A stretch of 64,000 bases of DNA from an uncultured Lachnospiraceae bacterium (lineage in GTDB: Bacteria; Bacillota; Clostridia; Lachnospirales; Lachnospiraceae). Below, in pieces: positions 1-64,000 of the stretch; position 1 is the stretch's first letter, and each line of letters begins with the position of its first letter. The position numbers and the translations under genes are program-made. The notes under the pieces were generated by a model. It searched no databases, had not been told where the DNA came from, and worked only from the letters and a program-made list of their open reading frames with translations. The DNA is taken from positions 1 through 64,000 of the forward strand of contig CANRFJ010000005.1 in NCBI GenBank assembly GCA_947629865.1. The letters are read 5' to 3'.

Positions 1-54
1 GATAATCAAGGCAGAATAAGATGAACTATATGCCATGAGGCAGGCATATATGTT

Positions 55-2211
55 TCACACAAACTGATGATGCCTCATAAATTCCCTGGTTTTTTTCATA
101 TTATTTTTTAATGTTTCAACATTGTTGTCAAATAAATATGTTTGATTAAAAGAACCACTAAAATCCATATCTGTTGCTTGCGCACTTTGCATCCTGTTTT
201 TCGCGGTTATTCTAATAAAACTTGCTTTTGGTGTGTTTTTTACTCTCGGACCATAATTAGCTGGACTTTTCCCCAATGTATCCATTTCATGTATCTCATC
301 ACGCAATTCTTGATCTAACTCAGCAAGAAACTTAAATTGAGAATTTGTCTTAAATGTAATCCATAACCTTGGCAAAAGTTCATACCCTTTTCTATAGCCA
401 AACCATCTCCCCATTTGCATTAGTGTATCGGCCTGACTGACAGAGCGTAAAAAAAATGTGCTAATTAATCCCTCAATTGTTAGTCCTCTGGATAAAGTTG
501 CTCCTCCCACAACTATAAAGGCGGGTGCCGGTGTCGGCATATTATCCTCCGTTGGATAGGCCAATCTTACATACATTCCATCATCATTGACACCGTTATT
601 TTTACAATTATCAATGCACATATGTATCCCTTCATGATATGTAAAATCATCGTCTTCATCCAAAGGAATATTTGTTGGTTCCCTTTTTAGTAAGACGCCT
701 AATTCTTTACTTACTTCTGAAAATAACGGATATTTATTTATTTCCTCATCTTTTCTATCATATTGGGGATATTGTTCCCTAAATTTTTCAAACGTAAATC
801 GCTTTGTTTCATCTTCCCATATTTTTTCGCACTCATCAATTATTTCATTCGAGCCCTTACTAATAATCCATTCTCTTACTGCTTTTGCTATGTTACTATG
901 GTGATCTGTTTTTTGGCTTGTGTGAATTAACATACTAATTGGCTTTTTGTATCCCCATATTCTCATACAAGCAACTCCACACAAAAACCAACATATTGAA
1001 TTCTGCAATGCTAATGGAATATGCAGTGAACCTTCAGTATGAATCTCTTTAATTGCCAAAAGATCCTTGTCCCTAATTATTCTTACAACATCAAGTCCAT
1101 CATAATCATATTCGCCATCCTCAAGCCCAAAAATCTGCTGAGGTCCGAAGTATTCTCTTGAGACACTCAATGTAGATATAAAGTTTCTGGGATATAAAGA
1201 GTCTTCTGCCGCTTCATTTAATATATTAGCATATGGAGTAGCCGTATATCCAATATAATTCATAGCCCGATATTTATTATCTATTTTCTGTGATTTTTCA
1301 TTTTTCCCATTCACCAAATCTCTTATTAGTCTATTAATAGTTCTAATGGCAGAACTATTAATTTTAGCAGTATTAATTCCAGCCTGGTCTGCCTCATCAT
1401 CAATAACAAGAATTTTCATCTGCCTCTGCTTATTTGCATCAGATTGCAACCATTGAATCAGCCCTTTAAGTCGTCCTGTATTCTTCAGACAAACTGTAAA
1501 GTATCGTTGTTTTGATGCTTTATCAAAATGTAAATCCTGTGTTCTTTGTCCCAACATTGGTCTTTTTGATAAATGTTCCAAACCATACCAATTAAGATTT
1601 CCTTGACAATTTAAATCGTTCAATAATCTGTTTTGTGTCTGCTGCCTAAGATTTTCAATAGTCCCAGACAAAACAATAAACATATTCCAACCCCAATCAG
1701 CTGCCATCGCCATCAACGCCGCCATATTAGCAGTTTTTCCTGATTGAACATTTCCAATAACCAAGCCTTTAATTGGTTTTATATTTGTAGTATCACTACT
1801 TAAACGTTTAAGAATCTTTAAAGTTGTTCGTTCCATTTCATCAACAACTTCCTCCTTAAATCCTCTCTCAAGCAATTTATTTCTATACAACTGCCACGCT
1901 GATTTTGGATCTCTAGGGACAGTTACATCATTGTCCTCTCCTTCTCCCAAGATCATTGCTTGTCCACTAAGGTAATCTATAGTCTGCGTCTGTTCTTCAG
2001 CATCTTTTTGTAAACGAACAAGCTCTCTCCATTCATCGCAGTCTACCTTTTTCCAAAAGTTCATCACAGATTGACTACGCAAAAATTCCTCTAAATCTTT
2101 ATCATCTTTACCCCCTGCATAATTAATCTGCTCCCATGTCATATTTCGTTCTCTTGCATTACGTATCCATTCTCTATGTTGATCATATTCAGGCAAACCA
2201 AAATCAGACAT
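55..2211 (-). CDS. Z1 domain-containing ATPase/putative endonuclease
   Basis: 718-residue protein that reads as a Z1-family NTPase. A Walker A motif GNVQSGKT lies at residues 153-160 and a DEAD-like Walker B (DDEAD) at 271-275. Near residues 565-625 is a conserved block with GGATLSRGLT and a helicase motif VI-like QMGRWFGYR, typical of the Z1 domain. Z1 proteins are known from restriction-like defence operons, together with methyltransferases, GHKL ATPases, PD-(D/E)XK nucleases and AIPR proteins. The start is set by GGAGG seven bases upstream. The gene is transcribed toward the left edge, so any downstream partner lies outside this window. The AT-rich composition differs from the core genes to the right and suggests horizontal acquisition. 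The family call is fairly firm; the exact activity is inferred. Confidence 0.85.
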   Translation of the reverse strand: MSDFGLPEYDQHREWIRNARERNMTWEQINYAGGKDDKDLEEFLRSQSVMNFWKKVDCDEWRELVRLQKDAEEQTQTIDYLSGQAMILGEGEDNDVTVPRDPKSAWQLYRNKLLERGFKEEVVDEMERTTLKILKRLSSDTTNIKPIKGLVIGNVQSGKTANMAALMAMAADWGWNMFIVLSGTIENLRQQTQNRLLNDLNCQGNLNWYGLEHLSKRPMLGQRTQDLHFDKASKQRYFTVCLKNTGRLKGLIQWLQSDANKQRQMKILVIDDEADQAGINTAKINSSAIRTINRLIRDLVNGKNEKSQKIDNKYRAMNYIGYTATPYANILNEAAEDSLYPRNFISTLSVSREYFGPQQIFGLEDGEYDYDGLDVVRIIRDKDLLAIKEIHTEGSLHIPLALQNSICWFLCGVACMRIWGYKKPISMLIHTSQKTDHHSNIAKAVREWIISKGSNEIIDECEKIWEDETKRFTFEKFREQYPQYDRKDEEINKYPLFSEVSKELGVLLKREPTNIPLDEDDDFTYHEGIHMCIDNCKNNGVNDDGMYVRLAYPTEDNMPTPAPAFIVVGGATLSRGLTIEGLISTFFLRSVSQADTLMQMGRWFGYRKGYELLPRLWITFKTNSQFKFLAELDQELRDEIHEMDTLGKSPANYGPRVKNTPKASFIRITAKNRMQSAQATDMDFSGSFNQTYLFDNNVETLKNNMKKTREFMRHHQFV

Positions 2212-2273
2212 AACATTTCCTCCAACAAGTACTTTTCAAACCTGGCGCTTTTTATCTTTTGTTTGATAATACT

Positions 2274-2302
2274 ATTATAAAACCACCTTTTTATACCGTC
2301 AA
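2274..2302 (-). promoter_or_regulatory. Predicted sigma-A promoter of the Z1 gene
   Basis: On the minus strand a -35 TTGACG (2302-2297) and a -10 TATAAT (2279-2274) are separated by 17 bases, about 60 bases upstream of the Z1 start codon. It is close to consensus and the only good candidate in this gap. Confidence 0.7.
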
Positions 2303-2403
2303 CCTTTTACTCATTATTTGTATTTTCAACTTATCAATTATTGTGATACAAAAATTATGATGTTTATTTTCAAAAAAATTTTTCTGCCCTGCAACTTAAC
2401 GGA

Positions 2404-2438
2404 AAAATGCTATGGACATATCCCGCCCATAGCATTTT
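2404..2438 (-). terminator. Hairpin terminator after the PIN/antitoxin pair
   Basis: The 12-bp arms AAAATGCTATGG and CCATAGCATTTT enclose an 11-base loop immediately after the stop of the small antitoxin-like gene. The flanking A and T runs make it usable in both directions. Confidence 0.75.
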
Positions 2439-2612
2439 TCATGCTTTCATCATTTTATTTTCCTTCAGCCGTGCGAGTAATTCAGCAGCACCTTTTTTTG
2501 TATCTTCTACAATTTCAGCAGGTGTCATTTTAACATGGCGAAGCGAATTATATTCTCTTATTTTTCTAATATCTTCCACATCAAACCGTTCACTTACTGT
2601 TGGCTCATTCAT
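2439..2612 (-). CDS. Small antitoxin-like protein paired with PIN nuclease
   Basis: About 57 residues starting MNEPTVSERFD. It is charged and predicted mostly helical, with the pattern DVEDIRKIREYNSLRH followed by a KKGAAELLARLKE helix. I recognise this as the type of small protein encoded next to PIN-domain genes in Clostridia. The ATG at 2612 is preferred over upstream in-frame starts because GAGG lies nine bases before it. It overlaps the PIN stop codon, implying translational coupling. The toxin-first, antitoxin-second order is the reverse of most vapBC loci. The antitoxin role is inferred from position and size. Confidence 0.6.
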   Translation of the reverse strand: MNEPTVSERFDVEDIRKIREYNSLRHVKMTPAEIVEDTKKGAAELLARLKENKMMKA

Positions 2613-3093
2613 AGTCATCATCCTCACTTTCTATCAAAACAGACGGCGGATATATCAGTAAATCCTTATATCCTTCTAATGTTGTTATGACCTTAACCCC
2701 TCTGACTGTCTTTACATTTACAATATGCTTAAAATTCCATGATGTAATGATATCACATCCCGCAAGTATTGCCGCTGCAATATGCTGGCAATCATCAAAA
2801 CTTTTTTGTTTCAAAATCCCAAAATCAATAAACTTCCCGGCCAATTCAACGGTATCTTCATCTGTCTCAATTATATTATAATCTATTTGGTCCAGATAAT
2901 CCAATAATATTTTCAATTTTTCCTCATTGCATCCGCTAATTTCTCTTATTACAATATCTGAAATATATACCTCATACACCTTATTTTTAAATAATTCCCA
3001 TAAATCCAATGTATTCTGCATCTTCTCCGGTGCATCCACCTGATACAGATAACTAACCACAGAAGTGTCTAAATAAACTTTAAGTTTCCGCAT
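2605..3093 (-). CDS. PIN-domain nuclease, VapC-like toxin candidate
   Basis: 162-residue PIN-fold protein. Visible acidic residues fit the active site: D9 in VYLDTS, E51 in IREISG, D100/D101 in SFDDCQH and D114 in GCDIITSWN, with N120 completing the common C-terminal WN motif. PIN domains are metal-dependent RNases, most often the toxins of type II toxin-antitoxin systems. The start ATG has AAGGAGAG six bases upstream. It overlaps the small downstream gene and lies 84 bases after the AAA ATPase gene on the same strand. A promoter-like TTGCCA with TTATCT 17 bases on is visible in that gap, so the pair may be transcribed alone. The RNA target cannot be predicted. Confidence 0.75.
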   Translation of the reverse strand: MRKLKVYLDTSVVSYLYQVDAPEKMQNTLDLWELFKNKVYEVYISDIVIREISGCNEEKLKILLDYLDQIDYNIIETDEDTVELAGKFIDFGILKQKSFDDCQHIAAAILAGCDIITSWNFKHIVNVKTVRGVKVITTLEGYKDLLIYPPSVLIESEDDDYE

Positions 3094-3177
3094 AATGTTC
3101 TCTCCTTGTCAAGATAAAGCATACCACAACTTTATGGCAACGCCAAAACAAATCTTTTCCGCAAATCACGTCTCTTT

Positions 3178-4398
3178 CTACTCAAAAGCAGTCCCTCCCA
3201 GTATGCCCTTCGTGTAGAACTCGTATATCTTGGCCGTTTCGTATCTCACTTCCGGAAAATCTGCCAGCGAGTACAATTCCGAGTTCAGATTATCCCGCTC
3301 CTTTGTGACAAAATATATCTGCTCCTTCATGTAATTTCTCAAATCCAGATGCAGCGCATTGTGAGTGGAAAACACGAACTGCCCCCTGTGCTCTTTTCCA
3401 TTGACATACGCCACGATTCGCTCAGACAGAATGGGATTAATCACCCGATCCATCTCGTCTGCAAACACAATCTTATTCTCGTACACCACCTTAAAGAGTT
3501 GAACAGCCCATGCAAAAAATTCCCTCACTCCGGCGGAATCCCGTTTCAACTCCCTGGCGAAGGTTCCCCCGTCTGCCATTCTGCGGATAACCTTTGTCTC
3601 ACTAAATGGTTTTTCCTCATCGACTTCGATTTTATCAATACTGTAATCGACCATCTTCAAAATATCCAGAAAGCGCTGATCCTGAATGATTCTCAGATCG
3701 TCCTCCTCGTTTTTCATGCTTTTGTACACAAAATAATTAATGGGCCTGGTCTCAACATTCAGCTTATTATTGATCCAGTCCACAAACTCCATGGCATGTT
3801 CATCTCCCAATATTGCCAGCCGGGTAGCGACAAGGCCTATGTTTTCATCGGTGAGTATGTGTTTCTGCTCTGATAGGAGGTCCTTTATCTTGCTGTGAGA
3901 TATCTTGGTCTCTAGGGACGCTTCTACAGAATTTTCGTTTACTTTCAGTTTATATCTTTGTATGGAAAAAACTTCTTTTTCCCTGTCACCCTTCGTCTTT
4001 TTATAAGCCAGTCTCTCCTTGACAATACTGTACTTATCAATCTCGAGAGAATAGTGGTATATTGTCCCGCTTCCGCCCAGTACGCAGATATCAAATGACT
4101 GTCGGGTATCGCTCTGCTCCGGCGACAGATTGTTGACATTAATCAGACTCTTATAGGAGTGTTTAACCTCGTTATCCCGAAACAGCATTTTCAGAAAGCC
4201 CAGGCTTTCTATAAAATTTGTTTTGCCCCCTGCATTTTCCCCAATGATAACGGCCGTTTTTAAAATGTCAAATCCCTGCTCTGTCTGGACATAGTTATCC
4301 GGAAATCGATTCTTTACCCTATTACCCGGCGCCAGCAGATCAAATTCGGCTTCCTCTGCAAAGGAACAAAAATTTTTCACTTTATAGGATAGCAGCAT
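3178..4398 (-). CDS. AAA15-type ATP-binding protein (AbiLi/OLD-like)
   Basis: 406 residues. A structural-maintenance-like N-terminus (YKVKNFCSF) is followed by Walker A GENAGGKT at residues 53-60, a C-terminal Walker B (VFADEMD, about 311-317) and a switch FSTHN (about 342-346). This architecture matches the COG1106/AAA15 ATPases found in abortive-infection systems, retron and PARIS-type modules. The start at 4398 is preferred over an in-frame ATG 18 bases upstream, because GGAG lies seven bases before it and nothing precedes the longer start. No TOPRIM/RloB-type partner is adjacent; the next gene downstream is the PIN nuclease. The defence role is inferred from family and neighbours. Confidence 0.7.
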   Translation of the reverse strand: MLLSYKVKNFCSFAEEAEFDLLAPGNRVKNRFPDNYVQTEQGFDILKTAVIIGENAGGKTNFIESLGFLKMLFRDNEVKHSYKSLINVNNLSPEQSDTRQSFDICVLGGSGTIYHYSLEIDKYSIVKERLAYKKTKGDREKEVFSIQRYKLKVNENSVEASLETKISHSKIKDLLSEQKHILTDENIGLVATRLAILGDEHAMEFVDWINNKLNVETRPINYFVYKSMKNEEDDLRIIQDQRFLDILKMVDYSIDKIEVDEEKPFSETKVIRRMADGGTFARELKRDSAGVREFFAWAVQLFKVVYENKIVFADEMDRVINPILSERIVAYVNGKEHRGQFVFSTHNALHLDLRNYMKEQIYFVTKERDNLNSELYSLADFPEVRYETAKIYEFYTKGILGGTAFE

Positions 4399-4428
4399 AA
4401 AATCACTCCAAATCATTTTTATGGTTTA

Positions 4429-4456
4429 ATTATATCAAATCCCGTCATAATATCAA
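4429..4456 (-). promoter_or_regulatory. Predicted promoter of the AAA ATPase gene
   Basis: Minus-strand TTGATA (4456-4451) and TATAAT (4434-4429) with a 16-base spacer, about 30 bases upstream of the chosen start codon. Confidence 0.6.
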
Positions 4457-4533
4457 TATTTTTTTGTTTCAAACCATATTTTTGTTTTATTATCCCCTAT
4501 CTCCCCGCAAATATTCACCCATCCGGTCCAAGT

Positions 4534-5190
4534 TCACTCCTGCGCCCCGTCTGTCGGGAGAGATTTTTCCTCCATCTCCCGACGCCTCGCCTCATCTACC
4601 GCTATCCACTCGTCCAGTGTCAGCGGCGTGTAATCCGAGAACATGCAGAAGCAGTTAATCATCTGACAGGGAATCGGACACGCCTCTCCGCCTCCCGGAC
4701 TTTGGTGGAGCGTCTGCCTCGTCTGGCAGATGAAGCGGTTGACCAGCATCTCGTCGCGGGTGTCGTGCACATGGCCGTAGAGCATATATGCCACCGGCGC
4801 GCCCTCCTTGTTCCGGCGGTACTGGCCGTTGTAGCAGAAGATGGGGTAATGACTGAGTATGACTTTGCGCCTGTTGTCGTGGAGCTCCGCATAGGGCCTG
4901 ATCCACTCAAAGCGCGAGGCGTCAAACCGACGGTCGTTCAGGTAGTTGTCGTGGTTGCCGGTGATGAGGCTCAGGCGGCCGTTGAGACGGGCCAGCATGT
5001 CGCTGGTCGGCTTTCCCCGCCCCATGGATACGTCTCCCAGAAGAATGACTTCGTCGCCCGCGCGGACTTTTTTATTCCATTTTTCTACTATATAGTCGTG
5101 CATTTCCTCACAGGAAGAAAACCCCCTCTTGTCCATCTTAGTGAGGAGGCTTTCGTGATAAAAATGCAGATCAGAAATATAATATCTCAT
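4534..5190 (-). CDS. Calcineurin-like metallophosphoesterase
   Basis: 218 residues with the full set of metallophosphoesterase motifs in order: SDLHFYH at the N-terminus (D7, H9), LLGDVSMG, TGNHDNY, LSHYPI and YGHVHD. These bind two metal ions and hydrolyse phosphoester bonds; the physiological substrate cannot be read from the sequence. No signal peptide is seen, so it is probably cytoplasmic. GAGGG precedes the start by five bases. It lies 36 bases after the xylanase gene and may be co-transcribed with it, although no functional link is obvious. Confidence 0.85.
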   Translation of the reverse strand: MRYYISDLHFYHESLLTKMDKRGFSSCEEMHDYIVEKWNKKVRAGDEVILLGDVSMGRGKPTSDMLARLNGRLSLITGNHDNYLNDRRFDASRFEWIRPYAELHDNRRKVILSHYPIFCYNGQYRRNKEGAPVAYMLYGHVHDTRDEMLVNRFICQTRQTLHQSPGGGEACPIPCQMINCFCMFSDYTPLTLDEWIAVDEARRREMEEKSLPTDGAQE

Positions 5191-5226
5191 TTTTCCCTCG
5201 GTTTCCGGCCGTGCACCCCATGACCG

Positions 5227-6945
5227 CTATTCGTCCGACATGGTAAGCTTGCCCTCCTCGGCATATCTTTTGCCGAGCAGGTAGATCCGTGCAAAGGCTT
5301 CCTTCGGCGTGCAGTCCGCATTAAAGAGGTACAGACACTGCCTGTTGTCTTCATACAGGGGGTAGTCGTCGCATATACCAAATGACGTCACGCTGGTGAT
5401 ATGGCACGGGCCGCCGTTGCTGTCGTCCATGGCGAGGAGAAGTTCATACATCTCCTGATAGCGCTCTGCCTGACGTCTCAGATTCGCTGCGGAGCGCGGC
5501 AGATTCGATGGTATCTCAAAGGAGAGCTCGGTTATCTGGATATCCATCCCCAGTCTGCCGTAAGCCCGCAGACAGGTCTCGAAGCTGTCTTCGTTATTTC
5601 CCTTCAGCTGAGAGGGATAATTCAGCAACACCGTCGGCTGAAGTCCTACGCCGTCCACCAGCCCCCTGCTCTTTAATATCCCAAGCAGGGTACATATATT
5701 GTCGCGCTTCCATGGCTGGAATACATTGTAATCATTGTAGATCAATTTCACCTCCGGAGCGGCGTACTTTCTCGCGTACTCGAAGGCCTTATACACATAG
5801 TCCGTCCCCATGGTCGCATACCAGTAGTTGTCCCCGCCGCCGAAGGTGGTGCGGCAGTGCCACCCGTCGCTGTTGTCCGAACCCGCCTCGCCGTCGTTTA
5901 CACATTCATTTACCACGTCCCAGCAGTAGACAACGCCCGGATAATTGGTCTGACAGTATTCCAGCACATTCCGGATATAGTTTTCCAGGCGCTGTTCCAT
6001 GATCTCCTTGGAAACATATTCGTTATCCTCATCGTAGCCCTTTTTGAAAAACCACTCCGGCGTCTGGTTGTGCCATACCAGTACATGGCCGCGCATGGAT
6101 ATATTGTTTTCACGGCAGAATTCCAAACTCTCCCTGCACACGTCGAAGGTCACGTCCACCTCTGTGACGTCGGCGCCGTCTCTGGCCGCCGCCTTCCGAC
6201 AGGCCTCCTCGTCCAGAAGATTGACCGGCTTCATAAGGTTGCTGAGGGTGGTGCTGTTAAAATGCGTCTTCAGTATATTCGCCATTCCCTCGTGGCGGAT
6301 AGCGGCCGTGTCTGCATCTGTGCCGTTGATGGCGGCTCCCACCATAAAGGAGGACTGGTACAACTCCCTCAGCGGCTTGTCATATTCCTTCACTGTCACC
6401 GGTGTGGGAGTGGGTGTTAGTGTGGGTGTGGGTGTTGGAACAGACGAGGGCGACGCAGTGGCGGTCGCCGTTGGCGCAGCGGACTGGCCCGGCTTTACAG
6501 TGGCGGACGGAGAAGGAAGTCCGGATCCACCTTTATCGGAGGGTGATTTTTTTTTCGAATCACTGCTCTTTGTAGCCTTCACAGTGACTTTGAATCGGAT
6601 TACTTTCTTTTTGTAACTGGCCCGAACAGTCGTCTTCCCCTTTTTCTTCGCCCGCACGATACCCTTTGCGGACACCGTGGCGACTTTCTTCTTCGAGGAA
6701 GTCCACGTTATCTTCCTGCCGTTCTTCTTCAGCGCTTTCTTGCCGAAAAATTTGCGCACGACGGCCCGATTCTTTAATTTCACCTTCTGTCCGGCGCGCA
6801 CGGTAATTTTCTTTGTCGTCGTCCGGACAGCCGCTTTTTTGGCGACGGCCGTCTCCGGCCCTGCCGCCATGACGCACATCAGCGCCGCCAGGCAGAGTGC
6901 CGTACATCTCCTGCTTCTGTTGGTAACTCTGTCAATTTTCTTCAT
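5227..6945 (-). CDS. Secreted GH10 endo-beta-1,4-xylanase with Ig-like N-terminal module
   Basis: 572 residues counted from the ATG at 6945, chosen because GGAGGAG lies just upstream; an ATG four codons earlier overlaps that site. There is a signal peptide (about 1-35), a very Lys-rich Ig-like domain (about 40-125, with KITWTSSKKKVATVS typical of bacterial Ig/group 2 domains), a Ser/Pro/Thr linker (140-185) and a GH10 barrel. The catalytic acid/base is E347 (WDVVNE) and the nucleophile E473 (ITELS). The barrel motif usually reading GxGxQxH reads GVGLQPT here, so the expected active-site histidine is replaced at residue 438. It should act on xylan outside the cell; the basic Ig domain may bind the cell wall. 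Confidence 0.88.
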   Translation of the reverse strand: MKKIDRVTNRSRRCTALCLAALMCVMAAGPETAVAKKAAVRTTTKKITVRAGQKVKLKNRAVVRKFFGKKALKKNGRKITWTSSKKKVATVSAKGIVRAKKKGKTTVRASYKKKVIRFKVTVKATKSSDSKKKSPSDKGGSGLPSPSATVKPGQSAAPTATATASPSSVPTPTPTLTPTPTPVTVKEYDKPLRELYQSSFMVGAAINGTDADTAAIRHEGMANILKTHFNSTTLSNLMKPVNLLDEEACRKAAARDGADVTEVDVTFDVCRESLEFCRENNISMRGHVLVWHNQTPEWFFKKGYDEDNEYVSKEIMEQRLENYIRNVLEYCQTNYPGVVYCWDVVNECVNDGEAGSDNSDGWHCRTTFGGGDNYWYATMGTDYVYKAFEYARKYAAPEVKLIYNDYNVFQPWKRDNICTLLGILKSRGLVDGVGLQPTVLLNYPSQLKGNNEDSFETCLRAYGRLGMDIQITELSFEIPSNLPRSAANLRRQAERYQEMYELLLAMDDSNGGPCHITSVTSFGICDDYPLYEDNRQCLYLFNADCTPKEAFARIYLLGKRYAEEGKLTMSDE

Positions 6946-7053
6946 ATACTCCTCCATTCCGTTTTACATTTAGATTATATAGACCGGAGCCGTCCCCTTA
7001 CCAAAGACAGCTCCGGCCTCTCAGCCGCCGCGCGGGCGGTTTCTATCTTTTTG

Positions 7054-8079
7054 TCACTGGATCTCGTGAATCCAGCCCTTCGGGGCCTCGATGTGTCCCA
7101 TCTGGATTCCGGTCAGCGTATCATACAGCTTCTTCGTGACCGGTCCCATTGCGTCCATACCGCTCGGCATACAGATCTCCCTGCCGTGGTCTACAATCTT
7201 GCCAACCGGAGAAATCACAGCCGCCGTGCCGCAGAGACCGCACTCGGCAAATTCGCCCACCTCGGCGAGAGGCACAACCCGCTCCTCTGTCTCCAGCCCC
7301 AGGTATTCCTTCGCCACATACATGATGGAGCGCCTGGTGATGGACGGGAGGATACTGTTTGATTTCGGAGTGACAACCTTGTTGTCCTTCGTGATGAAGA
7401 TAAAGTTGGCTCCGCCGGTCTCCTCTACGTTGGTGCGTGTGGCCGCATCGAGATACATATTTTCATCAAAGCCCTTTTCATGGGCGTCTACTATCGCATG
7501 AAGGCTCATGGCATAGTTCAGTCCCGCCTTGATGTGGCCGGTTCCGTGAGGCGCCGCGCGGTCAAAATCGCTGACGCGGATTGTAATGGGTTTGGCGCCG
7601 CCCTTGAAGTACGGGCCAACCGGTGTACAGAATACGCGGAACTGGTATTCCGTTGCCGGACTCACTCCGATCACAGGGCCGCTGGCGAACATATACGGAC
7701 GGATATAAAGCGTCGCGCCGGATCCATACGGCGGTACATAGTCCAGATTCGCCTTCACTACTTTTTCCACTGCCTCCACAAAACGCTCCTCAGGAAATAC
7801 CGGCATCTCCAGCCTCTTGGCCGTATCTGCCATACGGCTGGCATTTAAGTCAGGACGGAATGTCACTACCTTGCCGCTCTCTGTGGTATATGCCTTCAAT
7901 CCCTCGAAACAGGACTGGGAATACTGGAGGACTCCGGCGCACTCGCTCATCGTCACGGTGGCGTCTGTCGTCATCGCCCCCGCGTCCCAGGCGCCGTCCT
8001 TGTACAGGGACACATACCGTTCTGTCGTAACCTGGTAGGAAAAGCCAAGGTTTGACCAGTCAATATTTTTCTTTTCCAT
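7054..8079 (-). CDS. ilvE: Branched-chain amino acid aminotransferase
   Basis: 341-residue class IV PLP aminotransferase that transfers the amino group between glutamate and the keto acids of leucine, isoleucine and valine. The family fingerprints are CFEGLKAY (about 57-64), LYIRPYMFASG and the PLP lysine K184 in HGTGHIKAGLNYA. The length matches the bacterial BCAT group. The ATG at 8079 is chosen over a TTG two codons earlier; AGAAGG lies eight bases before it. It has its own near-consensus promoter and appears monocistronic. A GC-rich inverted repeat after the stop (about 6980-7020) is a plausible terminator. Confidence 0.93.
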   Translation of the reverse strand: MEKKNIDWSNLGFSYQVTTERYVSLYKDGAWDAGAMTTDATVTMSECAGVLQYSQSCFEGLKAYTTESGKVVTFRPDLNASRMADTAKRLEMPVFPEERFVEAVEKVVKANLDYVPPYGSGATLYIRPYMFASGPVIGVSPATEYQFRVFCTPVGPYFKGGAKPITIRVSDFDRAAPHGTGHIKAGLNYAMSLHAIVDAHEKGFDENMYLDAATRTNVEETGGANFIFITKDNKVVTPKSNSILPSITRRSIMYVAKEYLGLETEERVVPLAEVGEFAECGLCGTAAVISPVGKIVDHGREICMPSGMDAMGPVTKKLYDTLTGIQMGHIEAPKGWIHEIQ

Positions 8080-8126
8080 GCTCAATTCCTTCTTTCTTGC
8101 GTCACATAATGTAAACTTTTTCTTTT

Positions 8127-8155
8127 ATCTTACTCCCCGACTCTGGCGCTGTCAA
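8127..8155 (-). promoter_or_regulatory. Predicted sigma-A promoter of ilvE
   Basis: Minus-strand -35 TTGACA (8155-8150, perfect) and -10 TAAGAT (8132-8127) with a 17-base spacer, about 50 bases before the ilvE start. No T-box or leader peptide is evident. Confidence 0.75.
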
Positions 8156-8194
8156 GCCGAGAGAGGGGATTTCTGTCTTTATTTCCGGAACCGA

Positions 8195-9289
8195 TTATTT
8201 TCCCTTGCGGCTGTTCGCCAGCTCCTCAAAGTCCTTGCGGGCGTTGCGGAAACTCTCCATCAGCTTCGGAGAAAATACGCCGCACTCGCCGGCCACGATC
8301 ATGTGGAACGCCTCGTCCAGTGAAAAAGCGTCCTTGTAGACGCGCTCGCTCACCAGGGCGTCGTACACGTCCGCCACGGATACCAGCTGCGCAGAAATCG
8401 GGATATCGTCCCCGCACAATTTGTCCGGATAGCCCCGACCGTCGTAGCGCTCGTGGTGATGGCGGCAGATCTCATAACTGAGCTGGCGGTAATCGTCCTC
8501 CCATATTCCCTCAATCTGATTCAGTATAGCACAGCCGCGGGTGGTATGGGATTTCATGTACTCAAATTCATCTTCCGTCAACCGTCCCGGCTTCAGGAGG
8601 ATACTGTCCGGAATAGCGATTTTGCCCACGTCATGCAGCGAGCTGGCCTCGGTAATCATATCGACCTTCTCGCCTGTGAGCCCATACTCCGGATAATCCT
8701 TCATCATCTGGTAGCCGAGGATACGGGTAAATCCCTTTACCCTCTGGATATGCTCACCGCTCTCTAAGTTGCGGGACTCAACCACCGTACCGAGTATATC
8801 AATAATACGGACATTGTTCTCTTTCAGGCGCACCGCCTGCTGTTTGAGTATTTTATTCTGCTTTTGCAGTTCCTCTGTCTGCTGCTCCACCTTCTGCTCC
8901 AGAGAGGCCTGGTATGAAAACAGCGCGACGATATTTTCCACCCGCTTCCGGACAATGGAACTGTCGAACGGCTTCTGGACAAAATCAGAGACTCCGTACT
9001 CAAAACACTTTGTCTCGGTCTCGGAAGCGGTCTCGCCGCTGATTACGATGACCGGTATCTTCTTGATCCAGCCCCGGTCGTTCATCATGTCCAGCACGGC
9101 GAATCCGTCCATCTCCGGCATGACAAGATCCAGAAGGAGCAGCGAGAGCTCCCCGTTCATCTTTTCCAGACACTCCATCGCCTGCTTACCGTTCTCCGCC
9201 TGTAATACGTCGTACTCCTCCTCCAGCATCTCCTGGAGAAGCTCGCGGTTTAACTCCATATCGTCTACTATCAGAATACGTTTCTTCAT
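8195..9289 (-). CDS. Response regulator with HD-GYP phosphodiesterase domain
   Basis: 364 residues. The N-terminal receiver domain (1-120) has D9/D10, phospho-acceptor D54 (LLLDLVMPEMDG) and K106. A coiled-coil linker (about 125-165) leads to an HD-GYP domain with H219-D220 (SSLHDVGK), HHHERYDGRGYP (277-288) and SVADVYDAL. HD-GYP domains hydrolyse cyclic di-GMP, so this should couple phosphorylation to second-messenger breakdown. SD GGGAGG lies seven bases before the ATG. It is the last gene of a group HPt, FapA-like, REC-HD-GYP. No histidine kinase is adjacent, so the phosphate source is presumably encoded elsewhere. Confidence 0.9.
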   Translation of the reverse strand: MKKRILIVDDMELNRELLQEMLEEEYDVLQAENGKQAMECLEKMNGELSLLLLDLVMPEMDGFAVLDMMNDRGWIKKIPVIVISGETASETETKCFEYGVSDFVQKPFDSSIVRKRVENIVALFSYQASLEQKVEQQTEELQKQNKILKQQAVRLKENNVRIIDILGTVVESRNLESGEHIQRVKGFTRILGYQMMKDYPEYGLTGEKVDMITEASSLHDVGKIAIPDSILLKPGRLTEDEFEYMKSHTTRGCAILNQIEGIWEDDYRQLSYEICRHHHERYDGRGYPDKLCGDDIPISAQLVSVADVYDALVSERVYKDAFSLDEAFHMIVAGECGVFSPKLMESFRNARKDFEELANSRKGK

Positions 9290-9336
9290 TTACTTACCTC
9301 CCTGTTCTGTTCCATTACAACGGTTCTGTTTCATCT

Positions 9337-11514
9337 TTATCTTCGGTATACGCCGATCCGCTCGCCCGTTCGCTTCACCATGACGTTGGATTCCGGCTTT
9401 GCGTGCCAGCGCATACGGTCTATCTCAAATATGGTTCCCTCAAAGAGGTTGCCCTTGATAACCGCCCTGACATCCTCCATCTTGTCGATCCGCTCCTGCA
9501 GCTCGCTCTTTTTCTTATACATCTCCCCCTGCTCCAGCTCCTTGGTATAGATGGCGTCCTCAATCTTCAGGTACATCTCCATGGTGTTGCGGACTTCCGG
9601 CGGATATTTCCTCTGAAATCTCACAAAGGCATTGCCGAGGACAGATAAATCATTGTGAATCTGCTCGATCTTCCTGTCGATTTTTTTCTGGGCCTTTAAC
9701 AGCGAGCCGGTAACGCCCATCTGTATCAGCGTCTCAATCCGGTTCTGATTGCCCACCTGATGAGCCTCTATCCCCTGGATCGCCTGTACTACGCCTCCGG
9801 CGATGCCCCCGCCGTTGCCGGAGACAACAACCCGATTCTCCGCATGGATATTACAGTTTATGATATAATTGGCATACACGTCGTGTCCTGCCTGAACAAC
9901 TGTCGAATCAAAATATCTTCCTGCCACATTCCGGCCGGCCTCCAGTCTGCCCTTGCTGATTCCCCGCGCTCCCCGCTTCACGAGCAGGCTTCCGCCGCAG
10001 TCAACGACGCAGTCTCCCACTTCTCCCTCGATGACGACGTCGCCCGTCGCCCGAAGCACGGTTCCTCTCTCTACCCGACCGCGGACGAGCACGCTTCCGT
10101 CAAAATCCACGTCTCCCCCGCTCTTTGTCACCTCGTCCAGAACGCAGACTTCCGAAACCTTCAGGTGGTTCTCGTTCAGTTCAACCCGCCCGTCCATGGC
10201 CGCCACATAAGTTTTTTTATCATACAAAAGGAGAACGCCGCTGCAGGACAGCATCTTCTGCTCCCTGCCCTTCGTAGTTCGCAAAAATTTGCCCGTCACG
10301 GTATATCCGGACACTCCCGCGCCAGCCTCGTGATAACAGGCCAGCCTCTGCCCCTCTTTTACCAGTTCAAACCATGACACGGTGTCGTAATCCACAGAGC
10401 CGTCCTCTGCATAGTTCCGGTTCTCCTCCGGATTGGTGCGGAAAAAATACTCGTACCAGCCGTCGCCGCCCTTCTCCGGTTTTCTTCCCTTCGCGATCAG
10501 TACCGGTTTGTTGTAGTCCCTCTCCGCCAGCATACGGTCGAGTTCTTCCTCCAAAATTCCCTCTTTCACGCCCTCGTCCTTCAGCGCCCGAAGGATCTTC
10601 TCTTTGTCATATTCGTTGTCCGTGCTTCCCCGAATCTCAAGATAAGCCTCCTGCTCGTCGCCGCTGATGGTGATGATAAAATCCTCCAGCACTACCGGCG
10701 CGCGGCTCTGCTCGACGATGTCCCTGGCAATGTCTGCCAGCAGTTCTTTTCTCTTGCGCTCCATGTCTGCCGACGTGTAGATCAGGCTGCGGTATCCCGA
10801 TATGTCCAGCCCTTCCTCCAGCCCCAGCCGGATCTGCTCCATCTGGCGCGCCGAGTACATGCTGTTGGAATACTGGCTTATGTCAATGCGGTTTTCCAGT
10901 CCGTAGCGGAGCTCCCTCATCTGCTGCCAGGAATATTCCACACGGGCGTAGTGCGACACGTCCAGCCCTTCCTCCAGGCCCTTGCATATCTCGTGTATGG
11001 CAATCCCGCGGAATTCCTTTGACAGGTACGGGACGATATCCAGTTTTTTCTCCAGCGCCTTGCGGATCTCCTCCAGTTGTTCCGGATCGTATCCCTCCGT
11101 CACATACTCGACGATATTGACTTTGGATACATATGCCTTGCGCAGCTGCCGGAGAGTCTTGGCGCTTAATTTGAGAAAGCGGGACAAGTCGATGCCCTGC
11201 GCGAGGCCCTTGCGAACCTGGCGCATCTTGTCGTATGGAATCTCCGGAGACGCATAGCAGTCCACATTCAGGGAGGCCCTCAGTCCTTTGCGGATCTCCT
11301 CCATCTGAAACCAGTCGTAGTCCAGGCTGGCGTAGCGGGACACATCGATCCCCTCCTCCAAACCACGGCGGATCTGGTGCATCTGGATTGCCAGAAACTC
11401 TTTCTTCGCATAGCGCTCTATCTCCACACCGGAATCCAGTCCGGCCCTCAGTTCCTTTAACTGGTCTAAATCGTATTCCGTTGTGTCAATACCTCTCTGC
11501 CTCAGTCCTATCAT
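9337..11514 (-). CDS. FapA-like (DUF342) protein with N-terminal 26-residue repeats
   Basis: 725 residues. Residues 1 to about 245 are nine or ten degenerate 26-residue repeats with consensus QMxxIRxGLEEGxDVSxYAxxxY, predicted helical. A FapA/DUF342-type polymer-forming region follows (about 360-610), Gly/Val-rich and reading as a beta helix (DVDFDGSVLVRGRVERGTVLRATGDVVIEG). The C-terminus is a coiled coil (about 615-690). FapA-family proteins are cytoplasmic scaffolds linked to envelope or signalling functions. SD AGGTG precedes the ATG. It sits between HPt and REC-HD-GYP genes, so I infer a signalling scaffold. Similar repeats occur in other Clostridia proteins, as far as I recall, without a known function. 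Confidence 0.75.
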   Translation of the reverse strand: MIGLRQRGIDTTEYDLDQLKELRAGLDSGVEIERYAKKEFLAIQMHQIRRGLEEGIDVSRYASLDYDWFQMEEIRKGLRASLNVDCYASPEIPYDKMRQVRKGLAQGIDLSRFLKLSAKTLRQLRKAYVSKVNIVEYVTEGYDPEQLEEIRKALEKKLDIVPYLSKEFRGIAIHEICKGLEEGLDVSHYARVEYSWQQMRELRYGLENRIDISQYSNSMYSARQMEQIRLGLEEGLDISGYRSLIYTSADMERKRKELLADIARDIVEQSRAPVVLEDFIITISGDEQEAYLEIRGSTDNEYDKEKILRALKDEGVKEGILEEELDRMLAERDYNKPVLIAKGRKPEKGGDGWYEYFFRTNPEENRNYAEDGSVDYDTVSWFELVKEGQRLACYHEAGAGVSGYTVTGKFLRTTKGREQKMLSCSGVLLLYDKKTYVAAMDGRVELNENHLKVSEVCVLDEVTKSGGDVDFDGSVLVRGRVERGTVLRATGDVVIEGEVGDCVVDCGGSLLVKRGARGISKGRLEAGRNVAGRYFDSTVVQAGHDVYANYIINCNIHAENRVVVSGNGGGIAGGVVQAIQGIEAHQVGNQNRIETLIQMGVTGSLLKAQKKIDRKIEQIHNDLSVLGNAFVRFQRKYPPEVRNTMEMYLKIEDAIYTKELEQGEMYKKKSELQERIDKMEDVRAVIKGNLFEGTIFEIDRMRWHAKPESNVMVKRTGERIGVYRR

Positions 11515-11539
11515 TCTCTCACCTCAACTGCTCACTGCC

Positions 11540-11887
11540 TTATAGCGATTCAATCGCCTGTACTGTCTTTGCATACTCCCGCCTTACCCTCTCCAGGTTG
11601 GGCGTGATGTCCTCAGAGGGCTTGCCTCCGCGGAGCTGCTCCGTCAGATCGCTGCTCACTTCTGCCAGTACGGTGATACCGAGGTTCTGGCAGACGCCTT
11701 TTATATTGTGCGCACAGCGGAAAGCCGTCTCGTAGTCCTCGTCCGCCAATGCCTGCTCCAGAGGGGGCAGCATCGGATCCTGCAGAAATTTGCCAAGAAA
11801 TTTGGTAATTCTCTCCTCTTTCAGAAGTCTGCCCAGAACGCCGTCATAGTCGGCTCCCAGAAAATCATAACATTCCTTTACTGTCAC
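11540..11887 (-). CDS. Histidine phosphotransfer (HPt) domain protein
   Basis: 115-residue stand-alone HPt protein. The phospho-accepting histidine is H60 in FRCAHNIKGVCQNLG, the classic HPt helix signature, and the rest fits a four-helix bundle. HPt proteins shuttle phosphoryl groups between receiver domains and hybrid kinases. The start is GTG, with AGGAGG eight to nine bases upstream. It is followed after 25 bases by the FapA-like gene and then by the REC-HD-GYP gene, whose receiver is an obvious candidate partner. A matching hybrid kinase is not in this window. Confidence 0.85.
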   Translation of the reverse strand: MTVKECYDFLGADYDGVLGRLLKEERITKFLGKFLQDPMLPPLEQALADEDYETAFRCAHNIKGVCQNLGITVLAEVSSDLTEQLRGGKPSEDITPNLERVRREYAKTVQAIESL

Positions 11888-12043
11888 CTTGAACTCCTCC
11901 TAATCTTCCTAAACGCCCTCTCTACAGGGCGCTGACTGTTATATATACACTACTATTCTATCAAAATATCCGCAAAACTTCAATCAAAACCTTGTGCTGA
12001 CGGCGCATAAATGTCTCCGGTTGCAAAAAGGGCCGCCCGTCAA

Positions 12044-12072
12044 TTGCTTTTTCCGCTGTTTTCCCCTATAAT
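12044..12072 (+). promoter_or_regulatory. Predicted promoter of the GDSL/tmcAL pair
   Basis: TTGCTT (12044-12049) and TATAAT (12067-12072), 17-base spacer, about 48 bases before the GDSL start. It lies in the divergent gap with the HPt group. Confidence 0.7.
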
Positions 12073-12119
12073 AATCATATAAAATCAGACAGGCTACACA
12101 GAAAACAAGGAGGAAAGCC

Positions 12120-12734
12120 ATGAAATCCATTCTCTGCTTCGGCGATTCCAATACCCACGGCTATATTCCCGGCGGCGGCCGCTATGACGAGAGCGTCCGC
12201 TGGCCCTGTGTGCTGGCGGGGCTCCTGGGGCCAGATTACCGTATCATCGAGGAGGGCCTGAACGGAAGAACCTCCTCCCTGGACGATCCGACAGAGCCGT
12301 TCCGCAACGCCATGGACTACATTGTTCCCTGCCTCGGCTCCCACGAGCCGCTGGATCTCACGGTGCTGATGCTGGGAAGCAACGATATGAAGCGGCAGTT
12401 TTCCCCCACCCTTGAAAAAATAACGGACGGTCTGCGCCGTCTCACCCGAATAATCCGCGAATTCAGCGGGGCGCCGGTTCTCCTCGTCAGCCCGATTGTG
12501 CTGGGAGACCAAATGGCCTTCTCCTCGTTCGGCCCCTCATTTCCGCCCGCGTCCGTCGCCCTCTCCCACGAGCTGGGCGGCGCGCTGCGGAGACTGGCGG
12601 AGGAGCTGGACGTTTTCTTTCTGGACGCCGCCCTCTACGCCTCCCCCTCTGCGGAGGACAGCCTGCACCTGACGGTGGATGGCCACCGGGCGCTGGCCCA
12701 TGCGCTCTGCAATAAAATAAAGGAGATTCTTTGA
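12120..12734 (+). CDS. SGNH/GDSL-family hydrolase (arylesterase-like)
   Basis: 204 residues with the SGNH blocks in order: block I FGDSNTHG with catalytic S10, block II EGLNGRTS, block III MLGSNDM, and block V DSLHLTVDGH carrying the Asp and His of the triad. These are lipases or esterases with small acyl substrates; the arylesterase type is closest by eye. No signal peptide is seen. AAGGAGG lies six bases before the ATG. It is separated from tmcAL by one base, so the two are co-transcribed, but I see no functional link. Confidence 0.85.
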   Translation: MKSILCFGDSNTHGYIPGGGRYDESVRWPCVLAGLLGPDYRIIEEGLNGRTSSLDDPTEPFRNAMDYIVPCLGSHEPLDLTVLMLGSNDMKRQFSPTLEKITDGLRRLTRIIREFSGAPVLLVSPIVLGDQMAFSSFGPSFPPASVALSHELGGALRRLAEELDVFFLDAALYASPSAEDSLHLTVDGHRALAHALCNKIKEIL

Positions 12735-12735
12735 C

Positions 12736-13872
12736 ATGAACACAGTGGGAATCATCGCCGAATACAATCCCTTCCACGAGGGGCACGCCTACCATCTCCG
12801 CCGCGCCAGAGAAGCTGCGGGGGCGGATTTTGCCGTCGTTATCTTAAACGGCGACTTCGTCCAGAGGGGCGAGCCCGCTGTCTACGACAAGTATGCGAGG
12901 ACGAGAGCCGCGCTGGAGGGGGGAGCCGACTTAGTCTTCGAGCTGCCGGTGCGCTTTGGCCTGTCCAGCGCCGGAGATTTTGCCCTGGGCGGAATCCTCG
13001 CCCTGACCGGACTGGGCTTTGTCTCCCATGTGTGCTTCGGCAGCGAGTGCGGGGAGCTGGCCCCCCTGTGGGACACGGCCGCACTGCTGGCGGAGGAGAC
13101 GGACGAATTCCGCGCCGCACTGGACGCCGCCCTCCGGCAGGGGTTGTCCTACCCCGCCGCCAGAGCCTCCGCGCTGGCACAGACGTCTGCCTGTCCGGAG
13201 GAGATGCTCCGCCAGCCAAACAATATACTGGGAATTGAATATTGCCTGGCTATTCAGAGAACCGGCTCCCGCCTGACGCCGCTGACAATCCGGCGGGAGG
13301 GACAGGACTATCACGGCAGGGAGGGCGCAGACGCAGACGGCTACCCGTCCGCCACGGCTCTCCGCCAGAAAATTTACTCCGGCCGCACACCCCACCTGCG
13401 CCTGAATGATTTCTCCGATATGATCGGCTACGCCCTCCGCACCTGCTCCTCTCTGGAGCAGTATAAGGACGTTTCGCCCGAACTGGCCGACACTATACGC
13501 AAAAGACTGCCGGACTTCCGGCTGGCGGAGGAGTTTGCCGCGGAGTGCCAGAGCCGCACCTTTACGGCCGGACGTATCCGACGGGCCCTTCTCCAGTGTC
13601 TGCTCGGCATCCGCAGTTTAGCCCCCTCTATGCCGTATCTCCGTCTTCTGGGCATGAGGCGGGAGGCCTCTGTCCTGCTGGCCCACAGGGAAAATATCCC
13701 CTGCGCCGTCCTGTCCCGTCTGGCTGTGGACGCAAAGTCCCTGTCCGATCCGGAACGGCTGCTTCTGGAACAGGATATCCTGGCGTCGGATCTGTACCGC
13801 CAGGTATACGGGCGAAAATACGGGGAGGACAATCCGAATGAATATCAACACTCTCCCATTGTATGGGAATAG
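12736..13872 (+). CDS. tmcAL: tRNA(Met) cytidine acetate ligase (YlbM family)
   Basis: 378-residue nucleotidyltransferase-like protein. The N-terminus GIIAEYNPFHEGHAYHL holds the HxGH nucleotide-binding motif (H15-H18), followed by LNGDFVQRGEPAVYDKYARTRAAL, the family hallmark. It activates acetate with ATP to form N4-acetylcytidine at the wobble position of elongator tRNA-Met. Length and motifs match Bacillus YlbM/TmcAL. It is the second gene of a two-gene unit and ends before an inverted repeat shared with convergent glgP. Confidence 0.9.
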   Translation: MNTVGIIAEYNPFHEGHAYHLRRAREAAGADFAVVILNGDFVQRGEPAVYDKYARTRAALEGGADLVFELPVRFGLSSAGDFALGGILALTGLGFVSHVCFGSECGELAPLWDTAALLAEETDEFRAALDAALRQGLSYPAARASALAQTSACPEEMLRQPNNILGIEYCLAIQRTGSRLTPLTIRREGQDYHGREGADADGYPSATALRQKIYSGRTPHLRLNDFSDMIGYALRTCSSLEQYKDVSPELADTIRKRLPDFRLAEEFAAECQSRTFTAGRIRRALLQCLLGIRSLAPSMPYLRLLGMRREASVLLAHRENIPCAVLSRLAVDAKSLSDPERLLLEQDILASDLYRQVYGRKYGEDNPNEYQHSPIVWE

Positions 13873-13919
13873 CTCGTGTACCTTCTTTGTCCTTCGCACT
13901 GCGCAAAAGACTAAGAGAA

Positions 13920-13964
13920 GGGGCTGTCGCTTTACGAATTCTCATTCGTTAAAGTGGCAGCCCC
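13920..13964. terminator. Inverted repeat between convergent tmcAL and glgP
   Basis: The arms GGGGCTGTCGCTTTACGAAT and ATTCGTTAAAGTGGCAGCCCC pair almost perfectly, with one bulge and a G-T. Flanking T runs are short on both sides, so this is probably a bidirectional but weak terminator between the converging genes. Confidence 0.6.
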
Positions 13965-14024
13965 CCTTTGGGCTATTGTATATCGCTGCCGCCGTGCGGC
14001 TATATGGCAGTCCCGTTTTCCAAT

Positions 14025-16487
14025 CTACAGTACTACCTTCTGCAGGTGCCAGATGTCCTTGACATACTCCTCAATGGTGCGGTCGGAGGAGAATTTTCCG
14101 CACTTGGCCACCTGGAGCATCGCCATTCTGGCCCAGCGCTTCTCGTCGCGGTACGCCTCCTCCACTCTTTTCTGCGCCTCCTCATAGGAGCGGAAATCCT
14201 TCAGTATGAAGTACTGGTCGGCGCGCTCGCCCCCGTTGGACTCCAGAAGGGAATTGTAAATCTCACGGAACATATCCAGGTTGTCGTGGGAGTAAGTTCC
14301 GTCCACCAGCTGAGTCAGCACCGCGCGGATATCCGAATCCATGTTGTAGATTTCCTTCGGGTTGTACTGGTTGTTGTGCTCGAAGTCGATGACCTCCTGG
14401 GAAGACAGTCCGAAGATGAAGGCGTTTTCCTCGCCTACCTCCTCTACAATCTCCACGTTGGCGCCGTCCATGGTTCCCAGTGTCGGCGCGCCGTTCAGCA
14501 TGAATTTCATGTTGCCGGTTCCGGACGCCTCCTTGCTGGCAGTAGATATCTGCTCGGACACGTCGGCGGCGGCGAAAATCATCTCCGCGTTGGACACACG
14601 GTAATTCTCGATGAACACAACCTTGATCTTGCCCTGAATGGACGCGTCATTATTTACTACGTCCGCCACACTGGTAATCAGTTTGATGATCGCCTTGGCG
14701 CGGCGGTATCCGGCAGATGCCTTGGCGCCGAATATAAAGGTGCGCGGATAGAAATTCATCTGCGGATTCTTCTTGAGTTCGTTATACAGGTGCATTACAT
14801 GTAAAATATTTAAGAGCTGGCGCTTGTACTCATGAAGGCGTTTTACCTGCACGTCGAAGATCGAGCGCGGATCTACCTCTATGCCGTTGTGCTCTTTGAT
14901 ATATTTTGCCAGGCGGACTTTGTTCTGGTACTTGATGTTCATAAATTCCTGCTGGCATTTTTCGTCGTCTACATAGACTGACAGTTTATCCAGATGAGCC
15001 AGGTCGGTGATCCACTCGTCCCCGATCTTATTAGTTACCCACTCTGCCAGCTTCGGATTGCCGTGCAGCAGAAAACGCCGCTGGGTGATTCCGTTGGTCT
15101 TATTGTTGAATTTCTCCGGCATCATCTCATAGAAGTCCTTCAGCTCCTGATTCTTCAGTATCTCCGTGTGCAGTCTCGCCACACCGTTTACGGAGAAGCC
15201 GGCCACAATTGCCAGATGCGCCATCTTCACCTGGCCGTCATAGATAATCGCCATGCTCTTTATCTTCTCAAAATTGTCCGGATATTTTTCCTGAATCTGA
15301 TTCTGGAAGCGGCGGTTAATCTCCTCAATAATCTGATAGATCCTCGGAAGCAGACGGGAGAACAGCTCCAGCGGCCACTTCTCCAGCGCCTCGGCCATGA
15401 TTGTGTGGTTGGTGTAGGCGCAGCAGCGGGTAGTGATGTCCCAGGCCTCGTCCCAGTTCAGTCCGTACTCGTCTAACAGGAGCCGCATAAGCTCCGGTAT
15501 CGTCACGGTCGGGTGCGTATCGTTGAGCTGGAAGCATATCTTATCCGGCAGTCCGTGAATGTCGCTGTGGTTTGTCATGTATTTCTTCACGGCGCACTGT
15601 ACGCTGGCGGACACGAAGAAATACTGCTGCTTTAAGCGCAGCTCCTTGCCGGCGGTGTGATTGTCGTTCGGGTAGAGCACCTCGCAGATTGTCCTCGCCA
15701 GGTTCTGCTGCTCTACGGCTTTCTGGTAATCGCCCTTGTCAAAGGAATCCAGGTTAAAGTTGTCAATCGCCTCGGCGTCCCAGATGCGCAGCGTATTGAC
15801 AATGCGGTTGCCGTAGCCGACTACCGGCAGGTCATACGGAACCGCCAGGACGGACTGGTAGTTCTCCTGCACGAAGTGGTCGCGGCCGCTGGCCTCGTCC
15901 TTGCGCACGGCGACATATCCGCCAAAGCGAACCTCCACCGCATACTCCGGCCGCTTCATCTCAAACGGGTTGCCGTCCTTCAGCCAGTCGTCCGGAGCCT
16001 CTACCTGAAATCCGTTCTCTATCTTCTGCATGAACATTCCATACTTGTAGCGGATACCGCAGCCGTAAGCCGGATAGCCGAGAGTGGAGAGAGAATCCAG
16101 GAAGCAGGCGGCCAGCCGTCCCAGACCACCGTTTCCGAGAGCTGCGTCCGGCTCCTGATCCTCCAGTTCGTCAAGGTTGACGCCCATCTCCTCCAGAACC
16201 TCGCGCACGACCTTATCCTGTCTGAGGTTGATAATCATATTACCCATGGCGCGTCCCATGAGAAATTCCATGGAGAGGTAGTAGATGGTCTTTACATCTC
16301 TTTTCTCGTATTCCTTGTGCGTGGCCATCCAGTCGTCCACCACGATATCCTTGATTGCAAAGGCCACCGCCTGGAACAGCTGCTGGGAGGTCGCTTCCTC
16401 TACGGATTTGCGAAACAGCAGTTTCATGTAGTTCTCGATGTTCTGTCTCAGTTCTTTTTTCTTTTCGGTTTCATTCTTTAATGCCAT
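14025..16487 (-). CDS. glgP: Glycogen/starch alpha-glucan phosphorylase
   Basis: About 820 residues, starting MALKNETEKK at 16487, where GGAGG is five bases upstream. It cleaves alpha-1,4-glucans with phosphate to glucose-1-phosphate. Signatures are EDQEPDAALGNGGLGRLAACFLDS in the N-terminal half and the PLP site KEASGTGNMK in the C-terminal half. Length and motifs are those of the GT35 family. It begins 22 bases after ileS and is probably read through from the ileS T-box transcript, an odd pairing. Glycogen synthesis genes glgC and glgD and malQ are elsewhere in the window. Confidence 0.96.
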   Translation of the reverse strand: MALKNETEKKKELRQNIENYMKLLFRKSVEEATSQQLFQAVAFAIKDIVVDDWMATHKEYEKRDVKTIYYLSMEFLMGRAMGNMIINLRQDKVVREVLEEMGVNLDELEDQEPDAALGNGGLGRLAACFLDSLSTLGYPAYGCGIRYKYGMFMQKIENGFQVEAPDDWLKDGNPFEMKRPEYAVEVRFGGYVAVRKDEASGRDHFVQENYQSVLAVPYDLPVVGYGNRIVNTLRIWDAEAIDNFNLDSFDKGDYQKAVEQQNLARTICEVLYPNDNHTAGKELRLKQQYFFVSASVQCAVKKYMTNHSDIHGLPDKICFQLNDTHPTVTIPELMRLLLDEYGLNWDEAWDITTRCCAYTNHTIMAEALEKWPLELFSRLLPRIYQIIEEINRRFQNQIQEKYPDNFEKIKSMAIIYDGQVKMAHLAIVAGFSVNGVARLHTEILKNQELKDFYEMMPEKFNNKTNGITQRRFLLHGNPKLAEWVTNKIGDEWITDLAHLDKLSVYVDDEKCQQEFMNIKYQNKVRLAKYIKEHNGIEVDPRSIFDVQVKRLHEYKRQLLNILHVMHLYNELKKNPQMNFYPRTFIFGAKASAGYRRAKAIIKLITSVADVVNNDASIQGKIKVVFIENYRVSNAEMIFAAADVSEQISTASKEASGTGNMKFMLNGAPTLGTMDGANVEIVEEVGEENAFIFGLSSQEVIDFEHNNQYNPKEIYNMDSDIRAVLTQLVDGTYSHDNLDMFREIYNSLLESNGGERADQYFILKDFRSYEEAQKRVEEAYRDEKRWARMAMLQVAKCGKFSSDRTIEEYVKDIWHLQKVVL

Positions 16488-16509
16488 AATTTCCTCCATT
16501 CGCATAAAA

Positions 16510-19500
16510 TTAAACTGTTACCTTTGTCACTCCTAAAAGCACGTCTTCGCCATTGATCTTCCAGTTCGTCACATGGCCTTTCATTTCCCCGATGAAAATC
16601 TCATCGGCCAGCACCTCAGATTTGATCTGCTCGGCATTTTTCATCATGATGCTCCGGATCCTGTCGTTGCCGTCCTGATATACCCGAATATGGTCTGTGA
16701 CCTCGAAATCCGAATCCTTCCGCATGGTCTGCACCTTGCTGATGATCTCGCGGACGAAGCCCTCCTCAATCAGTTCCGGCGTCATGTTCGTATCCAGCAC
16801 CACGGTGACGCCGTAATCGGACTCGCTGACATAGCCTTCCTTCTGCGCCGTCTCAATCAGCAGATCGTCTTTTTCCAGTATCTCCTCTGTGCCGTCGAGC
16901 GTGACGGTTAGTTTTCCATTTGCCTCCAGCTCCTCCATGGCGGCGCTGCCGTCCAGTCCGGCAAGGACTTCCTTCAACTGGTTAATCCTGCTTCCGAAGC
17001 GACGGCCCAGCGTGCGGAGCTGCGGCTTGAAACTGTAAGAAGTAAAGTTCTTCACTTCCTCTGTAAATACTACCTTCTTTACGTTCAGCTCATCGGCTAT
17101 GATCTCCTGGTAGAAATCGGACAGCTCTCCCTCTGCCTTTACATACATGGCGCCGAGCGGCTGCCGGTTCTTGATATTCGCCTCGTTCCGGCAGGCACGG
17201 CCGAGTACCACGATGTCCAACAGTTCCTTCATGCGCGTCTCCAGTTCCGTGTCGATCATCGCCTCGTCCACCTTCGGGAAATCACACAGGTGAATACTCT
17301 CCGGAGCCGATTTGTCCAGGCTGCGCACAAGGTTCTGGTAGATGCTCTCCGTCATAAACGGAATCATCGGCGCGGCGGCCTTGCTGACCGTGACAAGCGC
17401 TGTGTAGAGCGTCATGTAGGCGTTGATCTTATCCTGCTCCATGCCCTTGGCCCAGAAGCGGTCACGGCACCGGCGCACATACCAGTTGCTCATGTCGTCC
17501 ACAAATTGCTGGAGAGCTTTGGCCGTCTCCGGTATTTTATACTGCTCCAGGTTTTCGTCCACTGCCTTCACCGTGGAGTGCAGGCGGGACAGGAGCCATT
17601 TATCCATCACGGATAATTTATCATATTCCAGTTTGTACTGGGTGGCGTCAAAATCATCAATATTGGCATACAGCACGAAAAACGCATAGGTGTTCCACAG
17701 CGTGCCCATGAACTTGCGCTGTCCCTCTGTGACGGCCTTGCCGTGGAAACGGTTCGGCAACCACGGCGCGCTGTTGACATAGAAATACCAGCGAATGGCG
17801 TCCGCGCCATACGTCTGGAGCGCCTCCATCGGATCTACGGCGTTCCCCTTGCTCTTGCTCATCTTCTGGCCGTCCTCATCGAGCACAAGCCCCAGCACGA
17901 TGACATTTTCGTAGGGAGCCTTGTCAAAGAGTATCACCGATTCCGCCAACAGCGTGTAGAACCAGCCCCTTGTCTGATCCACGGCCTCCGAGATGAACTG
18001 GGCCGGAAACTGCGACTCAAACAGCTCTTTATTTTCAAACGGATAATGGTACTGGGCAAACGGCATGGCGCCGGAGTCGAACCAGCAGTCGATGACCTCC
18101 GGTACGCGGTGCATGGCCTTGCCGCAGTGCGGGCACGGAATCGTGACCTCGTCGATATACGGACGGTGCAGCTCGATCTTGTCCGCATCGGCCAGACCGC
18201 TCCTCTCCGCCAGCTCCGCCCGACTTCCGATCGACTCCATGTGACCGCACTCGCACTCCCAGATATTCAGCGGGGTTCCCCAGTAGCGGTTCCGCGAAAC
18301 CGCCCAGTCCTGAATGTTTTCCAGCCAGTTTCCAAAGCGGCCGGTACCGATGGAGTCCGGTATCCAGTTGATGGTATTGTTGTTGCGGATCAGCGCGTCT
18401 TTCACCTCTGTGGTGCGTATATACCAGGACTCCCTGGCATAATAGATCAGCGGAGTGTCGCAGCGCCAGCAGAACGGATAGTCGTGCTCAAATTTGGGCG
18501 CCGAGAACAGCAGTCCCGCTGCGTCCAGATCCTTCAGTATCAGCGGATCGGCGTCTTTGACAAAGGTACCCGCATAATCCGTCTCCTCCGTCATCTCTCC
18601 CTTTTCATTTACCAACTGCACAAAGGGCAGGTCGTATTTGCGTCCCACCTGGGCGTCGTCCTCACCGAAGGCCGGAGCGATGTGTACGATACCGGTACCG
18701 TCTGTCATCGTGACATAGGAGTCGCACACAATGTAGTGCCCCTTCTTCTTCTGCTTCTCGCAGATTGGCTTAACGCAGTCAAACAGCGGCTCGTATTCCT
18801 TGTGCTCCAGCTCGGTTCCCCGATAGCTCTCAAGCACCTCGTATCCGCGCTCTCCCTCCTCTGCCAGCGGGCCGAGTACGCGGTCTAAGAGCGCCTCCGC
18901 CATATAGTAGGTATATCCGTCCGCCGCTTTCACCTTGCAGTAGGTCTCATCCGGATTCACGCAGAGAGCCACGTTGCTCGGCAGCGTCCACGGCGTGGTA
19001 GTCCAGGCGAGGAACCATGCTTCTTCGCCCACTGCCTTAAAGCGGACTACCGCAGAGCGCTCTTTTACGGATTTGTAACCCTGCGCCACCTCATGGGACG
19101 AGAGCGGCGTTCCGCAGCGCGGGCAGAACGGCACAATCTTAAAGCCCTTGTACAGCAGTTTTTTGTCCCAGATCTGCTTCAGCGCCCACCACTCCGATTC
19201 AATGTAGTCGTCGTGATAGGTAACATAGGGGTTCTCCATGTCTGCCCAGAATCCAATCACATCGGAGAATTCCTCCCACATGCCCTTGTACTTCCAGACA
19301 GACTCCTTGCATTTGTCAATAAACGGCGCCAGGCCATACTCCTCGATCTGCTCCTTGCCGTCCAGCCCCAGAAGCTTCTCCACCTCCAGCTCCACCGGAA
19401 GCCCGTGGGTGTCCCATCCGGCCTTGCGGGGCACCTGATAGCCCTTCATGGTGCGGTACCGCGGAATCATGTCCTTGATTACACGAGTCAGCACATGGCC

Positions 19501-19668
19501 GATATGAGGCTTTCCGTTGGCCGTCGGCGGGCCGTCGTAGAACATGTAGGTCGGCGCTCCCTCGCGGAGTTCAATGCTCTTTTTGAAAATATCGTTATCC
19601 TTCCAAAACTTTCCTATTTCTTTTTCCCGACTGGCAAAATCCATGCCTGTTGATACTTTCTTATACAT
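16510..19668 (-). CDS. ileS: Isoleucyl-tRNA synthetase, long (type 2) form
   Basis: 1052 residues; charges tRNA-Ile. Class I motifs are present: HIGH as PHIGHVLTR near residue 57, and KMSKS as DGQKMSKSKGN. Sequence and length resemble the eukaryote-like type 2 IleS common in Clostridia, a group often intrinsically tolerant of mupirocin; tolerance here is not shown. SD GAGGTAA precedes the ATG. Expression should be controlled by the T-box leader immediately upstream. glgP follows in the same direction. Confidence 0.97.
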   Translation of the reverse strand: MYKKVSTGMDFASREKEIGKFWKDNDIFKKSIELREGAPTYMFYDGPPTANGKPHIGHVLTRVIKDMIPRYRTMKGYQVPRKAGWDTHGLPVELEVEKLLGLDGKEQIEEYGLAPFIDKCKESVWKYKGMWEEFSDVIGFWADMENPYVTYHDDYIESEWWALKQIWDKKLLYKGFKIVPFCPRCGTPLSSHEVAQGYKSVKERSAVVRFKAVGEEAWFLAWTTTPWTLPSNVALCVNPDETYCKVKAADGYTYYMAEALLDRVLGPLAEEGERGYEVLESYRGTELEHKEYEPLFDCVKPICEKQKKKGHYIVCDSYVTMTDGTGIVHIAPAFGEDDAQVGRKYDLPFVQLVNEKGEMTEETDYAGTFVKDADPLILKDLDAAGLLFSAPKFEHDYPFCWRCDTPLIYYARESWYIRTTEVKDALIRNNNTINWIPDSIGTGRFGNWLENIQDWAVSRNRYWGTPLNIWECECGHMESIGSRAELAERSGLADADKIELHRPYIDEVTIPCPHCGKAMHRVPEVIDCWFDSGAMPFAQYHYPFENKELFESQFPAQFISEAVDQTRGWFYTLLAESVILFDKAPYENVIVLGLVLDEDGQKMSKSKGNAVDPMEALQTYGADAIRWYFYVNSAPWLPNRFHGKAVTEGQRKFMGTLWNTYAFFVLYANIDDFDATQYKLEYDKLSVMDKWLLSRLHSTVKAVDENLEQYKIPETAKALQQFVDDMSNWYVRRCRDRFWAKGMEQDKINAYMTLYTALVTVSKAAAPMIPFMTESIYQNLVRSLDKSAPESIHLCDFPKVDEAMIDTELETRMKELLDIVVLGRACRNEANIKNRQPLGAMYVKAEGELSDFYQEIIADELNVKKVVFTEEVKNFTSYSFKPQLRTLGRRFGSRINQLKEVLAGLDGSAAMEELEANGKLTVTLDGTEEILEKDDLLIETAQKEGYVSESDYGVTVVLDTNMTPELIEEGFVREIISKVQTMRKDSDFEVTDHIRVYQDGNDRIRSIMMKNAEQIKSEVLADEIFIGEMKGHVTNWKINGEDVLLGVTKVTV

Positions 19669-19742
19669 GTTTACCTCTCATTTCTCTGCTCTTTGTTACC
19701 TTTCCCCCTGCAAAAACGGCTCCGTCATCGGACAATGATAAA

Positions 19743-19997
19743 GGCTCCCACCCAAACCAGGATGAGAGCCCGAAGACGCTTTCATATAAAACCACCTGTT
19801 ATGTCCAGCAACATAATTCCGTGTAACGGCGGAAGCCGGCGCAGCCTACTGGGAAAACCGTCTCTTTTCAGCCTTGCAACTCAGGAGGGATATTCACATT
19901 TTCCTACTGGCACCGGGTTCCCACTGCCCCCGGCTCACTGCGGCGCTTCAGAAAAGGCTACTGTCTCCGTCACTGTCTTTTATGGCTTTTTGCAATT
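19743..19997 (-). ncRNA. T-box leader of ileS
   Basis: Transcribed leftward from a consensus promoter. Stem I is recognisable from GAGCCGGGGGC and AGTAGGAAAATG; the specifier codon is ATC (19891-19889) in GAATATCCC, matching isoleucine. The T-box core AACAGGTGGTTTTATATG (about 19802-19785) contains UGGU, complementary to the ACCA end expected of tRNA-Ile. A terminator hairpin GGCTCTCATCC/GGGTGGGAGCC (19770-19743) follows. Uncharged tRNA-Ile should favour the antiterminator. The right half of the T-box deviates from the textbook GGNACCGCG, and the U tract is weak. Confidence 0.88.
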
Positions 19998-20003
19998 ATT
20001 ATC

Positions 20004-20032
20004 ATGATAGTATGAAACTATAAAATTGTCAA
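20004..20032 (-). promoter_or_regulatory. Predicted promoter of the ileS T-box transcript
   Basis: Minus-strand -35 TTGACA (20032-20027) and -10 TATCAT (20009-20004), 17-base spacer; it places the RNA start just upstream of the T-box stem I. Confidence 0.82.
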
Positions 20033-20045
20033 GCGTTTTATCTCA

Positions 20046-20110
20046 GGTAAAATTCATCCGGTAAAATTCATTTTATCTCAGGTGAAATTCAATGCAGGTG
20101 AAATTCGTCG
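20046..20110. repeat. Short direct repeats at the end of the chemoreceptor gene
   Basis: Four copies of the core GGTRAAATTC lie in about 65 bases, two of them as the longer unit TATCTCAGGTRAAATTCA. The rightmost copy encodes the last residues of the chemoreceptor (EFHL); the others follow its stop codon. Confidence 0.7.
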
Positions 20111-22167
20111 ACGATCTTCCTCAGATTGCCGGCCTTCTCCCTGCTGTCCTCCACATAAGCGCCGGTCGCCTCGATTTTCTGCGCCATCTCCGTAGTCTTG
20201 CCCGCAATATCCGACACGCCCGTGGCGGACTCGCTCACGGTAGTATTGATCTCCTCAATGGAGAAGGTAATATCGGAAATCGCCGACACCAGATTCCGGA
20301 TTGCGTCGTTGATTTTGTCCATTCCCTCCTCGTAGGAGAGCGCGTCCTCCGAGTACCGTTCGCCCACCTCCATAAATTCCTGATAATCCTTCAGGACTGT
20401 ATTCTCAAGGAAATTCATCGAATTTTCCAGACACTGCACCATGTTATTTACGGCCCCGTTTACCTGGGAGATGATGCCTTCTATATCTGTCACGGCCTCC
20501 TGCGTCTGGTTCGCCAGCGCGCCAATCTCCGAGGCCACCACGGCAAAGCCCTTGCCCGCCTCGCCTGCTCTGGCCGCCTCGATGGAGGCGTTGAGCGCCA
20601 GAAGATTGGTCTGGGTGGAAATCTCCATGATATTCTGTGTCAGCTCGTTGATGCGATCCACGGCGCGGGCCTGCTCCATCGCCGATCTGGTCTTCTCCTT
20701 CACTTCCTCATACATATCGCCTGTGCGCTTTCCGGCCTCCGCCGTAGACTGTTTCAGGCTGACCGCGCGCTCTTTGACCTCGGCGGAATTTGACACGCCC
20801 TGCCTGGACAGCTCCTCGATGCTTTTAGCATTGTCATTTACCGTGCCGATGGCATGTGTCACGGTGTCGGTCGCGCTGGCCGCCTCCTGCATCGCCGCCG
20901 CCAGCTGCTCCGTCGTGGCGGAGTTATTACCGCAGATGGCGCTGACCTGTTCCATGTTGCTGTTCAGATCCGACACATCCTCTCTCACGCCCGTGCCGGC
21001 CTGGTCGATCAGCGCTACCATCTCGCGCAGCTTACTGCGCATCTGGCGCACCGAGCGGGCCATCTCTCCGGTCTCGTCCTTTAATCTGACCAGTTTGTCG
21101 CTGTTTTTGTTTTTGACAAAATTCAGGTTCGCCGTGTCGGAGATGATCTGTGTGAGGTTATGAATCGGTCGCGTCATGCGGATTCCCAGAATGATTCCGG
21201 CCACAACCGAATACACAAGCGCAATCACAATGGCAAACAGAATCAGATACAAAATATGTCTCGAATTTGCCTGCACCTCGGCGCGCGGCACTACCTCCAC
21301 CAACTTCATTCCGTTGCGGAGAGCGGAAAAGCCCGCCTCCAAATTCTGCCCCTCCTGGGTGTAGCGCACGCTCCCGTCCTCTTTGCCTGCCTCGACAAAG
21401 GCGGCCAGTTCTTTGTTGTACTGCCCAATCGCCGTCCCAAACGCGGCGTCCGGATGGTTCAGTATATTGTTCTGGCTGTCGAGCAGGAATCCATAACCGG
21501 TATCAAAAACTTTTATACTGTCCACGGATTTCTGTAGTTCTTCGAAGTTAATGTCCATTCCCACGATGCCCACGGAAGTATCGCCGATAAACAGCGGCAC
21601 CACATAGGATATCATGTATACGTTGATATTGGAATTCATGTACGGATCCATCCAGGTCGGTTTTCCGTTGTTTACCGGAACGTAGTACCAGCCCACATGC
21701 TCCATGTCGTCCTTGTCGTAGCTACTGAAGTCCGTCGGCGTCAGCTTGGTAAATTCCGCGTCCGCCGTGTCCCTGGAGGCAAAGATGCCAGAGGTCGGCC
21801 TGGTAAAATCCGGATTATACCGTATATAGTATGTCATGGCGCCCTCTGTATTATTGGCGCTCCGGAGCGCGATGTCCTCCAGTTTCTTCGTGCACTCCTC
21901 CACATAGGCATTGCTGGAGCGGAATTTTTCCAAATCCGTAATGCTGTTGAGCGCCACGTCTGCCAGCGTATTGACTGAATTTTCAATTCGGGCAAGTACA
22001 CTGTCTATGTCCTTGCCGTCGCTGGCACAGCCGCTCACCAGCTGCGTCCGCGCGTCGCGATCCACCATGCCGGCAGAGTTGTAAAGACTAATCAGCCCAC
22101 AGATAAGCGCAGATATAAGGGCGCTGCTCACCACCACAAATATAATCCTGACTTTTAATGATCTCAT
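20089..22167 (-). CDS. Methyl-accepting chemotaxis protein with periplasmic-type Cache sensor
   Basis: About 692 residues from MRSLKVRI; this start has GGAGG four bases upstream. TM1 is at about 7-29 and an extracellular dCache-like sensor at about 35-280 ([19 protein letters not shown] and [13 protein letters not shown] are typical). TM2 is at about 290-312, then HAMP and the cytoplasmic signalling hairpin with tip [19 protein letters not shown]. It senses an unknown ligand and signals to CheA. No che or fli genes are nearby, and no sigma-D promoter is clear; a sigma-A-like promoter is visible. The C-terminus has no CheR-binding pentapeptide that I can recognise. Confidence 0.92.
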
Positions 22168-22216
22168 ACTTCCTCCATACATAGCACAATAGCATTTTAA
22201 TAAGTCTTATTGGTAA

Positions 22217-22245
22217 ATTTTATTACAAAATACTACATTATGCAA
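22217..22245 (-). promoter_or_regulatory. Predicted promoter of the chemoreceptor gene
   Basis: Minus-strand TTGCAT (22245-22240) and TAAAAT (22222-22217), 17-base spacer, about 50 bases before the start codon. Confidence 0.6.
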
Positions 22246-22280
22246 TGTTTTTTTCGCAATTCACAAAAATACCAATCCAC

Positions 22281-22319
22281 AAAAAATACAGCGGCGGAGC
22301 ATCTGTCCTGTTCCGCCGC
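22281..22319 (-). terminator. Terminator after the superoxide reductase gene
   Basis: The arms GCGGCGGA and TCCGCCGC, with a 13-base loop, are followed on the minus strand by TGTATTTTTT. Strong intrinsic terminator. Confidence 0.85.
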
Positions 22320-22338
22320 TTCACCATTCCGGTTTTTC

Positions 22339-22710
22339 TTATTTTGTAGCCCACAGCCCATGGATATTGCAGTACTCATAGGCCCGTTCAAATTCGTCTC
22401 CCTCTGTCAGTTCAAAAATTGCCTCCGGCGCTTCCTCCGGATGGAGTATCCGCCGCTGGGAGCCTTTCTTCGTCTCAATGGCTATCCACTGGATATAATG
22501 GGCCTCCAGCATGGGGTGTTCCACGCTTCCCACCTTCACAGTCACCGTCCTGCCGTTAATCTCCGGAACCGGCACATGCTTCTCCACCGCGCCGTCCGTG
22601 GTTCCCGGCACCAGCTCCTCCATCGGCTTGCCGCAGCAGTTCAGAGGCACAGCCGAGTCCTGAATCACCTCTACAATCTTCCCGCACACCGGGCACTTGT
22701 AAAATTTCAT
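22339..22710 (-). CDS. Desulfoferrodoxin / superoxide reductase
   Basis: 123 residues from MKFYKCPVCGK; AGGAGG lies eight bases upstream of this ATG. An N-terminal desulforedoxin-like centre (CPVC near residues 6-9, CC near 25-26) precedes the superoxide reductase domain. The catalytic iron ligands are visible: EKHVP, VEHPMLEAHYI and YCNIHG supply four His and one Cys. It reduces superoxide to peroxide without releasing oxygen, typical of anaerobes. Monocistronic, with a strong terminator; it diverges from the DUF2752 gene. Confidence 0.92.
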   Translation of the reverse strand: MKFYKCPVCGKIVEVIQDSAVPLNCCGKPMEELVPGTTDGAVEKHVPVPEINGRTVTVKVGSVEHPMLEAHYIQWIAIETKKGSQRRILHPEEAPEAIFELTEGDEFERAYEYCNIHGLWATK

Positions 22711-22867
22711 TTTCCATTCCTCCTTTTCCTGCACCAAAGATATTGGCACTGCTTATTATATATCCGTTAGGGTGTCCGTTTTATTTTGCAAAAATTCACG
22801 ATTACGCTCTTTGGCATTGTATTTCTCTCCCGTTCCGTGTAAAATAATCCCAGAGGAGGAGATGGCG

Positions 22868-23281
22868 ATGAACACAACCGACAAATTTTTTTATGCCGCG
22901 GGCATAGTTCTCTTTGCCGCCCTGACAGTGGTGTCTGTATTGCAGAATACCGGCATTTTCACTCTGACGGACTTCGGCCCGCCCTGTTCTTTTTTCGCTG
23001 TCACGGGCTATTACTGCCCCGGCTGCGGCGGCACCCATGCCGTCTGCTCACTGGCCGCCGGCCGGCTGACGGAGAGTTTTCTCTATCACCCCGTGGTGCC
23101 ATACACCGCCGCCTGTCTCGCTCTCTTTGTGCTCTGGAACACAGCCGCGCTTTTTTCAAACCGCCTCTGCGCAAAATCCAGACTGCCCTTCTGGCACTTT
23201 AGCATCGCTTACGTCTATATCGGAATTGCTATTCTTTTTTTACAGTGGATCGTCAAAGACCTCTTAATAGCCATAGGCTGA
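22868..23281 (+). CDS. DUF2752 membrane protein
   Basis: 137 residues from MNTTDKFFYAAG; this ATG is eight bases after AGGAGG, whereas the ATG six bases earlier is too close. Three hydrophobic segments flank the family motif GYYCPGCGGTHAVCSLAAGRL (about residues 50-70) with its CPGCGG core. The function of DUF2752 proteins is unknown. Its 3' end overlaps the convergent DUF4190 gene by 18 bases. Confidence 0.8.
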   Translation: MNTTDKFFYAAGIVLFAALTVVSVLQNTGIFTLTDFGPPCSFFAVTGYYCPGCGGTHAVCSLAAGRLTESFLYHPVVPYTAACLALFVLWNTAALFSNRLCAKSRLPFWHFSIAYVYIGIAILFLQWIVKDLLIAIG

Positions 23282-23758
23282 TATGTCCACGGAAAAGAAC
23301 TGCTGCATCCATCTCATCACTGCGTCCCTGTCATTGGAGTCAATATACTGAAGCTCTCCCAGTTTATCAATCGTAACATTATCCCAGTTGATGATACTGA
23401 TATAGGTAATAATCATAAACAGGCTGAGGGCGGTTCCCACCAGCCCCATCACTAATCCGACGATGCCCATAATGCGCACACTGCCCTTTCCTTTGATCGT
23501 CGCAACCAGTCCGAAAGCCGTTCCGATCAGCGCCGGTATGATGCCGATACAATATATCCAGCAGCATATCAGCGACAGAGCGCTGAGTATCAGCGAAGCA
23601 ACCGCCAGTCCCATGTGCTTTTTCGGATTCCCCAGATCGCTCATCTGGGGGGTATACTGCATCGGTGACGGCGCGCTCTCCTGCGGAGTCCCAAACCGGC
23701 TGTCCCAGGAATTTTCGCTTTGATTTTCATTTTCCATATTTGAATTTTCGTTTTCCAT
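23264..23758 (-). CDS. DUF4190-type small membrane protein
   Basis: 164 residues. The N-terminus (1-48) is Asn/Glu/Ser/Pro-rich and disordered, with a short MENEN duplication; two or three transmembrane helices with Gly-rich faces follow (MGLAVASLILSALSLICCW, IPALIGTAFGLVATIKG, IMGIVGLVMGLVGTALSLF). That is the DUF4190 pattern; the function is unknown. SD GAGGT precedes the ATG. A shorter protein of the same type is encoded 51 bases upstream, so the two form a paralogous pair. Confidence 0.72.
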   Translation of the reverse strand: MENENSNMENENQSENSWDSRFGTPQESAPSPMQYTPQMSDLGNPKKHMGLAVASLILSALSLICCWIYCIGIIPALIGTAFGLVATIKGKGSVRIMGIVGLVMGLVGTALSLFMIITYISIINWDNVTIDKLGELQYIDSNDRDAVMRWMQQFFSVDISAYGY

Positions 23759-23808
23759 TTTTACCTCGCTTTCCTATTTTAGAATAATCCTTCCTGCACA
23801 TACTCTGC

Positions 23809-24072
23809 TCAGCTGGCCACGCCGCTGTATAATATAATCACCATAGTGGCTACTGTAACTGCCAGTGCCAGCCCCACTGCGCCCACGATGATGCCGGCAA
23901 TGGCGGCGTCCTTCTGATTCGGATTCTCGTCCCGATATCCCAGGATTCCGAACACAATGGCAGCCACTGCCAGGATCAGCGATATATACCATGCGCAACA
24001 GCACACAACCGACAGACATGCCAGCACTAAAGATACTATCGCCTTTACGTTTGCTTTCCAATCGTCCTGCAT
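23809..24072 (-). CDS. Small DUF4190-like membrane protein
   Basis: 87 residues: a short N-terminal polar stretch, then AIVSLVLACLSVVCCCAWYISLILAVAA, a charged GYRDENPNQKDA turn and a second helix pair AIAGIIVGAVGLALAV. SD GAGGTG precedes the ATG at 24072. It lies between thrS and the longer DUF4190-type gene. Function unknown; probably a paralogue of its neighbour. Confidence 0.7.
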   Translation of the reverse strand: MQDDWKANVKAIVSLVLACLSVVCCCAWYISLILAVAAIVFGILGYRDENPNQKDAAIAGIIVGAVGLALAVTVATMVIILYSGVAS

Positions 24073-24096
24073 AATTCACCTCGTTTCTGCGTTATC

Positions 24097-26058
24097 TTAC
24101 GCTTTGTTTTCTTCTACTTCTGTTTTGCGGATTTCCTTTGTGCGGATCTCCCTGCATATATCATCGATAAATCCGGCCAGCTCCTTCTGTCCCTCGTCGC
24201 CGAGGAAACGGCTGCGAACCGATACAACGCCGTCCTCCTTTTCCTTCTGTCCGACTACCAGCATATAGGGAACCTTCTTGAGACGGGCCTCCCGAATCTT
24301 GTAGCCGATTTTTTCAGAGCGCGTATCCACCGTACAGCGGATTCCGTTCTTCTTCAACTCCGCCTCTACCTTCTCTGCGTAGTCCAGATATTTTTCGGAA
24401 ATCGGGAGCACCCTCACCTGCTCCGGAGACAGCCAGGTCGGGAAGGCGCCCGCGTATTTTTCAATCAGCCATGCCAGCGTCCTCTCGTAACAGCCCATGG
24501 ACGTCCGGTGGATAATGTACGGCCGCGTCTTCTCACCGTTCTCGTCAATGTAATACATGTCAAAACGCTCGGCCAGCAGCGCGTCCCACTGTATCGTAAT
24601 CATCGTGTCCTCTTTGCCGTATACGTTCCGGGCATTGATGTCCACCTTCGGGCCGTAAAAAGCGGCCTCGCCCACGTCCTCGACAAAGGGGATATTCAAT
24701 TCCTGAAGCACTCTGCGGATACTCGCCTCCGTCTCCTCCCAGACCTCCGGCTCTCCCTCGTATTTGTCCGGATTTTCCGGATCCCATCTGGACAGATGAT
24801 ACGTCACATCTTCCTCGACGCCCAACGTCTGGAGACAATACTGGGCCAGTGCGATACAATCCTTGAACTCTTTCACCATCTGATCCGGCCGCACGATAAG
24901 ATGTCCCTCGGAAATGGTAAACTGCCTTACTCTGGTCAGGCCGTGCATCTCGCCGGAATCCTCGTTCCGGAACAGCGTCGACGTCTCGCCGTAGCGGCAC
25001 GGCAGATCCCGATAGGACTTCTGGCTTGCCTTGTATACATAATACTGGAACGGACAGGTCATCGGACGGAGCGCAAATACTTCCTTGTCCTTTTCCTCGT
25101 CCCCCAGCACAAACATGCCGTCCTTGTAGTGATCCCAGTGGCCGGAAATCTTATACAGATCGGATTTGGCCATGAGCGGCGTCTTCGTGCGCATATAGCC
25201 CCTCTTTTCCTCCTCGTCCTCAATCCATCGCTGAAGCGTCTGAATCACCTGCACTCCCTTCGGCATCAGAAGCGGAAGTCCCTGCCCGATCACGTCCACA
25301 GTGGTAAAAAGTTCCAGCTCCCGACCGAGTTTATTGTGGTCTCTCTTTTTGATGTCCTCCAGATGCTCCAGGTAGGCGTCCAGATCCGCTTTCTTTGTAT
25401 AGGCCGTGCCGTATATGCGCGTCAGCATCTTGTTTTTCTCGCTCCCCCGCCAGTAGGCTCCGGAAGACGAGATCAGTTTGATGGCCTTGAGCGGTTTCGT
25501 GCTCATCAAATGAGGCCCTGCGCACAAATCAATAAATTCGCCCTGCTGGTAAAAGGAAATCTCGGCGTCCTCCGGCAGATCCTCAATCAATTCTACTTTA
25601 TAGGGCTCCTCCCTCTTTTTCATTAACTCGATGGCCTCCTGCCTCGGAAGGGTAAAACGCTCCAGCACAGCGCCCTCTTTTACGACTTTTTTGATTTCTT
25701 TTTCGATAGCGTCCAGCGCCTCCCTGTCCAACGGCTCCATATCAAAGTCATAGTAAAAGCCGTCTTCAATGGCCGGGCCGATGGCGCATTTTGCCTCCGG
25801 ATACAGGCGCTTGACCGCCTGGGCCAGCACATGGGAAGCCGTGTGCCGGTACGCCGCCTTACCGGCGTCGCTGTCAAAGGTCAGAATGTTCAGGGTGTGT
25901 TCCCCGTCCACCATCGTCCGCAGATCTACTGTCTCCCCGTCCAATTCGGCCGCGCAGGCCACCCGAAGAAGGCCCTCGCTGATATCCTTTGCAATGTCGG
26001 CAACCGACATCGGCTGGCTGTATTCTTTTACCGAGCCGTCTTTTAATGTGATTTTCAT
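24097..26058 (-). CDS. thrS: Threonyl-tRNA synthetase
   Basis: About 653 residues from MKITLKDGS; GAAGGG lies about ten bases upstream, whereas the ATG three codons earlier directly abuts it. Domains are TGS (1-60), the editing domain with HTASHVLAQAVKRLYP (the HxxxH motif), the class II catalytic core (motif 2 TLFRNEDSGEMHGLTRVRQF, motif 3 near GCYERTLAWLIE) and an anticodon-binding C-terminus. It charges tRNA-Thr and clears mischarged serine. Regulation is by the T-box at 26523-26790. Between that T-box and the start codon lie 465 bases of repeat-rich leader. Confidence 0.97.
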   Translation of the reverse strand: MKITLKDGSVKEYSQPMSVADIAKDISEGLLRVACAAELDGETVDLRTMVDGEHTLNILTFDSDAGKAAYRHTASHVLAQAVKRLYPEAKCAIGPAIEDGFYYDFDMEPLDREALDAIEKEIKKVVKEGAVLERFTLPRQEAIELMKKREEPYKVELIEDLPEDAEISFYQQGEFIDLCAGPHLMSTKPLKAIKLISSSGAYWRGSEKNKMLTRIYGTAYTKKADLDAYLEHLEDIKKRDHNKLGRELELFTTVDVIGQGLPLLMPKGVQVIQTLQRWIEDEEEKRGYMRTKTPLMAKSDLYKISGHWDHYKDGMFVLGDEEKDKEVFALRPMTCPFQYYVYKASQKSYRDLPCRYGETSTLFRNEDSGEMHGLTRVRQFTISEGHLIVRPDQMVKEFKDCIALAQYCLQTLGVEEDVTYHLSRWDPENPDKYEGEPEVWEETEASIRRVLQELNIPFVEDVGEAAFYGPKVDINARNVYGKEDTMITIQWDALLAERFDMYYIDENGEKTRPYIIHRTSMGCYERTLAWLIEKYAGAFPTWLSPEQVRVLPISEKYLDYAEKVEAELKKNGIRCTVDTRSEKIGYKIREARLKKVPYMLVVGQKEKEDGVVSVRSRFLGDEGQKELAGFIDDICREIRTKEIRKTEVEENKA

Positions 26059-26093
26059 TTTTCTCATTCCCTTCTGCTATTTTGTTTCATTGG

Positions 26094-26448
26094 CGCTCGC
26101 CATGCGCATTCGGACGCCGCCGGCGTCCTCATCACGGGCTCTCGCCCTATAAACTCTTTCCGCTCGCCATGCGCATTCGGACGCCGCCGGCGTCCTCATC
26201 ACGGGCTCTCGCCCTATAAACTCTTTCCGCTCGCCATGCGCATTCGGACGCCTCCGGCGTCCTCATCACGGGCTCTCGCCCTATGCACCCGTAGAGCTCT
26301 TTCCGATCGCCATGCACATTCGGACGCCTCCGGCGTCCTCATCACGGGCTCTCGCCCTATGCACCCGTAGAGCTCTTTCCGCTCGCCATGCGCATTCGGA
26401 CGCCTCCGGCGTCCTCATCACGGGCTCTCGCCCTATGCACCCGTAGAG
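26094..26448. repeat. Five tandem 67-76 bp repeats in the thrS leader
   Basis: Units: 26094-26160, 26161-26227 (67 bp each), 26228-26303, 26304-26379 (76 bp each) and 26380-26448 (truncated). Each begins CGCTCGCCATGCGCATTCGG and contains two small palindromes, GACGCCGCCGGCGTC (or GACGCCTCCGGCGTC) and GGGCTCTCGCCC. The three right-hand units carry an extra GCACCCGTAGAG segment. The array is transcribed as part of the thrS 5' leader. Direct head-to-tail repetition without spacers rules out CRISPR. Confidence 0.92.
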
Positions 26449-26497
26449 TAAAATTTTTTTCTGTGCGCACGCGCACACAAAATTTTTACTCTACGGG
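26440..26497. repeat. 58-bp near-perfect palindrome
   Basis: The outer arms CCCGTAGAGTAAAATTTTT and AAAATTTTTACTCTACGGG enclose an inner GTGCGCACGCGCAC palindrome. The left arm is the GCACCCGTAGAG element of the adjoining tandem repeat. In RNA it would form a long hairpin between the T-box terminator and thrS. Confidence 0.85.
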
Positions 26498-26522
26498 CTG
26501 CGCATGGCTCGTTGCTTTCGCG

Positions 26523-26790
26523 CAAAAAGCCCCGTCCCTCTTTTGTGTTATTGAAAGGGACGGGGCATAAAATGTCTCGCGGTTCCACCCTTATTGGAAC
26601 GATTCGTGTGCGCCATATGTCGGCGGTAGCGTATCGTTCCCGGCTTCATTCTGACGATAACGGAGTCACCGGGCCGGATTGGGGCCGCTCCGAGCTGGTC
26701 TTCAGACGTTTCCCATGAAGGCGCTCTCAGCTTTTATGCGCCTCTCTCTGGCATGTTTCACGCCCTACTCGTCTCATCTGCGTGTTGCTG
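26523..26790 (-). ncRNA. T-box leader of thrS
   Basis: The specifier codon ACC (26699-26697, in GAAGACCAGC) matches threonine. The T-box core AGGGTGGAACCGCG (26591-26578) is textbook, with UGGA complementary to the UCCA end expected of tRNA-Thr. The terminator GCCCCGTCCCT/AGGGACGGGGC (26566-26529) is followed by TTTTT. Uncharged tRNA-Thr should allow readthrough into thrS. Confidence 0.95.
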
Positions 26791-26792
26791 TT

Positions 26793-26821
26793 ATTATAAT
26801 ATCTGGCACGGAAAAAGTCAA
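26793..26821 (-). promoter_or_regulatory. Predicted promoter of the thrS T-box transcript
   Basis: Minus-strand TTGACT (26821-26816) and TATAAT (26798-26793) with a 17-base spacer, immediately upstream of the T-box. Confidence 0.82.
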
Positions 26822-26911
26822 TCTTTTTATGCCAAAATAAATCCGATTTGTTTTTTTACAGGAAGGTAAAATTTGTAAACGATTGAACTGCGGCGTAAAT
26901 CCCCTTTCCTC

Positions 26912-27562
26912 TTATTCGCTCTTTTTATATGGATAAACAGATATGTTATTCTTATCATCGATAACACAAATTTCATCTTTCTCATTGACATAGGACTTAG
27001 AGCCCCCATCGACTCTAAGGATACTTTGGTCAAGGCTTTTTGGGGGTTCTCCCTTCTTAACAAGGTCTATTGAATCCGTATCCAGCTGAAAAACCCTTAA
27101 CTCAAGGATATCTTTCTTATTTCCGCCTGCAATTATTATTTCTTTTTTTCCATCATGGTCAAAATCATAAGTTGCCATCTGGTAATAAAAACCCTCTTTC
27201 GGCACTACCCCTCCATCTACTGATTTCCCTAAATTCCAAGACATATCCATCCCCACATTTCCTAAACGTATAAGCATTGACATCCCAAAATGATAAAAAT
27301 CATCTTCAATAACAAAATCTACTTTTTCCCCAGTTATTATTTCTGTAGACAACTCCGCTTTCTTTTTTCGAAGAATATCTTCTCCGCTTATCTCAACTGT
27401 TTCCATTTTATCTGCATTAAAAAGATACTTTCCGGTCGTTGCCAAAGAAACATTATTACTTTTTTTAATTTCATCTTCTCCGTTATCCTTTTTAAGGCTA
27501 CAACTGCACAATGCCAATAACAACAAACCGCCTATAATTATTTTTTCTGCTTTTCTATTCAC
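26912..27562 (-). CDS. Hypothetical lipoprotein
   Basis: 216 residues from a GTG start, with GGAAGG nine bases upstream. A short basic N-terminus and hydrophobic stretch end in the lipobox LLALC (Cys about residue 19), so it should be a surface lipoprotein. The body has no domain I can name; YDFDHDGKKEIIIAGGN (about 138-154) resembles an FG-GAP/integrin-like calcium-binding repeat. The AT-rich composition contrasts with thrS next door. It stands alone between the thrS promoter and the flavodoxin gene. Confidence 0.7.
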   Translation of the reverse strand: MNRKAEKIIIGGLLLLALCSCSLKKDNGEDEIKKSNNVSLATTGKYLFNADKMETVEISGEDILRKKKAELSTEIITGEKVDFVIEDDFYHFGMSMLIRLGNVGMDMSWNLGKSVDGGVVPKEGFYYQMATYDFDHDGKKEIIIAGGNKKDILELRVFQLDTDSIDLVKKGEPPKSLDQSILRVDGGSKSYVNEKDEICVIDDKNNISVYPYKKSE

Positions 27563-27655
27563 GGATTCCCGCCTTCCTCGCTCTTTTACAAAACGGCTCT
27601 GCCAGCATATTGGAGGAGCTGTTTTTATTGGGACTGCCCTTTAATATCACAATCC

Positions 27656-28132
27656 TCATAAGGTGTCCACCCATGCTTTCAGTTCAGCAACGGAGGGATT
27701 GCCGTTTAACACCTTTCCCTCTGTGAGCACCGTATCAGCAGCCACTGAGCCTTTTAATCCGTCTACGGTTTTTCCAAAACCGCTGCTGCCAGAGGTGGCG
27801 AACAATACAATTTTCTTGCCGGAAAAATCATAGCTTTCCAGAAAACTGTTAATGATTGTAGGAGCTACATACCACCAGATGGGGAAGCCAAGCAGGATTT
27901 TGTCATAACTACGAATATCGGCGTCCTGATCTGCAAGCGCCGGACGGCTGGACTTATCGCTCATCTCCATAGAACTGCGTGACTTTTTATCCAGCCAGTT
28001 TAAGTCCGCCTGCGTATAAGGCATGGCAGGCTTTATCTCATACAGGTCTGCGCCTGCCGCCTCTGCAAGATTCTTCGCCACCTTTGCGGTTGTTCCGTTT
28101 GCCGAAAAATAAGCTACTAATGTTTTACTCAT
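27656..28132 (-). CDS. Flavodoxin
   Basis: 158 residues. The FMN phosphate loop is near the N-terminus (VAYFSANGTTAKVAKNL, about 6-22), with the flavin-stacking segments GFPIWWYVAPTIINSFLE and LFATSGSSGFGKTV. It is a one-domain electron carrier of the flavodoxin_4 type common in gut Clostridia, cytoplasmic. The 330-base gap upstream holds an AT-rich promoter region and then the abiF RNA module on the opposite strand. No partner reductase is adjacent. Confidence 0.88.
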   Translation of the reverse strand: MSKTLVAYFSANGTTAKVAKNLAEAAGADLYEIKPAMPYTQADLNWLDKKSRSSMEMSDKSSRPALADQDADIRSYDKILLGFPIWWYVAPTIINSFLESYDFSGKKIVLFATSGSSGFGKTVDGLKGSVAADTVLTEGKVLNGNPSVAELKAWVDTL

Positions 28133-28280
28133 ATTTGTTTCCTCCTTTTATTTTATAAACTCATCTCTTTTTTATAGTTTCGCTGTCTTATATATAGTAA
28201 TTATGCCTTTCACTATATTCAATCATTTTTATTATACAATATAAAGCATATAATAGCGAGAATTTTATCATTTTCAATTT

Positions 28281-28328
28281 TTTCTGCCAGCCTTTTTCCC
28301 GGCTGCTATGCGGCACCCGCCCTACTTA
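28281..28328. repeat. Left copy of a direct repeat flanking the abiF cassette
   Basis: About 48 bases, TTTCTGCCAGCC...GGCTGCTATGCGGCACCCGCC...CTTA, matching 29487-29533 with a few substitutions and one- or two-base gaps. The shared core TATGCGGCACCCGCC is identical in both. Confidence 0.75.
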
Positions 28329-28358
28329 AAAAAATATTATGAAATTTCTCATCCCCCC

Positions 28359-28386
28359 TTGCAAAATCATCTACATTGTATATAAT
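28359..28386 (+). promoter_or_regulatory. Predicted promoter of the abiF RNA
   Basis: TTGCAA (28359-28364) and TATAAT (28381-28386) with a 16-base spacer. The predicted start falls at about 28393, just before the structured RNA. Confidence 0.75.
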
Positions 28387-28392
28387 AATACT

Positions 28393-28448
28393 TAATAGAG
28401 CCCACCACGCCTCTGGTTTACTATGCGCAACCCGGTGGGACTTTTTTT
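28393..28448 (+). ncRNA. abiF-like structured RNA upstream of AbiF
   Basis: About 55 nt. The outer stem CCCACC (28401-28406) pairs with GGTGGG (28434-28439) and is followed by ACTTTTTTT. An inner stem GGTT (28415-28418) pairs with AACC (28429-28432). The loop GCG (28425-28427) can pair with CGC (28408-28410) as a pseudoknot. Position, size and shape match the abiF RNA motif described upstream of Abi-type HEPN genes. It would be both a terminated small RNA and a barrier in front of the gene. An RNA-antitoxin role is inferred from the published AbiF/RNA work as I recall it. Confidence 0.75.
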
Positions 28449-28463
28449 CTTTGAGGTGATGTT

Positions 28464-29378
28464 ATGCAAAACTATCCAAAACAGATTCTATCCATAAAAC
28501 AACAGGTACAGTCCCTAAAAGATGCCGGAATGTCCATCCCATCTGACGAAGAAGCTGCAGAGTATCTTCAAAAGGTAGGCTATTACCGCCTGCGGGGGTA
28601 CACCTATACCTTTTATGACAACACATCCAAACAGTATCGTTCAGACACTGATTTTACAAAAATAGTAAAGCTCTATGAATTTGATACCAGGTTATCAAAT
28701 CTGCTGTTTTCTTATCTGTCCATAATTGAAGTTTCCCTTAGAGTCCGTCTTACTGAAAGCCTGCTGATTTATGGGGATGCCCTAATCCTCACTGATCCTA
28801 CCTGCTTCAAAAGCAAACAGATTTACTGGCAAAATAATGCTGCTATCTGTTCTGAAATTGCACGTTCGCATGATGTTTTTATAAAACACAATTATATTAA
28901 CCATGACGGCAAAATTCCTCTTTGGGCAGCCGTAGAAGTTTTATCATTTGGCACACTTTCCAAAATCATTAAAAATCTGAATACAGGAAACGGAAGTGCC
29001 TTTGCCAAATTGTCAGGCTACTACAAATTCAAGTCTAGAAAAGGCAATATGGTCACACCTTCAAACAGTACCTTAACGTCTTGGATTAAATCTTTAGTAA
29101 TACTGCGAAACACGTGTGCGCATAATGCAAGAATATACAACAAACCATTTAACATAACCCCAAAAATCATCAAAGCGGATAAAGTAGTACCACAGCCCTC
29201 ACATTCCGGTTTGTACGAATTGGTATTAGCTATGAAATATCTCCGCCCGGATAATCCCAGTTGGGAAAATTTTTCTGCCGATTTGAAACAGTTACTCGCT
29301 GAATATGATTCCTATATAAAACTGTCTGCAATAAATTTCCCAACTGATTGGGCAGACCACTTAAATGTCACTGCATAA
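28464..29378 (+). CDS. abiF: AbiF/AbiD-type (Abi_2) HEPN abortive-infection protein
   Basis: 304 residues of the Abi_2 family. The N-terminal signature EYLQKVGYYRLRGYTYTF (about 33-50) and the body segment YEFDTRLSNLLFSYLSIIEVSLR are diagnostic. Near residues 210-225 is RNTCAHNARIYN, an R-x4-H HEPN ribonuclease motif. Such proteins are growth-arrest RNases acting after phage infection. SD GAGGTG precedes the ATG at 28464, only 15 bases after the abiF-like RNA ends. No protein antitoxin is adjacent. The low GC and flanking repeats suggest a mobile cassette. Confidence 0.88.
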   Translation: MQNYPKQILSIKQQVQSLKDAGMSIPSDEEAAEYLQKVGYYRLRGYTYTFYDNTSKQYRSDTDFTKIVKLYEFDTRLSNLLFSYLSIIEVSLRVRLTESLLIYGDALILTDPTCFKSKQIYWQNNAAICSEIARSHDVFIKHNYINHDGKIPLWAAVEVLSFGTLSKIIKNLNTGNGSAFAKLSGYYKFKSRKGNMVTPSNSTLTSWIKSLVILRNTCAHNARIYNKPFNITPKIIKADKVVPQPSHSGLYELVLAMKYLRPDNPSWENFSADLKQLLAEYDSYIKLSAINFPTDWADHLNVTA

Positions 29379-29456
29379 TTACCATCTGCTTACATATACT
29401 AAAAATGATAGAGCCTGTTACACCTCTGCAGCATGTGCAAAAAACAGGACTTTCAT

Positions 29457-29489
29457 GGGATTCCCTGAAACTTTTCGGGAATCCCTTTT
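29457..29489 (+). terminator. Terminator downstream of abiF
   Basis: GGGATTCCC (29457-29465) pairs with GGGAATCCC (29477-29485), followed by TTTT, about 80 bases after the stop. It abuts the right-hand direct repeat. Confidence 0.75.
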
Positions 29490-29533
29490 CTGCCGGCCTT
29501 TTCCCCTGCTGTTATGCGGCACCCGCCTCCCTT
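29487..29533. repeat. Right copy of the direct repeat flanking the abiF cassette
   Basis: Matches 28281-28328 in the same orientation: TTTCTGCCGGCC...GCTGTTATGCGGCACCCGCC...CTTA. Confidence 0.75.
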
Positions 29534-29757
29534 ACGCTACATTCACTACAAAACCTTTCAAACCATGGTCAAAATCCACACTTGAATTTCTGCCATAATT
29601 ATATTATATTGAACTTAAAGAAAGGCATCTGCTGTAACAGATGCCTCTCAAACGGATAGTGTCCAACTCCAAAAGTGGATGCTCCCAAGCAAAGGTTTTA
29701 ATGTCCTAAAGGACACCGCCTAGCCTGTTTGCCGACAGGTTAGGCATTTTTATTTTT
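29534..29757. other. Intergenic stretch with hairpins after the abiF cassette
   Basis: No gene is visible. It holds a hairpin GGCATCTG/CAGATGCC (about 29621-29642) without a T tract and a small GTGTCC...GGACAC inverted repeat (29659-29716) of unknown origin. A plus-strand terminator is GCCTAGCCTGT/ACAGGTTAGGC (29718-29745) with ATTTTTATTTTT. No intact gene feeds that terminator, which suggests deleted material. Confidence 0.55.
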
Positions 29758-29878
29758 ACCTTATGCAATTATCAAGCCAATTTGTAACACCATCCTCATC
29801 GGCATTTTCAACGGCATAACTTTCATCGGCCAGTTCAAACATATCTATATCATTCTTTTTGCTCTCCGTAAACACCAA
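29756..29878 (-). pseudogene. C-terminal remnant of a Cof-type HAD hydrolase
   Basis: Reading leftward in one frame gives about 40 codons with NDIDMFELADESYAVENA and ending NCIR-stop. The NDIDM...A...VENA pattern is the C-terminal signature of Cof/HAD-IIB phosphatases. The rest of the expected 260 or so residues is absent, and the pilT gene directly adjoins it. No start codon or SD is convincing, so it is a gene relic. Confidence 0.65.
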
Positions 29879-29892
29879 TTTATCTATATGGT

Positions 29893-30957
29893 TTACCTCC
29901 CCAGTTTGCGCTTAATCTGCTCTGCATTCATGGCAAACATCACAGCCGTCTCCTCCGTGATTTCTCCCTTCTGGTAGAGGTTAATGATAGACTGATCCAT
30001 GGAAATCATTCCAAGATTGCCTGATGTCTGAATCACATTATCGATCTGATAGTTTTTGCTGTCGCGGATCATATTGCTGATAGCGGGTACCATACGCATG
30101 ATCTCCACAGCCGGAACCATACCGCCGCCCTTCTTCGGAAGAAGCTGCTGGGAGACAATGCTGTCCAGTACCAGGGACAACTGTATTTTTACCTGCTCCT
30201 GCTGGTCGGCGGGAAAGGAGTCCACGATTCGGTCAATGGTATTGACGGCGCCTTTGGTATGCAGAGTGGCGATTACCAGATGGCCCGTCTCTGCCGCTGT
30301 CATGGCTGTGCGTATCGTCTCCGCGTCACGCATCTCGCCGAGCAGAATAACGTCCGGCGCCTGACGCAGGCAGGCCCGAAGACCGGTGAGATAGTTCTCT
30401 GTGTCAATGGCAATCTCCCGCTGGCTCACCAGAGATTTCTTGTTTTTGTGCAGATACTCAATGGGATCCTCCAGCGTTACGATGTGCGCCTCCCGCTGGG
30501 AGTTGATGGCGTCAATGATACAGGCCTGCGTCGTGGATTTGCCGCTGCCGGCCGTACCAGAAATAATAATCATGCCGTGAAGCAGATGGGAGAGTTCAAT
30601 GATTCCCTCCGGAATCCCCATGGCGTGGTAATCGGGAATACTGAACGCCACCACGCGGATCACGGCCGCCTGCGAGCCGCGCTGGAAATATGTATTGACG
30701 CGGAATCGTGCCAGCTGTTCAATGGCAAAGGAAAAATCGTCGTCGCCATTTTTCAGGAACATCTCCTTCGAGCGCCTGGCATACTCATATATCGTATCAA
30801 TAAAACGCGCCGTATCTGTCGGCATCATTCTCTCAGCGCCGCTGATTGGTTTTATTTCCCCATTTACCTTGTAGCTCAGATATCCTCCGGCTACGATAAA
30901 TATATCTGAAGCTTTATCGTCGACCGCCTTTCTCAAAACTTCTTCCAGCTCTGCCAT
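29893..30957 (-). CDS. pilT: PilT-like type IV pilus ATPase
   Basis: 354 residues of the PilT/PilB secretion ATPase family. Walker A GTAGSGKS is at 134-141, the Asp box TLEDPIEY at 161-168, Walker B ILLGEMRD at 204-211, the His box GHLVIATLH at 225-233, and AISNMIRD (292-299) is the counterpart of the PilT-specific AIRNLIRE. PilT powers pilus retraction. It closes a minus-strand group with a GspF/PilC-type platform and pilin-like genes. SD AAGGAG lies six bases before the ATG. No pilB extension ATPase is present in the group. Confidence 0.92.
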   Translation of the reverse strand: MAELEEVLRKAVDDKASDIFIVAGGYLSYKVNGEIKPISGAERMMPTDTARFIDTIYEYARRSKEMFLKNGDDDFSFAIEQLARFRVNTYFQRGSQAAVIRVVAFSIPDYHAMGIPEGIIELSHLLHGMIIISGTAGSGKSTTQACIIDAINSQREAHIVTLEDPIEYLHKNKKSLVSQREIAIDTENYLTGLRACLRQAPDVILLGEMRDAETIRTAMTAAETGHLVIATLHTKGAVNTIDRIVDSFPADQQEQVKIQLSLVLDSIVSQQLLPKKGGGMVPAVEIMRMVPAISNMIRDSKNYQIDNVIQTSGNLGMISMDQSIINLYQKGEITEETAVMFAMNAEQIKRKLGR

Positions 30958-30972
30958 AAGTGTCTCCTTTCG

Positions 30973-31380
30973 TTACTCCGTGATCTCTGCCCCGCCCCAC
31001 ACTTTCATGGAGTCGTCGGCCTTCCATTCACCCGTGTACGCTTTCTTCCATTTATATATGCGGTATTTGTTTCCATTCACCTTTGCCTCTACCTGTAATT
31101 CCTGGTTCTCGTCCACCGGACAGGAATAGGAATAGAAATCCCCGTCCCTGGTAACTCCCTCCGGACACTGTCCGCTCCGGATCTGCGCCAGAATCTCCTC
31201 CGCCGCCGTGTCCGCCTGGTAATAGGCCTGCACTGCATTTACGGATTTGGTCGAGAGGGTGCTGTTAGCTTTGGCTGTGGAGAGCGAGAGCAGGGCAAAT
31301 ACAATAAAGCACAGCACGGCAAATATTGTGAGAATGGAACTGCCCCCCACCGTGGTAAAGGTCATTTTCTTCTTTTTCAT
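30973..31380 (-). CDS. Pilin-like membrane protein of the pil group
   Basis: 135 residues from MKKKKMTFTTVGGSS; AGGAGG lies seven bases before this ATG. A single N-terminal hydrophobic helix (ILTIFAVLCFIVFALLSLSTAKA) is followed by a globular region with AVQAYYQADTAAEEIL, a helix seen in PilX/minor-pilin-like proteins. Two cysteines (QCPEG, SCPVD) could form a disulfide outside the membrane. No canonical prepilin cleavage site GFTLxE is visible. It overlaps the preceding gene by four bases, so it is translationally coupled. Confidence 0.65.
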   Translation of the reverse strand: MKKKKMTFTTVGGSSILTIFAVLCFIVFALLSLSTAKANSTLSTKSVNAVQAYYQADTAAEEILAQIRSGQCPEGVTRDGDFYSYSCPVDENQELQVEAKVNGNKYRIYKWKKAYTGEWKADDSMKVWGGAEITE

Positions 31381-31790
31381 TCCAGTCCCTCCTTCTGCCA
31401 CGCCGCCTCAAGCGAGTAAACCGATTCTTCTCCGTCTCCGTCCTCTCCCTGCCACACGGACACGGCCGCTCTCTCAATATAATCTGTGGCTTCGGTCACT
31501 TCCAGGCTCACCCTCAGATTGTCCTCCGGAAAAAATACCTCCAGGCCCCTCTCCGTCCTCTCGCCGGAAAGCTTTGCACAGACCTGATCCAGATCCCCGC
31601 CGGAGGCCTTGCAGTATTCAATCACCGTCTGGGCGTGGGAGGCGGATAATTCTTTCAACTGTCCCTGCTCTGACAGACGGTTCGAGTAGACGAATGCCTG
31701 AAGGCACACTGCCGACGCCAGGGCAAATACAAGTATCATAATAATCTGTTCCATCAGCGCCAGGGGTGCCTTGCTTCTCTCATAACTCAT
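31377..31790 (-). CDS. Membrane-anchored minor-pilin-like protein
   Basis: 137 residues. A short N-terminus (MSYERSKAPLALME) precedes the helix QIIMILVFALASAVCLQAFV, then SNRLSEQGQLKELSASHAQTVIEYCKASGGDL. The ALME/QII junction resembles a type IV prepilin cleavage region (hydrophobic helix with E at +5) in degenerate form. It overlaps both neighbours by four bases (ATGA), indicating one operon. Function inferred from context. Confidence 0.62.
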   Translation of the reverse strand: MSYERSKAPLALMEQIIMILVFALASAVCLQAFVYSNRLSEQGQLKELSASHAQTVIEYCKASGGDLDQVCAKLSGERTERGLEVFFPEDNLRVSLEVTEATDYIERAAVSVWQGEDGDGEESVYSLEAAWQKEGLE

Positions 31791-32308
31791 AACACCGCCT
31801 CGCTTTCGCTCCGGACAGATACCGTAGCCTTATTCGTAATATGGTTGGCGTCCACCGCCGTAATCTCAATGACGGAGCCCTCCTGGGTAAAAGAGAGGCC
31901 CTCTGCCTCCATAATCGGATTACCCGCTTCCGGCTCGATTTTATTGTCCGCCACCGTAAACAGCTCATATATATGTCCGTCGTAATAATATATGCGCAGG
32001 TCGAACTTCTGCCCGTCAATCATCTGATAGAGGTGCAGCGTGTCTATGCCGTCCGGTTCCTCCGGCCGGGCAAACCCTCCCGCCTCTACAGCGCCGATTG
32101 AGTCGTTATTCCGGATCTTGGCCGATACATAGGAGGTAATGATCCTCTTGTTATAGGACTCATTATCCCGCTCCACCAGACTTTTATAACTGTTCGCGCC
32201 CAGCGCAAGCACCGCCACGATCGTCACGGCAAATACGGCGAACAGCACCAGAACAAAGGCTCCCTCTATATTATGTTTTTGACTGCTTCCTCTCATACTC
32301 AGAACCAT
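31787..32308 (-). CDS. DUF4860-like pilin-associated protein
   Basis: 173 residues. A basic, polar N-terminus (SSQKHNIEG) is followed by the helix AFVLVLFAVFAVTIVAVLALGA and a globular domain with YNKRIITSYVSAKIRNNDS and DLRIYYYDGHIYELF. I think it belongs to DUF4860, a family seen in clostridial pilus clusters. The start is uncertain between ATG 32308 and an ATG four codons later; neither has ideal SD spacing. It overlaps the next gene by four bases. Confidence 0.6.
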   Translation of the reverse strand: MVLSMRGSSQKHNIEGAFVLVLFAVFAVTIVAVLALGANSYKSLVERDNESYNKRIITSYVSAKIRNNDSIGAVEAGGFARPEEPDGIDTLHLYQMIDGQKFDLRIYYYDGHIYELFTVADNKIEPEAGNPIMEAEGLSFTQEGSVIEITAVDANHITNKATVSVRSESEAVL

Positions 32309-32337
32309 ATCCTTTCCGGATTGTCACCGGTCTTTTC

Positions 32338-32655
32338 CTACTGTCGCTCCATCACCGTTATCTCAGGCATCATGTTGTCTCCAAACACCTCGTAAAAAAC
32401 GGTAAATTTCCCCTCGTCTATCTGTATGCCATAATTCTCTTTCAGATATTGTACGCTCGGCGGGTACACGCCCTCCGTGGCATAGCAGGTCATGGTCGCC
32501 TTGCGTATGGAACTGTCCAACTGCTTCAGGCTCTCCGCCTGCTGTCCGGTCTCCATCTTCTGTACCCCCTTGCACAGAAGAAAGACGGCTGCCGCCAGAA
32601 CTATCAGTATAACCAGCATTTTTAACGCACCTGAAATATTTATTCTCTCTCTCAT
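32338..32655 (-). CDS. Small single-pass membrane protein of the pil group
   Basis: 105 residues: MRERINISGALK, a hydrophobic helix MLVILIVLAAAVFLLCKGVQ, then a short domain with SLKQLDSSIRKATMTCYATEGVYPPSVQYLKENYG. The last segment closely resembles the region of type II/IV pseudopilins after the helix (CYATEGxYPxSxxYLxxNYG), so it is a pilin-like subunit without a canonical leader. SD GGAGG lies five bases before the ATG. It follows the GspF gene by 20 bases. Confidence 0.68.
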   Translation of the reverse strand: MRERINISGALKMLVILIVLAAAVFLLCKGVQKMETGQQAESLKQLDSSIRKATMTCYATEGVYPPSVQYLKENYGIQIDEGKFTVFYEVFGDNMMPEITVMERQ

Positions 32656-32675
32656 TTTTCCTCCGTCTTCAGCGC

Positions 32676-33722
32676 CTATCCAATCGAGGACATTATGTTA
32701 ATCAGCGGAAGCATGACGGCAATCAGAATGATGCCCACCAGAATCGAAGTGATAATGACGATAGTGGGCTCGATCCGTCCGACCTTCCGCTCAATATCCA
32801 TCTGTACGCCGTCGTCCATGCGTCGGGAGATCTCCTCCATCGCCGTGTCGGACGTACCGCTCTTGGCTCCCAGATCTAAGATCCGGCAGTAGGTGGCTTC
32901 CAGAATTCTCTGCTTTTTGAAGGATTCCGCCAGCGGCTCTCCGGCCTCCAGCATCTTCAGACACGCCTCATATCTCTTTCGCGTCTTCGGCACCGTATCC
33001 TGGAACAGCATTGCCGTGCGGAATGCCTCCTCCGTGTTCAGACCACTCATCATGCCCATGGCCATGGCCGACGCAAAGCGGGCCTCGCCCAGCTTCCTCG
33101 TGATGCCAAAATCCCCGAACAGTCTCCGGTACACCCGCATGACGCCGCCCCGAATGGCACTGCTGCAACTAATCACAGCCGCCAGCACCACTACGACGCC
33201 GAGCACGGCGCACAGAACCGGCATCGCATTGCCGAGAAGGTTTCCAAAGCGCAGCAACAACTGCGCCGTACCGCTCATGGTGCCGCCCAGCTGTTCATAG
33301 ACCTGATTGAAAATCGGCAGAACCCTCACCAGCAGAACCACGATGATAACCAGCATCAGTACCATGAGGATCACCGGATACAAGAGAGCGCTCCTCACCT
33401 GGTTGCTCAGCTGCATCTGACGGTCATAATAGGAGGACAGCGACTGGAAGGACTGCTCCAGCCGGCCGGACTGCTCGCCGGTCTCAATCATGTCTCCCAC
33501 ATATTTGGGAAAACGGCCGGCCGCCCGCAGCGCCTCGGAAAAAGGTTTCCCCTCGGACAGCATCTCCGCCATATCCGTCAGCATCTTTTTGTTTTTTTTG
33601 TTCTCCTCATCTTCTGCGAGCAGATAAAGACCGTCCTCCGTGCCGATACCGGCATGGAGGAGCAGGGCCATCTCCAGACAAAAGGAGGATACATATTCAC
33701 TGCTTAATGTCTTCTTACTCAT
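32676..33722 (-). CDS. GspF/PilC-type inner-membrane platform protein
   Basis: 348 residues with two GspF domains. The first contains PFSEALRAAGRFPKYVGDMIETGEQSGRLEQSF (about 60-92); the second contains GMMSGLNTEEAFRTA and LDLGAKSGTSDTAMEEI. Three transmembrane helices lie near 117-140, 165-190 and 320-345. It is the platform that couples the PilT/PilB ATPase to pilin assembly. The family is usually near 400 residues; this one is on the short side, missing the N-terminal cytoplasmic extension. Next to the transglutaminase gene (19-base gap). Confidence 0.85.
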   Translation of the reverse strand: MSKKTLSSEYVSSFCLEMALLLHAGIGTEDGLYLLAEDEENKKNKKMLTDMAEMLSEGKPFSEALRAAGRFPKYVGDMIETGEQSGRLEQSFQSLSSYYDRQMQLSNQVRSALLYPVILMVLMLVIIVVLLVRVLPIFNQVYEQLGGTMSGTAQLLLRFGNLLGNAMPVLCAVLGVVVVLAAVISCSSAIRGGVMRVYRRLFGDFGITRKLGEARFASAMAMGMMSGLNTEEAFRTAMLFQDTVPKTRKRYEACLKMLEAGEPLAESFKKQRILEATYCRILDLGAKSGTSDTAMEEISRRMDDGVQMDIERKVGRIEPTIVIITSILVGIILIAVMLPLINIMSSIG

Positions 33723-33741
33723 AATCTCGCTATTTCTCCCA

Positions 33742-34635
33742 TCAGTAACTGTACTTTGCCTTATAGTTTCTTCCGTTTCCGATATACTTCATGATGGATT
33801 TACTGGATTTGCCGGTAGAGGCAAAGGTAGGATCCATCAGTTTCCATTTCTTTCCATTAAAGTAAATGGCGCCGGTAATCCAGCCCTTCTTGTTGGAGTA
33901 CACATTTATCCATGCATGGTAGGCGTTGCCCGTGTAGCCGATAACCAGTTTGGTCGGAACCCCCTGGCTGCGGAGCATCGCCGTCATGGTAGCCGCATAG
34001 TCAAAGCATATGCCCTTTTTCTTCTTGTATACCTTATTAAGGTTCGGAAGATACCCTGTCTTCACCGTAGCCGCCAGCTTCTTGTTGTACTTGAAATTCT
34101 TAATAACCCACTTGTATACCTTCTTCACCTTCGCCAGATCCGTCTTGCTCTTTTTGGTGAGGGAAGCGGCCTTTTTCACACACTTGGTCGATTTCTTATA
34201 ATTTACATACTGATTCGGTCTCAGATACGGGGCGAACTGGCTGGACAACTGCACATCAATGGTCTCCGACATCACTGTGGCGTAACTGTTGCCGCTCACA
34301 TTGAGGAATACCGTCACCTTGTAGGAACCGTCTCCCTCCGTCAGCGGAAGTGCCTCGTATTTTTTATCCCTCAGCGTATAAGTATAGGTGTTGCCCCCCG
34401 GACACACAACCTGCGCCTTAATGGTCTTGTCGGTGGCCTCCTTATATTTTACCATGACATATCCGTCGCTGGTATTCGAGTAATCAATCACGCACTTATC
34501 GCTGTCCATGACCGACTCGCCGCTGGCTACCGGTTTATATATCACTGTCTTGGCCGATGCGCCCGTCTGTGGCAGAAGCCCCGCAAACACCGCAAATATC
34601 AGAACAATCCCAACAATTCTTTTTACACGTCTCAT
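33742..34635 (-). CDS. Secreted transglutaminase-like cysteine protease/transferase
   Basis: 297 residues. A signal peptide (about 1-28, GLLPQTGASA) is followed by a beta-rich region (30-135), a very Lys-rich segment (145-208) and a transglutaminase core with C210 (KKGICFDYAATMTAMLRSQGVPT), H240 (NAYHAWINV) and D268 (LMDPTF). All three catalytic positions are intact. It is probably exported. It precedes the GspF gene by 19 bases on the same strand and could be the first gene of the pilus-like operon, acting on surface proteins. Cross-linking versus hydrolysis cannot be decided. Confidence 0.8.
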   Translation of the reverse strand: MRRVKRIVGIVLIFAVFAGLLPQTGASAKTVIYKPVASGESVMDSDKCVIDYSNTSDGYVMVKYKEATDKTIKAQVVCPGGNTYTYTLRDKKYEALPLTEGDGSYKVTVFLNVSGNSYATVMSETIDVQLSSQFAPYLRPNQYVNYKKSTKCVKKAASLTKKSKTDLAKVKKVYKWVIKNFKYNKKLAATVKTGYLPNLNKVYKKKKGICFDYAATMTAMLRSQGVPTKLVIGYTGNAYHAWINVYSNKKGWITGAIYFNGKKWKLMDPTFASTGKSSKSIMKYIGNGRNYKAKYSY

Positions 34636-34802
34636 AACAGCTACTCTCCTTTCAAACCAGATATTGTAATTTTATCATCTTTTCCCATAAAAATAAAGTA
34701 CCTTTATCATAATTACACTAAAAATATATTATAAAATTTTGTCATTCAGCATTTTTTCACGGCTATTTTCTGATTCGTTATTGTTTTTTAATATAATTTT
34801 AA

Positions 34803-34831
34803 TTGACTAATTTTTTTATACATGCTACTAT
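34803..34831 (+). promoter_or_regulatory. Predicted promoter of the AbrB-like gene
   Basis: TTGACT (34803-34808) and TACTAT (34826-34831), 17-base spacer, about 42 bases before the start. Confidence 0.65.
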
Positions 34832-34873
34832 ACACTTATACATAATCCGATAAAAATGGAAGGGAGCACGAAG

Positions 34874-35131
34874 ATGACGAATACAGGTATTGCAAGGCAG
34901 TTGGATAAACTGGGGCGTATTACCCTTCCGATTGAACTCCGGAAGTCCCTGGGATTTGAAGAACGGGAGACTTTGGAGATTTGGGCTGAAGACGACAGGA
35001 TTATTCTTCGGAAAAAGTCGGAACCGGCAGATATCTTCACCGGCTCCACGAAGGATTTGATTGAATTTGAAGGAAAGATGGTTTCAAAGAAATCAATCCG
35101 TAAATTATCAAAGCTTGCTGGTTTAATTTAA
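34874..35131 (+). CDS. AbrB/SpoVT-family transition regulator
   Basis: 85 residues from MTNTGIARQLDKLGR; AAGGGAG sits about eight bases upstream, and the ATG six codons earlier lacks an SD. The N-terminal swapped-hairpin DNA-binding domain (GRITLPIELRKSLGFEERETLEIWAEDDRIILRK) is typical of AbrB-like regulators of stationary-phase genes. The short C-terminus ends KKSIRKLSKLAGLI, without the larger GAF-like extension of SpoVT. It has its own promoter and terminator. Targets are unknown. Confidence 0.85.
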   Translation: MTNTGIARQLDKLGRITLPIELRKSLGFEERETLEIWAEDDRIILRKKSEPADIFTGSTKDLIEFEGKMVSKKSIRKLSKLAGLI

Positions 35132-35150
35132 TCATATATCCCTTTAGTGT

Positions 35151-35185
35151 GGCAGGAGCTCCCCTAGACTCCTGCCTTTCCTTTT
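35151..35185 (+). terminator. Terminator of the AbrB-like gene
   Basis: GGCAGGAG (35151-35158) pairs with CTCCTGCC (35169-35176), followed by TTTCCTTTT. Confidence 0.8.
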
Positions 35186-35192
35186 GCCTTCC

Positions 35193-35221
35193 TTGAAAAC
35201 CTATAAAATATATGGTATTAT
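35193..35221 (+). promoter_or_regulatory. Predicted promoter of the rrf2-mnmA unit
   Basis: TTGAAA (35193-35198) and TATTAT (35216-35221), 17-base spacer, about 31 bases before the GTG start. Confidence 0.7.
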
Positions 35222-35252
35222 AGTGTTATTAAAATGAGAACGGAGGAATACA

Positions 35253-35684
35253 GTGAAGATTTCGACAAAGGGGCGCTATGCCCTGCGTATGCTGATTGAC
35301 CTGGCGGAGCATCGGGACGACGGATATATCGCACTGAAGGATATTGCCGCCCGACAGGGTATCTCCAAAAAATATCTGGAGCAGATCGTCCCTATCCTGA
35401 ACCGCACGGATTTTCTGAAGGCCAACCGCGGCTTTCAGGGCGGGTACCAGCTCGCCCGAACGCCTGACCGCTATACGGTCGGTGAGATTCTGAGGCTCAC
35501 GGAGGGAAGCCTGGCTCCCGTCGCCTGTCTGGAAAGTAATCCGGTTGAATGTGAGCGCAGCGCTATGTGCGCCACCCTCCCTGTCTGGCAGGGACTGTAC
35601 CAGACCATAACCGACTATCTGGATAACATCACCCTGCAGGATATTCTGGACAAAAAACCAGAGCAGGGCGCCGGCGCCGTGTGA
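35253..35684 (+). CDS. Rrf2/IscR-family transcriptional regulator
   Basis: 143 residues, GTG start with GGAGG six bases upstream. The N-terminal winged helix-turn-helix (MKISTKGRYALRMLIDLAEH) and ISKKYLEQIVPILNRTDFLKANRGFQGGYQLAR are family hallmarks. Three cysteines in CLESNPVECERSAMC (about 91-105) match the Fe-S ligand loop of IscR-type members, so it probably senses Fe-S status. It precedes mnmA by 31 bases. In related genomes iscS and iscU commonly lie between such a regulator and mnmA; here they are missing. Confidence 0.88.
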   Translation: MKISTKGRYALRMLIDLAEHRDDGYIALKDIAARQGISKKYLEQIVPILNRTDFLKANRGFQGGYQLARTPDRYTVGEILRLTEGSLAPVACLESNPVECERSAMCATLPVWQGLYQTITDYLDNITLQDILDKKPEQGAGAV

Positions 35685-35715
35685 GCGAACGACTATGGGA
35701 GACTGTGAGGAAGAT

Positions 35716-36822
35716 ATGGAGATTTCAGAAAAACAACAGGCGAAAAAGGCTGTAATCGCCATGAGCGGCGGGGTGGACTCCAGCGTAGCCGCTTATCTTA
35801 TGAAAAAACAGGGCTACGAGTGTATCGGCGCCACGATGAAACTTTTTTACAGGGAGGATCCGGAATGTGGCGGGGAACATTCCTGCTGCTCCGCATCGGA
35901 CGTAGAGGACGCCCGCAGCGTGGCACACTCGTTGGACATGCCCTTTTATGTGTTTAATTTTTCCGACCAGTTTGAAAAAAAGGTTATCCGGCGCTTTGCC
36001 GAGGCCTACGAAAACGGCCGGACGCCCAATCCCTGCATCGACTGCAACCGATACCTGAAGTTCGAGCGTCTCTTTGAGCGGGCGCGGGAACTGGATTACG
36101 ATTTTGTCGTCACCGGACACTATGCCCGAATCGAATACGACAGCGCCTCCGGACGCTATCTGCTGAAGAAAGCGGCAGATGAAAATAAGGATCAGAGCTA
36201 TGTGCTCTATTCCATGACGCAGGAGCAGCTCGCACACACCCGCTTCCCCTTAGGCGGCATGAGTAAGCCGGAGGTGCGGGCTCTCGCAAAGGCCCACGGC
36301 TTTGTCAATGCCAAAAAGCATGACAGCCAGGACATCTGCTTTGTCCCAGACGGAAGGTATGCGGATTTTATCGAGCGCTATACGGGGAAAACATTCCCGC
36401 CGGGCGATTTTATAGACCGCAGCGGAAAGAAGCTGGGAGAGCACCGGGGCGTTATCCGTTATACGGTCGGGCAGCGCCGCGGACTGGGGCTGGCGCTTCC
36501 GGAGCCGTTGTATGTCAGCCGCGTGAATCCGGAGGACAATACGGTGACGCTGGCTCCGGAGCCGGAATTGTACTCAAAAGCCCTGATTGCGACGGACATT
36601 AACCTCATCTCCGTCCCCTGCCTGAGGGAGCCTGTGAGATTAAAGGCCAAAGTGCGCTACCGCCAGCCGGAACAGACGGCGACGGTCACGCAGACGGACG
36701 AAAACACTCTGCGCGTGGACTTTGACGAACCCCAGCGGGCCATTACGCAGGGACAGGCCCTCGTCCTGTACGACGGCGATGTTGTGGTGGGCGGAGGCAC
36801 CATTGACGCCATACCCGAATAA
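35716..36822 (+). CDS. mnmA: tRNA-specific 2-thiouridylase MnmA
   Basis: 368 residues from MEISEKQQAKK, preceded by GAGGAAGAT; an ATG seven codons earlier has no SD. The PP-loop is AMSGGVDSSVAAYLMKKQGYECIG, the catalytic cysteines lie in NPCIDCNRYLKFERLF and HDSQDICFVPDG, and the central domain carries the GQRRGLGLA segment. It inserts sulfur at U34 of tRNA-Lys, Glu and Gln, using sulfur from a cysteine desulfurase not encoded here. Co-transcribed with the Rrf2 regulator. Confidence 0.95.
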   Translation: MEISEKQQAKKAVIAMSGGVDSSVAAYLMKKQGYECIGATMKLFYREDPECGGEHSCCSASDVEDARSVAHSLDMPFYVFNFSDQFEKKVIRRFAEAYENGRTPNPCIDCNRYLKFERLFERARELDYDFVVTGHYARIEYDSASGRYLLKKAADENKDQSYVLYSMTQEQLAHTRFPLGGMSKPEVRALAKAHGFVNAKKHDSQDICFVPDGRYADFIERYTGKTFPPGDFIDRSGKKLGEHRGVIRYTVGQRRGLGLALPEPLYVSRVNPEDNTVTLAPEPELYSKALIATDINLISVPCLREPVRLKAKVRYRQPEQTATVTQTDENTLRVDFDEPQRAITQGQALVLYDGDVVVGGGTIDAIPE

Positions 36823-36877
36823 TCCGGTCGGGCGGCGGTTCACTCCGCGCGCTCCAAAAAAGCCTCCCTGCGGTGTT

Positions 36878-37744
36878 TCACTCCGCGCTCTCTCCGGAGG
36901 ATTCGTCCAGCAGCGCGCGGTAAATATCCCGTTTGGACACGCCGCGGTCTTTTGCCGTCCGCTTCATCGCCTCTTTCTTATCAAGTCCCTGTCCAAGGTA
37001 CATCTCCATATGTTCTGCCAACGGCATCTCACGCCACTTTTTCTGTTCTTCTTCTTTTTTCTTTGCCTCGTCTTCTCCGGCAAGAATCAGGACAAACTCA
37101 CCCTTCGGCTCGTTTTCGCTGAAGTAGCGGAGCGCCTCTCCCAGCGAAAAATGCAGCACCTCCTCATGGCGTTTGGTCAGCTCGCGGCAGACAGCGAGAG
37201 GTCTTTCCTCTCCCACTGCCTCCTGCAAGATCTGCAGCGTCCGGCACAGCCTGTGCGGCGCCTCGTACAGAATCGTGGTGCCGGTGGATTCCGCCAGCCG
37301 GACAAGCGCCGCCTCCCTCTCCTTTTTATCCGTGGGCAGGAAGCCCTCAAAGGTAAACCGTCGGGCCTTCATTCCCGACAGCGCCAGGGCTGTCACCGCC
37401 GCCGACGGCCCCGGCAGGGAAGTCACGGGAACCCCCGCCTCATGGCAGGCCCGCACCAGATCCTCCCCCGGATCCGATATGGCCGGTGTGCCGGCGTCTG
37501 TCACGAGAGCGATATGCGCCCCCTCCTGCATTTTTCTCACGAGCGTCGGCGTCTTCTCCCTCTTGTTGTGCTCGTGGTAGCTGAAAAGAGGCGTCTTTAT
37601 CTCATAGTGGTTTAACAGCTTCGCCGTCTGTCTCGTGTCCTCGGCGGCGATTATGTCCGCCTCCCGCAGTGTCCGGAGCACCCTCAGGGTGATGTCCTCC
37701 AGATTGCCAATGGGCGTCGCGCACAGATACAACATTCCCTCCAT
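36878..37744 (-). CDS. rsmI: 16S rRNA C1402 2'-O-methyltransferase RsmI
   Basis: 288 residues. The N-terminal LYLCATPIGNLEDITLRVLRTLREADIIAAEDTRQT is diagnostic for RsmI, with LVTDAGTPAISDPGEDLVRAC and LPGPSAAVTALALSG following. It uses S-adenosylmethionine to methylate C1402 in the ribosomal P site. AAGGAGG lies seven bases before the ATG. It is the last gene of the decarboxylase-gmk-yaaR-holB-ricT-trmN cluster, matching the Bacillus order. Confidence 0.95.
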   Translation of the reverse strand: MEGMLYLCATPIGNLEDITLRVLRTLREADIIAAEDTRQTAKLLNHYEIKTPLFSYHEHNKREKTPTLVRKMQEGAHIALVTDAGTPAISDPGEDLVRACHEAGVPVTSLPGPSAAVTALALSGMKARRFTFEGFLPTDKKEREAALVRLAESTGTTILYEAPHRLCRTLQILQEAVGEERPLAVCRELTKRHEEVLHFSLGEALRYFSENEPKGEFVLILAGEDEAKKKEEEQKKWREMPLAEHMEMYLGQGLDKKEAMKRTAKDRGVSKRDIYRALLDESSGESAE

Positions 37745-37762
37745 GGCGCACCTCCTTTCCCG

Positions 37763-38554
37763 TCACATATCGTACAGCCGCATGACCTCCGGCGTATATA
37801 CGTTTTCGCGCTCATATATAATCAGCGGCTTCTCCACGGTGATTCCCGTATTGCCGCCTCTGGTGCCCTCGATCAGCACCATGGCCGGTTCTTTGTCCAC
37901 ATAGGGACAGACCAGCCTCATTCTCTTTGGCTCCAGCCTGTGCTCCCGCATAGAGCAGATTATCTCTGTCAGCCGGAAGGGGCGGTGTACCAGAAAAAAA
38001 TGTCCTCCGGGCCTCAGGAGTCCGGCGGCGGCCGCCACCACATCTTCCAGCGTACACGCCAGCTCATGGCGGGCCAGCGCCTTGTGCCCCGCCTCGTTGG
38101 TGAGGCCGCGCGACTGCGCCAGATACGGCGGATTGCTGGTGACAACATCAAAGGAAGCGGCTCCAAAAATTGAAGTGGCTTCCTTTATATCGCCGGTGAT
38201 TATATTCACTTTATCCTCCAGGGAATTGTATCGGACGCTTCGCCGCGCCATGTCCGCAATATCCGCCTGGATTTCCAGGCCGCAGAAGCGGGCCCCCTCG
38301 GTGCGTCCCGCCAGAAGAATGGGAATGACGCCATTGCCGCAGCCCAGATCGGCGCAGACCTGTCCTTTCCCCACCCTCGCAAAGGCGGAGAGGAGTACGG
38401 CGTCCATTCCAAAGCAGAACCAGTCGGGATTCTGAATCAGTTTCAGCCCCTCCCGCTGCAGATCGTCCAGCCGCTCTCCCTCGCGGAGCAGCGATTCCGT
38501 AGCCTGGCCGTCTTTCTTCCCTGCCGCTATTTCCTCCCTCGTCAAATCACTCAT
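37763..38554 (-). CDS. tRNA1(Val) A37 N6-methyltransferase-like protein
   Basis: 263 residues. An N-terminal segment RLDDLQREGLKLIQNPDWFCFGMDAVLLSAFA is typical of the TrmN6/YfiC/YabB group. The SAM motif is VCADLGCGNGVIPILLAGR and the adenine N6-methylase motif NPPY lies within VVTSNPPYLAQSRG. It should methylate an adenosine in tRNA. The start codon overlaps the end of ricT. Equivalent in position to Bacillus yabB. Confidence 0.9.
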   Translation of the reverse strand: MSDLTREEIAAGKKDGQATESLLREGERLDDLQREGLKLIQNPDWFCFGMDAVLLSAFARVGKGQVCADLGCGNGVIPILLAGRTEGARFCGLEIQADIADMARRSVRYNSLEDKVNIITGDIKEATSIFGAASFDVVTSNPPYLAQSRGLTNEAGHKALARHELACTLEDVVAAAAGLLRPGGHFFLVHRPFRLTEIICSMREHRLEPKRMRLVCPYVDKEPAMVLIEGTRGGNTGITVEKPLIIYERENVYTPEVMRLYDM

Positions 38555-39458
38555 TCAGCTTGGACTTTCCCTCCTGTTTTTCCATTTCTTCCAGTTCTTT
38601 TAATTCCTTTTCGTGCCTGGCCTGGATCCTCCCCTTGGGCCCTCCTGTGCGGAACTTCAACTCATCTACCTGATAATCCCGAACTTCTTTCTCGTCATTC
38701 TCAAGGTTTACCACTACCTTCACGCGCTGCTTCAGGACGCTGACGCTCTGCACCTCGCCGGTGAGTCCTTCCGGCGTCTTCACCCTGCTCCCCACATTGG
38801 GAAGGCGGCTGTTCAACTCCTCATAGGCCTCCTCCTCGTTCTTGAGGCAGCACATCAGACGGCCGCACACACCCGATATCTTGGTCGGGTTCAGGGACAG
38901 ATTCTGCTCCTTCGCCATCTTTATCGAGACCGGAGCAAAATCCGACAGATAACTGTGACAGCACAGCGCCCGTCCGCAGATTCCGATTCCTCCCCGTATC
39001 TTCGTCTCGTCCCGCACGCCAATCTGCCGCAGTTCGATACGGGTGCGGAACACACTTGCCAGGTCCTTCACTAACTCCCTGAAATCGATCCGCCCGTCCG
39101 CGGTAAAATAAAACAGAAGTTTATTGTTGTCAAACGTGTACTCCGCATCGATTAGTTTCATCTCCAGACCGTGCTTTGCAATCTTCTCCAGACAGATCTG
39201 AAAGGCCTCTTTCTCTTTCTCGCGGTTCTTTTTCTCGGCGGCGTCGTCCTTCTCCGTCGCCACCCGTATAATCCCCTTGAGCGGGGCCACAATCTTTTCC
39301 TCCGGCATCTCCTGGTTGGGAAGAACCACAAGACCGTACTCCACTCCCTTGGCCGTCTCAACTATAACATGCTGGCCCCTCTCCAACTGGTTTTTGCCCG
39401 GATCGAAATAATATACCTTCCCCGCCTGGCGAAAACGCACTCCTATAATAACTTTCAT
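38547..39458 (-). CDS. ricT: RicT/YaaT (PSP1-domain) regulator
   Basis: 303 residues from MKVIIGVRF; GGAGG is five bases upstream. The PSP1 domain spans about 60-150. A cysteine cluster GICGRALCCHSYL...GVCGRLMCC (about 160-208) can bind a 4Fe-4S cluster, as known for the Ric complex. In Bacillus, RicT with RicA and RicF adjusts RNase Y-dependent mRNA maturation, biofilm and sporulation. The gene lies two bases after holB. RicA and RicF genes are not in this window. Confidence 0.92.
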   Translation of the reverse strand: MKVIIGVRFRQAGKVYYFDPGKNQLERGQHVIVETAKGVEYGLVVLPNQEMPEEKIVAPLKGIIRVATEKDDAAEKKNREKEKEAFQICLEKIAKHGLEMKLIDAEYTFDNNKLLFYFTADGRIDFRELVKDLASVFRTRIELRQIGVRDETKIRGGIGICGRALCCHSYLSDFAPVSIKMAKEQNLSLNPTKISGVCGRLMCCLKNEEEAYEELNSRLPNVGSRVKTPEGLTGEVQSVSVLKQRVKVVVNLENDEKEVRDYQVDELKFRTGGPKGRIQARHEKELKELEEMEKQEGKSKLNE

Positions 39459-39460
39459 CG

Positions 39461-40471
39461 TTACCTCCAATAATTGCTGAATCTGTTGCCGTCTTTTATT
39501 GTCAAAAGCATCAGTTCCATCGTCACGTCAAAGCTCACATTCGCCTTCAGGCGCATCTTTGCCTTCTCAAAGGCCTGCAGAATGTCCTCTATTTTCTCAT
39601 AACTGCTCTCCGCCGCCTCTTTTGCGATATAGGTGGACTCCTCCTGGAACATCAGCTGGTTAATATTCTTGGTCGCCTTGAAAATCAGGACGTCCCGGTA
39701 CCACAGAGCCATCAGGTCAATGTAGTCCCGCACTTCCTCTTTCCTCGTACCCAGATCCCGAATCACCGCCATCATCTCCGTCACGTCCATTCGGGACACG
39801 TTCCGGAGCAGGGACAGCACCTTGTCCTTGCGCTCGATGAAGTCCTCGGATTTGGCGTACCTCATGGCCTTCCCCAGATTGCCCTGGGCGAAGGCTGCGC
39901 TGGCTCTCGCCAGATAGTCCGGCACCTGGCACTGGTTCTTCAGATACTCCTCCACCGTCGTGGTAGACAGCGGACGGAACTCCAGCGTAAGACACCGCGA
40001 CTGGATCGTGGGGAGCAGTTCGCTGATATTGCTCGTCAGAAGAATCACGATCCCGTATTCCGGCGGCTCCTCGATTGTCTTGAGCAGCGCATTCTGCGCC
40101 GCCTCCGTCATCTTCTCCGCCTCCGGCACAATGTAGATCTTATACGGACTGGAAAACGGTTTTATATCCATCGTGTCGCAGAGCTGCGAGCGGATATCCT
40201 CCACTCCCAGACTGGCCCGTTCCCTCGTCACCCAGATGACGTCCGGCTGATTGCCCGAATCAATCTGGCGGCAGGATACGCACTCCGCACACGGCCTGTC
40301 CCCACCGCCCTGGCACTGCAGGCCGGCCGCAAACGTCTTTGCCATCGTCTCCTTGCCAACCCCCACGTCGCCGAGGAAAATATATGCGTGAAACGGCTTC
40401 TCCTCTCGGATCACCGCCTGTAAATGCTCTTTTACCGGTTCATGTCCCACAATCTCTGAAAACGTAAACAT
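39461..40471 (-). CDS. holB: DNA polymerase III delta' subunit
   Basis: 336-residue clamp-loader AAA+ protein. Walker A variant FLGDVGVGKETMAKTFAAGLQC near residues 32-51, then a zinc-type cysteine set CQGGGDRPCAECVSC, Walker B region IYIVPEAEKMTEAAQNALLKTIEEPP and sensor 1 ILLTSNISELLPTIQSRC. It is part of the complex that loads the beta clamp. SD GGGAGG is eight bases before the ATG. Its place between yaaR and ricT is conserved in Firmicutes. Confidence 0.93.
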   Translation of the reverse strand: MFTFSEIVGHEPVKEHLQAVIREEKPFHAYIFLGDVGVGKETMAKTFAAGLQCQGGGDRPCAECVSCRQIDSGNQPDVIWVTRERASLGVEDIRSQLCDTMDIKPFSSPYKIYIVPEAEKMTEAAQNALLKTIEEPPEYGIVILLTSNISELLPTIQSRCLTLEFRPLSTTTVEEYLKNQCQVPDYLARASAAFAQGNLGKAMRYAKSEDFIERKDKVLSLLRNVSRMDVTEMMAVIRDLGTRKEEVRDYIDLMALWYRDVLIFKATKNINQLMFQEESTYIAKEAAESSYEKIEDILQAFEKAKMRLKANVSFDVTMELMLLTIKDGNRFSNYWR

Positions 40472-40486
40472 CTTCTGTACCTCCCG

Positions 40487-40927
40487 TCATGTGATAATGT
40501 CCAGCAGCAACCCCCGGATCTCGTCAACTTTATCCAGAATCGCAATGGCGTCCTTTTCCTCTTTGATGAGTTCTCCCGCCAGCTCATCCAGCGCGGCGTC
40601 CACCCTCTTGATCATTCCGTATACGCGGTGCCGTCCGCGCCTGTCGAGAAAATTCTCGCGGCTGAATTTGTGAGAGCGGTTGACGACCTCGTTCATAAAT
40701 TCCTTGATCAGGCGGCGGTAATGCTTCATGTCCCGCACGTCCATGCGCTTGCCCAGCTTCTTCCCCTGCATGGTAATTTCTTCCATCATCAGGGTGAGGC
40801 GCTCCTTCAGGCCCGCCTCCTCTATGGAACTCATCAGCGTAAATTTGAAATTCTCCCCCGTATCCTGTGTCTGGGACGTCTGGGTGGTCTGGTTGACCTG
40901 CTGTGCCTGTTCTACCCGAATATCCAT
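40487..40927 (-). CDS. YaaR-family protein (DUF327)
   Basis: 146 residues. A Gln/Thr-rich N-terminus (QVNQTTQTSQTQDTG) is followed by a helical domain with RMDVRDMKHYRRLIKEFMNEVVNRSHKFSRENFLDRRGRHRVY and a C-terminal LDKVDEIRGLLLDII, the DUF327/YaaR signature. Function unknown; the gene always travels with holB. GGAGGG precedes the ATG by five bases. Confidence 0.85.
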   Translation of the reverse strand: MDIRVEQAQQVNQTTQTSQTQDTGENFKFTLMSSIEEAGLKERLTLMMEEITMQGKKLGKRMDVRDMKHYRRLIKEFMNEVVNRSHKFSRENFLDRRGRHRVYGMIKRVDAALDELAGELIKEEKDAIAILDKVDEIRGLLLDIIT

Positions 40928-41011
40928 ACTTTTCCCTCCATTCCAGAATACTCCGCGCCAATGCTTCCTCCCACCTGCGCCTATTTATCATCATACCACT
41001 TTTTACAGGTT

Positions 41012-41602
41012 TTATCTACCTCTTTTTAGTATTCCCTCTATCTGGCAGACCGCCTCGGAGATACTCTCGTTCTGTATCCTGTCCGCCGAGCCGATTCCCG
41101 CCTCCCGTAATTTTTCGTCCGAGAAATCCTCCTCGTCCGCCAGAAAGCGTCGGCACACCTCCGCCGCGCAGGGATATTCCTGCTGCCGCTCCCTCTCCAG
41201 GGAGCGGTGGAGCCTGGTAAAATCCTCCGCCTCTATATATATCGGCGCCACATGCTCCGCTCCGTAAAAATTCCGGATTTTTCCATATCCCTCGAGCGTG
41301 GAAATCAGGCAGAAATCTCCCTTTGAAAAGTCAATCTGCCCGTCCGCGGCCGTAAAATAATACCAGGGCCCCTTCACCGTCTGATAGCGGCGGCGCTCCA
41401 CAATCCGCCCGCTCTTTTCCATCTCCTCCATCTCCGCTTCCGATACAAAGTGGTATTCCACGCCCTCTCTCTCTCCCGCCCGAATAGGACGGGTAGTGTA
41501 GGAAATGACCGCCTTCAGCTCCGGATTCCTCTCCCTTATCCTGCGGTACAGCGTATCCTTGCCCGAAGCGCTTTTTCCCATAAATACATATAATCTGCCC
41601 AC
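41012..41602 (-). CDS. Guanylate kinase-like P-loop protein
   Basis: About 196 residues from a GTG start (VGRLYVFMGKSASGKDT); GGAG lies six bases upstream, and the longer in-frame reading only translates a simple repeat. P-loop GKSASGKDT (9-17), then SYTTRPIRAGEREGVEYHFVSE, the GMP-binding segment of guanylate kinases, and CLISTLEGYGKIRNFYG. The terminal regions are divergent (ADEEDFSDEKLREAGI), so substrate specificity is uncertain. It occupies the cluster position held by thymidylate kinase (tmk) in Bacillus. Confidence 0.78.
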   Translation of the reverse strand: MGRLYVFMGKSASGKDTLYRRIRERNPELKAVISYTTRPIRAGEREGVEYHFVSEAEMEEMEKSGRIVERRRYQTVKGPWYYFTAADGQIDFSKGDFCLISTLEGYGKIRNFYGAEHVAPIYIEAEDFTRLHRSLERERQQEYPCAAEVCRRFLADEEDFSDEKLREAGIGSADRIQNESISEAVCQIEGILKRGR

Positions 41603-41636
41603 TTGCGTCTCCTCTCCTACGTCTTTTCTCTCCCGC

Positions 41637-41714
41637 GTCTTCTCCGTCTGTCTTCTCCGTCTGTCTTCTCTGTCTGTCTTCTTCATCCGTCTTCTCTGTC
41701 CGTCATCCTTTGCC
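41637..41714. repeat. 13-bp tandem repeat between decarboxylase and gmk-like gene
   Basis: Six consecutive 13-base units of the form GTCTTCTCCGTCT (plus strand) with increasing divergence to the right. The right end overlaps the last codons of the decarboxylase gene. On the coding strand it reads as purine-rich AGACGGAGAAGAC units upstream of the gmk-like start. Confidence 0.8.
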
Positions 41715-43175
41715 CGTCTGCCCTGTCCCGTCGGCGCACACTTTGACCGCTTCCTCTCCGAGCGCGGACAGACCGGTTATCTCACGTCCTTCTTTTCGGT
41801 ATCTCTGTATTTTTTTGATTGCATCTTCGGAAATTTCCTCTCCCGGCACGAGAAACGGAATCCCCGGCGGGTAGGCGATGGCGTACTCCGCAGAAATCCG
41901 CCCCCGGCTTTCCTCCAGCCCCGCCTTTACGCAGGGGCCATTCACGGCCTCGTAGGGCGTCCGCCGGATACGGGGCATCTCCTGAGCGGGTTTCTCTTTT
42001 TCGTCCGTGACGGCCGCCCCACAGCCGCCCCGTCCGGCCAGTTTCCCGTCTATATCGGCCAGCGCCTCCTCCAGCCGCCGGAATCCATCGGCGGTATCGC
42101 ACACGCTCGTCATTGCCAGCACATAGTCTCCCGCGGCCATCTCCACCTCGATCCGGTACTCCGTCCGCAGCGCTGCCGCCAGCTCCGCCCCCGTCAGATC
42201 CGGCGTTTCCGCCCGTATCACCAGCTTGGACGGCTCCTGTCGGGGATGGTTCCACAGGGACAGAACTCTCCAGTCCGCCGCCCCTTCCCGAAAGCGGGCC
42301 AGTCTTTGGGCGTACTGCCCGAAGGCCTCCTTCCCATTCCGCTCCAGCCAGTCCATGCATCGGGCGGCTCCGGCCATGAGCACATAGGACGGGCTGCTTG
42401 TTTGGTAGATTGAGAGATAGCGCTCCACCTGCTCCGGCGCGATCCGCTCCGAGCAGAGATGCAAAAGCGCCGTCTGCGTCAGCGCCGGAAGGGTTTTGTG
42501 GATACTCTCGACCACGAGATCCGCTCCCTGCTCCATGGCCGGAGCGGGCATGGCGTCGCTCCAGGCAAAATGGGCGCCGTGCGCTTCGTCCACCACGAGC
42601 GGGATATTTTTTTCGTGCGCCGCCTCAGCGATCCCCGCTATGTCAGAGACAACACCCTCATAGGTGGGAGACGTCACCACGATGCAGGCGGGTTTCTCGC
42701 CCTCCGGTATGCCGCGCAGCGCTTCCCGCACCTGCTCCGGACGGATTTCCAGCGGGATCCCGTCCTCCTCAGACGGCATGAGATATGACGGCCGCAATCC
42801 GAGCAGGTATGCCGCATGGTACGCGGACTGGTGACAGTTCCGCGCCATCAGAATCCGTGCGCCGCGCTGACAGCAGGCGGATATGGCGGCCAGAAGCCCT
42901 CCGGTACTCCCATTGACAAGGAGCCATGTTTTTTCGGTCCCATAGCGCCGCCGCATACTTTCCATGAAGTCGCGCAGAATCCCCGCAGGGTGGTGCAGGT
43001 TGTCCAACCCCTCCACCTCGGTCACGTCGATCTGCCAGGGGTTTTCCATGCAAAAGTCCCGATTTCTTTTGTGCCCCGGCATGTGCATGGGATATATGCC
43101 GGAGCGGCTGTATTGCATCAGGACGTCGTACAGATTTTTTCCTTCTCTATTCTCTGACATACCAGTAAATCCCAT
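41703..43175 (-). CDS. Orn/Lys/Arg decarboxylase-family PLP enzyme (YaaO-like)
   Basis: About 490 residues from MGFTGMSENREGK, the ATG preceded by GGGAG; the next ATG (43160) is an alternative. Motifs: MHMPGHKRN at the N-terminus, LVNGSTGGLLAAI, and the PLP lysine in VVESIHKTLPALTQTALLH; HGAHF follows VVDEA. It belongs to the compact clostridial/Bacillus group lacking the N-terminal wing domain. Substrate (lysine, arginine or ornithine) cannot be told by eye. It overlaps the GH127 gene by 29 bases and heads the yaa-type cluster, as yaaO does in Bacillus. Confidence 0.85.
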   Translation of the reverse strand: MGFTGMSENREGKNLYDVLMQYSRSGIYPMHMPGHKRNRDFCMENPWQIDVTEVEGLDNLHHPAGILRDFMESMRRRYGTEKTWLLVNGSTGGLLAAISACCQRGARILMARNCHQSAYHAAYLLGLRPSYLMPSEEDGIPLEIRPEQVREALRGIPEGEKPACIVVTSPTYEGVVSDIAGIAEAAHEKNIPLVVDEAHGAHFAWSDAMPAPAMEQGADLVVESIHKTLPALTQTALLHLCSERIAPEQVERYLSIYQTSSPSYVLMAGAARCMDWLERNGKEAFGQYAQRLARFREGAADWRVLSLWNHPRQEPSKLVIRAETPDLTGAELAAALRTEYRIEVEMAAGDYVLAMTSVCDTADGFRRLEEALADIDGKLAGRGGCGAAVTDEKEKPAQEMPRIRRTPYEAVNGPCVKAGLEESRGRISAEYAIAYPPGIPFLVPGEEISEDAIKKIQRYRKEGREITGLSALGEEAVKVCADGTGQTGKG

Positions 43176-45063
43176 ATCGCTCCCGAACAATCTCACAGTA
43201 GGGGACAAAGTGCAGCGAGCCGTCGGGTATTCCCTCCATTTCCAGGCCCGTCAGGTCAAAGTGCACAGGCTCACCCTGCACGGGCTTCATATAATCTTCA
43301 ACATGAGCCGCAAAGTCCTCTCGGCTCACGCCGGACGGAAGCCGCAATACCTCCGCAGGCAGTATCTCCCTGTGCGTCTCGCCGTAGACGATTTCCGGCG
43401 AGGCCTCCTGTCCGCCCACGATCTTGACAGCGGAGGCAATGACGTCTATGCCGGCCCCCGTCTTCTCGTCCGCCCGCTCTGCGCCGAGCCGAGCCGCCAG
43501 CACATAGGGGCCGCACATAAAGCAGACCGCCTCTCTGTTATCCGGCAGGCTCTCCACCTTAAGCGGCATGGAAAAGGAAAGAGTAAAGCTCCCCTCGCCC
43601 GCCAGGGTGAGCGCGGCATATCCGTCCGGCGCTCCGGCGCTTCGATCCACTCCGGCTCCCGCTGCCTCCCACGCTCCGCCGCACCAGTCGGGGATCCGGC
43701 AGAGCAGCCTGTCCAGTCCTCTGTACCGGAAAAGCACTCTCATGCGGCCGGGCACGTCTGCCGTGTCCACGGAAACCTCCTGTGTCAGGCTGCCCGCCTT
43801 AAGCTGCACGGCGGAGTCCATATACTGATTTACCCACACGGTATCTCCCTCCCGAAAGTATATCTCCTCCTGGAGCTTTGTATAATTCTCCATTCCGGTT
43901 CCCGTGCAGCACCAGAACTTGTTCTGCTCCGGATCTTCGTCGCTGAAAGTCTTTGTATAGCCCGTGGCCATAGGTGAAAAATAAGCCGTCGTTCCGTTGG
44001 CGGTATCAATGGCGCCGAGGATCGCATTATATAACAGCCGCTCCGAATAAGCCGCATATTTTTTATCCGGACGGCGCAGAAACAGGCGGTGCGACAGCTT
44101 CAGCATATTGTGGGCGCAGCACCCCTCGCAGTTGCACTGGGTTCTCCGCCCGTCCAGGTCGTAGTCCCCGTGAAAATGCTCCATATCGCTGATCCCGCCC
44201 GTGGCATAGGCATGGCGCGCCGTGGTTTTCTCCCAGAACCCCTCTGCGAACTCCGGATGCTGCTCCAGTGCGCCGAGAAATTTGGGTATCGTGGTGTTGG
44301 CATGGCGCCCGCTGAGCGTGTCCCTGCGCTCCGAGGTAATCTCCCCCATAAGCGCCGTGTCGTCAAAAGCAGCCGCCGCCTCCCTGTACTTTTCCCTCCC
44401 GCTCTGGCGGGCGAGCTGGTACAGGCAGTCGTTCATGCCGCCGTACTCTGTCGTAAGAATATGCGCGCGAACCTCCGGCGTCCACGCCGCCACGCGCGCG
44501 CACACCCAGTCCCCCAGCCCGCAGGCAATCTCCAGGGCAGTCTCATTGCCGCAAAGCCTGTGCACGGAGAGAAGCCCGTCCAGTATCTTGTGGAGGGTAT
44601 ACCAGGGCACCCATGTGAGCATCTCCCCCTCCATCTGAATCTTTCCCTCCTCAATGTCGAACTGCCGCTCCGGCTCCTCCCCCGCTGACAGGCGCGCGCC
44701 AAAGAGAAAGCCGTTGCCGTGCGCTCTCTGGCACTTGCCCAGCTCCTCTACTATGTAATTGAGCCGCCGCTCCATCTCCGGATCCGGCGCGCTGCTCACC
44801 AGCTGCGCCGCCGCCGTCAGATAATGGCCCATGGTGTGTCCGCCAATCCGGCTGTCCTCCCAGCCTCCATAGGGCGGTCTGCCCCCGTCCGGCAGTCCGG
44901 CGCTCCTGCGAAATCCGGACAAGAGCCTGTCCGCATCCAGTTTTTTTATAAACGATACATCTGCCTCGTTCGCGCGGGCAAAGGGCCCGTCCCCAAGCTG
45001 CACATCCGATAACGCAAACCCTCTCATTTCTGCATCTCCCCTCATTTCTGCATCTCCCTTCAT
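43147..45063 (-). CDS. GH127-family beta-L-arabinofuranosidase
   Basis: Up to 638 residues. DUF1680/GH127 fold with GGWEDSRIGGHTMGHYL, TEYGGMND, CNCEGCCAHNMLKLSHRL and FWCCTGTGMENYTKL. The paired cysteines WCC match the zinc-bound catalytic cysteine site of HypBA1-type enzymes. It has no signal peptide, so it acts on imported arabino-oligosaccharides. Three in-frame ATGs (45063, 45045, 45027), each with its own SD, lie in a tandem 18-bp repeat; the first overlaps the malQ stop as ATGA. MRGFALSDVQLGDGPF from 45027 is the natural start of the family alignment. Confidence 0.88.
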   Translation of the reverse strand: MKGDAEMRGDAEMRGFALSDVQLGDGPFARANEADVSFIKKLDADRLLSGFRRSAGLPDGGRPPYGGWEDSRIGGHTMGHYLTAAAQLVSSAPDPEMERRLNYIVEELGKCQRAHGNGFLFGARLSAGEEPERQFDIEEGKIQMEGEMLTWVPWYTLHKILDGLLSVHRLCGNETALEIACGLGDWVCARVAAWTPEVRAHILTTEYGGMNDCLYQLARQSGREKYREAAAAFDDTALMGEITSERRDTLSGRHANTTIPKFLGALEQHPEFAEGFWEKTTARHAYATGGISDMEHFHGDYDLDGRRTQCNCEGCCAHNMLKLSHRLFLRRPDKKYAAYSERLLYNAILGAIDTANGTTAYFSPMATGYTKTFSDEDPEQNKFWCCTGTGMENYTKLQEEIYFREGDTVWVNQYMDSAVQLKAGSLTQEVSVDTADVPGRMRVLFRYRGLDRLLCRIPDWCGGAWEAAGAGVDRSAGAPDGYAALTLAGEGSFTLSFSMPLKVESLPDNREAVCFMCGPYVLAARLGAERADEKTGAGIDVIASAVKIVGGQEASPEIVYGETHREILPAEVLRLPSGVSREDFAAHVEDYMKPVQGEPVHFDLTGLEMEGIPDGSLHFVPYCEIVRERYGIYWYVRE

Positions 45064-45077
45064 TCCTGCGTCTCCCC
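45024..45077. repeat. Three tandem 18-bp SD-plus-start-codon units
   Basis: Read on the minus strand, GGGGAGACGCAGGAATGA, AGGGAGATGCAGAAATGA and GGGGAGATGCAGAAATGA follow one another at 45077-45060, 45059-45042 and 45041-45024. Each has an SD, an eight-base spacer and ATG, all in one reading frame. Confidence 0.9.
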
Positions 45078-46592
45078 GCCGCTTTCCTCCTCCGGCTCCT
45101 TCGCCGCCTCCCGCCCGTACAGCTTCGTCATGCGCCGGATTTTCTCACACAATATGTCGTCGAAAGCCCCGTCCCGCATCCGCCACTGCCAGTTGAATCC
45201 CAAAGTGGACGGCGTGTTGATTCGGGCCGTGTCCGGCAGGCACAGATAATCCTGTGCGGGAATGATACACAGATCCGACACGCTCCCCATCGCCAGACAT
45301 ATCAGATCCCACGTCCGCTTTTTCCTGGAGGTAAACCGCCCCCGATTCAGATACCGGAGCGCCACGTCTCTGTCCTCCCGCTTTATCTCCTTCCACCAGG
45401 AATAGGTGGTGGCGTTGTCGTGCGTGCCGGTATATACTACCGAATTTCTCTCGTAATGATAGGGGAGGTAATCGCTGTCCTCTCTGGAGTCAAAGGCAAA
45501 CTGTAGCACCTTCATGCCCGGAAAACCGGAATCACTCAGGAGTCTGCGGACGGAATCCGTCAGAAAGCCCAGATCCTCCGCTATGATTGGAAGCTCTCCC
45601 AGCTCCCCTCTCAGCGCCTCAAAAAGTTCCATGCCCGGCCCCGGCTCCCACTTTCCGAACTCGGCCGTCGCGTCGCCGTAGGGAATCGCATAGTATTCGT
45701 CGAAGCCGCGGAAATGGTCGATCCGCACCATATCGTACCACTGGAAGCATTTCCGGATACGGGCCAGCCACCACTGGTACCCTGTCTTTTTATGCGCCTC
45801 CCAGTCATAGAGTGGATTGCCCCACAGCTGGCCGGTGGCGGAAAAGGCGTCCGGCGGGCACCCCGCCACTCCCACGGGCCGTCCCTCGCCGTCAAACTGG
45901 AACAGCTCCGGATGCGCCCAGGTATCGGCGCTGTCCAGCGCCACATAAATCGGGATATCGCCGATAATCCGGACTCCTCTCTCGTTGGCAAAGTCCTTCA
46001 GTTCCTTCCACTGACATGAAAACTCATACTGCAAAAACTGATAGAAATTGACATCGTCAATGAGTTTGTTGCGATAGCTGACCATGGCCGCCGCTTCCCT
46101 GCGGCGGATCGCTTCCTCCCACTCCAGATAGCTCTGCCCGCCCTTGCTGTCCTTAATCGCCATAAACAGGGCATAGTCCGGAAGCCAGTCCGCGTTCTCC
46201 TGAACAAACGTATTATACTCTGCGTCCGTCTCGATGCCGCTTCGGGCAAAGGCCCTGCGCAGAAGGGAAAAACGCTTCCGGTATAATATGTCGTAGCGGA
46301 CATATTTTTCATCGGTTCCATCTGCCGCCTCCCGACATTCCTCTCTCGTCACATATCCCTTTCTGAGCAGTTCGGAGGGAGCGATAAAATAGGGATTTCC
46401 GGCAAAGGTGGAAAAGGACTGATAGGGGGAATCGCCATAGCCCGTCGGCCCCATTGGAAGGATCTGCCAGTAGGACTGGCCCGCCTTTGCAAGCTGCTCC
46501 ACAAATTCATAAGCGCTTTTGTCAAAACATCCGATGCCGTACTCCGACGGGAGACTGGCAACCGGAAGCAATACGCCGCTGCTTCTTCTCAT
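45060..46592 (-). CDS. malQ: 4-alpha-glucanotransferase (amylomaltase)
   Basis: 510-residue GH77 enzyme. N-terminal RRSSGVLLPVASLPSEYGIGCF; nucleophile Asp in MVRIDHFRGFDEYYAIP; acid Glu in IIAEDLGFLT; transition-state Asp in GTHDNATTYSWWK. It transfers alpha-1,4-glucan segments and remodels maltodextrins or glycogen breakdown products, complementing glgP. SD GGAGAG precedes the ATG. The last codons lie inside the 18-bp tandem repeat and overlap GH127. Confidence 0.95.
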   Translation of the reverse strand: MRRSSGVLLPVASLPSEYGIGCFDKSAYEFVEQLAKAGQSYWQILPMGPTGYGDSPYQSFSTFAGNPYFIAPSELLRKGYVTREECREAADGTDEKYVRYDILYRKRFSLLRRAFARSGIETDAEYNTFVQENADWLPDYALFMAIKDSKGGQSYLEWEEAIRRREAAAMVSYRNKLIDDVNFYQFLQYEFSCQWKELKDFANERGVRIIGDIPIYVALDSADTWAHPELFQFDGEGRPVGVAGCPPDAFSATGQLWGNPLYDWEAHKKTGYQWWLARIRKCFQWYDMVRIDHFRGFDEYYAIPYGDATAEFGKWEPGPGMELFEALRGELGELPIIAEDLGFLTDSVRRLLSDSGFPGMKVLQFAFDSREDSDYLPYHYERNSVVYTGTHDNATTYSWWKEIKREDRDVALRYLNRGRFTSRKKRTWDLICLAMGSVSDLCIIPAQDYLCLPDTARINTPSTLGFNWQWRMRDGAFDDILCEKIRRMTKLYGREAAKEPEEESGGETQE

Positions 46593-46633
46593 ACATACTC
46601 TCCATTCCGAGACGCCCGCGGGCGCCTCTTTTT

Positions 46634-47608
46634 CTATTCCATCAGCAGAGATTTACTCACTCTGACCTCGTATTCCTCCGACCATTTCCTGTATGCCTCC
46701 TGGAATGAGCCGGTCTGCCGCTCCGCGACTACCTGATTTTTGTACTCGGCGTTTACCGTCTTGTCGGGCGGCTGAATACAGCAGGCCAGATAATAGCCGT
46801 CTTCTTCCTCAATCACATTGGATATGTCATACTTCTTCATTCCCATAATAGTATTCACCAGATTGGTTCTCTTATCCAGCCGTCCGATGAGGCACTCGAT
46901 CTCCGGCGCATCGGTATTGTTTTTGGCGACCGCGTAAAAGCTCGCACCGGAGGAGCGGAGCTGCTGGTACAGCTTGTCCATCTCCTGCCTCGCCGCCTCT
47001 TTGCCCGCGGCGTCCGCCTTCTTATATATCAACTGCACTCTGGCCGCCTGGCACTGTTGCGCCGGAATATTGACGTCCGCCTTGCCCGTCACGACCGAAT
47101 ACATCTTCTCCGCCAGTTTGTTCTCCTCAAAAATCTGCGTCATCAGCACGGGACTGATTCCATTCTCCTGTTTTACCGCCTCGCTCAGACCGCTGCAGAA
47201 CGTCGTGGCGTTGTAGTTCGCCTGTTCCTTTTCATCTGCGTCCAACGCGATCCCCTGGGCCGAGGCCGCCTTGCAGATTACCTTGACCTGAATGATAAGG
47301 CGCAGCACGTCTTCTATGGCATCCTGGCCAATGCTCCGGCCGTCCGCGCCGGAATAACTCCATATATCGGAAGTCAGCGCGTCCTCATACTGATTTTTCA
47401 TAAAATAATAGTACACCTTGTACTCCCGATACGGCACCTTCGTCTTCCCCACCGCCAGGGCCGTGGAATCCTCGCTCATCGTCCCGTTGTCCACCGAGGC
47501 GGCTCTCTCCGAACCCGCGCCGGTCTCCTCCACCGCAGTCCCCCCGCAGCCGGTCAGCCCCAGCACGATACAAAAGCATAAAAATACTGCCTGCACCTTA
47601 CTCATCAT
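46634..47608 (-). CDS. PrsA/SurA-like lipoprotein foldase
   Basis: About 324 residues from MMSKVQ; GGAG is six bases upstream and an earlier ATG lacks spacing. Lipobox LGLTGC near residue 20 marks a lipoprotein. A helical N-terminal chaperone part (VPYREYKVYYYFMKNQYEDA...) is followed by VQLIYKKADAAGKEAARQEMDKLYQQLRSSGASFYAVAKNNTD, the parvulin-like arrangement of PrsA. The PPIase core looks eroded (no clear GGDLG), so chaperone action may dominate. It overlaps the mfd stop. Confidence 0.72.
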   Translation of the reverse strand: MMSKVQAVFLCFCIVLGLTGCGGTAVEETGAGSERAASVDNGTMSEDSTALAVGKTKVPYREYKVYYYFMKNQYEDALTSDIWSYSGADGRSIGQDAIEDVLRLIIQVKVICKAASAQGIALDADEKEQANYNATTFCSGLSEAVKQENGISPVLMTQIFEENKLAEKMYSVVTGKADVNIPAQQCQAARVQLIYKKADAAGKEAARQEMDKLYQQLRSSGASFYAVAKNNTDAPEIECLIGRLDKRTNLVNTIMGMKKYDISNVIEEEDGYYLACCIQPPDKTVNAEYKNQVVAERQTGSFQEAYRKWSEEYEVRVSKSLLME

Positions 47609-50600
47609 CGCCATCTCCATCCTTCCAGCTCAATTTCCCGATTTCCTCTGTTATCCACTCCGCCTGTTCCAGAAGTTTGCCCTTTGGCTCATAGAGAAAA
47701 TACGGCCCGGGCCCCGGCACAAACCGGAGGCGCCGCCCCAGCCCCGCCACTAGAGCGGGAATCTTCTCCGACTCTATCCTGGCCCTGGGATACATAGCCA
47801 GGCGAAGTTTATCTCCCCTGTTCTCAATCGCCGTAATATACGCCCTGTGCGCCTTTGCCTTCAGCAGCGCGATGGCCAGCAGGTTCATCACGCTCTTTGG
47901 CGGCTCTCCGAAGCGGTCGAGAAGCTCGTCAAGCATGTCGCTTTTCTCCTCCTCGGTCTCAATCTCCGCAATCCGTTTATAAATATCCAGTTTCTGAAAC
48001 TCATTTTTAATATAACTGACAGGGATAAATGCGTCAACCTTTATATCCACGCTTGTCTCAAATTCTTTCTCGTCCGTCTGTTCTCCCCGCTGTCTCTTTA
48101 CCGCCTCATTCAGCATTTTGCAATACAGATCGTAGCCCACGGCCTCCATGTGTCCGTGCTGCCTGGCGCCCAGGAGGTTCCCTGCGCCCCGTATCTCCAG
48201 ATCCCTCATAGAGATACGGAATCCGGAGCCAAGCTCTGTAAATTCCCTGATCGCGGCCAGTCTCTTTTCGGCCACTTCCTTGAGCATCTTATCCCGCTTA
48301 TACATGAGAAACGCATAGGCCGTCCGGTTGCTCCGTCCCACCCGTCCCCTCAGCTGGTACAACTGGGACAGCCCCAGCCGGTCGGCGTCCTCGATCATAA
48401 TGGTATTGACATTGGGTATATCCAGCCCCGTCTCCACGATTGTAGTGGCTACCAGCACATCAATATCCCCCTCCACAAAGTGGAACATGGTATCCTCCAG
48501 CTGCCTCTCATTCATCTGCCCGTGGGCGTAGGACACCGCCGCCTCCGGCACCAGCCTTGCAATTTCATTTGCCACCACTTCCATATTGTTCACGCGGTTG
48601 TAGACGTAGTAGACCTGGCCTCCCCTCCCGATCTCTCGAAGAATGGCCTCCCGCACGATTTCCTCATTCTTCTCCATCACAAAAGTCTGAATCGGCATAC
48701 GATCCACCGGCGGCTCCTCCAACACGCTCATGTCCCGAATCCCCACCAGACTCATGTGCAGTGTGCGGGGAATCGGCGTAGCCGTCAGCGTCAGCACATC
48801 AATATCATTTTTCATCTGCTTGAGCTTCTCCTTGTGGCTCACGCCAAAGCGCTGTTCCTCGTCCACGATCAAAAGCCCCAGATTCTTATAGGAGACGTCC
48901 TTGCCCAGCAGACGGTGGGTTCCCACCACTACGTCCACGCTTCCCTTGCGCAGCCCCTCAATGGTCTTCTTCTGCTCCGCCGCCGTCCGGAGGCGGCACA
49001 GAAGTTCCACGTTGACGCCGAAATCCCTCATTCGCTGCACAAAGGTGTTGTAGTGCTGGGCGGCCAGAATGGTGGTGGGCACCAGAAAGGCCGCCTGCCT
49101 GCCGTCCATCACCGCTTTGAAGGCCGCCCGCAGAGCTATCTCCGTCTTGCCATAGCCCACGTCGCCGCAGATCAGGCGATCCATGATCTTGCTGCTCTCC
49201 ATATCCGCCTTGGTCTCCTCAATGGCCTTCAGCTGATCCTCCGTCTCCTCATAGGGAAACAGTTCCTCAAATTCCCTCTGCCACACCGTGTCCTTTCCAA
49301 AGGGGTGCCCCGTCCGGCTCTGACGCCTGGCATACAGCTCTACCAGTTCCTCCGCGATTTCCTGAACGGCTCCCCTCACCCTGGATTTCGTCTTCTTCCA
49401 CTCCGGCGAATGGAGCCGGTTCAGTTTCGGCGGCTTCGCGTCGCTGCCCGCGTACTTCTGGAGAACCTCCAGCGAAGTGGCCGGCACATAGAGATTGCTC
49501 CCCGCCGCATACGCCACCTTGAGATAATCCTTCGTCACATGGTCAACTTCTATTTTTTCAATGCCCTGATAAATGCCGAGACCGTGGTTTTCATGTACGA
49601 CGTAATCCCCTATCTTCAGATCCTGAAAACTGTGTATGGCCGCCCCTTCGTACCGGCGAGCCTTCTTTTTTTTCTTCTTTTTGCGCCCTCCGAAAATGTC
49701 GCTCTCCGTCACCACGACAAAGCGGAGATCCGGATATTCAAATCCCCGCCGGAGGTTCCCCCGCGCGACCATCACCTCGCCGGGCTGCAGCTCGTGCTCC
49801 ATCGCCCCGTCATAAAAAGCATTGATGTCAAAATCCATGAGATCCTGACAGAGCCGCCTCCCTCTGGTCTCCGAAGCCGACACCAGAAGCACCCGGTATC
49901 TGTCCCGCTTCAGCTTCTCGATATCCTTGGCCAGCATGGAAAAATTATTGTTATAGGAGGGCGCGGACTGCACCCGAAAATAAAATTTCCGCTCCACCGG
50001 AAGCTCCCTTATAGCCGTCTCCAGCGTGGACAAAAGCACCAGCGGATAGTCCTGCAGGCGGTTTAAGAGGCGGGGCAGAGAGTACAGAACGTCCATCTGT
50101 CCCGGCAGGATATAGCCCTTTTCCAGACGGCCCGCCATGCTCTCCCGAAACTCGTACTCCACAGCCTCCGCCCTCTCCACGCAGCGGTTTGGCTCGTCAA
50201 GAACGATAAGCGTCTTCCCGTCCCTGAAATAATCAAAAAAGGACACCGGCTGATCCTCCTCTCCGGATCCTCCGGTAAAATAGGAAATATAACTCTCCAG
50301 ATTCACCATGCCCCGACAGGCCTCAAACGTATCCCGAAAATTCTCCACATTCTGGCGGAGTCTTGCGGCCTCCTCCTGCTTTCCCTGCTTCCTCAGCTCC
50401 TTCACGCCGCTCTCCATAGCCAGATTGATTTTCCTCAGTCCGGCTAACGCCCTGTCCTCCGTCATAAAAATCTCCGCCGCCGGATAGATCACAATTTCTT
50501 CCAGATTTTCCACGGAGCGCTGGCTCTCCACATCAATGCTGCGAATGGTATCCACCTCGTCCCCCCAGAAGTCGATCCGGCAGGGGCTCTCCTCCGTCAG

Positions 50601-51146
50601 CGGGAACACGTCCAGAATCCCGCCCCGCACGCAGAACTCGCCCTCCCGTTCCACCTGGGCCACATTCTCATAACCCATGTCGGAGAGCTGTCTCTCTATT
50701 TGGGACAGGTCGTAGACTCCCCCCTCTGTGAGCGTGATCTTATTTTCGCAAAAGTTTCCCACCGGCAGGCAGTAATCCATACCCGCATCTATCGTAGTGA
50801 CAACCGTGACCGGCTCCCTCTCCGCAATCTTTTTGATGACCTTCAGGCGCTCTTTCACGATGGCCTTCCCGTGCACGTCCGCACTGTAAAAAATCAAGTC
50901 CTTAGCCGGATAGTACATGACGTTCCGGTCGTACATGTGGTAGTCCTCCAGTATCTCCTTCGCCCGAATCTCATTGTGCGTCACAATCAGCCGGAATTCA
51001 AACTCCTCCGCCAGCCCATAAATAAAATGGCACTTCTGAGCGTCCAGCGCGCCTATGACATTTACCGGCGTGCTGCCCTGGGCCACCGCTATTTTCAGTT
51101 GTGTAAATTCCTCCAGTTCCCGCAGGGGGGCTAATAATGTCTCCAC
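47598..51146 (-). CDS. mfd: Transcription-repair coupling factor
   Basis: 1182 residues, GTG start with AGAGGT upstream. UvrB-homology region at the N-terminus (about 1-350), the RNA polymerase-interacting CarD-like domain ([23 protein letters not shown]), SF2 translocase motifs [18 protein letters not shown] and [29 protein letters not shown] and [11 protein letters not shown], then the C-terminal TRCF domain. It removes stalled polymerase and recruits excision repair. A lysine run ([16 protein letters not shown]) precedes the CarD-like domain. Coupled to pth (three-base gap). Confidence 0.97.
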
Positions 51147-51149
51147 GTC

Positions 51150-51725
51150 TTACCTCTCTATTTTCCTTCCATTTACCCGGTTCATGGCGCTCTCCACGCC
51201 CTCCCCCATAATGGCCGTACACGCCTCGTCCGCCAGGGCGAATATATCGCGAAACATGCCGTCCTCCTCCCTGGAGAACCGTCCCAGCACATGCTTTACC
51301 AGGTCTCTCCCCTCCGGCTTGCTCCCCACGCCGATTTTGATGCGGGCAAATTCCTGGGTGCCGAGATGTTCAATAATATTTTTGATGCCGTTATGCCCGC
51401 CGGAGCTTCCCTTCGGGCGCACCCGTATCTGTCCCACCGGAAGACTGATGTCATCATAGATCACAATCAGCTCCTCTGTGTCCAACTTATAGTAATCCAT
51501 CAGCGCCCGAACACTCTCTCCGCTCAGGTTCATATAGGTCTGGGGCTGCGCCAGAATCACCTTCTGGCCCTCAATGATCCCTTTTCCCACCAGCGCCTTA
51601 TGCTCTCTGCCCCGCAGGGAGATCCCGTATTTGTCACAGAGATACGTTATCATATCAAAGCCAATATTGTGCCTGGTGGCCGCATATTCCACACCGGGAT
51701 TTCCCAGGCCCGCAATTAGATACAT
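51150..51725 (-). CDS. pth: Peptidyl-tRNA hydrolase
   Basis: 191 residues. LIAGLGNPGVEYAATRHNIGFDMI contains the catalytic histidine H20 (RHN); PQTYMNLSGESVRALMDYY and DDISLPVGQIRVRPKGSSGGHNGIKNI complete the fold. It releases peptides from tRNAs that drop off the ribosome. A TATACT -10 is visible about 80 bases upstream. Pth-mfd adjacency is conserved in Firmicutes. Confidence 0.96.
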   Translation of the reverse strand: MYLIAGLGNPGVEYAATRHNIGFDMITYLCDKYGISLRGREHKALVGKGIIEGQKVILAQPQTYMNLSGESVRALMDYYKLDTEELIVIYDDISLPVGQIRVRPKGSSGGHNGIKNIIEHLGTQEFARIKIGVGSKPEGRDLVKHVLGRFSREEDGMFRDIFALADEACTAIMGEGVESAMNRVNGRKIER

Positions 51726-51833
51726 AATTTTTCCTCCATTCCCGTGCGTCGCTATAACACGTTTTGCCCGACGGCATCACACAGATGCCCTCAGGCCGTT
51801 TTTCAGTATAACACACTTTCCCGCAAAAGAAAA

Positions 51834-51872
51834 CCGCCAGATTGAAGTTCAATCATCTTCAATCCGGCGGTT
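51834..51872 (-). terminator. Terminator of the glgC-glgD-spoVG unit
   Basis: CCGCCGGATTGAAG and CTTCAATCTGGCGG pair with one mismatch around a nine-base loop; TTTTC follows on the minus strand. Confidence 0.85.
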
Positions 51873-51886
51873 CCTGCGCCTTACTA

Positions 51887-52177
51887 CTATACCGGTTCAG
51901 ATTCGTCCTCGTCCGGCAATTCCGCCAATGTCTGCTGGAATTTCTCAAGTATGGCGTCCTGAAGTACTGCTCTCATATCACCATTTATTGGGTGGGCAAT
52001 ATCGCGATACTCCCCGTCCGGCGTCTTCTTGCTTGGCATAGCAATGAACAGCCCCTTTTCCCCTTCGATTACCTTTATGTCGTGAACCACAAAGGAATCG
52101 TCAAAGGTGACGGATACAACAGCCTTCATCTTGGAGTCTTTGCTCACAATCCGAATACGGATGTCAGTAATCTGCAT
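51887..52177 (-). CDS. spoVG: Regulatory RNA/DNA-binding protein SpoVG
   Basis: 96 residues, [39 protein letters not shown], then the very conserved [24 protein letters not shown] (about 43-66) and an acidic tail. SpoVG binds nucleic acid and affects sporulation septation and virulence or metabolic genes in Firmicutes. It lies 23 bases after glgD and just before a terminator, so it is probably co-expressed with glycogen synthesis genes. In Bacillus it precedes glmU, a related nucleotidyltransferase. Confidence 0.95.
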
Positions 52178-52200
52178 CCTCCTTCCCCCTTTGCTGATTA

Positions 52201-53322
52201 TTACAGTACGTATCGTTCATTTTTTTCCAGAATAATCTTGATGTCGTCAGGAGTACCCACATAGTTCGAATTGGCGCTAATGGTGTCATGACTTTCTACG
52301 ATGCAGTTTTCTATATAAGTATTATCTCCAATATACACATCATTGAGTATAATGGAATTACGTATTGTGCAGTTGTTACCCACATACACTTCCTTAAACA
52401 GAATGGAGTCCGTCACTTCTCCGTTGATGATACAGCCGCTGGCAATCAGGCTGTTGCGCACCTGGGAGCCCACGTTGTACTTCGCGGGCGGCAAATCCTC
52501 GATCTTGGAGGCCACCTGCGGATACTCATCGAAAAAGTACTGTCTGGTCTCTCGGTTCAGGAAGTCCATATTGGTCTGAAAATAGGAATCTACCGTGGTG
52601 ATGTTGCTCCAGTAGGAGTCCATCTGATAAGCGTAGATTTTCTTCAGGCCCTTGTAACGGATAAATATATCCTTTACAAGATCAAATCCACCCTCCGCGC
52701 CCGCGCGCTCAATCATCTCAATGAGTTGTCTGCGCCGGATCACATAAATGCCGGTAGATACCAGAGTCTTGGAGGTCACAATCGGCTTCTCCTCAAATTC
52801 TGTTATCAGACCGCTGCTGTCCACGGATACCACGCCAAAGCGGCTTGGATCGTCTACCTCTCCCAAATCCTTTGTCACAATAGTAATGTCTGCATTCTTT
52901 TCGATGTGATACTCTAACAGCTTATTCATATCCATCTTATAGACACAGTCCCCCGATGCAATGATGACATACGGTTCATGACTGGTCTTCAGAAAATCAA
53001 TGTTCTGTGCAATGGCATCTGCCGTTCCGCGATACCAATAATTGTTATCATGTGTCTGAGTGGGCGTAAATACAAACAATCCGCCCTGCTTGCGTCCAAA
53101 ATCCCACCACTTGGAGGAATTCAGGTGCTGTGTAAGGGATTTGGAATTGTACTGTGTAAACACAGCCACCTTATTAATATGTGAATTGGACATGCTGCTC
53201 AGCGCAAAATCAATGCTGCGATAACCACATGCGATCGGCAGCGCCGACGTCGCACGCTTTTTTGTCAGTTCCTTCATCCGGTTGCTGTTGCCGCCGGCTA
53301 AGATAATTCCAATTGCTCTCAT
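52201..53322 (-). CDS. glgD: GlgD, regulatory partner of ADP-glucose pyrophosphorylase
   Basis: 373 residues. A nucleotidyltransferase N-terminus ([27 protein letters not shown]) differs from GlgC in the pyrophosphorylase signature. [11 protein letters not shown] and a C-terminal left-handed beta helix (about 275-360, [29 protein letters not shown]) follow. In Firmicutes GlgD forms a heterotetramer with GlgC and raises its activity. The start overlaps the glgC stop as ATGA, so the subunits are translated in coupling. Confidence 0.94.
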
Positions 53323-54596
53323 AACATGTCACCTGCCTTTATCAAAGTCTCGCCACCTGCCAGGGTGTCATTCGGATAGTCTTCTTTCGTGGTCTTACCA
53401 GATATGGCAGTATTCTTGCCGATGGTAACACCGTCCGGAATCACCGTCCTGTCGCCTACTGTGACAAGGTTAAAGGCATAGACGTCCGGTTTGAGCTTGT
53501 TCACCACATTGTCCTCACCGGCGCCAAGTGTGCAATTGTCTCCGATCACCGTGTCCTCGGACACGATAGTCTTGTCCAGAATGGTATTCCTGCCAATCCG
53601 GGTGGAGTTCATAATGATGGAATCCCTCACAACGGCGCCTTCTTCAATGATGACGTTGGAGCCGATGACTGAGTTGTGCACCTCGCCGTAAATCTCGCAG
53701 CCGTCTCCCATGATGGCTTTGTCCACAATGGCGTCCGCCGCGATATACTGTGGCCGCAGCCACTCATTGCGGGTGTAAATCTTCCAGAACTCCTCATACA
53801 GATTAAATACCGGAATCAAATCAATCAATTCCATATTGGACTCCCAGTAGGAGCCAAGCGTTCCCACGTCCTTCCAGTAGCCGTTGTACTCGTATGCAAA
53901 GATACGATCCCCTCTCTCATGGCAATACGGAAGAATGTGCTTGCCAAAATCGCAGCCCTTCTGGTCCTTCAGCGTAATCAACGCCTCTTTCAGCACCGGC
54001 CACGAGAAAATGTAAATCCCCATGGACGCCAGATTGCTTCTCGGATGCTCCGGTTTTTCCTCAAATTCCAGAATCCGGTGGGTGTCGTCCGTGATACAGA
54101 CACCGAACCGGCTGGCCTCCTCCATAGGAACCGGAATCGTGGCCATCGTAACGTCTGCGTTATTGGCCTTGTGGAAATCCAGCATAACCTGATAATCCAT
54201 CTTGTAAATATGGTCGCCGCCCAGAATCAGCACATATTCCGGATTATAATATTCCATATAATTCAGATTCTGGAAAATGGCATTTGCTGTTCCTGTGTAC
54301 CACTCACTGCTTGTACTCTTTTCATACGGCGGAAGGACGGACACGCCCCCAACATTACGGTCCAAATCCCATGGAATTCCAATACCGATATGAGTATTCA
54401 GTTTCAACGGCTGGTACTGAGTCAGAACTCCCACCGTGTCAACACCTGAGTTAATACAATTACTCAACGGAAAATCAATGATTCGGTACTTACCCCCAAA
54501 AGCAACAGCAGGTTTTGCTACATTTGCGGTCAAAACACCCAGTCTCGACCCTTGCCCTCCAGCAAGTAACATGGCTATCATTTCTTTTTTTATCAT
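53319..54596 (-). CDS. glgC: ADP-glucose pyrophosphorylase catalytic subunit
   Basis: 425 residues. It makes ADP-glucose from ATP and glucose-1-phosphate, the committed step of glycogen synthesis. Signatures are [58 protein letters not shown] and EFEEKP, with the beta-helix domain from about 290. SD AGGGGTGAT precedes the ATG. First gene of the unit with glgD and spoVG. Confidence 0.96.
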
Positions 54597-54628
54597 GTTA
54601 TCACCCCTGTTGTTAGATTATGTTATAG

Positions 54629-54657
54629 AGTATATCATATTATTTTACAAATGTGAA
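54629..54657 (-). promoter_or_regulatory. Predicted promoter of glgC
   Basis: Minus-strand TTCACA (54657-54652) and TATACT (54634-54629), 17-base spacer. A plus-strand AT-rich promoter region for murC (with overlapping TATAAT copies near 54780-54800) lies in the same divergent gap. Confidence 0.6.
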
Positions 54658-54836
54658 TATTTTGACGAAATTTTTCAAAACTTTTTTGTGTTTTTCGTCA
54701 TATTGCACAAAAAATTGCAGGTTTTATTAAGCAAATTCACCTTTTGGCGTGTTTTTTTTCTGATTATACTTGTTTTTTTCCGATTATACTATAATATATA
54801 ATAGGAACAGATAAGCAGAAAGGAAAGGTATTACTT

Positions 54837-56219
54837 ATGTATAAAATTGATTTCGAACAGCCCTGCAGAGTTCATTTTATCGGAATCGGCGGCATCAGCA
54901 TGAGCGGATTTGCAGAGCTTCTCAACTCCATGGGCTTTACCGTCACTGGCTCCGACTGGCATGAGAGCAAGATAACCAGACATCTGGAAAGCCTCGGCAT
55001 ACAAGTAGTATATGGACAAAACGAGAAAAATATTACTGACGATATTTCCCTTGTTGTATATACAACGGCCGTAAAACCGGATAACCCGGAATACAAAAGG
55101 GCCGTCGAACTCGGAATCCCGATTATGGCGAGGGGCGCCATGGTGGGCGAGATCATGAAGAATTATTCCTCCGCCATCGCCGTCTCCGGCACACACGGCA
55201 AGACCACTACGACCTCCATCGCCTCCCAGATTTTCCTGGAAGCGGGACTGGATCCCACTGTCTCCGTGGGCGGTATCCTGGATTCCATCGGCGGCAATAT
55301 CCGCATCGGCCACTCCGGCTGCTTCATCACGGAGGCCTGCGAGTACACCAACAGCTTTCTCCACTTTTTCCCCACAGTAGGAATTATCCTTAATATAGAA
55401 GAAGACCATATGGACTTTTTTAAGGATCTGGCGGACATACGGCACTCTTTCAGGGAATTTGCAAAGAGGCTGCCCGCCCAGGGCGCGCTCATCATCAATG
55501 CCGACATCGAGAATTATACCGAAATCACCGAGGGACTACCCTGCCGGATCGTGACCTACGCCATGGATAATCCGGAGGCGGATTTTACGGTGAGCGACAT
55601 CACCTATGACGATATGGGCTGCGGCAGCTTCACCGTCGTTCGCAGGGGACAGGCAGAGCAGCGCTTTTCCCTGTCCGTAGCGGGCCGCCACAATATCTCC
55701 AACACGCTCGCCTGTCTGGCGCTCGCCTCCCTGTTTGACATTGGGGACGATACCGTGCAGCGGGCGCTGACCTCATTCCACGGCACCGAAAGGCGTTTTG
55801 AGTACAAGGGGAAGAAAAACGGTTTTACCATTATCGACGACTACGCCCATCACCCCGGCGAGATTACCGCCACCCTCACGACGGCGGAGAGATACCCGCA
55901 CAAGACGCTCTGGTGCGTCTTCCAGCCGCACACCTACACCCGCACCAGGGCCTTTCTGACAGACTTCGCCAAATCCCTCGCACTCGCGGACAAAATTATC
56001 CTCGCGGACATCTACGCGGCGCGGGAAAAAGATCCGGGCGACATTTCCTCCCGAACGCTGGAGGCGGAGCTCAAGAAGCTGGGCAAGGACGTTTACTATT
56101 TTCCCTCTTTTGAGGAAATAAAAAAATTTATTTTAAAAAATTTAGTCGACGGCGACCTGTTGATAACTATGGGCGCCGGAAACATTGTGGAAATAGGAAA
56201 CGACCTGTTGAGCGAGTGA
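54837..56219 (+). CDS. murC: UDP-N-acetylmuramate-L-alanine ligase
   Basis: 460 residues. HFIGIGGISMSGFAELLNSMGFTVTGSDW is the N-terminal UDP-binding fold; the ATP site is AVSGTHGKTTTTSIASQ (about 113-129); central and C-terminal domains carry NIEEDHMDFF, DDYAHHPGEI and VFQPHTYTRT. It adds L-alanine to UDP-MurNAc in the cytoplasm in peptidoglycan synthesis. SD AGGAAAGG is eight bases upstream. The intergenic space after it is rich in DnaA-box-like sequences. Confidence 0.96.
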   Translation: MYKIDFEQPCRVHFIGIGGISMSGFAELLNSMGFTVTGSDWHESKITRHLESLGIQVVYGQNEKNITDDISLVVYTTAVKPDNPEYKRAVELGIPIMARGAMVGEIMKNYSSAIAVSGTHGKTTTTSIASQIFLEAGLDPTVSVGGILDSIGGNIRIGHSGCFITEACEYTNSFLHFFPTVGIILNIEEDHMDFFKDLADIRHSFREFAKRLPAQGALIINADIENYTEITEGLPCRIVTYAMDNPEADFTVSDITYDDMGCGSFTVVRRGQAEQRFSLSVAGRHNISNTLACLALASLFDIGDDTVQRALTSFHGTERRFEYKGKKNGFTIIDDYAHHPGEITATLTTAERYPHKTLWCVFQPHTYTRTRAFLTDFAKSLALADKIILADIYAAREKDPGDISSRTLEAELKKLGKDVYYFPSFEEIKKFILKNLVDGDLLITMGAGNIVEIGNDLLSE

Positions 56220-56220
56220 T

Positions 56221-56421
56221 TTATACACATTATCCACAGTCTTATCAACATTCAGTCGAATGAACGGACTGTGGATATTTTTTTGTCAAGGAAAATTTGT
56301 GAATAATTTAAAAAAATTTTTAATCGCCGGACAAGCCCGAAAATTCGTCGTTTTCACAAATTCTTTCTACAAAAATAGTCCGGACGAACATATGTTGTCC
56401 ACATTGTCCACATTATCAACA
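56221..56421. promoter_or_regulatory. DnaA-box cluster between murC and the dnaD-like gene
   Basis: Nine-mers close to TTATNCACA: TTATACACA (56221), TTATCCACA (56230), TTATCAACA (56242), inverted ATATCCACA (56278-56270), inverted TTATTCACA (56306-56298), TTGTCCACA (56395), TTGTCCACA (56404) and TTATCAACA (56413). Two are directly abutted at the left and three at the right, on one face of an AT-rich stretch (56281-56330). The rest of the gap to 56533 is an AT-rich leader. DnaA binding is inferred from the boxes. Confidence 0.78.
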
Positions 56422-56533
56422 CCCCTTTTCTACAGCAAATATACACCCCTTCCGGCATTTGCAACTCATTTTTCTTTATGCTATACTCATTTGTGCACAG
56501 ATTGTAACGTACAGGAAAGGAAACGATTACATA

Positions 56534-57667
56534 ATGGGTTTTACAGTTACAGCGGAACGGGAGGAGTTGTTCACACAAATTCCCAATTGGTTCATACAGA
56601 ATCATCTGCCCTCTGCAAATGGAAATTTTGTAAAGGTCTATCTGTATCTTGAGATGGCGTGCCAGTACCCACAGCGAACCGGCGCGCTCTCCATCAGCAT
56701 ATTGGCAGACCGCATGGAATGTACGGAAAATGATATTTTGCGCGCGCTTCGCTATTGGGAGCGGGAGGGGTTGATGTCGCTCTCGGAGAAGGACGGCGAA
56801 ATCACGGCTGTCTCCCTCTGCGAACCGCTGTCTGCGGAGGCGGAGACGACGCGGGCGGAGGCGCTTCGGACAGACGCACCTCCGGCAGAGACGGCGCGGG
56901 CAGAAACGCTCCAGGCAGACGTACCCCCGGCGGAGACGGCCAGAGATATACCGGCCGCTGCCGCCGCGGAAGTCAACGTGCCAGACCGTCAGACTTACAC
57001 GCCTCTCCAGGCAGAGGCTTTTCTGAAGGACGAGGAGATCAACCGGACTATCACTGCCATCGAGGAGCTTCTCGGCTCTCCGGTGACACCGGCGCATCTG
57101 CAGTTGATTCTTTATTTTATGTGTGATGTGGGCTTTTCGTCCGAACTGCTCATCACCCTGTATGAGACGGCGCTGAAAAAGGGCAAACGGCAGCCGGGAT
57201 ATATCGAGGCCATTGGGATCCAATGGGCCGGAAAGGGCATTACAACTCCGGAGCAGGCCAGGGAGGAAGCCGCTGCCTTCAGCGGAAAATATGCCCTCGT
57301 CACGCGCGCCCTTGGCATCAACCGGAGCCTGGCCCCCGCTGAGCGCGCCATTATCGATGGCTGGGAGGCCTATCACTTTTCCGATTCCATTATCGACGAG
57401 GCCTGCCGCCGCACGGTGCTCCAGACCGGCGACACCGACCTGCGCTATGTGTCGCGGATTCTGGAGGGGTGGCACAGCCAGCATGTGATTTCCCTGAAAG
57501 ATGTGGAGAAATGCGACGAGGCCTTCCGGCGGCAGAAAAAGAACAGCGCGGCTCCGCGCAAGTCCACCGCGCGGAAAAACCAGTTCCAGAGTTTTCCACA
57601 GCGGGCGTACTCGCAGGGAGACTTTGACAGCCTGGAGCGCAGGCTCCTTCAGGGCCAGAAAAATTAG
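56534..57667 (+). CDS. DnaD-domain primosome protein
   Basis: About 377 residues from MGFTVTAEREELFTQIPNWFI; the SD is weak (AAGGA about 12 bases upstream). An N-terminal winged-helix domain (about 15-90) is followed by a disordered linker of near-repeats (AEALRTDAPPAETA, AETLQADVPPAETA, about 105-140). Then come two DnaB_2/DnaD-like domains (about 150-235, FLKDEEINRTITAIEELL, and about 250-325). Such proteins help load the replicative helicase with DnaI/DnaC. The helicase loader gene follows after 141 bases, fitting a primosome pair. No dnaB helicase gene is in the window. Confidence 0.85.
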   Translation: MGFTVTAEREELFTQIPNWFIQNHLPSANGNFVKVYLYLEMACQYPQRTGALSISILADRMECTENDILRALRYWEREGLMSLSEKDGEITAVSLCEPLSAEAETTRAEALRTDAPPAETARAETLQADVPPAETARDIPAAAAAEVNVPDRQTYTPLQAEAFLKDEEINRTITAIEELLGSPVTPAHLQLILYFMCDVGFSSELLITLYETALKKGKRQPGYIEAIGIQWAGKGITTPEQAREEAAAFSGKYALVTRALGINRSLAPAERAIIDGWEAYHFSDSIIDEACRRTVLQTGDTDLRYVSRILEGWHSQHVISLKDVEKCDEAFRRQKKNSAAPRKSTARKNQFQSFPQRAYSQGDFDSLERRLLQGQKN

Positions 57668-57698
57668 ACGGAGGACAGCCGGACGAAGGACATCGCCA

Positions 57699-57793
57699 AA
57701 CAATCACACGGATAGGCTGATTGTTTTCCAAAAGCCGGAATTTGTGTCGGAGCGTCGCAAATTCCCCTGTCGCCCCGTCGCGCAAGACGCTCC
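57699..57793. other. Two hairpins in the dnaD-dnaC intergenic gap
   Basis: AACAATCA (57699-57706) pairs with TGATTGTT (57718-57725), followed by TT, a weak terminator. GGAGCGTC (57749-57756) pairs with GACGCTCC (57786-57793) just before the SD of the helicase loader and could limit translation or mark an attenuator. Confidence 0.5.
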
Positions 57794-57808
57794 GGAATGG
57801 AGAATTTT

Positions 57809-58798
57809 ATGGTACTTACAAACAGCCAGTACGAGCAGTTAATGTCGCAGTATTATGACAGGCAGCTTCACAGCAGACATATCGCTGAACAGCGGTATCA
57901 GGAGGTCTTAGAGGCCATTCCCGCCATGCGGACGCTGGAGCAGCGCATACAGGATATATCGCTGGCCCACGCCAGAGCCCGGCTGACCGGCGTCGGGCAG
58001 CCGGAGGATTTGTCCGGGCAGATTGCCGCCGTGACAGAGGAAAAGGAGAAACTGCTTGTCGCCCATGGGTTTCCGGCGGACTACCTACGCCCGGTCTATG
58101 AGTGCCCGGACTGCCAGGATACCGGCTATATCGGTGACAAAAAATGTCACTGCTTTGAGAAGGAAATCGTAAATTTCCTGTATTCCCAGTCCAATCTCCA
58201 GGAGGTTCTGGCAAAGGAGAACTTTGCGCACTTTAATCTGGAACTCTATCCTGACGATTACATGGAAGAAACCACCGGCCAGACACCGAGGGATAATACG
58301 AGAAATATCCTCCGGACGGCGAAGGAGTTTATCCGTAACTTTGACAACGGGTGCCAGAATTTACTGTTATACGGAAACACCGGCGTGGGGAAGACTTTCC
58401 TCGCCAACTGTATCGCCAGGGAGCTGTTAGACTCCTTTCACACGGTAGTCTATCTGACTTCCCTGAAATTATTTGATATTTTGGAGACGTATAAATTTGA
58501 CAGGGATCTGTCGCAGGCAGAAAAGGACGCTTCCATTTCTTATATCCTGGACAGCGACCTGCTGATCATAGACGATCTGGGAACCGAGCTGAACAACAGT
58601 TTTACCTCGTCCCAGTTGTACCGCTGCATTGATACCAGGCAGAACAACGGAAGCTCTACCATCATTTCCACGAATCTGTCGTTCGACGACCTGCGGGAGC
58701 AGTACAGCGAGAGGATCTTTTCCCGAATCACCAGCAATTATACCCTGTTAAAACTGACCGGCGACGACATACGCCTGCAAAAGAAATGGAGGAACTAA
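57809..58798 (+). CDS. dnaC: DnaI/DnaC-type helicase loader
   Basis: About 329 residues from MVLTNSQYEQL; GGAG six bases upstream fits this ATG better than an ATG four codons earlier. An N-terminal domain with a zinc-type site (CPDCQDTGYIGDKKCHC, about 96-112) precedes an AAA+ core with Walker A LYGNTGVGKTFLAN, Walker B LLIIDDLGTE and sensor/Arg finger TIISTNLSFDDLREQYSERIFSR. It loads the replicative helicase. Named after the AAA+ loader family; by domain make-up it is closer to Bacillus DnaI. One base separates it from prs. Confidence 0.92.
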   Translation: MVLTNSQYEQLMSQYYDRQLHSRHIAEQRYQEVLEAIPAMRTLEQRIQDISLAHARARLTGVGQPEDLSGQIAAVTEEKEKLLVAHGFPADYLRPVYECPDCQDTGYIGDKKCHCFEKEIVNFLYSQSNLQEVLAKENFAHFNLELYPDDYMEETTGQTPRDNTRNILRTAKEFIRNFDNGCQNLLLYGNTGVGKTFLANCIARELLDSFHTVVYLTSLKLFDILETYKFDRDLSQAEKDASISYILDSDLLIIDDLGTELNNSFTSSQLYRCIDTRQNNGSSTIISTNLSFDDLREQYSERIFSRITSNYTLLKLTGDDIRLQKKWRN

Positions 58799-58799
58799 C

Positions 58800-59963
58800 A
58801 TGAGTCAGAAAGATTTGGAACAGACAATCCCCGTAGGAGACCTCGGCATTATCCCGTTGGAGAGCAGCCGGGCCATAGGGAAGAAGGTGGACGCCTATAT
58901 CGTCGGGTGGCGAAATAAGGCCAATCCCGAACCCTCTATCCACTTCAACAATTACAAGAGGGATTCCTATATTATTGACGCCGTGTGCCCCCGTTTCGGC
59001 TCCGGCGAATCCAAGGCTATCCTGAATGAATCGGTGCGCGGAAAGGATATTTACCTGTTAGTCGATGTGTGCAATCACAGCCTTTCCTATAAGGTGTGCG
59101 GCCAGATCAACCACATGTCACCGGACGACCACTATCAGGACTTAAAGCGCGTCATTGCCGCCATCAGCGGCAAGGCAAGGCGGATTACGGTAATCATGCC
59201 TTTTCTCTACGAGAGCCGACAGCACAAACGCAGTTCGAGGGAATCCCTGGATTGCGCGCTGGCTTTGCAGGAGCTCACCAATATGGGCGTGGAGAACATC
59301 ATTACCTTTGACGCCCATGATCCGCGGGTGCAGAATGCAATCCCTCTCAAGAGCTTTGAGACGGTGCAGCCCACCTACCAGTTTATCAAGGCGCTTCTTG
59401 CCAACGTGCCGGATATCCATATGAATTCGCAGAAAATGATGATTATAAGTCCGGACGAGGGCGCTATGGGACGGGCCATTTACTTTGCCAATGTAGCCGG
59501 CATGGACGTGGGTACGTTCTATAAGCGGCGGGACTACACCAAAATCGTGGAGGGGCGCAACCCCATCATCGCCCATGAATTTCTGGGCGCCGACGTAAAG
59601 GGCAAGGACGTGGTTATCATTGACGACATGATTTCCTCCGGCGAGAGCATGATTGACGTAGCCACTGAATTAAAAAGGCGGAAGGCCAACCGTATTTTCA
59701 TCGCCTCCACCTTCGGGCTCTTTACCAACGGACTGGCGAAGTTTGACGACGCCTACAAGAGCGGACTGATCTACCGCCTCATGACCACAAACCTCATCTA
59801 CCAGCCGGACGAGCTGCTGGAGAGAGAATATTATATCAATGTGGATATGAGCAAATACATTGCGCTTCTAATCGATACGCTGAATCATGACGCTTCCATC
59901 TCCGAATATCTCAATCCGACAGACCGGATTGAGCGGATATTGAAAAAATATCATCAGAAATAA
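58800..59963 (+). CDS. prs: Ribose-phosphate pyrophosphokinase, long form
   Basis: 387 residues, about 70 more than the usual 315. The core is clear: MPFLYESRQHKRSSRESLDCALALQEL, ITFDAHDPRVQNAIP, the PRPP loop VVIIDDMISSGESMIDVATEL and PDEGAMGRAIYFANV. Extra residues lie at the N-terminus (QKDLEQTIPVGDLGIIPLESSRAIGK...) and C-terminus. It makes PRPP from ATP and ribose-5-phosphate. Lachnospiraceae often carry such a long paralogue besides a standard Prs. Directly downstream of dnaC. Confidence 0.9.
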   Translation: MSQKDLEQTIPVGDLGIIPLESSRAIGKKVDAYIVGWRNKANPEPSIHFNNYKRDSYIIDAVCPRFGSGESKAILNESVRGKDIYLLVDVCNHSLSYKVCGQINHMSPDDHYQDLKRVIAAISGKARRITVIMPFLYESRQHKRSSRESLDCALALQELTNMGVENIITFDAHDPRVQNAIPLKSFETVQPTYQFIKALLANVPDIHMNSQKMMIISPDEGAMGRAIYFANVAGMDVGTFYKRRDYTKIVEGRNPIIAHEFLGADVKGKDVVIIDDMISSGESMIDVATELKRRKANRIFIASTFGLFTNGLAKFDDAYKSGLIYRLMTTNLIYQPDELLEREYYINVDMSKYIALLIDTLNHDASISEYLNPTDRIERILKKYHQK

Positions 59964-59967
59964 TCCA

Positions 59968-59998
59968 GGGCGGCGCCAGACCGGCGCCGCCCCTTTTT
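59968..59998 (+). terminator. Terminator of prs
   Basis: A perfect stem, GGGCGGCGCC (59968-59977) with GGCGCCGCCC (59983-59992), followed by C and TTTTTT. Confidence 0.92.
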
Positions 59999-60020
59999 TA
60001 TTCTCTGTTCTATTGCTACC

Positions 60021-60079
60021 CGCTCCGTTCGGGCTTGTCCTCTGCTGCTGATTCCCTCTCCGTTTGGGCTTGTCCTCTG
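60021..60079. repeat. Short direct repeat after the PBP gene
   Basis: Two copies about 36 bases apart of CCGTTYGGGCTTGTCCTCTG, lying just downstream of the PBP stop codon. Confidence 0.6.
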
Positions 60080-62413
60080 TTATTGCTCCCCGTCCTCTCC
60101 GGATTCGTCTCCCCCTGCGTCCGGATTATCCTGCGGTTCCGCATCATCGCCCCCGTTATCGGCGGGTGGCGTCGCAGTGGCCGGAACCGGCGTCGCTGCG
60201 GGTGCACGGGTAGCCGTCGGCTTCTGAGTCGCCGTCGGTTTTTTGGTGCTCTTAGGCTTCTTCGTACTTCTCGGACGATCTGCCGGATCTTCGTCCACGT
60301 CCGGATCGTCGTCGTCCGGATCGTGATCTATGTCCTTCTGACCCCCGCCTGAGCTGCTGCCGCCAGAGCCATAACTGCTGCCGGAGCCGCTGCTCCCCGA
60401 ATAGCCGGAGCTGCCGGAGGAGGATTCGGATTTCTTCTCAAAGTCAAAATCCTTCACTTTCAGTCCCTCATGGATCTCATTCATAAACTCGTGCCAGGTG
60501 CGGCCTGGATAGGTGGAGCCGTACAGGTCGCTCACTGTCCGCGGCAAATCGTATCCCACCCACACCGCTGTCGTATAATACGGAGTGAAGCCGCAGAACC
60601 AGCCGTCCTTTTTGTCATTGGTGGTGCCGGTCTTGCCCGCGCACGGCATACCGTTGTCCACGCTAAGCCCCCTGGCGGTTCCCCTGGTGAACACTCCCTT
60701 CAGAATGTCCACCATGGCATTGGCGGCGTCCGCATTGTAAATATATTTTTCGTCCACATCATCTTCCACTATCACATTTCCGTCCGCGTCGCGTATCTCC
60801 ACAATACAGGTGGGCTCCCGATACTTCCCGTCGTTCTGCAGCGTCGCATAGGCGGAGGCCATCTCCAGAGGGCTGGCCCCATAGGTGAGACCGCCCAGCG
60901 AAGCCGGTAAGTAGTAATCGGATTTGACGATCCGGTTAAAATTCATCTGCAGCAGATAATCCAGCCCCACCTCCGGCGTCAGTTTTTCAAACAACTGCCA
61001 GGCCACGGTGTTCAGGGACTGCTCCACCGCAAAGCGCAGAGACACATAGCCGTAATACCGCCCGCTGGAATTGGACGGCCCGCCGCTGAAGCGGTGGTCG
61101 TTGATCGTGGTATTGGCCGTGTCGCCCCTCTCTAAGGACGGCGTATACACAATCAGCGGTTTAATCGAACTTCCCGGCTGCCGGAAGGACTGATAGGCCC
61201 TGTTCAGGGAATAGCCCTCCGTCTTCTGGCTGCGTCCGCCCACAACCGCCACTACCCGTCCGGTCTTATTGTCGATGCACACCGCCGCACCCTGCATCTC
61301 ATACATGCCATTGGAGCCCTTTTCGGTAAAGCCGGAAAGGTTTTTGTTGATGGCGGACTGCAGTTTCTTCTGCTTCTGCAGATCAATGGAGGTATAAATG
61401 CGGTAGCCGTTGTTCAGCAGCATCTTCTGCGCCGTCGCGTAAGCCTCGTCGTACTCGTCATCATACTCCTCTTTCTTTTTATCACTGTCAAACTCATTTT
61501 TGAACTCAAAGCCGTTCTTCCGCATCAGGGCGCGGGTGGCGCTGTAGGTAATAAAGGTCTGGATATAATCCCTCTTTTTTACCTCCTGAATCTTCAGTTT
61601 GATCTTTTCGTTGTAGGCCTCATCGTACTCCACCTGGTTAATTACGCCGTCGTGCAGCATCTGATCCAGAATACGGTTTTTCCTCGCAATCGTATTGTCA
61701 AAATGCTTTTCGGGATCATAGAGGCTCGGATTATTGGGAATCGCGCAGAGGAAGCAAATCTGTCCCAGGGACAGCTCCTGGCAGCCCTTGCTGAAATATC
61801 CTCTGGCCGCCGCCTCCAAGCCGTAATATCCGTTGGCAAAATTAATGGTATTCAGGTAAAATTCCAGAATATCCTTTTTCTCATATTTCTTTTCCAGCTC
61901 CATGGCAATAAAAATTTCTTTTATCTTCCGCTCGTAGGTCTTATCGGTGTTCAGGAAGGTGCCGCGGGCCAGCTGCTGGGTAATGGTGGAAGCTCCCTGC
62001 GTCTTCTCGCCCTTATTCCGTATCAGCTCGATGCCGGCGCGCACAATGCCCTCCGCGTCAATGCCGTTGTGACTGTAGAACTTTTTGTCCTCCGTGACAA
62101 TCATCGCGTCTTTCGCATATTCCGGAATCGACTCAATATCCAGATAGTACGCATCTTTGTCGCCCCGCAGAACGGCAATCTGCTTGCCCTTGCTGTTGTA
62201 GGCAATGGACGTCTCCGAGGTGCGGAATGTCTCCGCCGAGGACGCCTGCACCAGCGCCTTTGCCTCCGCCTGCATGGCAAAAATGTCCCTGCCGTATTTA
62301 AAATAGAACACCAGCCCGCCGACCAGAATCGTCAACAGAAGCAGCAAAATGATAACTTTAACAACCAGCCAGAATTTTCTATGCTTTTTTTGTCTTTTTG
62401 CTTTCTTAGCCAT
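60080..62413 (-). CDS. Class A penicillin-binding protein (PBP1A-type)
   Basis: About 777 residues from MAKKAKRQKKHRK; GGGAGG is five bases upstream. Basic cytoplasmic tail, TM at about 15-42, a GT51 domain with EDKKFYSHNGIDAEG and TQGASTITQQLARG, then a transpeptidase with SxxK at SSIKPL, EQSLN and KTGTTNDKKDG. It polymerises and cross-links peptidoglycan. The C-terminal tail (about 660-777) is low-complexity: Ser/Gly-rich, Asp-rich, then Lys/Pro/Thr/Ala repeats and an acidic end, a likely wall-spanning tether. Confidence 0.95.
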   Translation of the reverse strand: MAKKAKRQKKHRKFWLVVKVIILLLLLTILVGGLVFYFKYGRDIFAMQAEAKALVQASSAETFRTSETSIAYNSKGKQIAVLRGDKDAYYLDIESIPEYAKDAMIVTEDKKFYSHNGIDAEGIVRAGIELIRNKGEKTQGASTITQQLARGTFLNTDKTYERKIKEIFIAMELEKKYEKKDILEFYLNTINFANGYYGLEAAARGYFSKGCQELSLGQICFLCAIPNNPSLYDPEKHFDNTIARKNRILDQMLHDGVINQVEYDEAYNEKIKLKIQEVKKRDYIQTFITYSATRALMRKNGFEFKNEFDSDKKKEEYDDEYDEAYATAQKMLLNNGYRIYTSIDLQKQKKLQSAINKNLSGFTEKGSNGMYEMQGAAVCIDNKTGRVVAVVGGRSQKTEGYSLNRAYQSFRQPGSSIKPLIVYTPSLERGDTANTTINDHRFSGGPSNSSGRYYGYVSLRFAVEQSLNTVAWQLFEKLTPEVGLDYLLQMNFNRIVKSDYYLPASLGGLTYGASPLEMASAYATLQNDGKYREPTCIVEIRDADGNVIVEDDVDEKYIYNADAANAMVDILKGVFTRGTARGLSVDNGMPCAGKTGTTNDKKDGWFCGFTPYYTTAVWVGYDLPRTVSDLYGSTYPGRTWHEFMNEIHEGLKVKDFDFEKKSESSSGSSGYSGSSGSGSSYGSGGSSSGGGQKDIDHDPDDDDPDVDEDPADRPRSTKKPKSTKKPTATQKPTATRAPAATPVPATATPPADNGGDDAEPQDNPDAGGDESGEDGEQ

Positions 62414-62432
62414 TGTTACCTCCCTTTTCAAG

Positions 62433-63728
62433 TCACACCCGTATATATTGTTCGCCTCTGGTTATCTTCGCGATGTGCAGAGCCTCCTCCGTCTCCCGAT
62501 AAAACATATGGAAATCCACGGCTCCCTCTCTCAACGCCGCCCCGATGCAGCATGACAGGGATAAATCCGCGACCTTATTTTCTTCACATTCCACCATAGA
62601 AATAATATGCTCCATAACGGAATCTAACTCCCCGTCGGAAACATTTTTCATATACAGCAGGATTTTTCCATCCTCTATCCGGCCTAAAAGGGCATGTCCC
62701 TCTGTGGCCTCCCGTATAATCTCCGTCGTCTTGAACAGCACGGCGTCCCCACAGGCCACACCGTTTTGCTCCACAATCTTTCTGAACGCATCTATCTCGA
62801 CCAGCGCCATTGCGTGGGCGTCCTCCAAATCCGCGTCGTCCAGGCTCTCCTGGATTCTCCTCTGTATGCCGCCCTGGGCTGACATCTTATCCTCCCACTC
62901 CGAATTTTCCTTCTGATGGCGGAGCATTTCGTCGTGTATATTTTTGATTCGGCCGATGATCCGCGTCACATTCCCCGTCTCGTCTTCGATGCTGGAATAG
63001 TACAGCCAGTGCCACTCATAGCCGTGTCCGGATATCTTGCTCAGATATTCCATCTGCCCCTCCGTCTTTTTGCTGGCGGCTATGGACAGATGCCGCTGAA
63101 ACATCTCCATGTGATCCGGGTGAACCAGCGGATTCTCCCGCAGTGTCCGCGAGTAGTGGGATATCCGGCGCCGTATCACGCCGCCGTCTACCTCCTTATA
63201 GGAATAAGACATCACGTCTTCCGGCAGATTCACCTCAAACAGGATCTCGTCCGACGTCTCCTCCAGCAGGCGGTAGCGCTCATTCTGCACCGCCAGCTCC
63301 CGCTCCAGTTTCTTCTGCTTCGTGACGTCCAGAATCAGAGCGATAAAAATATTTCTCCTGCTGTAGCGCTTGAGAATCCGTCCGCGCACCCACACCCAGC
63401 CGCTCTTTTTCGGCGTTCTGTGATAGCGCAGCGAGGTATCCATCAGTCTGCCCGTCTCCGCCGCCTCCTGCATTTCCCCGCGGAGGCGCAGTGCATCTTT
63501 CTCAACCAGGAGAACCTCCGTATTCTTACCGGCCTCCTCATAGAAATCCTCCTCGAAGCCCTCGCACAGCTGGAGCACGCCGGGGCTCAAATAAAGCGGT
63601 TTCAGCCTGTCGCTGAATTCATACAGGCCAATCCCTCCCGGCAAAATACTTCCAAAGGATTCCCGAAATATATTCCAGGCCTTGATCTGCTCTTTCAGGC
63701 TGCTGTTTTTCTTATTCGTCTTCTCCAA
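62433..63728 (-). CDS. PAS protein with degenerate GGDEF domain
   Basis: About 431 residues from a TTG start; GGGAGG lies seven bases upstream, which an ATG 14 codons earlier lacks. Two PAS-like regions (about 20-130 and 150-265, with YHRTPKKSGWVWVRGRILKRYSRRNIFIALILDVT) are followed by a GGDEF-fold C-terminus. There the signature that should read GGDEF is GRIEDGKILLYM, so diguanylate cyclase activity is improbable. It may be a degenerate cyclic di-GMP sensor or a scaffold. It follows the gene at the right edge after a 60-base gap and precedes the PBP gene. Confidence 0.72.
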   Translation of the reverse strand: MEKTNKKNSSLKEQIKAWNIFRESFGSILPGGIGLYEFSDRLKPLYLSPGVLQLCEGFEEDFYEEAGKNTEVLLVEKDALRLRGEMQEAAETGRLMDTSLRYHRTPKKSGWVWVRGRILKRYSRRNIFIALILDVTKQKKLERELAVQNERYRLLEETSDEILFEVNLPEDVMSYSYKEVDGGVIRRRISHYSRTLRENPLVHPDHMEMFQRHLSIAASKKTEGQMEYLSKISGHGYEWHWLYYSSIEDETGNVTRIIGRIKNIHDEMLRHQKENSEWEDKMSAQGGIQRRIQESLDDADLEDAHAMALVEIDAFRKIVEQNGVACGDAVLFKTTEIIREATEGHALLGRIEDGKILLYMKNVSDGELDSVMEHIISMVECEENKVADLSLSCCIGAALREGAVDFHMFYRETEEALHIAKITRGEQYIRV

Positions 63729-63788
63729 AAAAGCACCTCCCGGTAAAATCACAGAGCAACAATACCACATGATATATTATACCCTATT

Positions 63789-64000
63789 TTACAGTGTCTT
63801 GCAAAGTATTTCTTCATGTATGCGTCGGGCCCTGGCCGCCCAGGTGTGCCGTTCGGACGCCGTCCTGAAGCCCCGGCGCGAGATCTCCTCCCAGCGCTCC
63901 CTGTCTCCCAACAGCGCCCTCGTCTCCTCTGCCAGCGCCTCCCTCTCATTCAGCTCATAAAAAAGGAGATCCTCTCCCGCCTCTAATTCCTCCTCCAGAT
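63789..64000 (-). CDS. CgeB/DUF3880-like glycosyltransferase, 3' end only
   Basis: The last 69 or so codons of a gene running in from the right edge. Reading LLFYELNEREALAEETRALLGDRERWEEISRRGF, then RTASERHTWAARARRIHEEIL and the stop TAA at 63789-63791. The ERWEEISRRG...HTWAARARRI pattern is the usual C-terminal helix of CgeB-type or GT1/GT4 glycosyltransferases. The family call rests on this tail only. Confidence 0.6.
   Translation of the reverse strand, partial: LEEELEAGEDLLFYELNEREALAEETRALLGDRERWEEISRRGFRTASERHTWAARARRIHEEILCKTL

Follow-up and report, generated by a model that had tools for sequence, protein, structure and literature searches.

How is a HEPN toxin gene with no protein antitoxin beside it kept in check, and by how many RNAs? 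The question is raised by an abiF gene in a 64,000-nucleotide stretch of DNA (the window) from the 2.64-Mb draft genome (51 contigs) of an uncultured gut bacterium of the Lachnospiraceae, which a preliminary description read as a two-part module of one small RNA and one RNase. Our analysis alters that picture, since besides the RNA upstream of the gene (RNA-A) a second abiF-like RNA (RNA-B) lies downstream of it, with promoter-like boxes and a terminator of its own (Table 1). The whole module appears to comprise one toxin and two flanking RNAs that are diverged and differently promoted, an arrangement that may have been published before.

Table 1. Features of the abiF module in the window, in order of position
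Feature	Position	Strand	Basis
49-nt direct repeat flanking the module, left copy	28280-28328	.	repeat search
RNA-A promoter (abiF too, by read-through), TTGCAA-N16-TATAAT	28359-28386	+	promoter scan, 43 loci
RNA-A, abiF-type RNA	28393-28448 (motif 28401-28439)	+	Rfam abiF 35.0 bits, model R2 75.9 bits
abiF, 304 aa, Abi_2 HEPN protein	28464-29378	+	Pfam PF07751, PADLOC AbiD, PDB 8vz6
RNA-B promoter-like boxes, GCATAAT (overlaps stop codon)-N13-CATATACT	29373-29400	+	box search in relatives
RNA-B motif, CCTGTT-A-CAC-CTCTGCAGCAT-GTG-CAAAA-AACAGG	29414-29448	+	R2 28.6 bits, E 1.9e-5; covariation
Terminator hairpin and T-run after RNA-B	29457-29489 (hairpin 29457-29485)	+	inverted repeat I6, terminator scan
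49-nt direct repeat, right copy	29486-29534	.	86% identical to left copy

AbiF and the upstream RNA

The abiF product matches the Pfam Abi_2 family with 157.1 bits (gathering score 25.6, E 8e-46) and PADLOC AbiD with 292 bits, and carries the HEPN catalytic motif (R-polar-XXX-H) as RNTCAH at residues 215–220 (R215-N-T-C-A-H220), the R, N, C, A and H of which are invariant among eight aligned AbiF sequences. A profile of eight sequences, that of the window included, matches one solved structure, PDB 8vz6 (E 6.8e-37), the PbAbiF dimer bound to its ncRNA, and a fold search with the AlphaFold model (pLDDT 82.9) returns the same entry (E 7.9e-14, TM 0.80) as its sole match at E ≤ 0.001. The gene is thus a HEPN-bearing Abi_2 gene, as first described, and its product looks like a growth-arresting, RNA-cutting toxin. 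The kinship with Cas13 that had also been put forward is published for AbiF in general; the window protein itself matches 8vz6 and none of the Cas13 chains significantly in the fold search (best E 0.54), and with one HEPN motif in 304 residues it lacks the two fused HEPN domains of Cas13.

No protein antitoxin was seen at the locus, in agreement with the preliminary description: the neighbours of the module are an opposed flavodoxin gene and an opposed T2SSE ATPase gene, and a 77-aa frame 3′ of abiF matched no Pfam family. The 22-base core of the flanking 49-nt repeat has no further copy in the own genome with up to three mismatches allowed. Three relatives (L068, L069 and G018) have a stretch resembling the repeat on the left side only, so it may be a recombination trace or stem from a lost tandem copy.

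Upstream of the gene, RNA-A forms two nested stems of 6 bp and 3 bp (CCCACC-A-CGC...GCG-CAACCC-GGTGGG), followed by ACTTTTTTT. Its final T (28448) is separated by 15 bases from the abiF ATG (28464), and the hairpin and U-tract would also serve as a terminator, one that our terminator scan did not list because the loop limit of the scan is 8 bases; the start at 28393 was placed from the position of the −10 box. With the Rfam abiF model (RF03085), the check originally proposed for this RNA, a search of 1351 bases gave a match of 35.0 bits (E 3.1e-4), under the cut-off of 37, so that nothing is returned at the gathering score. Across the own genome RNA-A was the one match at E ≤ 1 (E 1.4e-4), in a search run under filters that lose weak matches. 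The single-sequence folding energy of RNA-A is unremarkable (z −1.2). Among relatives, it is present in 44 of 44 subfamily loci that hold the gene's 5′ end, which is more than chance would give.

The promoter of RNA-A has 10 of 12 consensus matches and shares first rank among 10 sites in 2.4 kb, which alone is weak evidence since shuffles give 6.7 ± 2.5 such sites. At the same place in relatives, 35 of 43 loci (counting the window, which itself has 4 matches) carry a −35 that agrees with TTGACA at 5 or 6 positions, and 41 of 43 a −10 that agrees with TATAAT at 5 or 6 of 6. The consensus promoter and the RNA of two nested stems with its U-tract terminator 15 bases before the gene are thus as the preliminary description had them. 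Its possible pseudoknot (alignment columns 4–7 with 20–23) lacks support: the 34 RNA-A sequences show no compensatory change and leave 14 of 136 cells unpaired, and the minimum-energy fold pairs those 5′ bases with the 3′ CUUU. The loops of RNA-A are enlarged in ten loci (L072, L073, L084, L095, L097, L099, L101 and L103–L105), some perhaps with extra apical hairpins.

RNA-A and abiF are a further member of the known kind of RNA-restrained AbiF. Homologous RNAs are reported to bind and neutralise AbiF in cis and in trans (PMC12373285, PMC12737573), and RNA-A should act likewise at this locus given its homology to RCd22 and AbiFr. Restraint of an AbiF RNase by a small RNA, as first proposed, is the best reading and partly supported, having been shown for the homologues AbiFCd/RCd22 and PbAbiF; the proposal counted one RNA only.

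A second abiF-like RNA past the gene

RNA-B begins 35 bases past the abiF stop codon, in the context ATAGAG-(motif)-ACTTTC, and repeats the hairpin design of RNA-A; its transcript would run from about 29407 to 29489. The range first given for the module, which ends at 29489, holds RNA-A and the gene, and also this second RNA, which went unmentioned. By itself the RNA-B of the window folds no better than shuffles (z −1.0, against −4.7 when the terminator hairpin is included), which counts against our main reading, and the Rfam abiF model does not list it in the window up to E 10. Its geometry score of 24.9 is equalled by 3 of 1000 shuffles, and bare hairpin geometry, with 38 of 1282 window pieces scoring at least 24, was rejected as a test because it is too common to serve as evidence. 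The case for RNA-B therefore rests on relatives.

A family alignment scan yielded 54 loci on genome contigs and 7 on viral contigs, the nearest named ones from uncultured Lachnospiraceae and other Clostridia, with a few from elsewhere. Identity to the window protein is 47–60% in most loci, 86–95% in five, 70% in one viral locus and 25–29% in eight distant ones. Fifty of the 61 loci were tabulated, the 11 left out being the eight distant loci (L119–L121, L124–L128) and three with partial genes (L108, L113, L118); L117, whose gene is broken, was counted for RNA-A only. With model R1, RNA-B was found in 47 of 47 loci that extend past the gene's 3′ end by 100 bases or more, and the loci with both gene ends have both RNAs in 42 of 42 cases. 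Since RNA-B sequences were used to train R1, the count establishes that RNA-B is universal in these loci and is no independent discovery of it; elsewhere in the loci R1 gave a single match (E 0.46), and in the 64-kb window it found the places of RNA-A and RNA-B only, up to E 10.

An independent test is provided by model R2, trained only on 34 RNA-A sequences and on no RNA-B. In the window R2 scored RNA-A at 75.9 bits, the window row being part of its training set, and RNA-B at 28.6 bits (E 1.9e-5), with nothing else up to E 10. Over 48 loci it returned 74 matches at E ≤ 1, 43 at the place of RNA-A, 31 at that of RNA-B and none elsewhere, detecting RNA-B in 31 of the 47 loci that carry it. The relative set is redundant, and shrinks to 17 loci under 80% protein identity when L075 is left out.

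The stems of RNA-B also covary. In 44 distinct sequences 98.7% of cells are paired, 7 of the 9 pairs have changed on both sides, and doubly changed cells number 63 compared with 13.1 in shuffles. Pairing falls to 12–47% when the partner is slid out of register, and RNAalifold, unaided, returns the same nine pairs. The geometry counts given above are what speaks for RNA-B being a chance hairpin beside an AbiF system of the ordinary single-RNA kind; at the level of the subfamily this is refuted by the held-out detection of RNA-B, by its universality and by its covariation, and the probability of the chance reading is next to nil.

RNA-A and RNA-B are separate kinds by their R2 scores (62–84 bits for the 43 RNA-A matches, 17–43 bits for the 31 RNA-B matches), and within one locus their cores agree at 50–76%. 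The bulge is mostly CAACCC in RNA-A and mostly CAAACC in RNA-B (CAAAA in the window clade). Over 28 loci RNA-A is the more conserved, with a mean pairwise difference of 0.159 compared with 0.335 for RNA-B, which would fit a GC stem that has to act as a transcription terminator as well; the agreement of RNA and protein distances in 28 loci is not significant (Mantel r 0.17–0.24, p 0.06–0.10). The RNA-Bs of the largest clade have a short loop (ATTTAT and similar) and lack the CUCU loop of RNA-A and Rfam, and hence may not bind AbiF in the same way. A search pattern for RNA-B that required a CTCT (then CT) loop was dropped: it found only the window clade and G074, and was corrected by the raw downstream sequence. 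Several RNA-Bs may form an extra short basal helix that is clade-specific (GAC/GTC, GAT/ATC, AAGC/GCTT), judged by eye in columns 1–4 and 53–59 of alignment A4, with a shifting register.

Applied at its cut-off, the Rfam abiF model picks up RNA-B in 8 of 16 relatives; of the 15 with an RNA-A, it picks up that RNA in 1. Since the model detects the RNA-B of relatives, downstream members may already sit in the Rfam alignment. In 39 of the more distant Abi_2 matches listed, R1 (E ≤ 5) finds an upstream RNA in 15 cases and a downstream RNA in none, with at least 400 bases past the match on the 3′ side in 38 of the 39. In phage phiC2 of C. difficile R1 finds two motifs, both upstream only, and in the Listeria phage and Alicyclobacillus plasmid loci it finds no match. 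The flanking pair thus looks like a feature of the window subfamily, as neither the distant loci nor phiC2 have a downstream RNA. The own genome holds a second, distant Abi_2-like gene (L022, G000:C9:61775-62056; 25% identity, E 5.7e-4), at which neither R1 nor the Rfam abiF model detected an RNA.

Some loci have lost part of the module. A search of 397 genomes turned up four in which abiF is mostly or wholly gone and RNA-B remains: G065 (L137/L031), G244 (L134), G344 (L141) and G431 (L143), with RNA-A kept as well in G065 and G344. Loss of the toxin with the RNA kept would be expected if the gene is harmful, and a recent deletion would look alike. Counting against our main reading, the decayed copies in G226 and G300 have RNA-A and an N-terminal scrap of the gene with no RNA-B match. 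RNA-A without an RNA-B match is also found at L113, where the protein match stops at residue 147 in mid-contig, and at L117, a locus that looks recombinant, since the N-terminal half of AbiF is followed there by a broken stretch carrying another Abi-like HEPN motif. Separately, G408 (C1:1104067-1117598) holds two complete RNA-A/abiF/RNA-B modules that share one orientation and are separated by about 12 kb, and L032 (G081:C24) has two abiF-like motifs in tandem at 1448-1540, at a locus with no ORF of at least 150 aa bearing a HEPN motif.

The differing bulge gives some room to the idea that RNA-B is no inhibitor, acting instead as a decoy or activating competitor of RNA-A or surviving as a relic of an ancestor's tandem array, such as C. 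difficile has, as the published inhibitory bases sit in a bulge (PMC12737573). The presence of RNA-B in all 47 loci and under structural selection argues that it is no mere relic, and the four toxin-less remnants retain it, for which recent deletion would account too. We hold a non-inhibitory RNA-B to be very improbable.

Promoter-like boxes and the proposed supply of RNA-B

The boxes before RNA-B are not those of RNA-A. A CATANNNT box stands 11–14 bases before the model start in 43 of 48 RNA-B loci (CATATACT in the window) and at RNA-A in 1 of 43, and a −35 with at least 5 matches to TTGACA is found at RNA-B in 0 of 48. In the 17 divergent loci (<80% identity; L075 was excluded in advance) the box keeps its C, A, T, A and final T in 16, 17, 16, 17 and 16, respectively, and ATA lies 14–17 nt upstream of it in 13, where shuffles give a mean of 2.9 and a maximum of 9 (2000 runs). 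Over all loci, ATA at the sigma E spacing precedes the box in 31 of 48, the window among them, and is absent in 17. The box holds its place relative to RNA-B even though it can lie anywhere between 14 and 90 nt from the stop codon. Both strands of the 64-kb window contain 17 two-box sites, that of RNA-B included. Promoters of the mother-cell sigma factors E and K are described with CATANNNT as −10, and those of sigma E with ATA at the −35 place (PMC3789822, PMC517825). In sequence the RNA-B boxes resemble them in both respects, and they are unlike sigma E promoters in the 17 of 48 loci with no ATA at the expected spacing.

RNA-B might also be a 3′ UTR element of read-through abiF mRNA, with no start of its own, that tethers or captures new AbiF on its own message or is a cut-out by-product, each mRNA then bringing its antitoxin along. 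In 47 of 47 loci it does share the gene's strand and begin 14–110 nt past the stop codon, the terminator after it in the window would end the abiF mRNA too, and processing of the cognate RNA by AbiF has been reported (PMC12737573). A 3′ UTR element would, however, need no conserved CATANNNT box at near-fixed spacing from RNA-B despite the variable distance from the stop codon, and we consider this origin decidedly unlikely.

The own genome holds sigma E above the cut-off (370 bits), as do 37 of 46 genomes of relatives; three more (L089, L097, L101) have it at full length but below the cut-off, and six have only partial matches or ones resembling other sigma factors. Holdemanella (L075), without full-length sigma E, has the weakest RNA-B score (R1, 32.1 bits) and no CATA box. 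In L078 (Hornefia), L080, L087, L088 and L107, host genomes for which completeness is not given, RNA-B and the box are kept and full-length sigma E was not found, which counts against our main reading; a link of RNA-B with sporulation is put forward here as a hypothesis. The mother-cell genes spoIVA and spoIIIAA were used as promoter controls. At spoIVA, 9 of 10 genomes have the two-box pattern upstream, including the own genome with the CATATACT octamer and ATA upstream of it. At spoIIIAA only 4 of 11 have it, the own genome's spoIIIAA lacking it; the pattern occurs in 3 of 72 frames of the window. For CATANNNT alone the counts are 10 of 10, 9 of 11 and 20 of 72.

Both the hosts in which full-length sigma E was not found and the 4 of 11 genomes with the pattern at spoIIIAA are points in favour of RNA-B as a second dose of antitoxin made from an ordinary sigma-A promoter whose −35 is poor, with no sporulation link. 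The TANNNT core of a sigma-A −10 is present within CATANNNT, which leaves room for a weak sigma-A promoter. In 43 of 48 loci the best −10 hexamer agrees with TATAAT at 5 or 6 of its 6 positions; 32% of shuffles attain at least 5. A sigma-A −10 is not known to require the C and A that precede the TA core, yet these are kept in 16 and 17 of the 17 divergent loci; together with the missing TTGACA-like −35 (0 of 48) and the ATA at the sigma E place (13 of 17), this leads us to regard an ordinary sigma-A promoter as somewhat unlikely.

As far as the DNA goes, both RNAs are there, orthologous across genera, with covariation in RNA-B and differing promoter boxes. The reading we hold probable is a type III-like module in which one HEPN RNase, AbiF, is flanked by two distinct antitoxin-like RNAs that are separately switched. 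RNA-A would be made from a housekeeping promoter and mostly stop at its own hairpin-terminator, which would throttle abiF transcription, and it would bind the AbiF dimer and keep it inactive. For RNA-B, we infer transcription, AbiF binding, neutralisation and timing. It would be made downstream from its own promoter, end at its own terminator and most likely bind AbiF as well, since it keeps the two stems, the CAA bulge and the same bulged-hairpin fold. Its own promoter-like boxes and terminator suggest a separately timed supply, and because its promoter resembles the sigma E/K type and not the sigma-A type of RNA-A, it would most likely supply antitoxin as RNA-A transcription falls, for example in the sporulating mother cell. 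Such a supply may amount to double insurance, with a housekeeping-sigma RNA for growth and a separately evolved mother-cell-sigma RNA in spore formation, or the toxin may be re-timed, a real possibility that we hold tentatively; if true, it would let the cell outlive a HEPN RNase through the polymerase change during spore formation.

Known systems and implications

The closest parallel is AbiFCd/RCd22 of C. difficile prophages, in which the RNA binds AbiF and acts both in cis, by termination before abiF, and in trans, and toxicity needs the R and H of the HEPN motif (PMC12373285). Reported there and common to the window locus are an Abi_2 HEPN protein with RNXCAH, a sigma-A promoter, an upstream abiF-motif RNA, a terminator before the gene with read-through to abiF, and two abiF motifs per toxin gene; in C. 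difficile, however, both motifs stand in tandem in one upstream RNA, whereas in the window one is upstream and one downstream (PMC12373285). PbAbiF with AbiFr (8vz6, Zilberzwige-Tal et al. 2025) shares fold (TM 0.80) and profile match with the window AbiF. It is reported to bind one RNA per monomer, with bulge nucleotides that inhibit the RNase (PMC12737573), and has one RNA kind, unlike the window locus, which encodes two (PMC12737573, PMC12373285), so that AbiF dimers with mixed RNAs may be possible. The two stems, bulged A and CAA bulge of RF03085 are common to RNA-A and RNA-B, of which in the window the former scores below the Rfam cut-off and the latter is not listed.

With ToxIN and other type III toxin-antitoxin systems the module shares a protein RNase toxin, an upstream RNA antitoxin and a terminator between them, as described in PMC12373285 and as read for the window from the hairpin and T-run before the ATG. 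It differs in its HEPN toxin, which is not of the ToxN fold, in the extra downstream RNA and in having no tandem antitoxin array (PMC12373285). In place of tandem repeats within an antitoxin RNA, one motif lies upstream and the second past the gene.

A 2017 paper in NAR is reportedly the source of the abiF motif, and a 2025 paper in Cell is said to treat AbiF and Cas13. Apart from these two, the accessible parts of the AbiF literature, including PMC12373285, PMC12737573, PMC12165695 and PMC12804078, hold no mention of an RNA downstream of abiF. Searches that look upstream only, or that apply only the Rfam cut-off, can miss one or both RNAs, as in the window.

The ancestors of Cas13 are held to be relatives of AbiF, whose RNA is seen as a possible precursor of guide RNA. 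This subfamily, in which each toxin comes with two diverged RNAs that stay distinct across genera, is a natural case for studying one HEPN dimer with two RNA partners. If RNA-B is under sporulation control, a defence-type toxin would be linked to development, which may hint at how such toxins persist in spore-formers.
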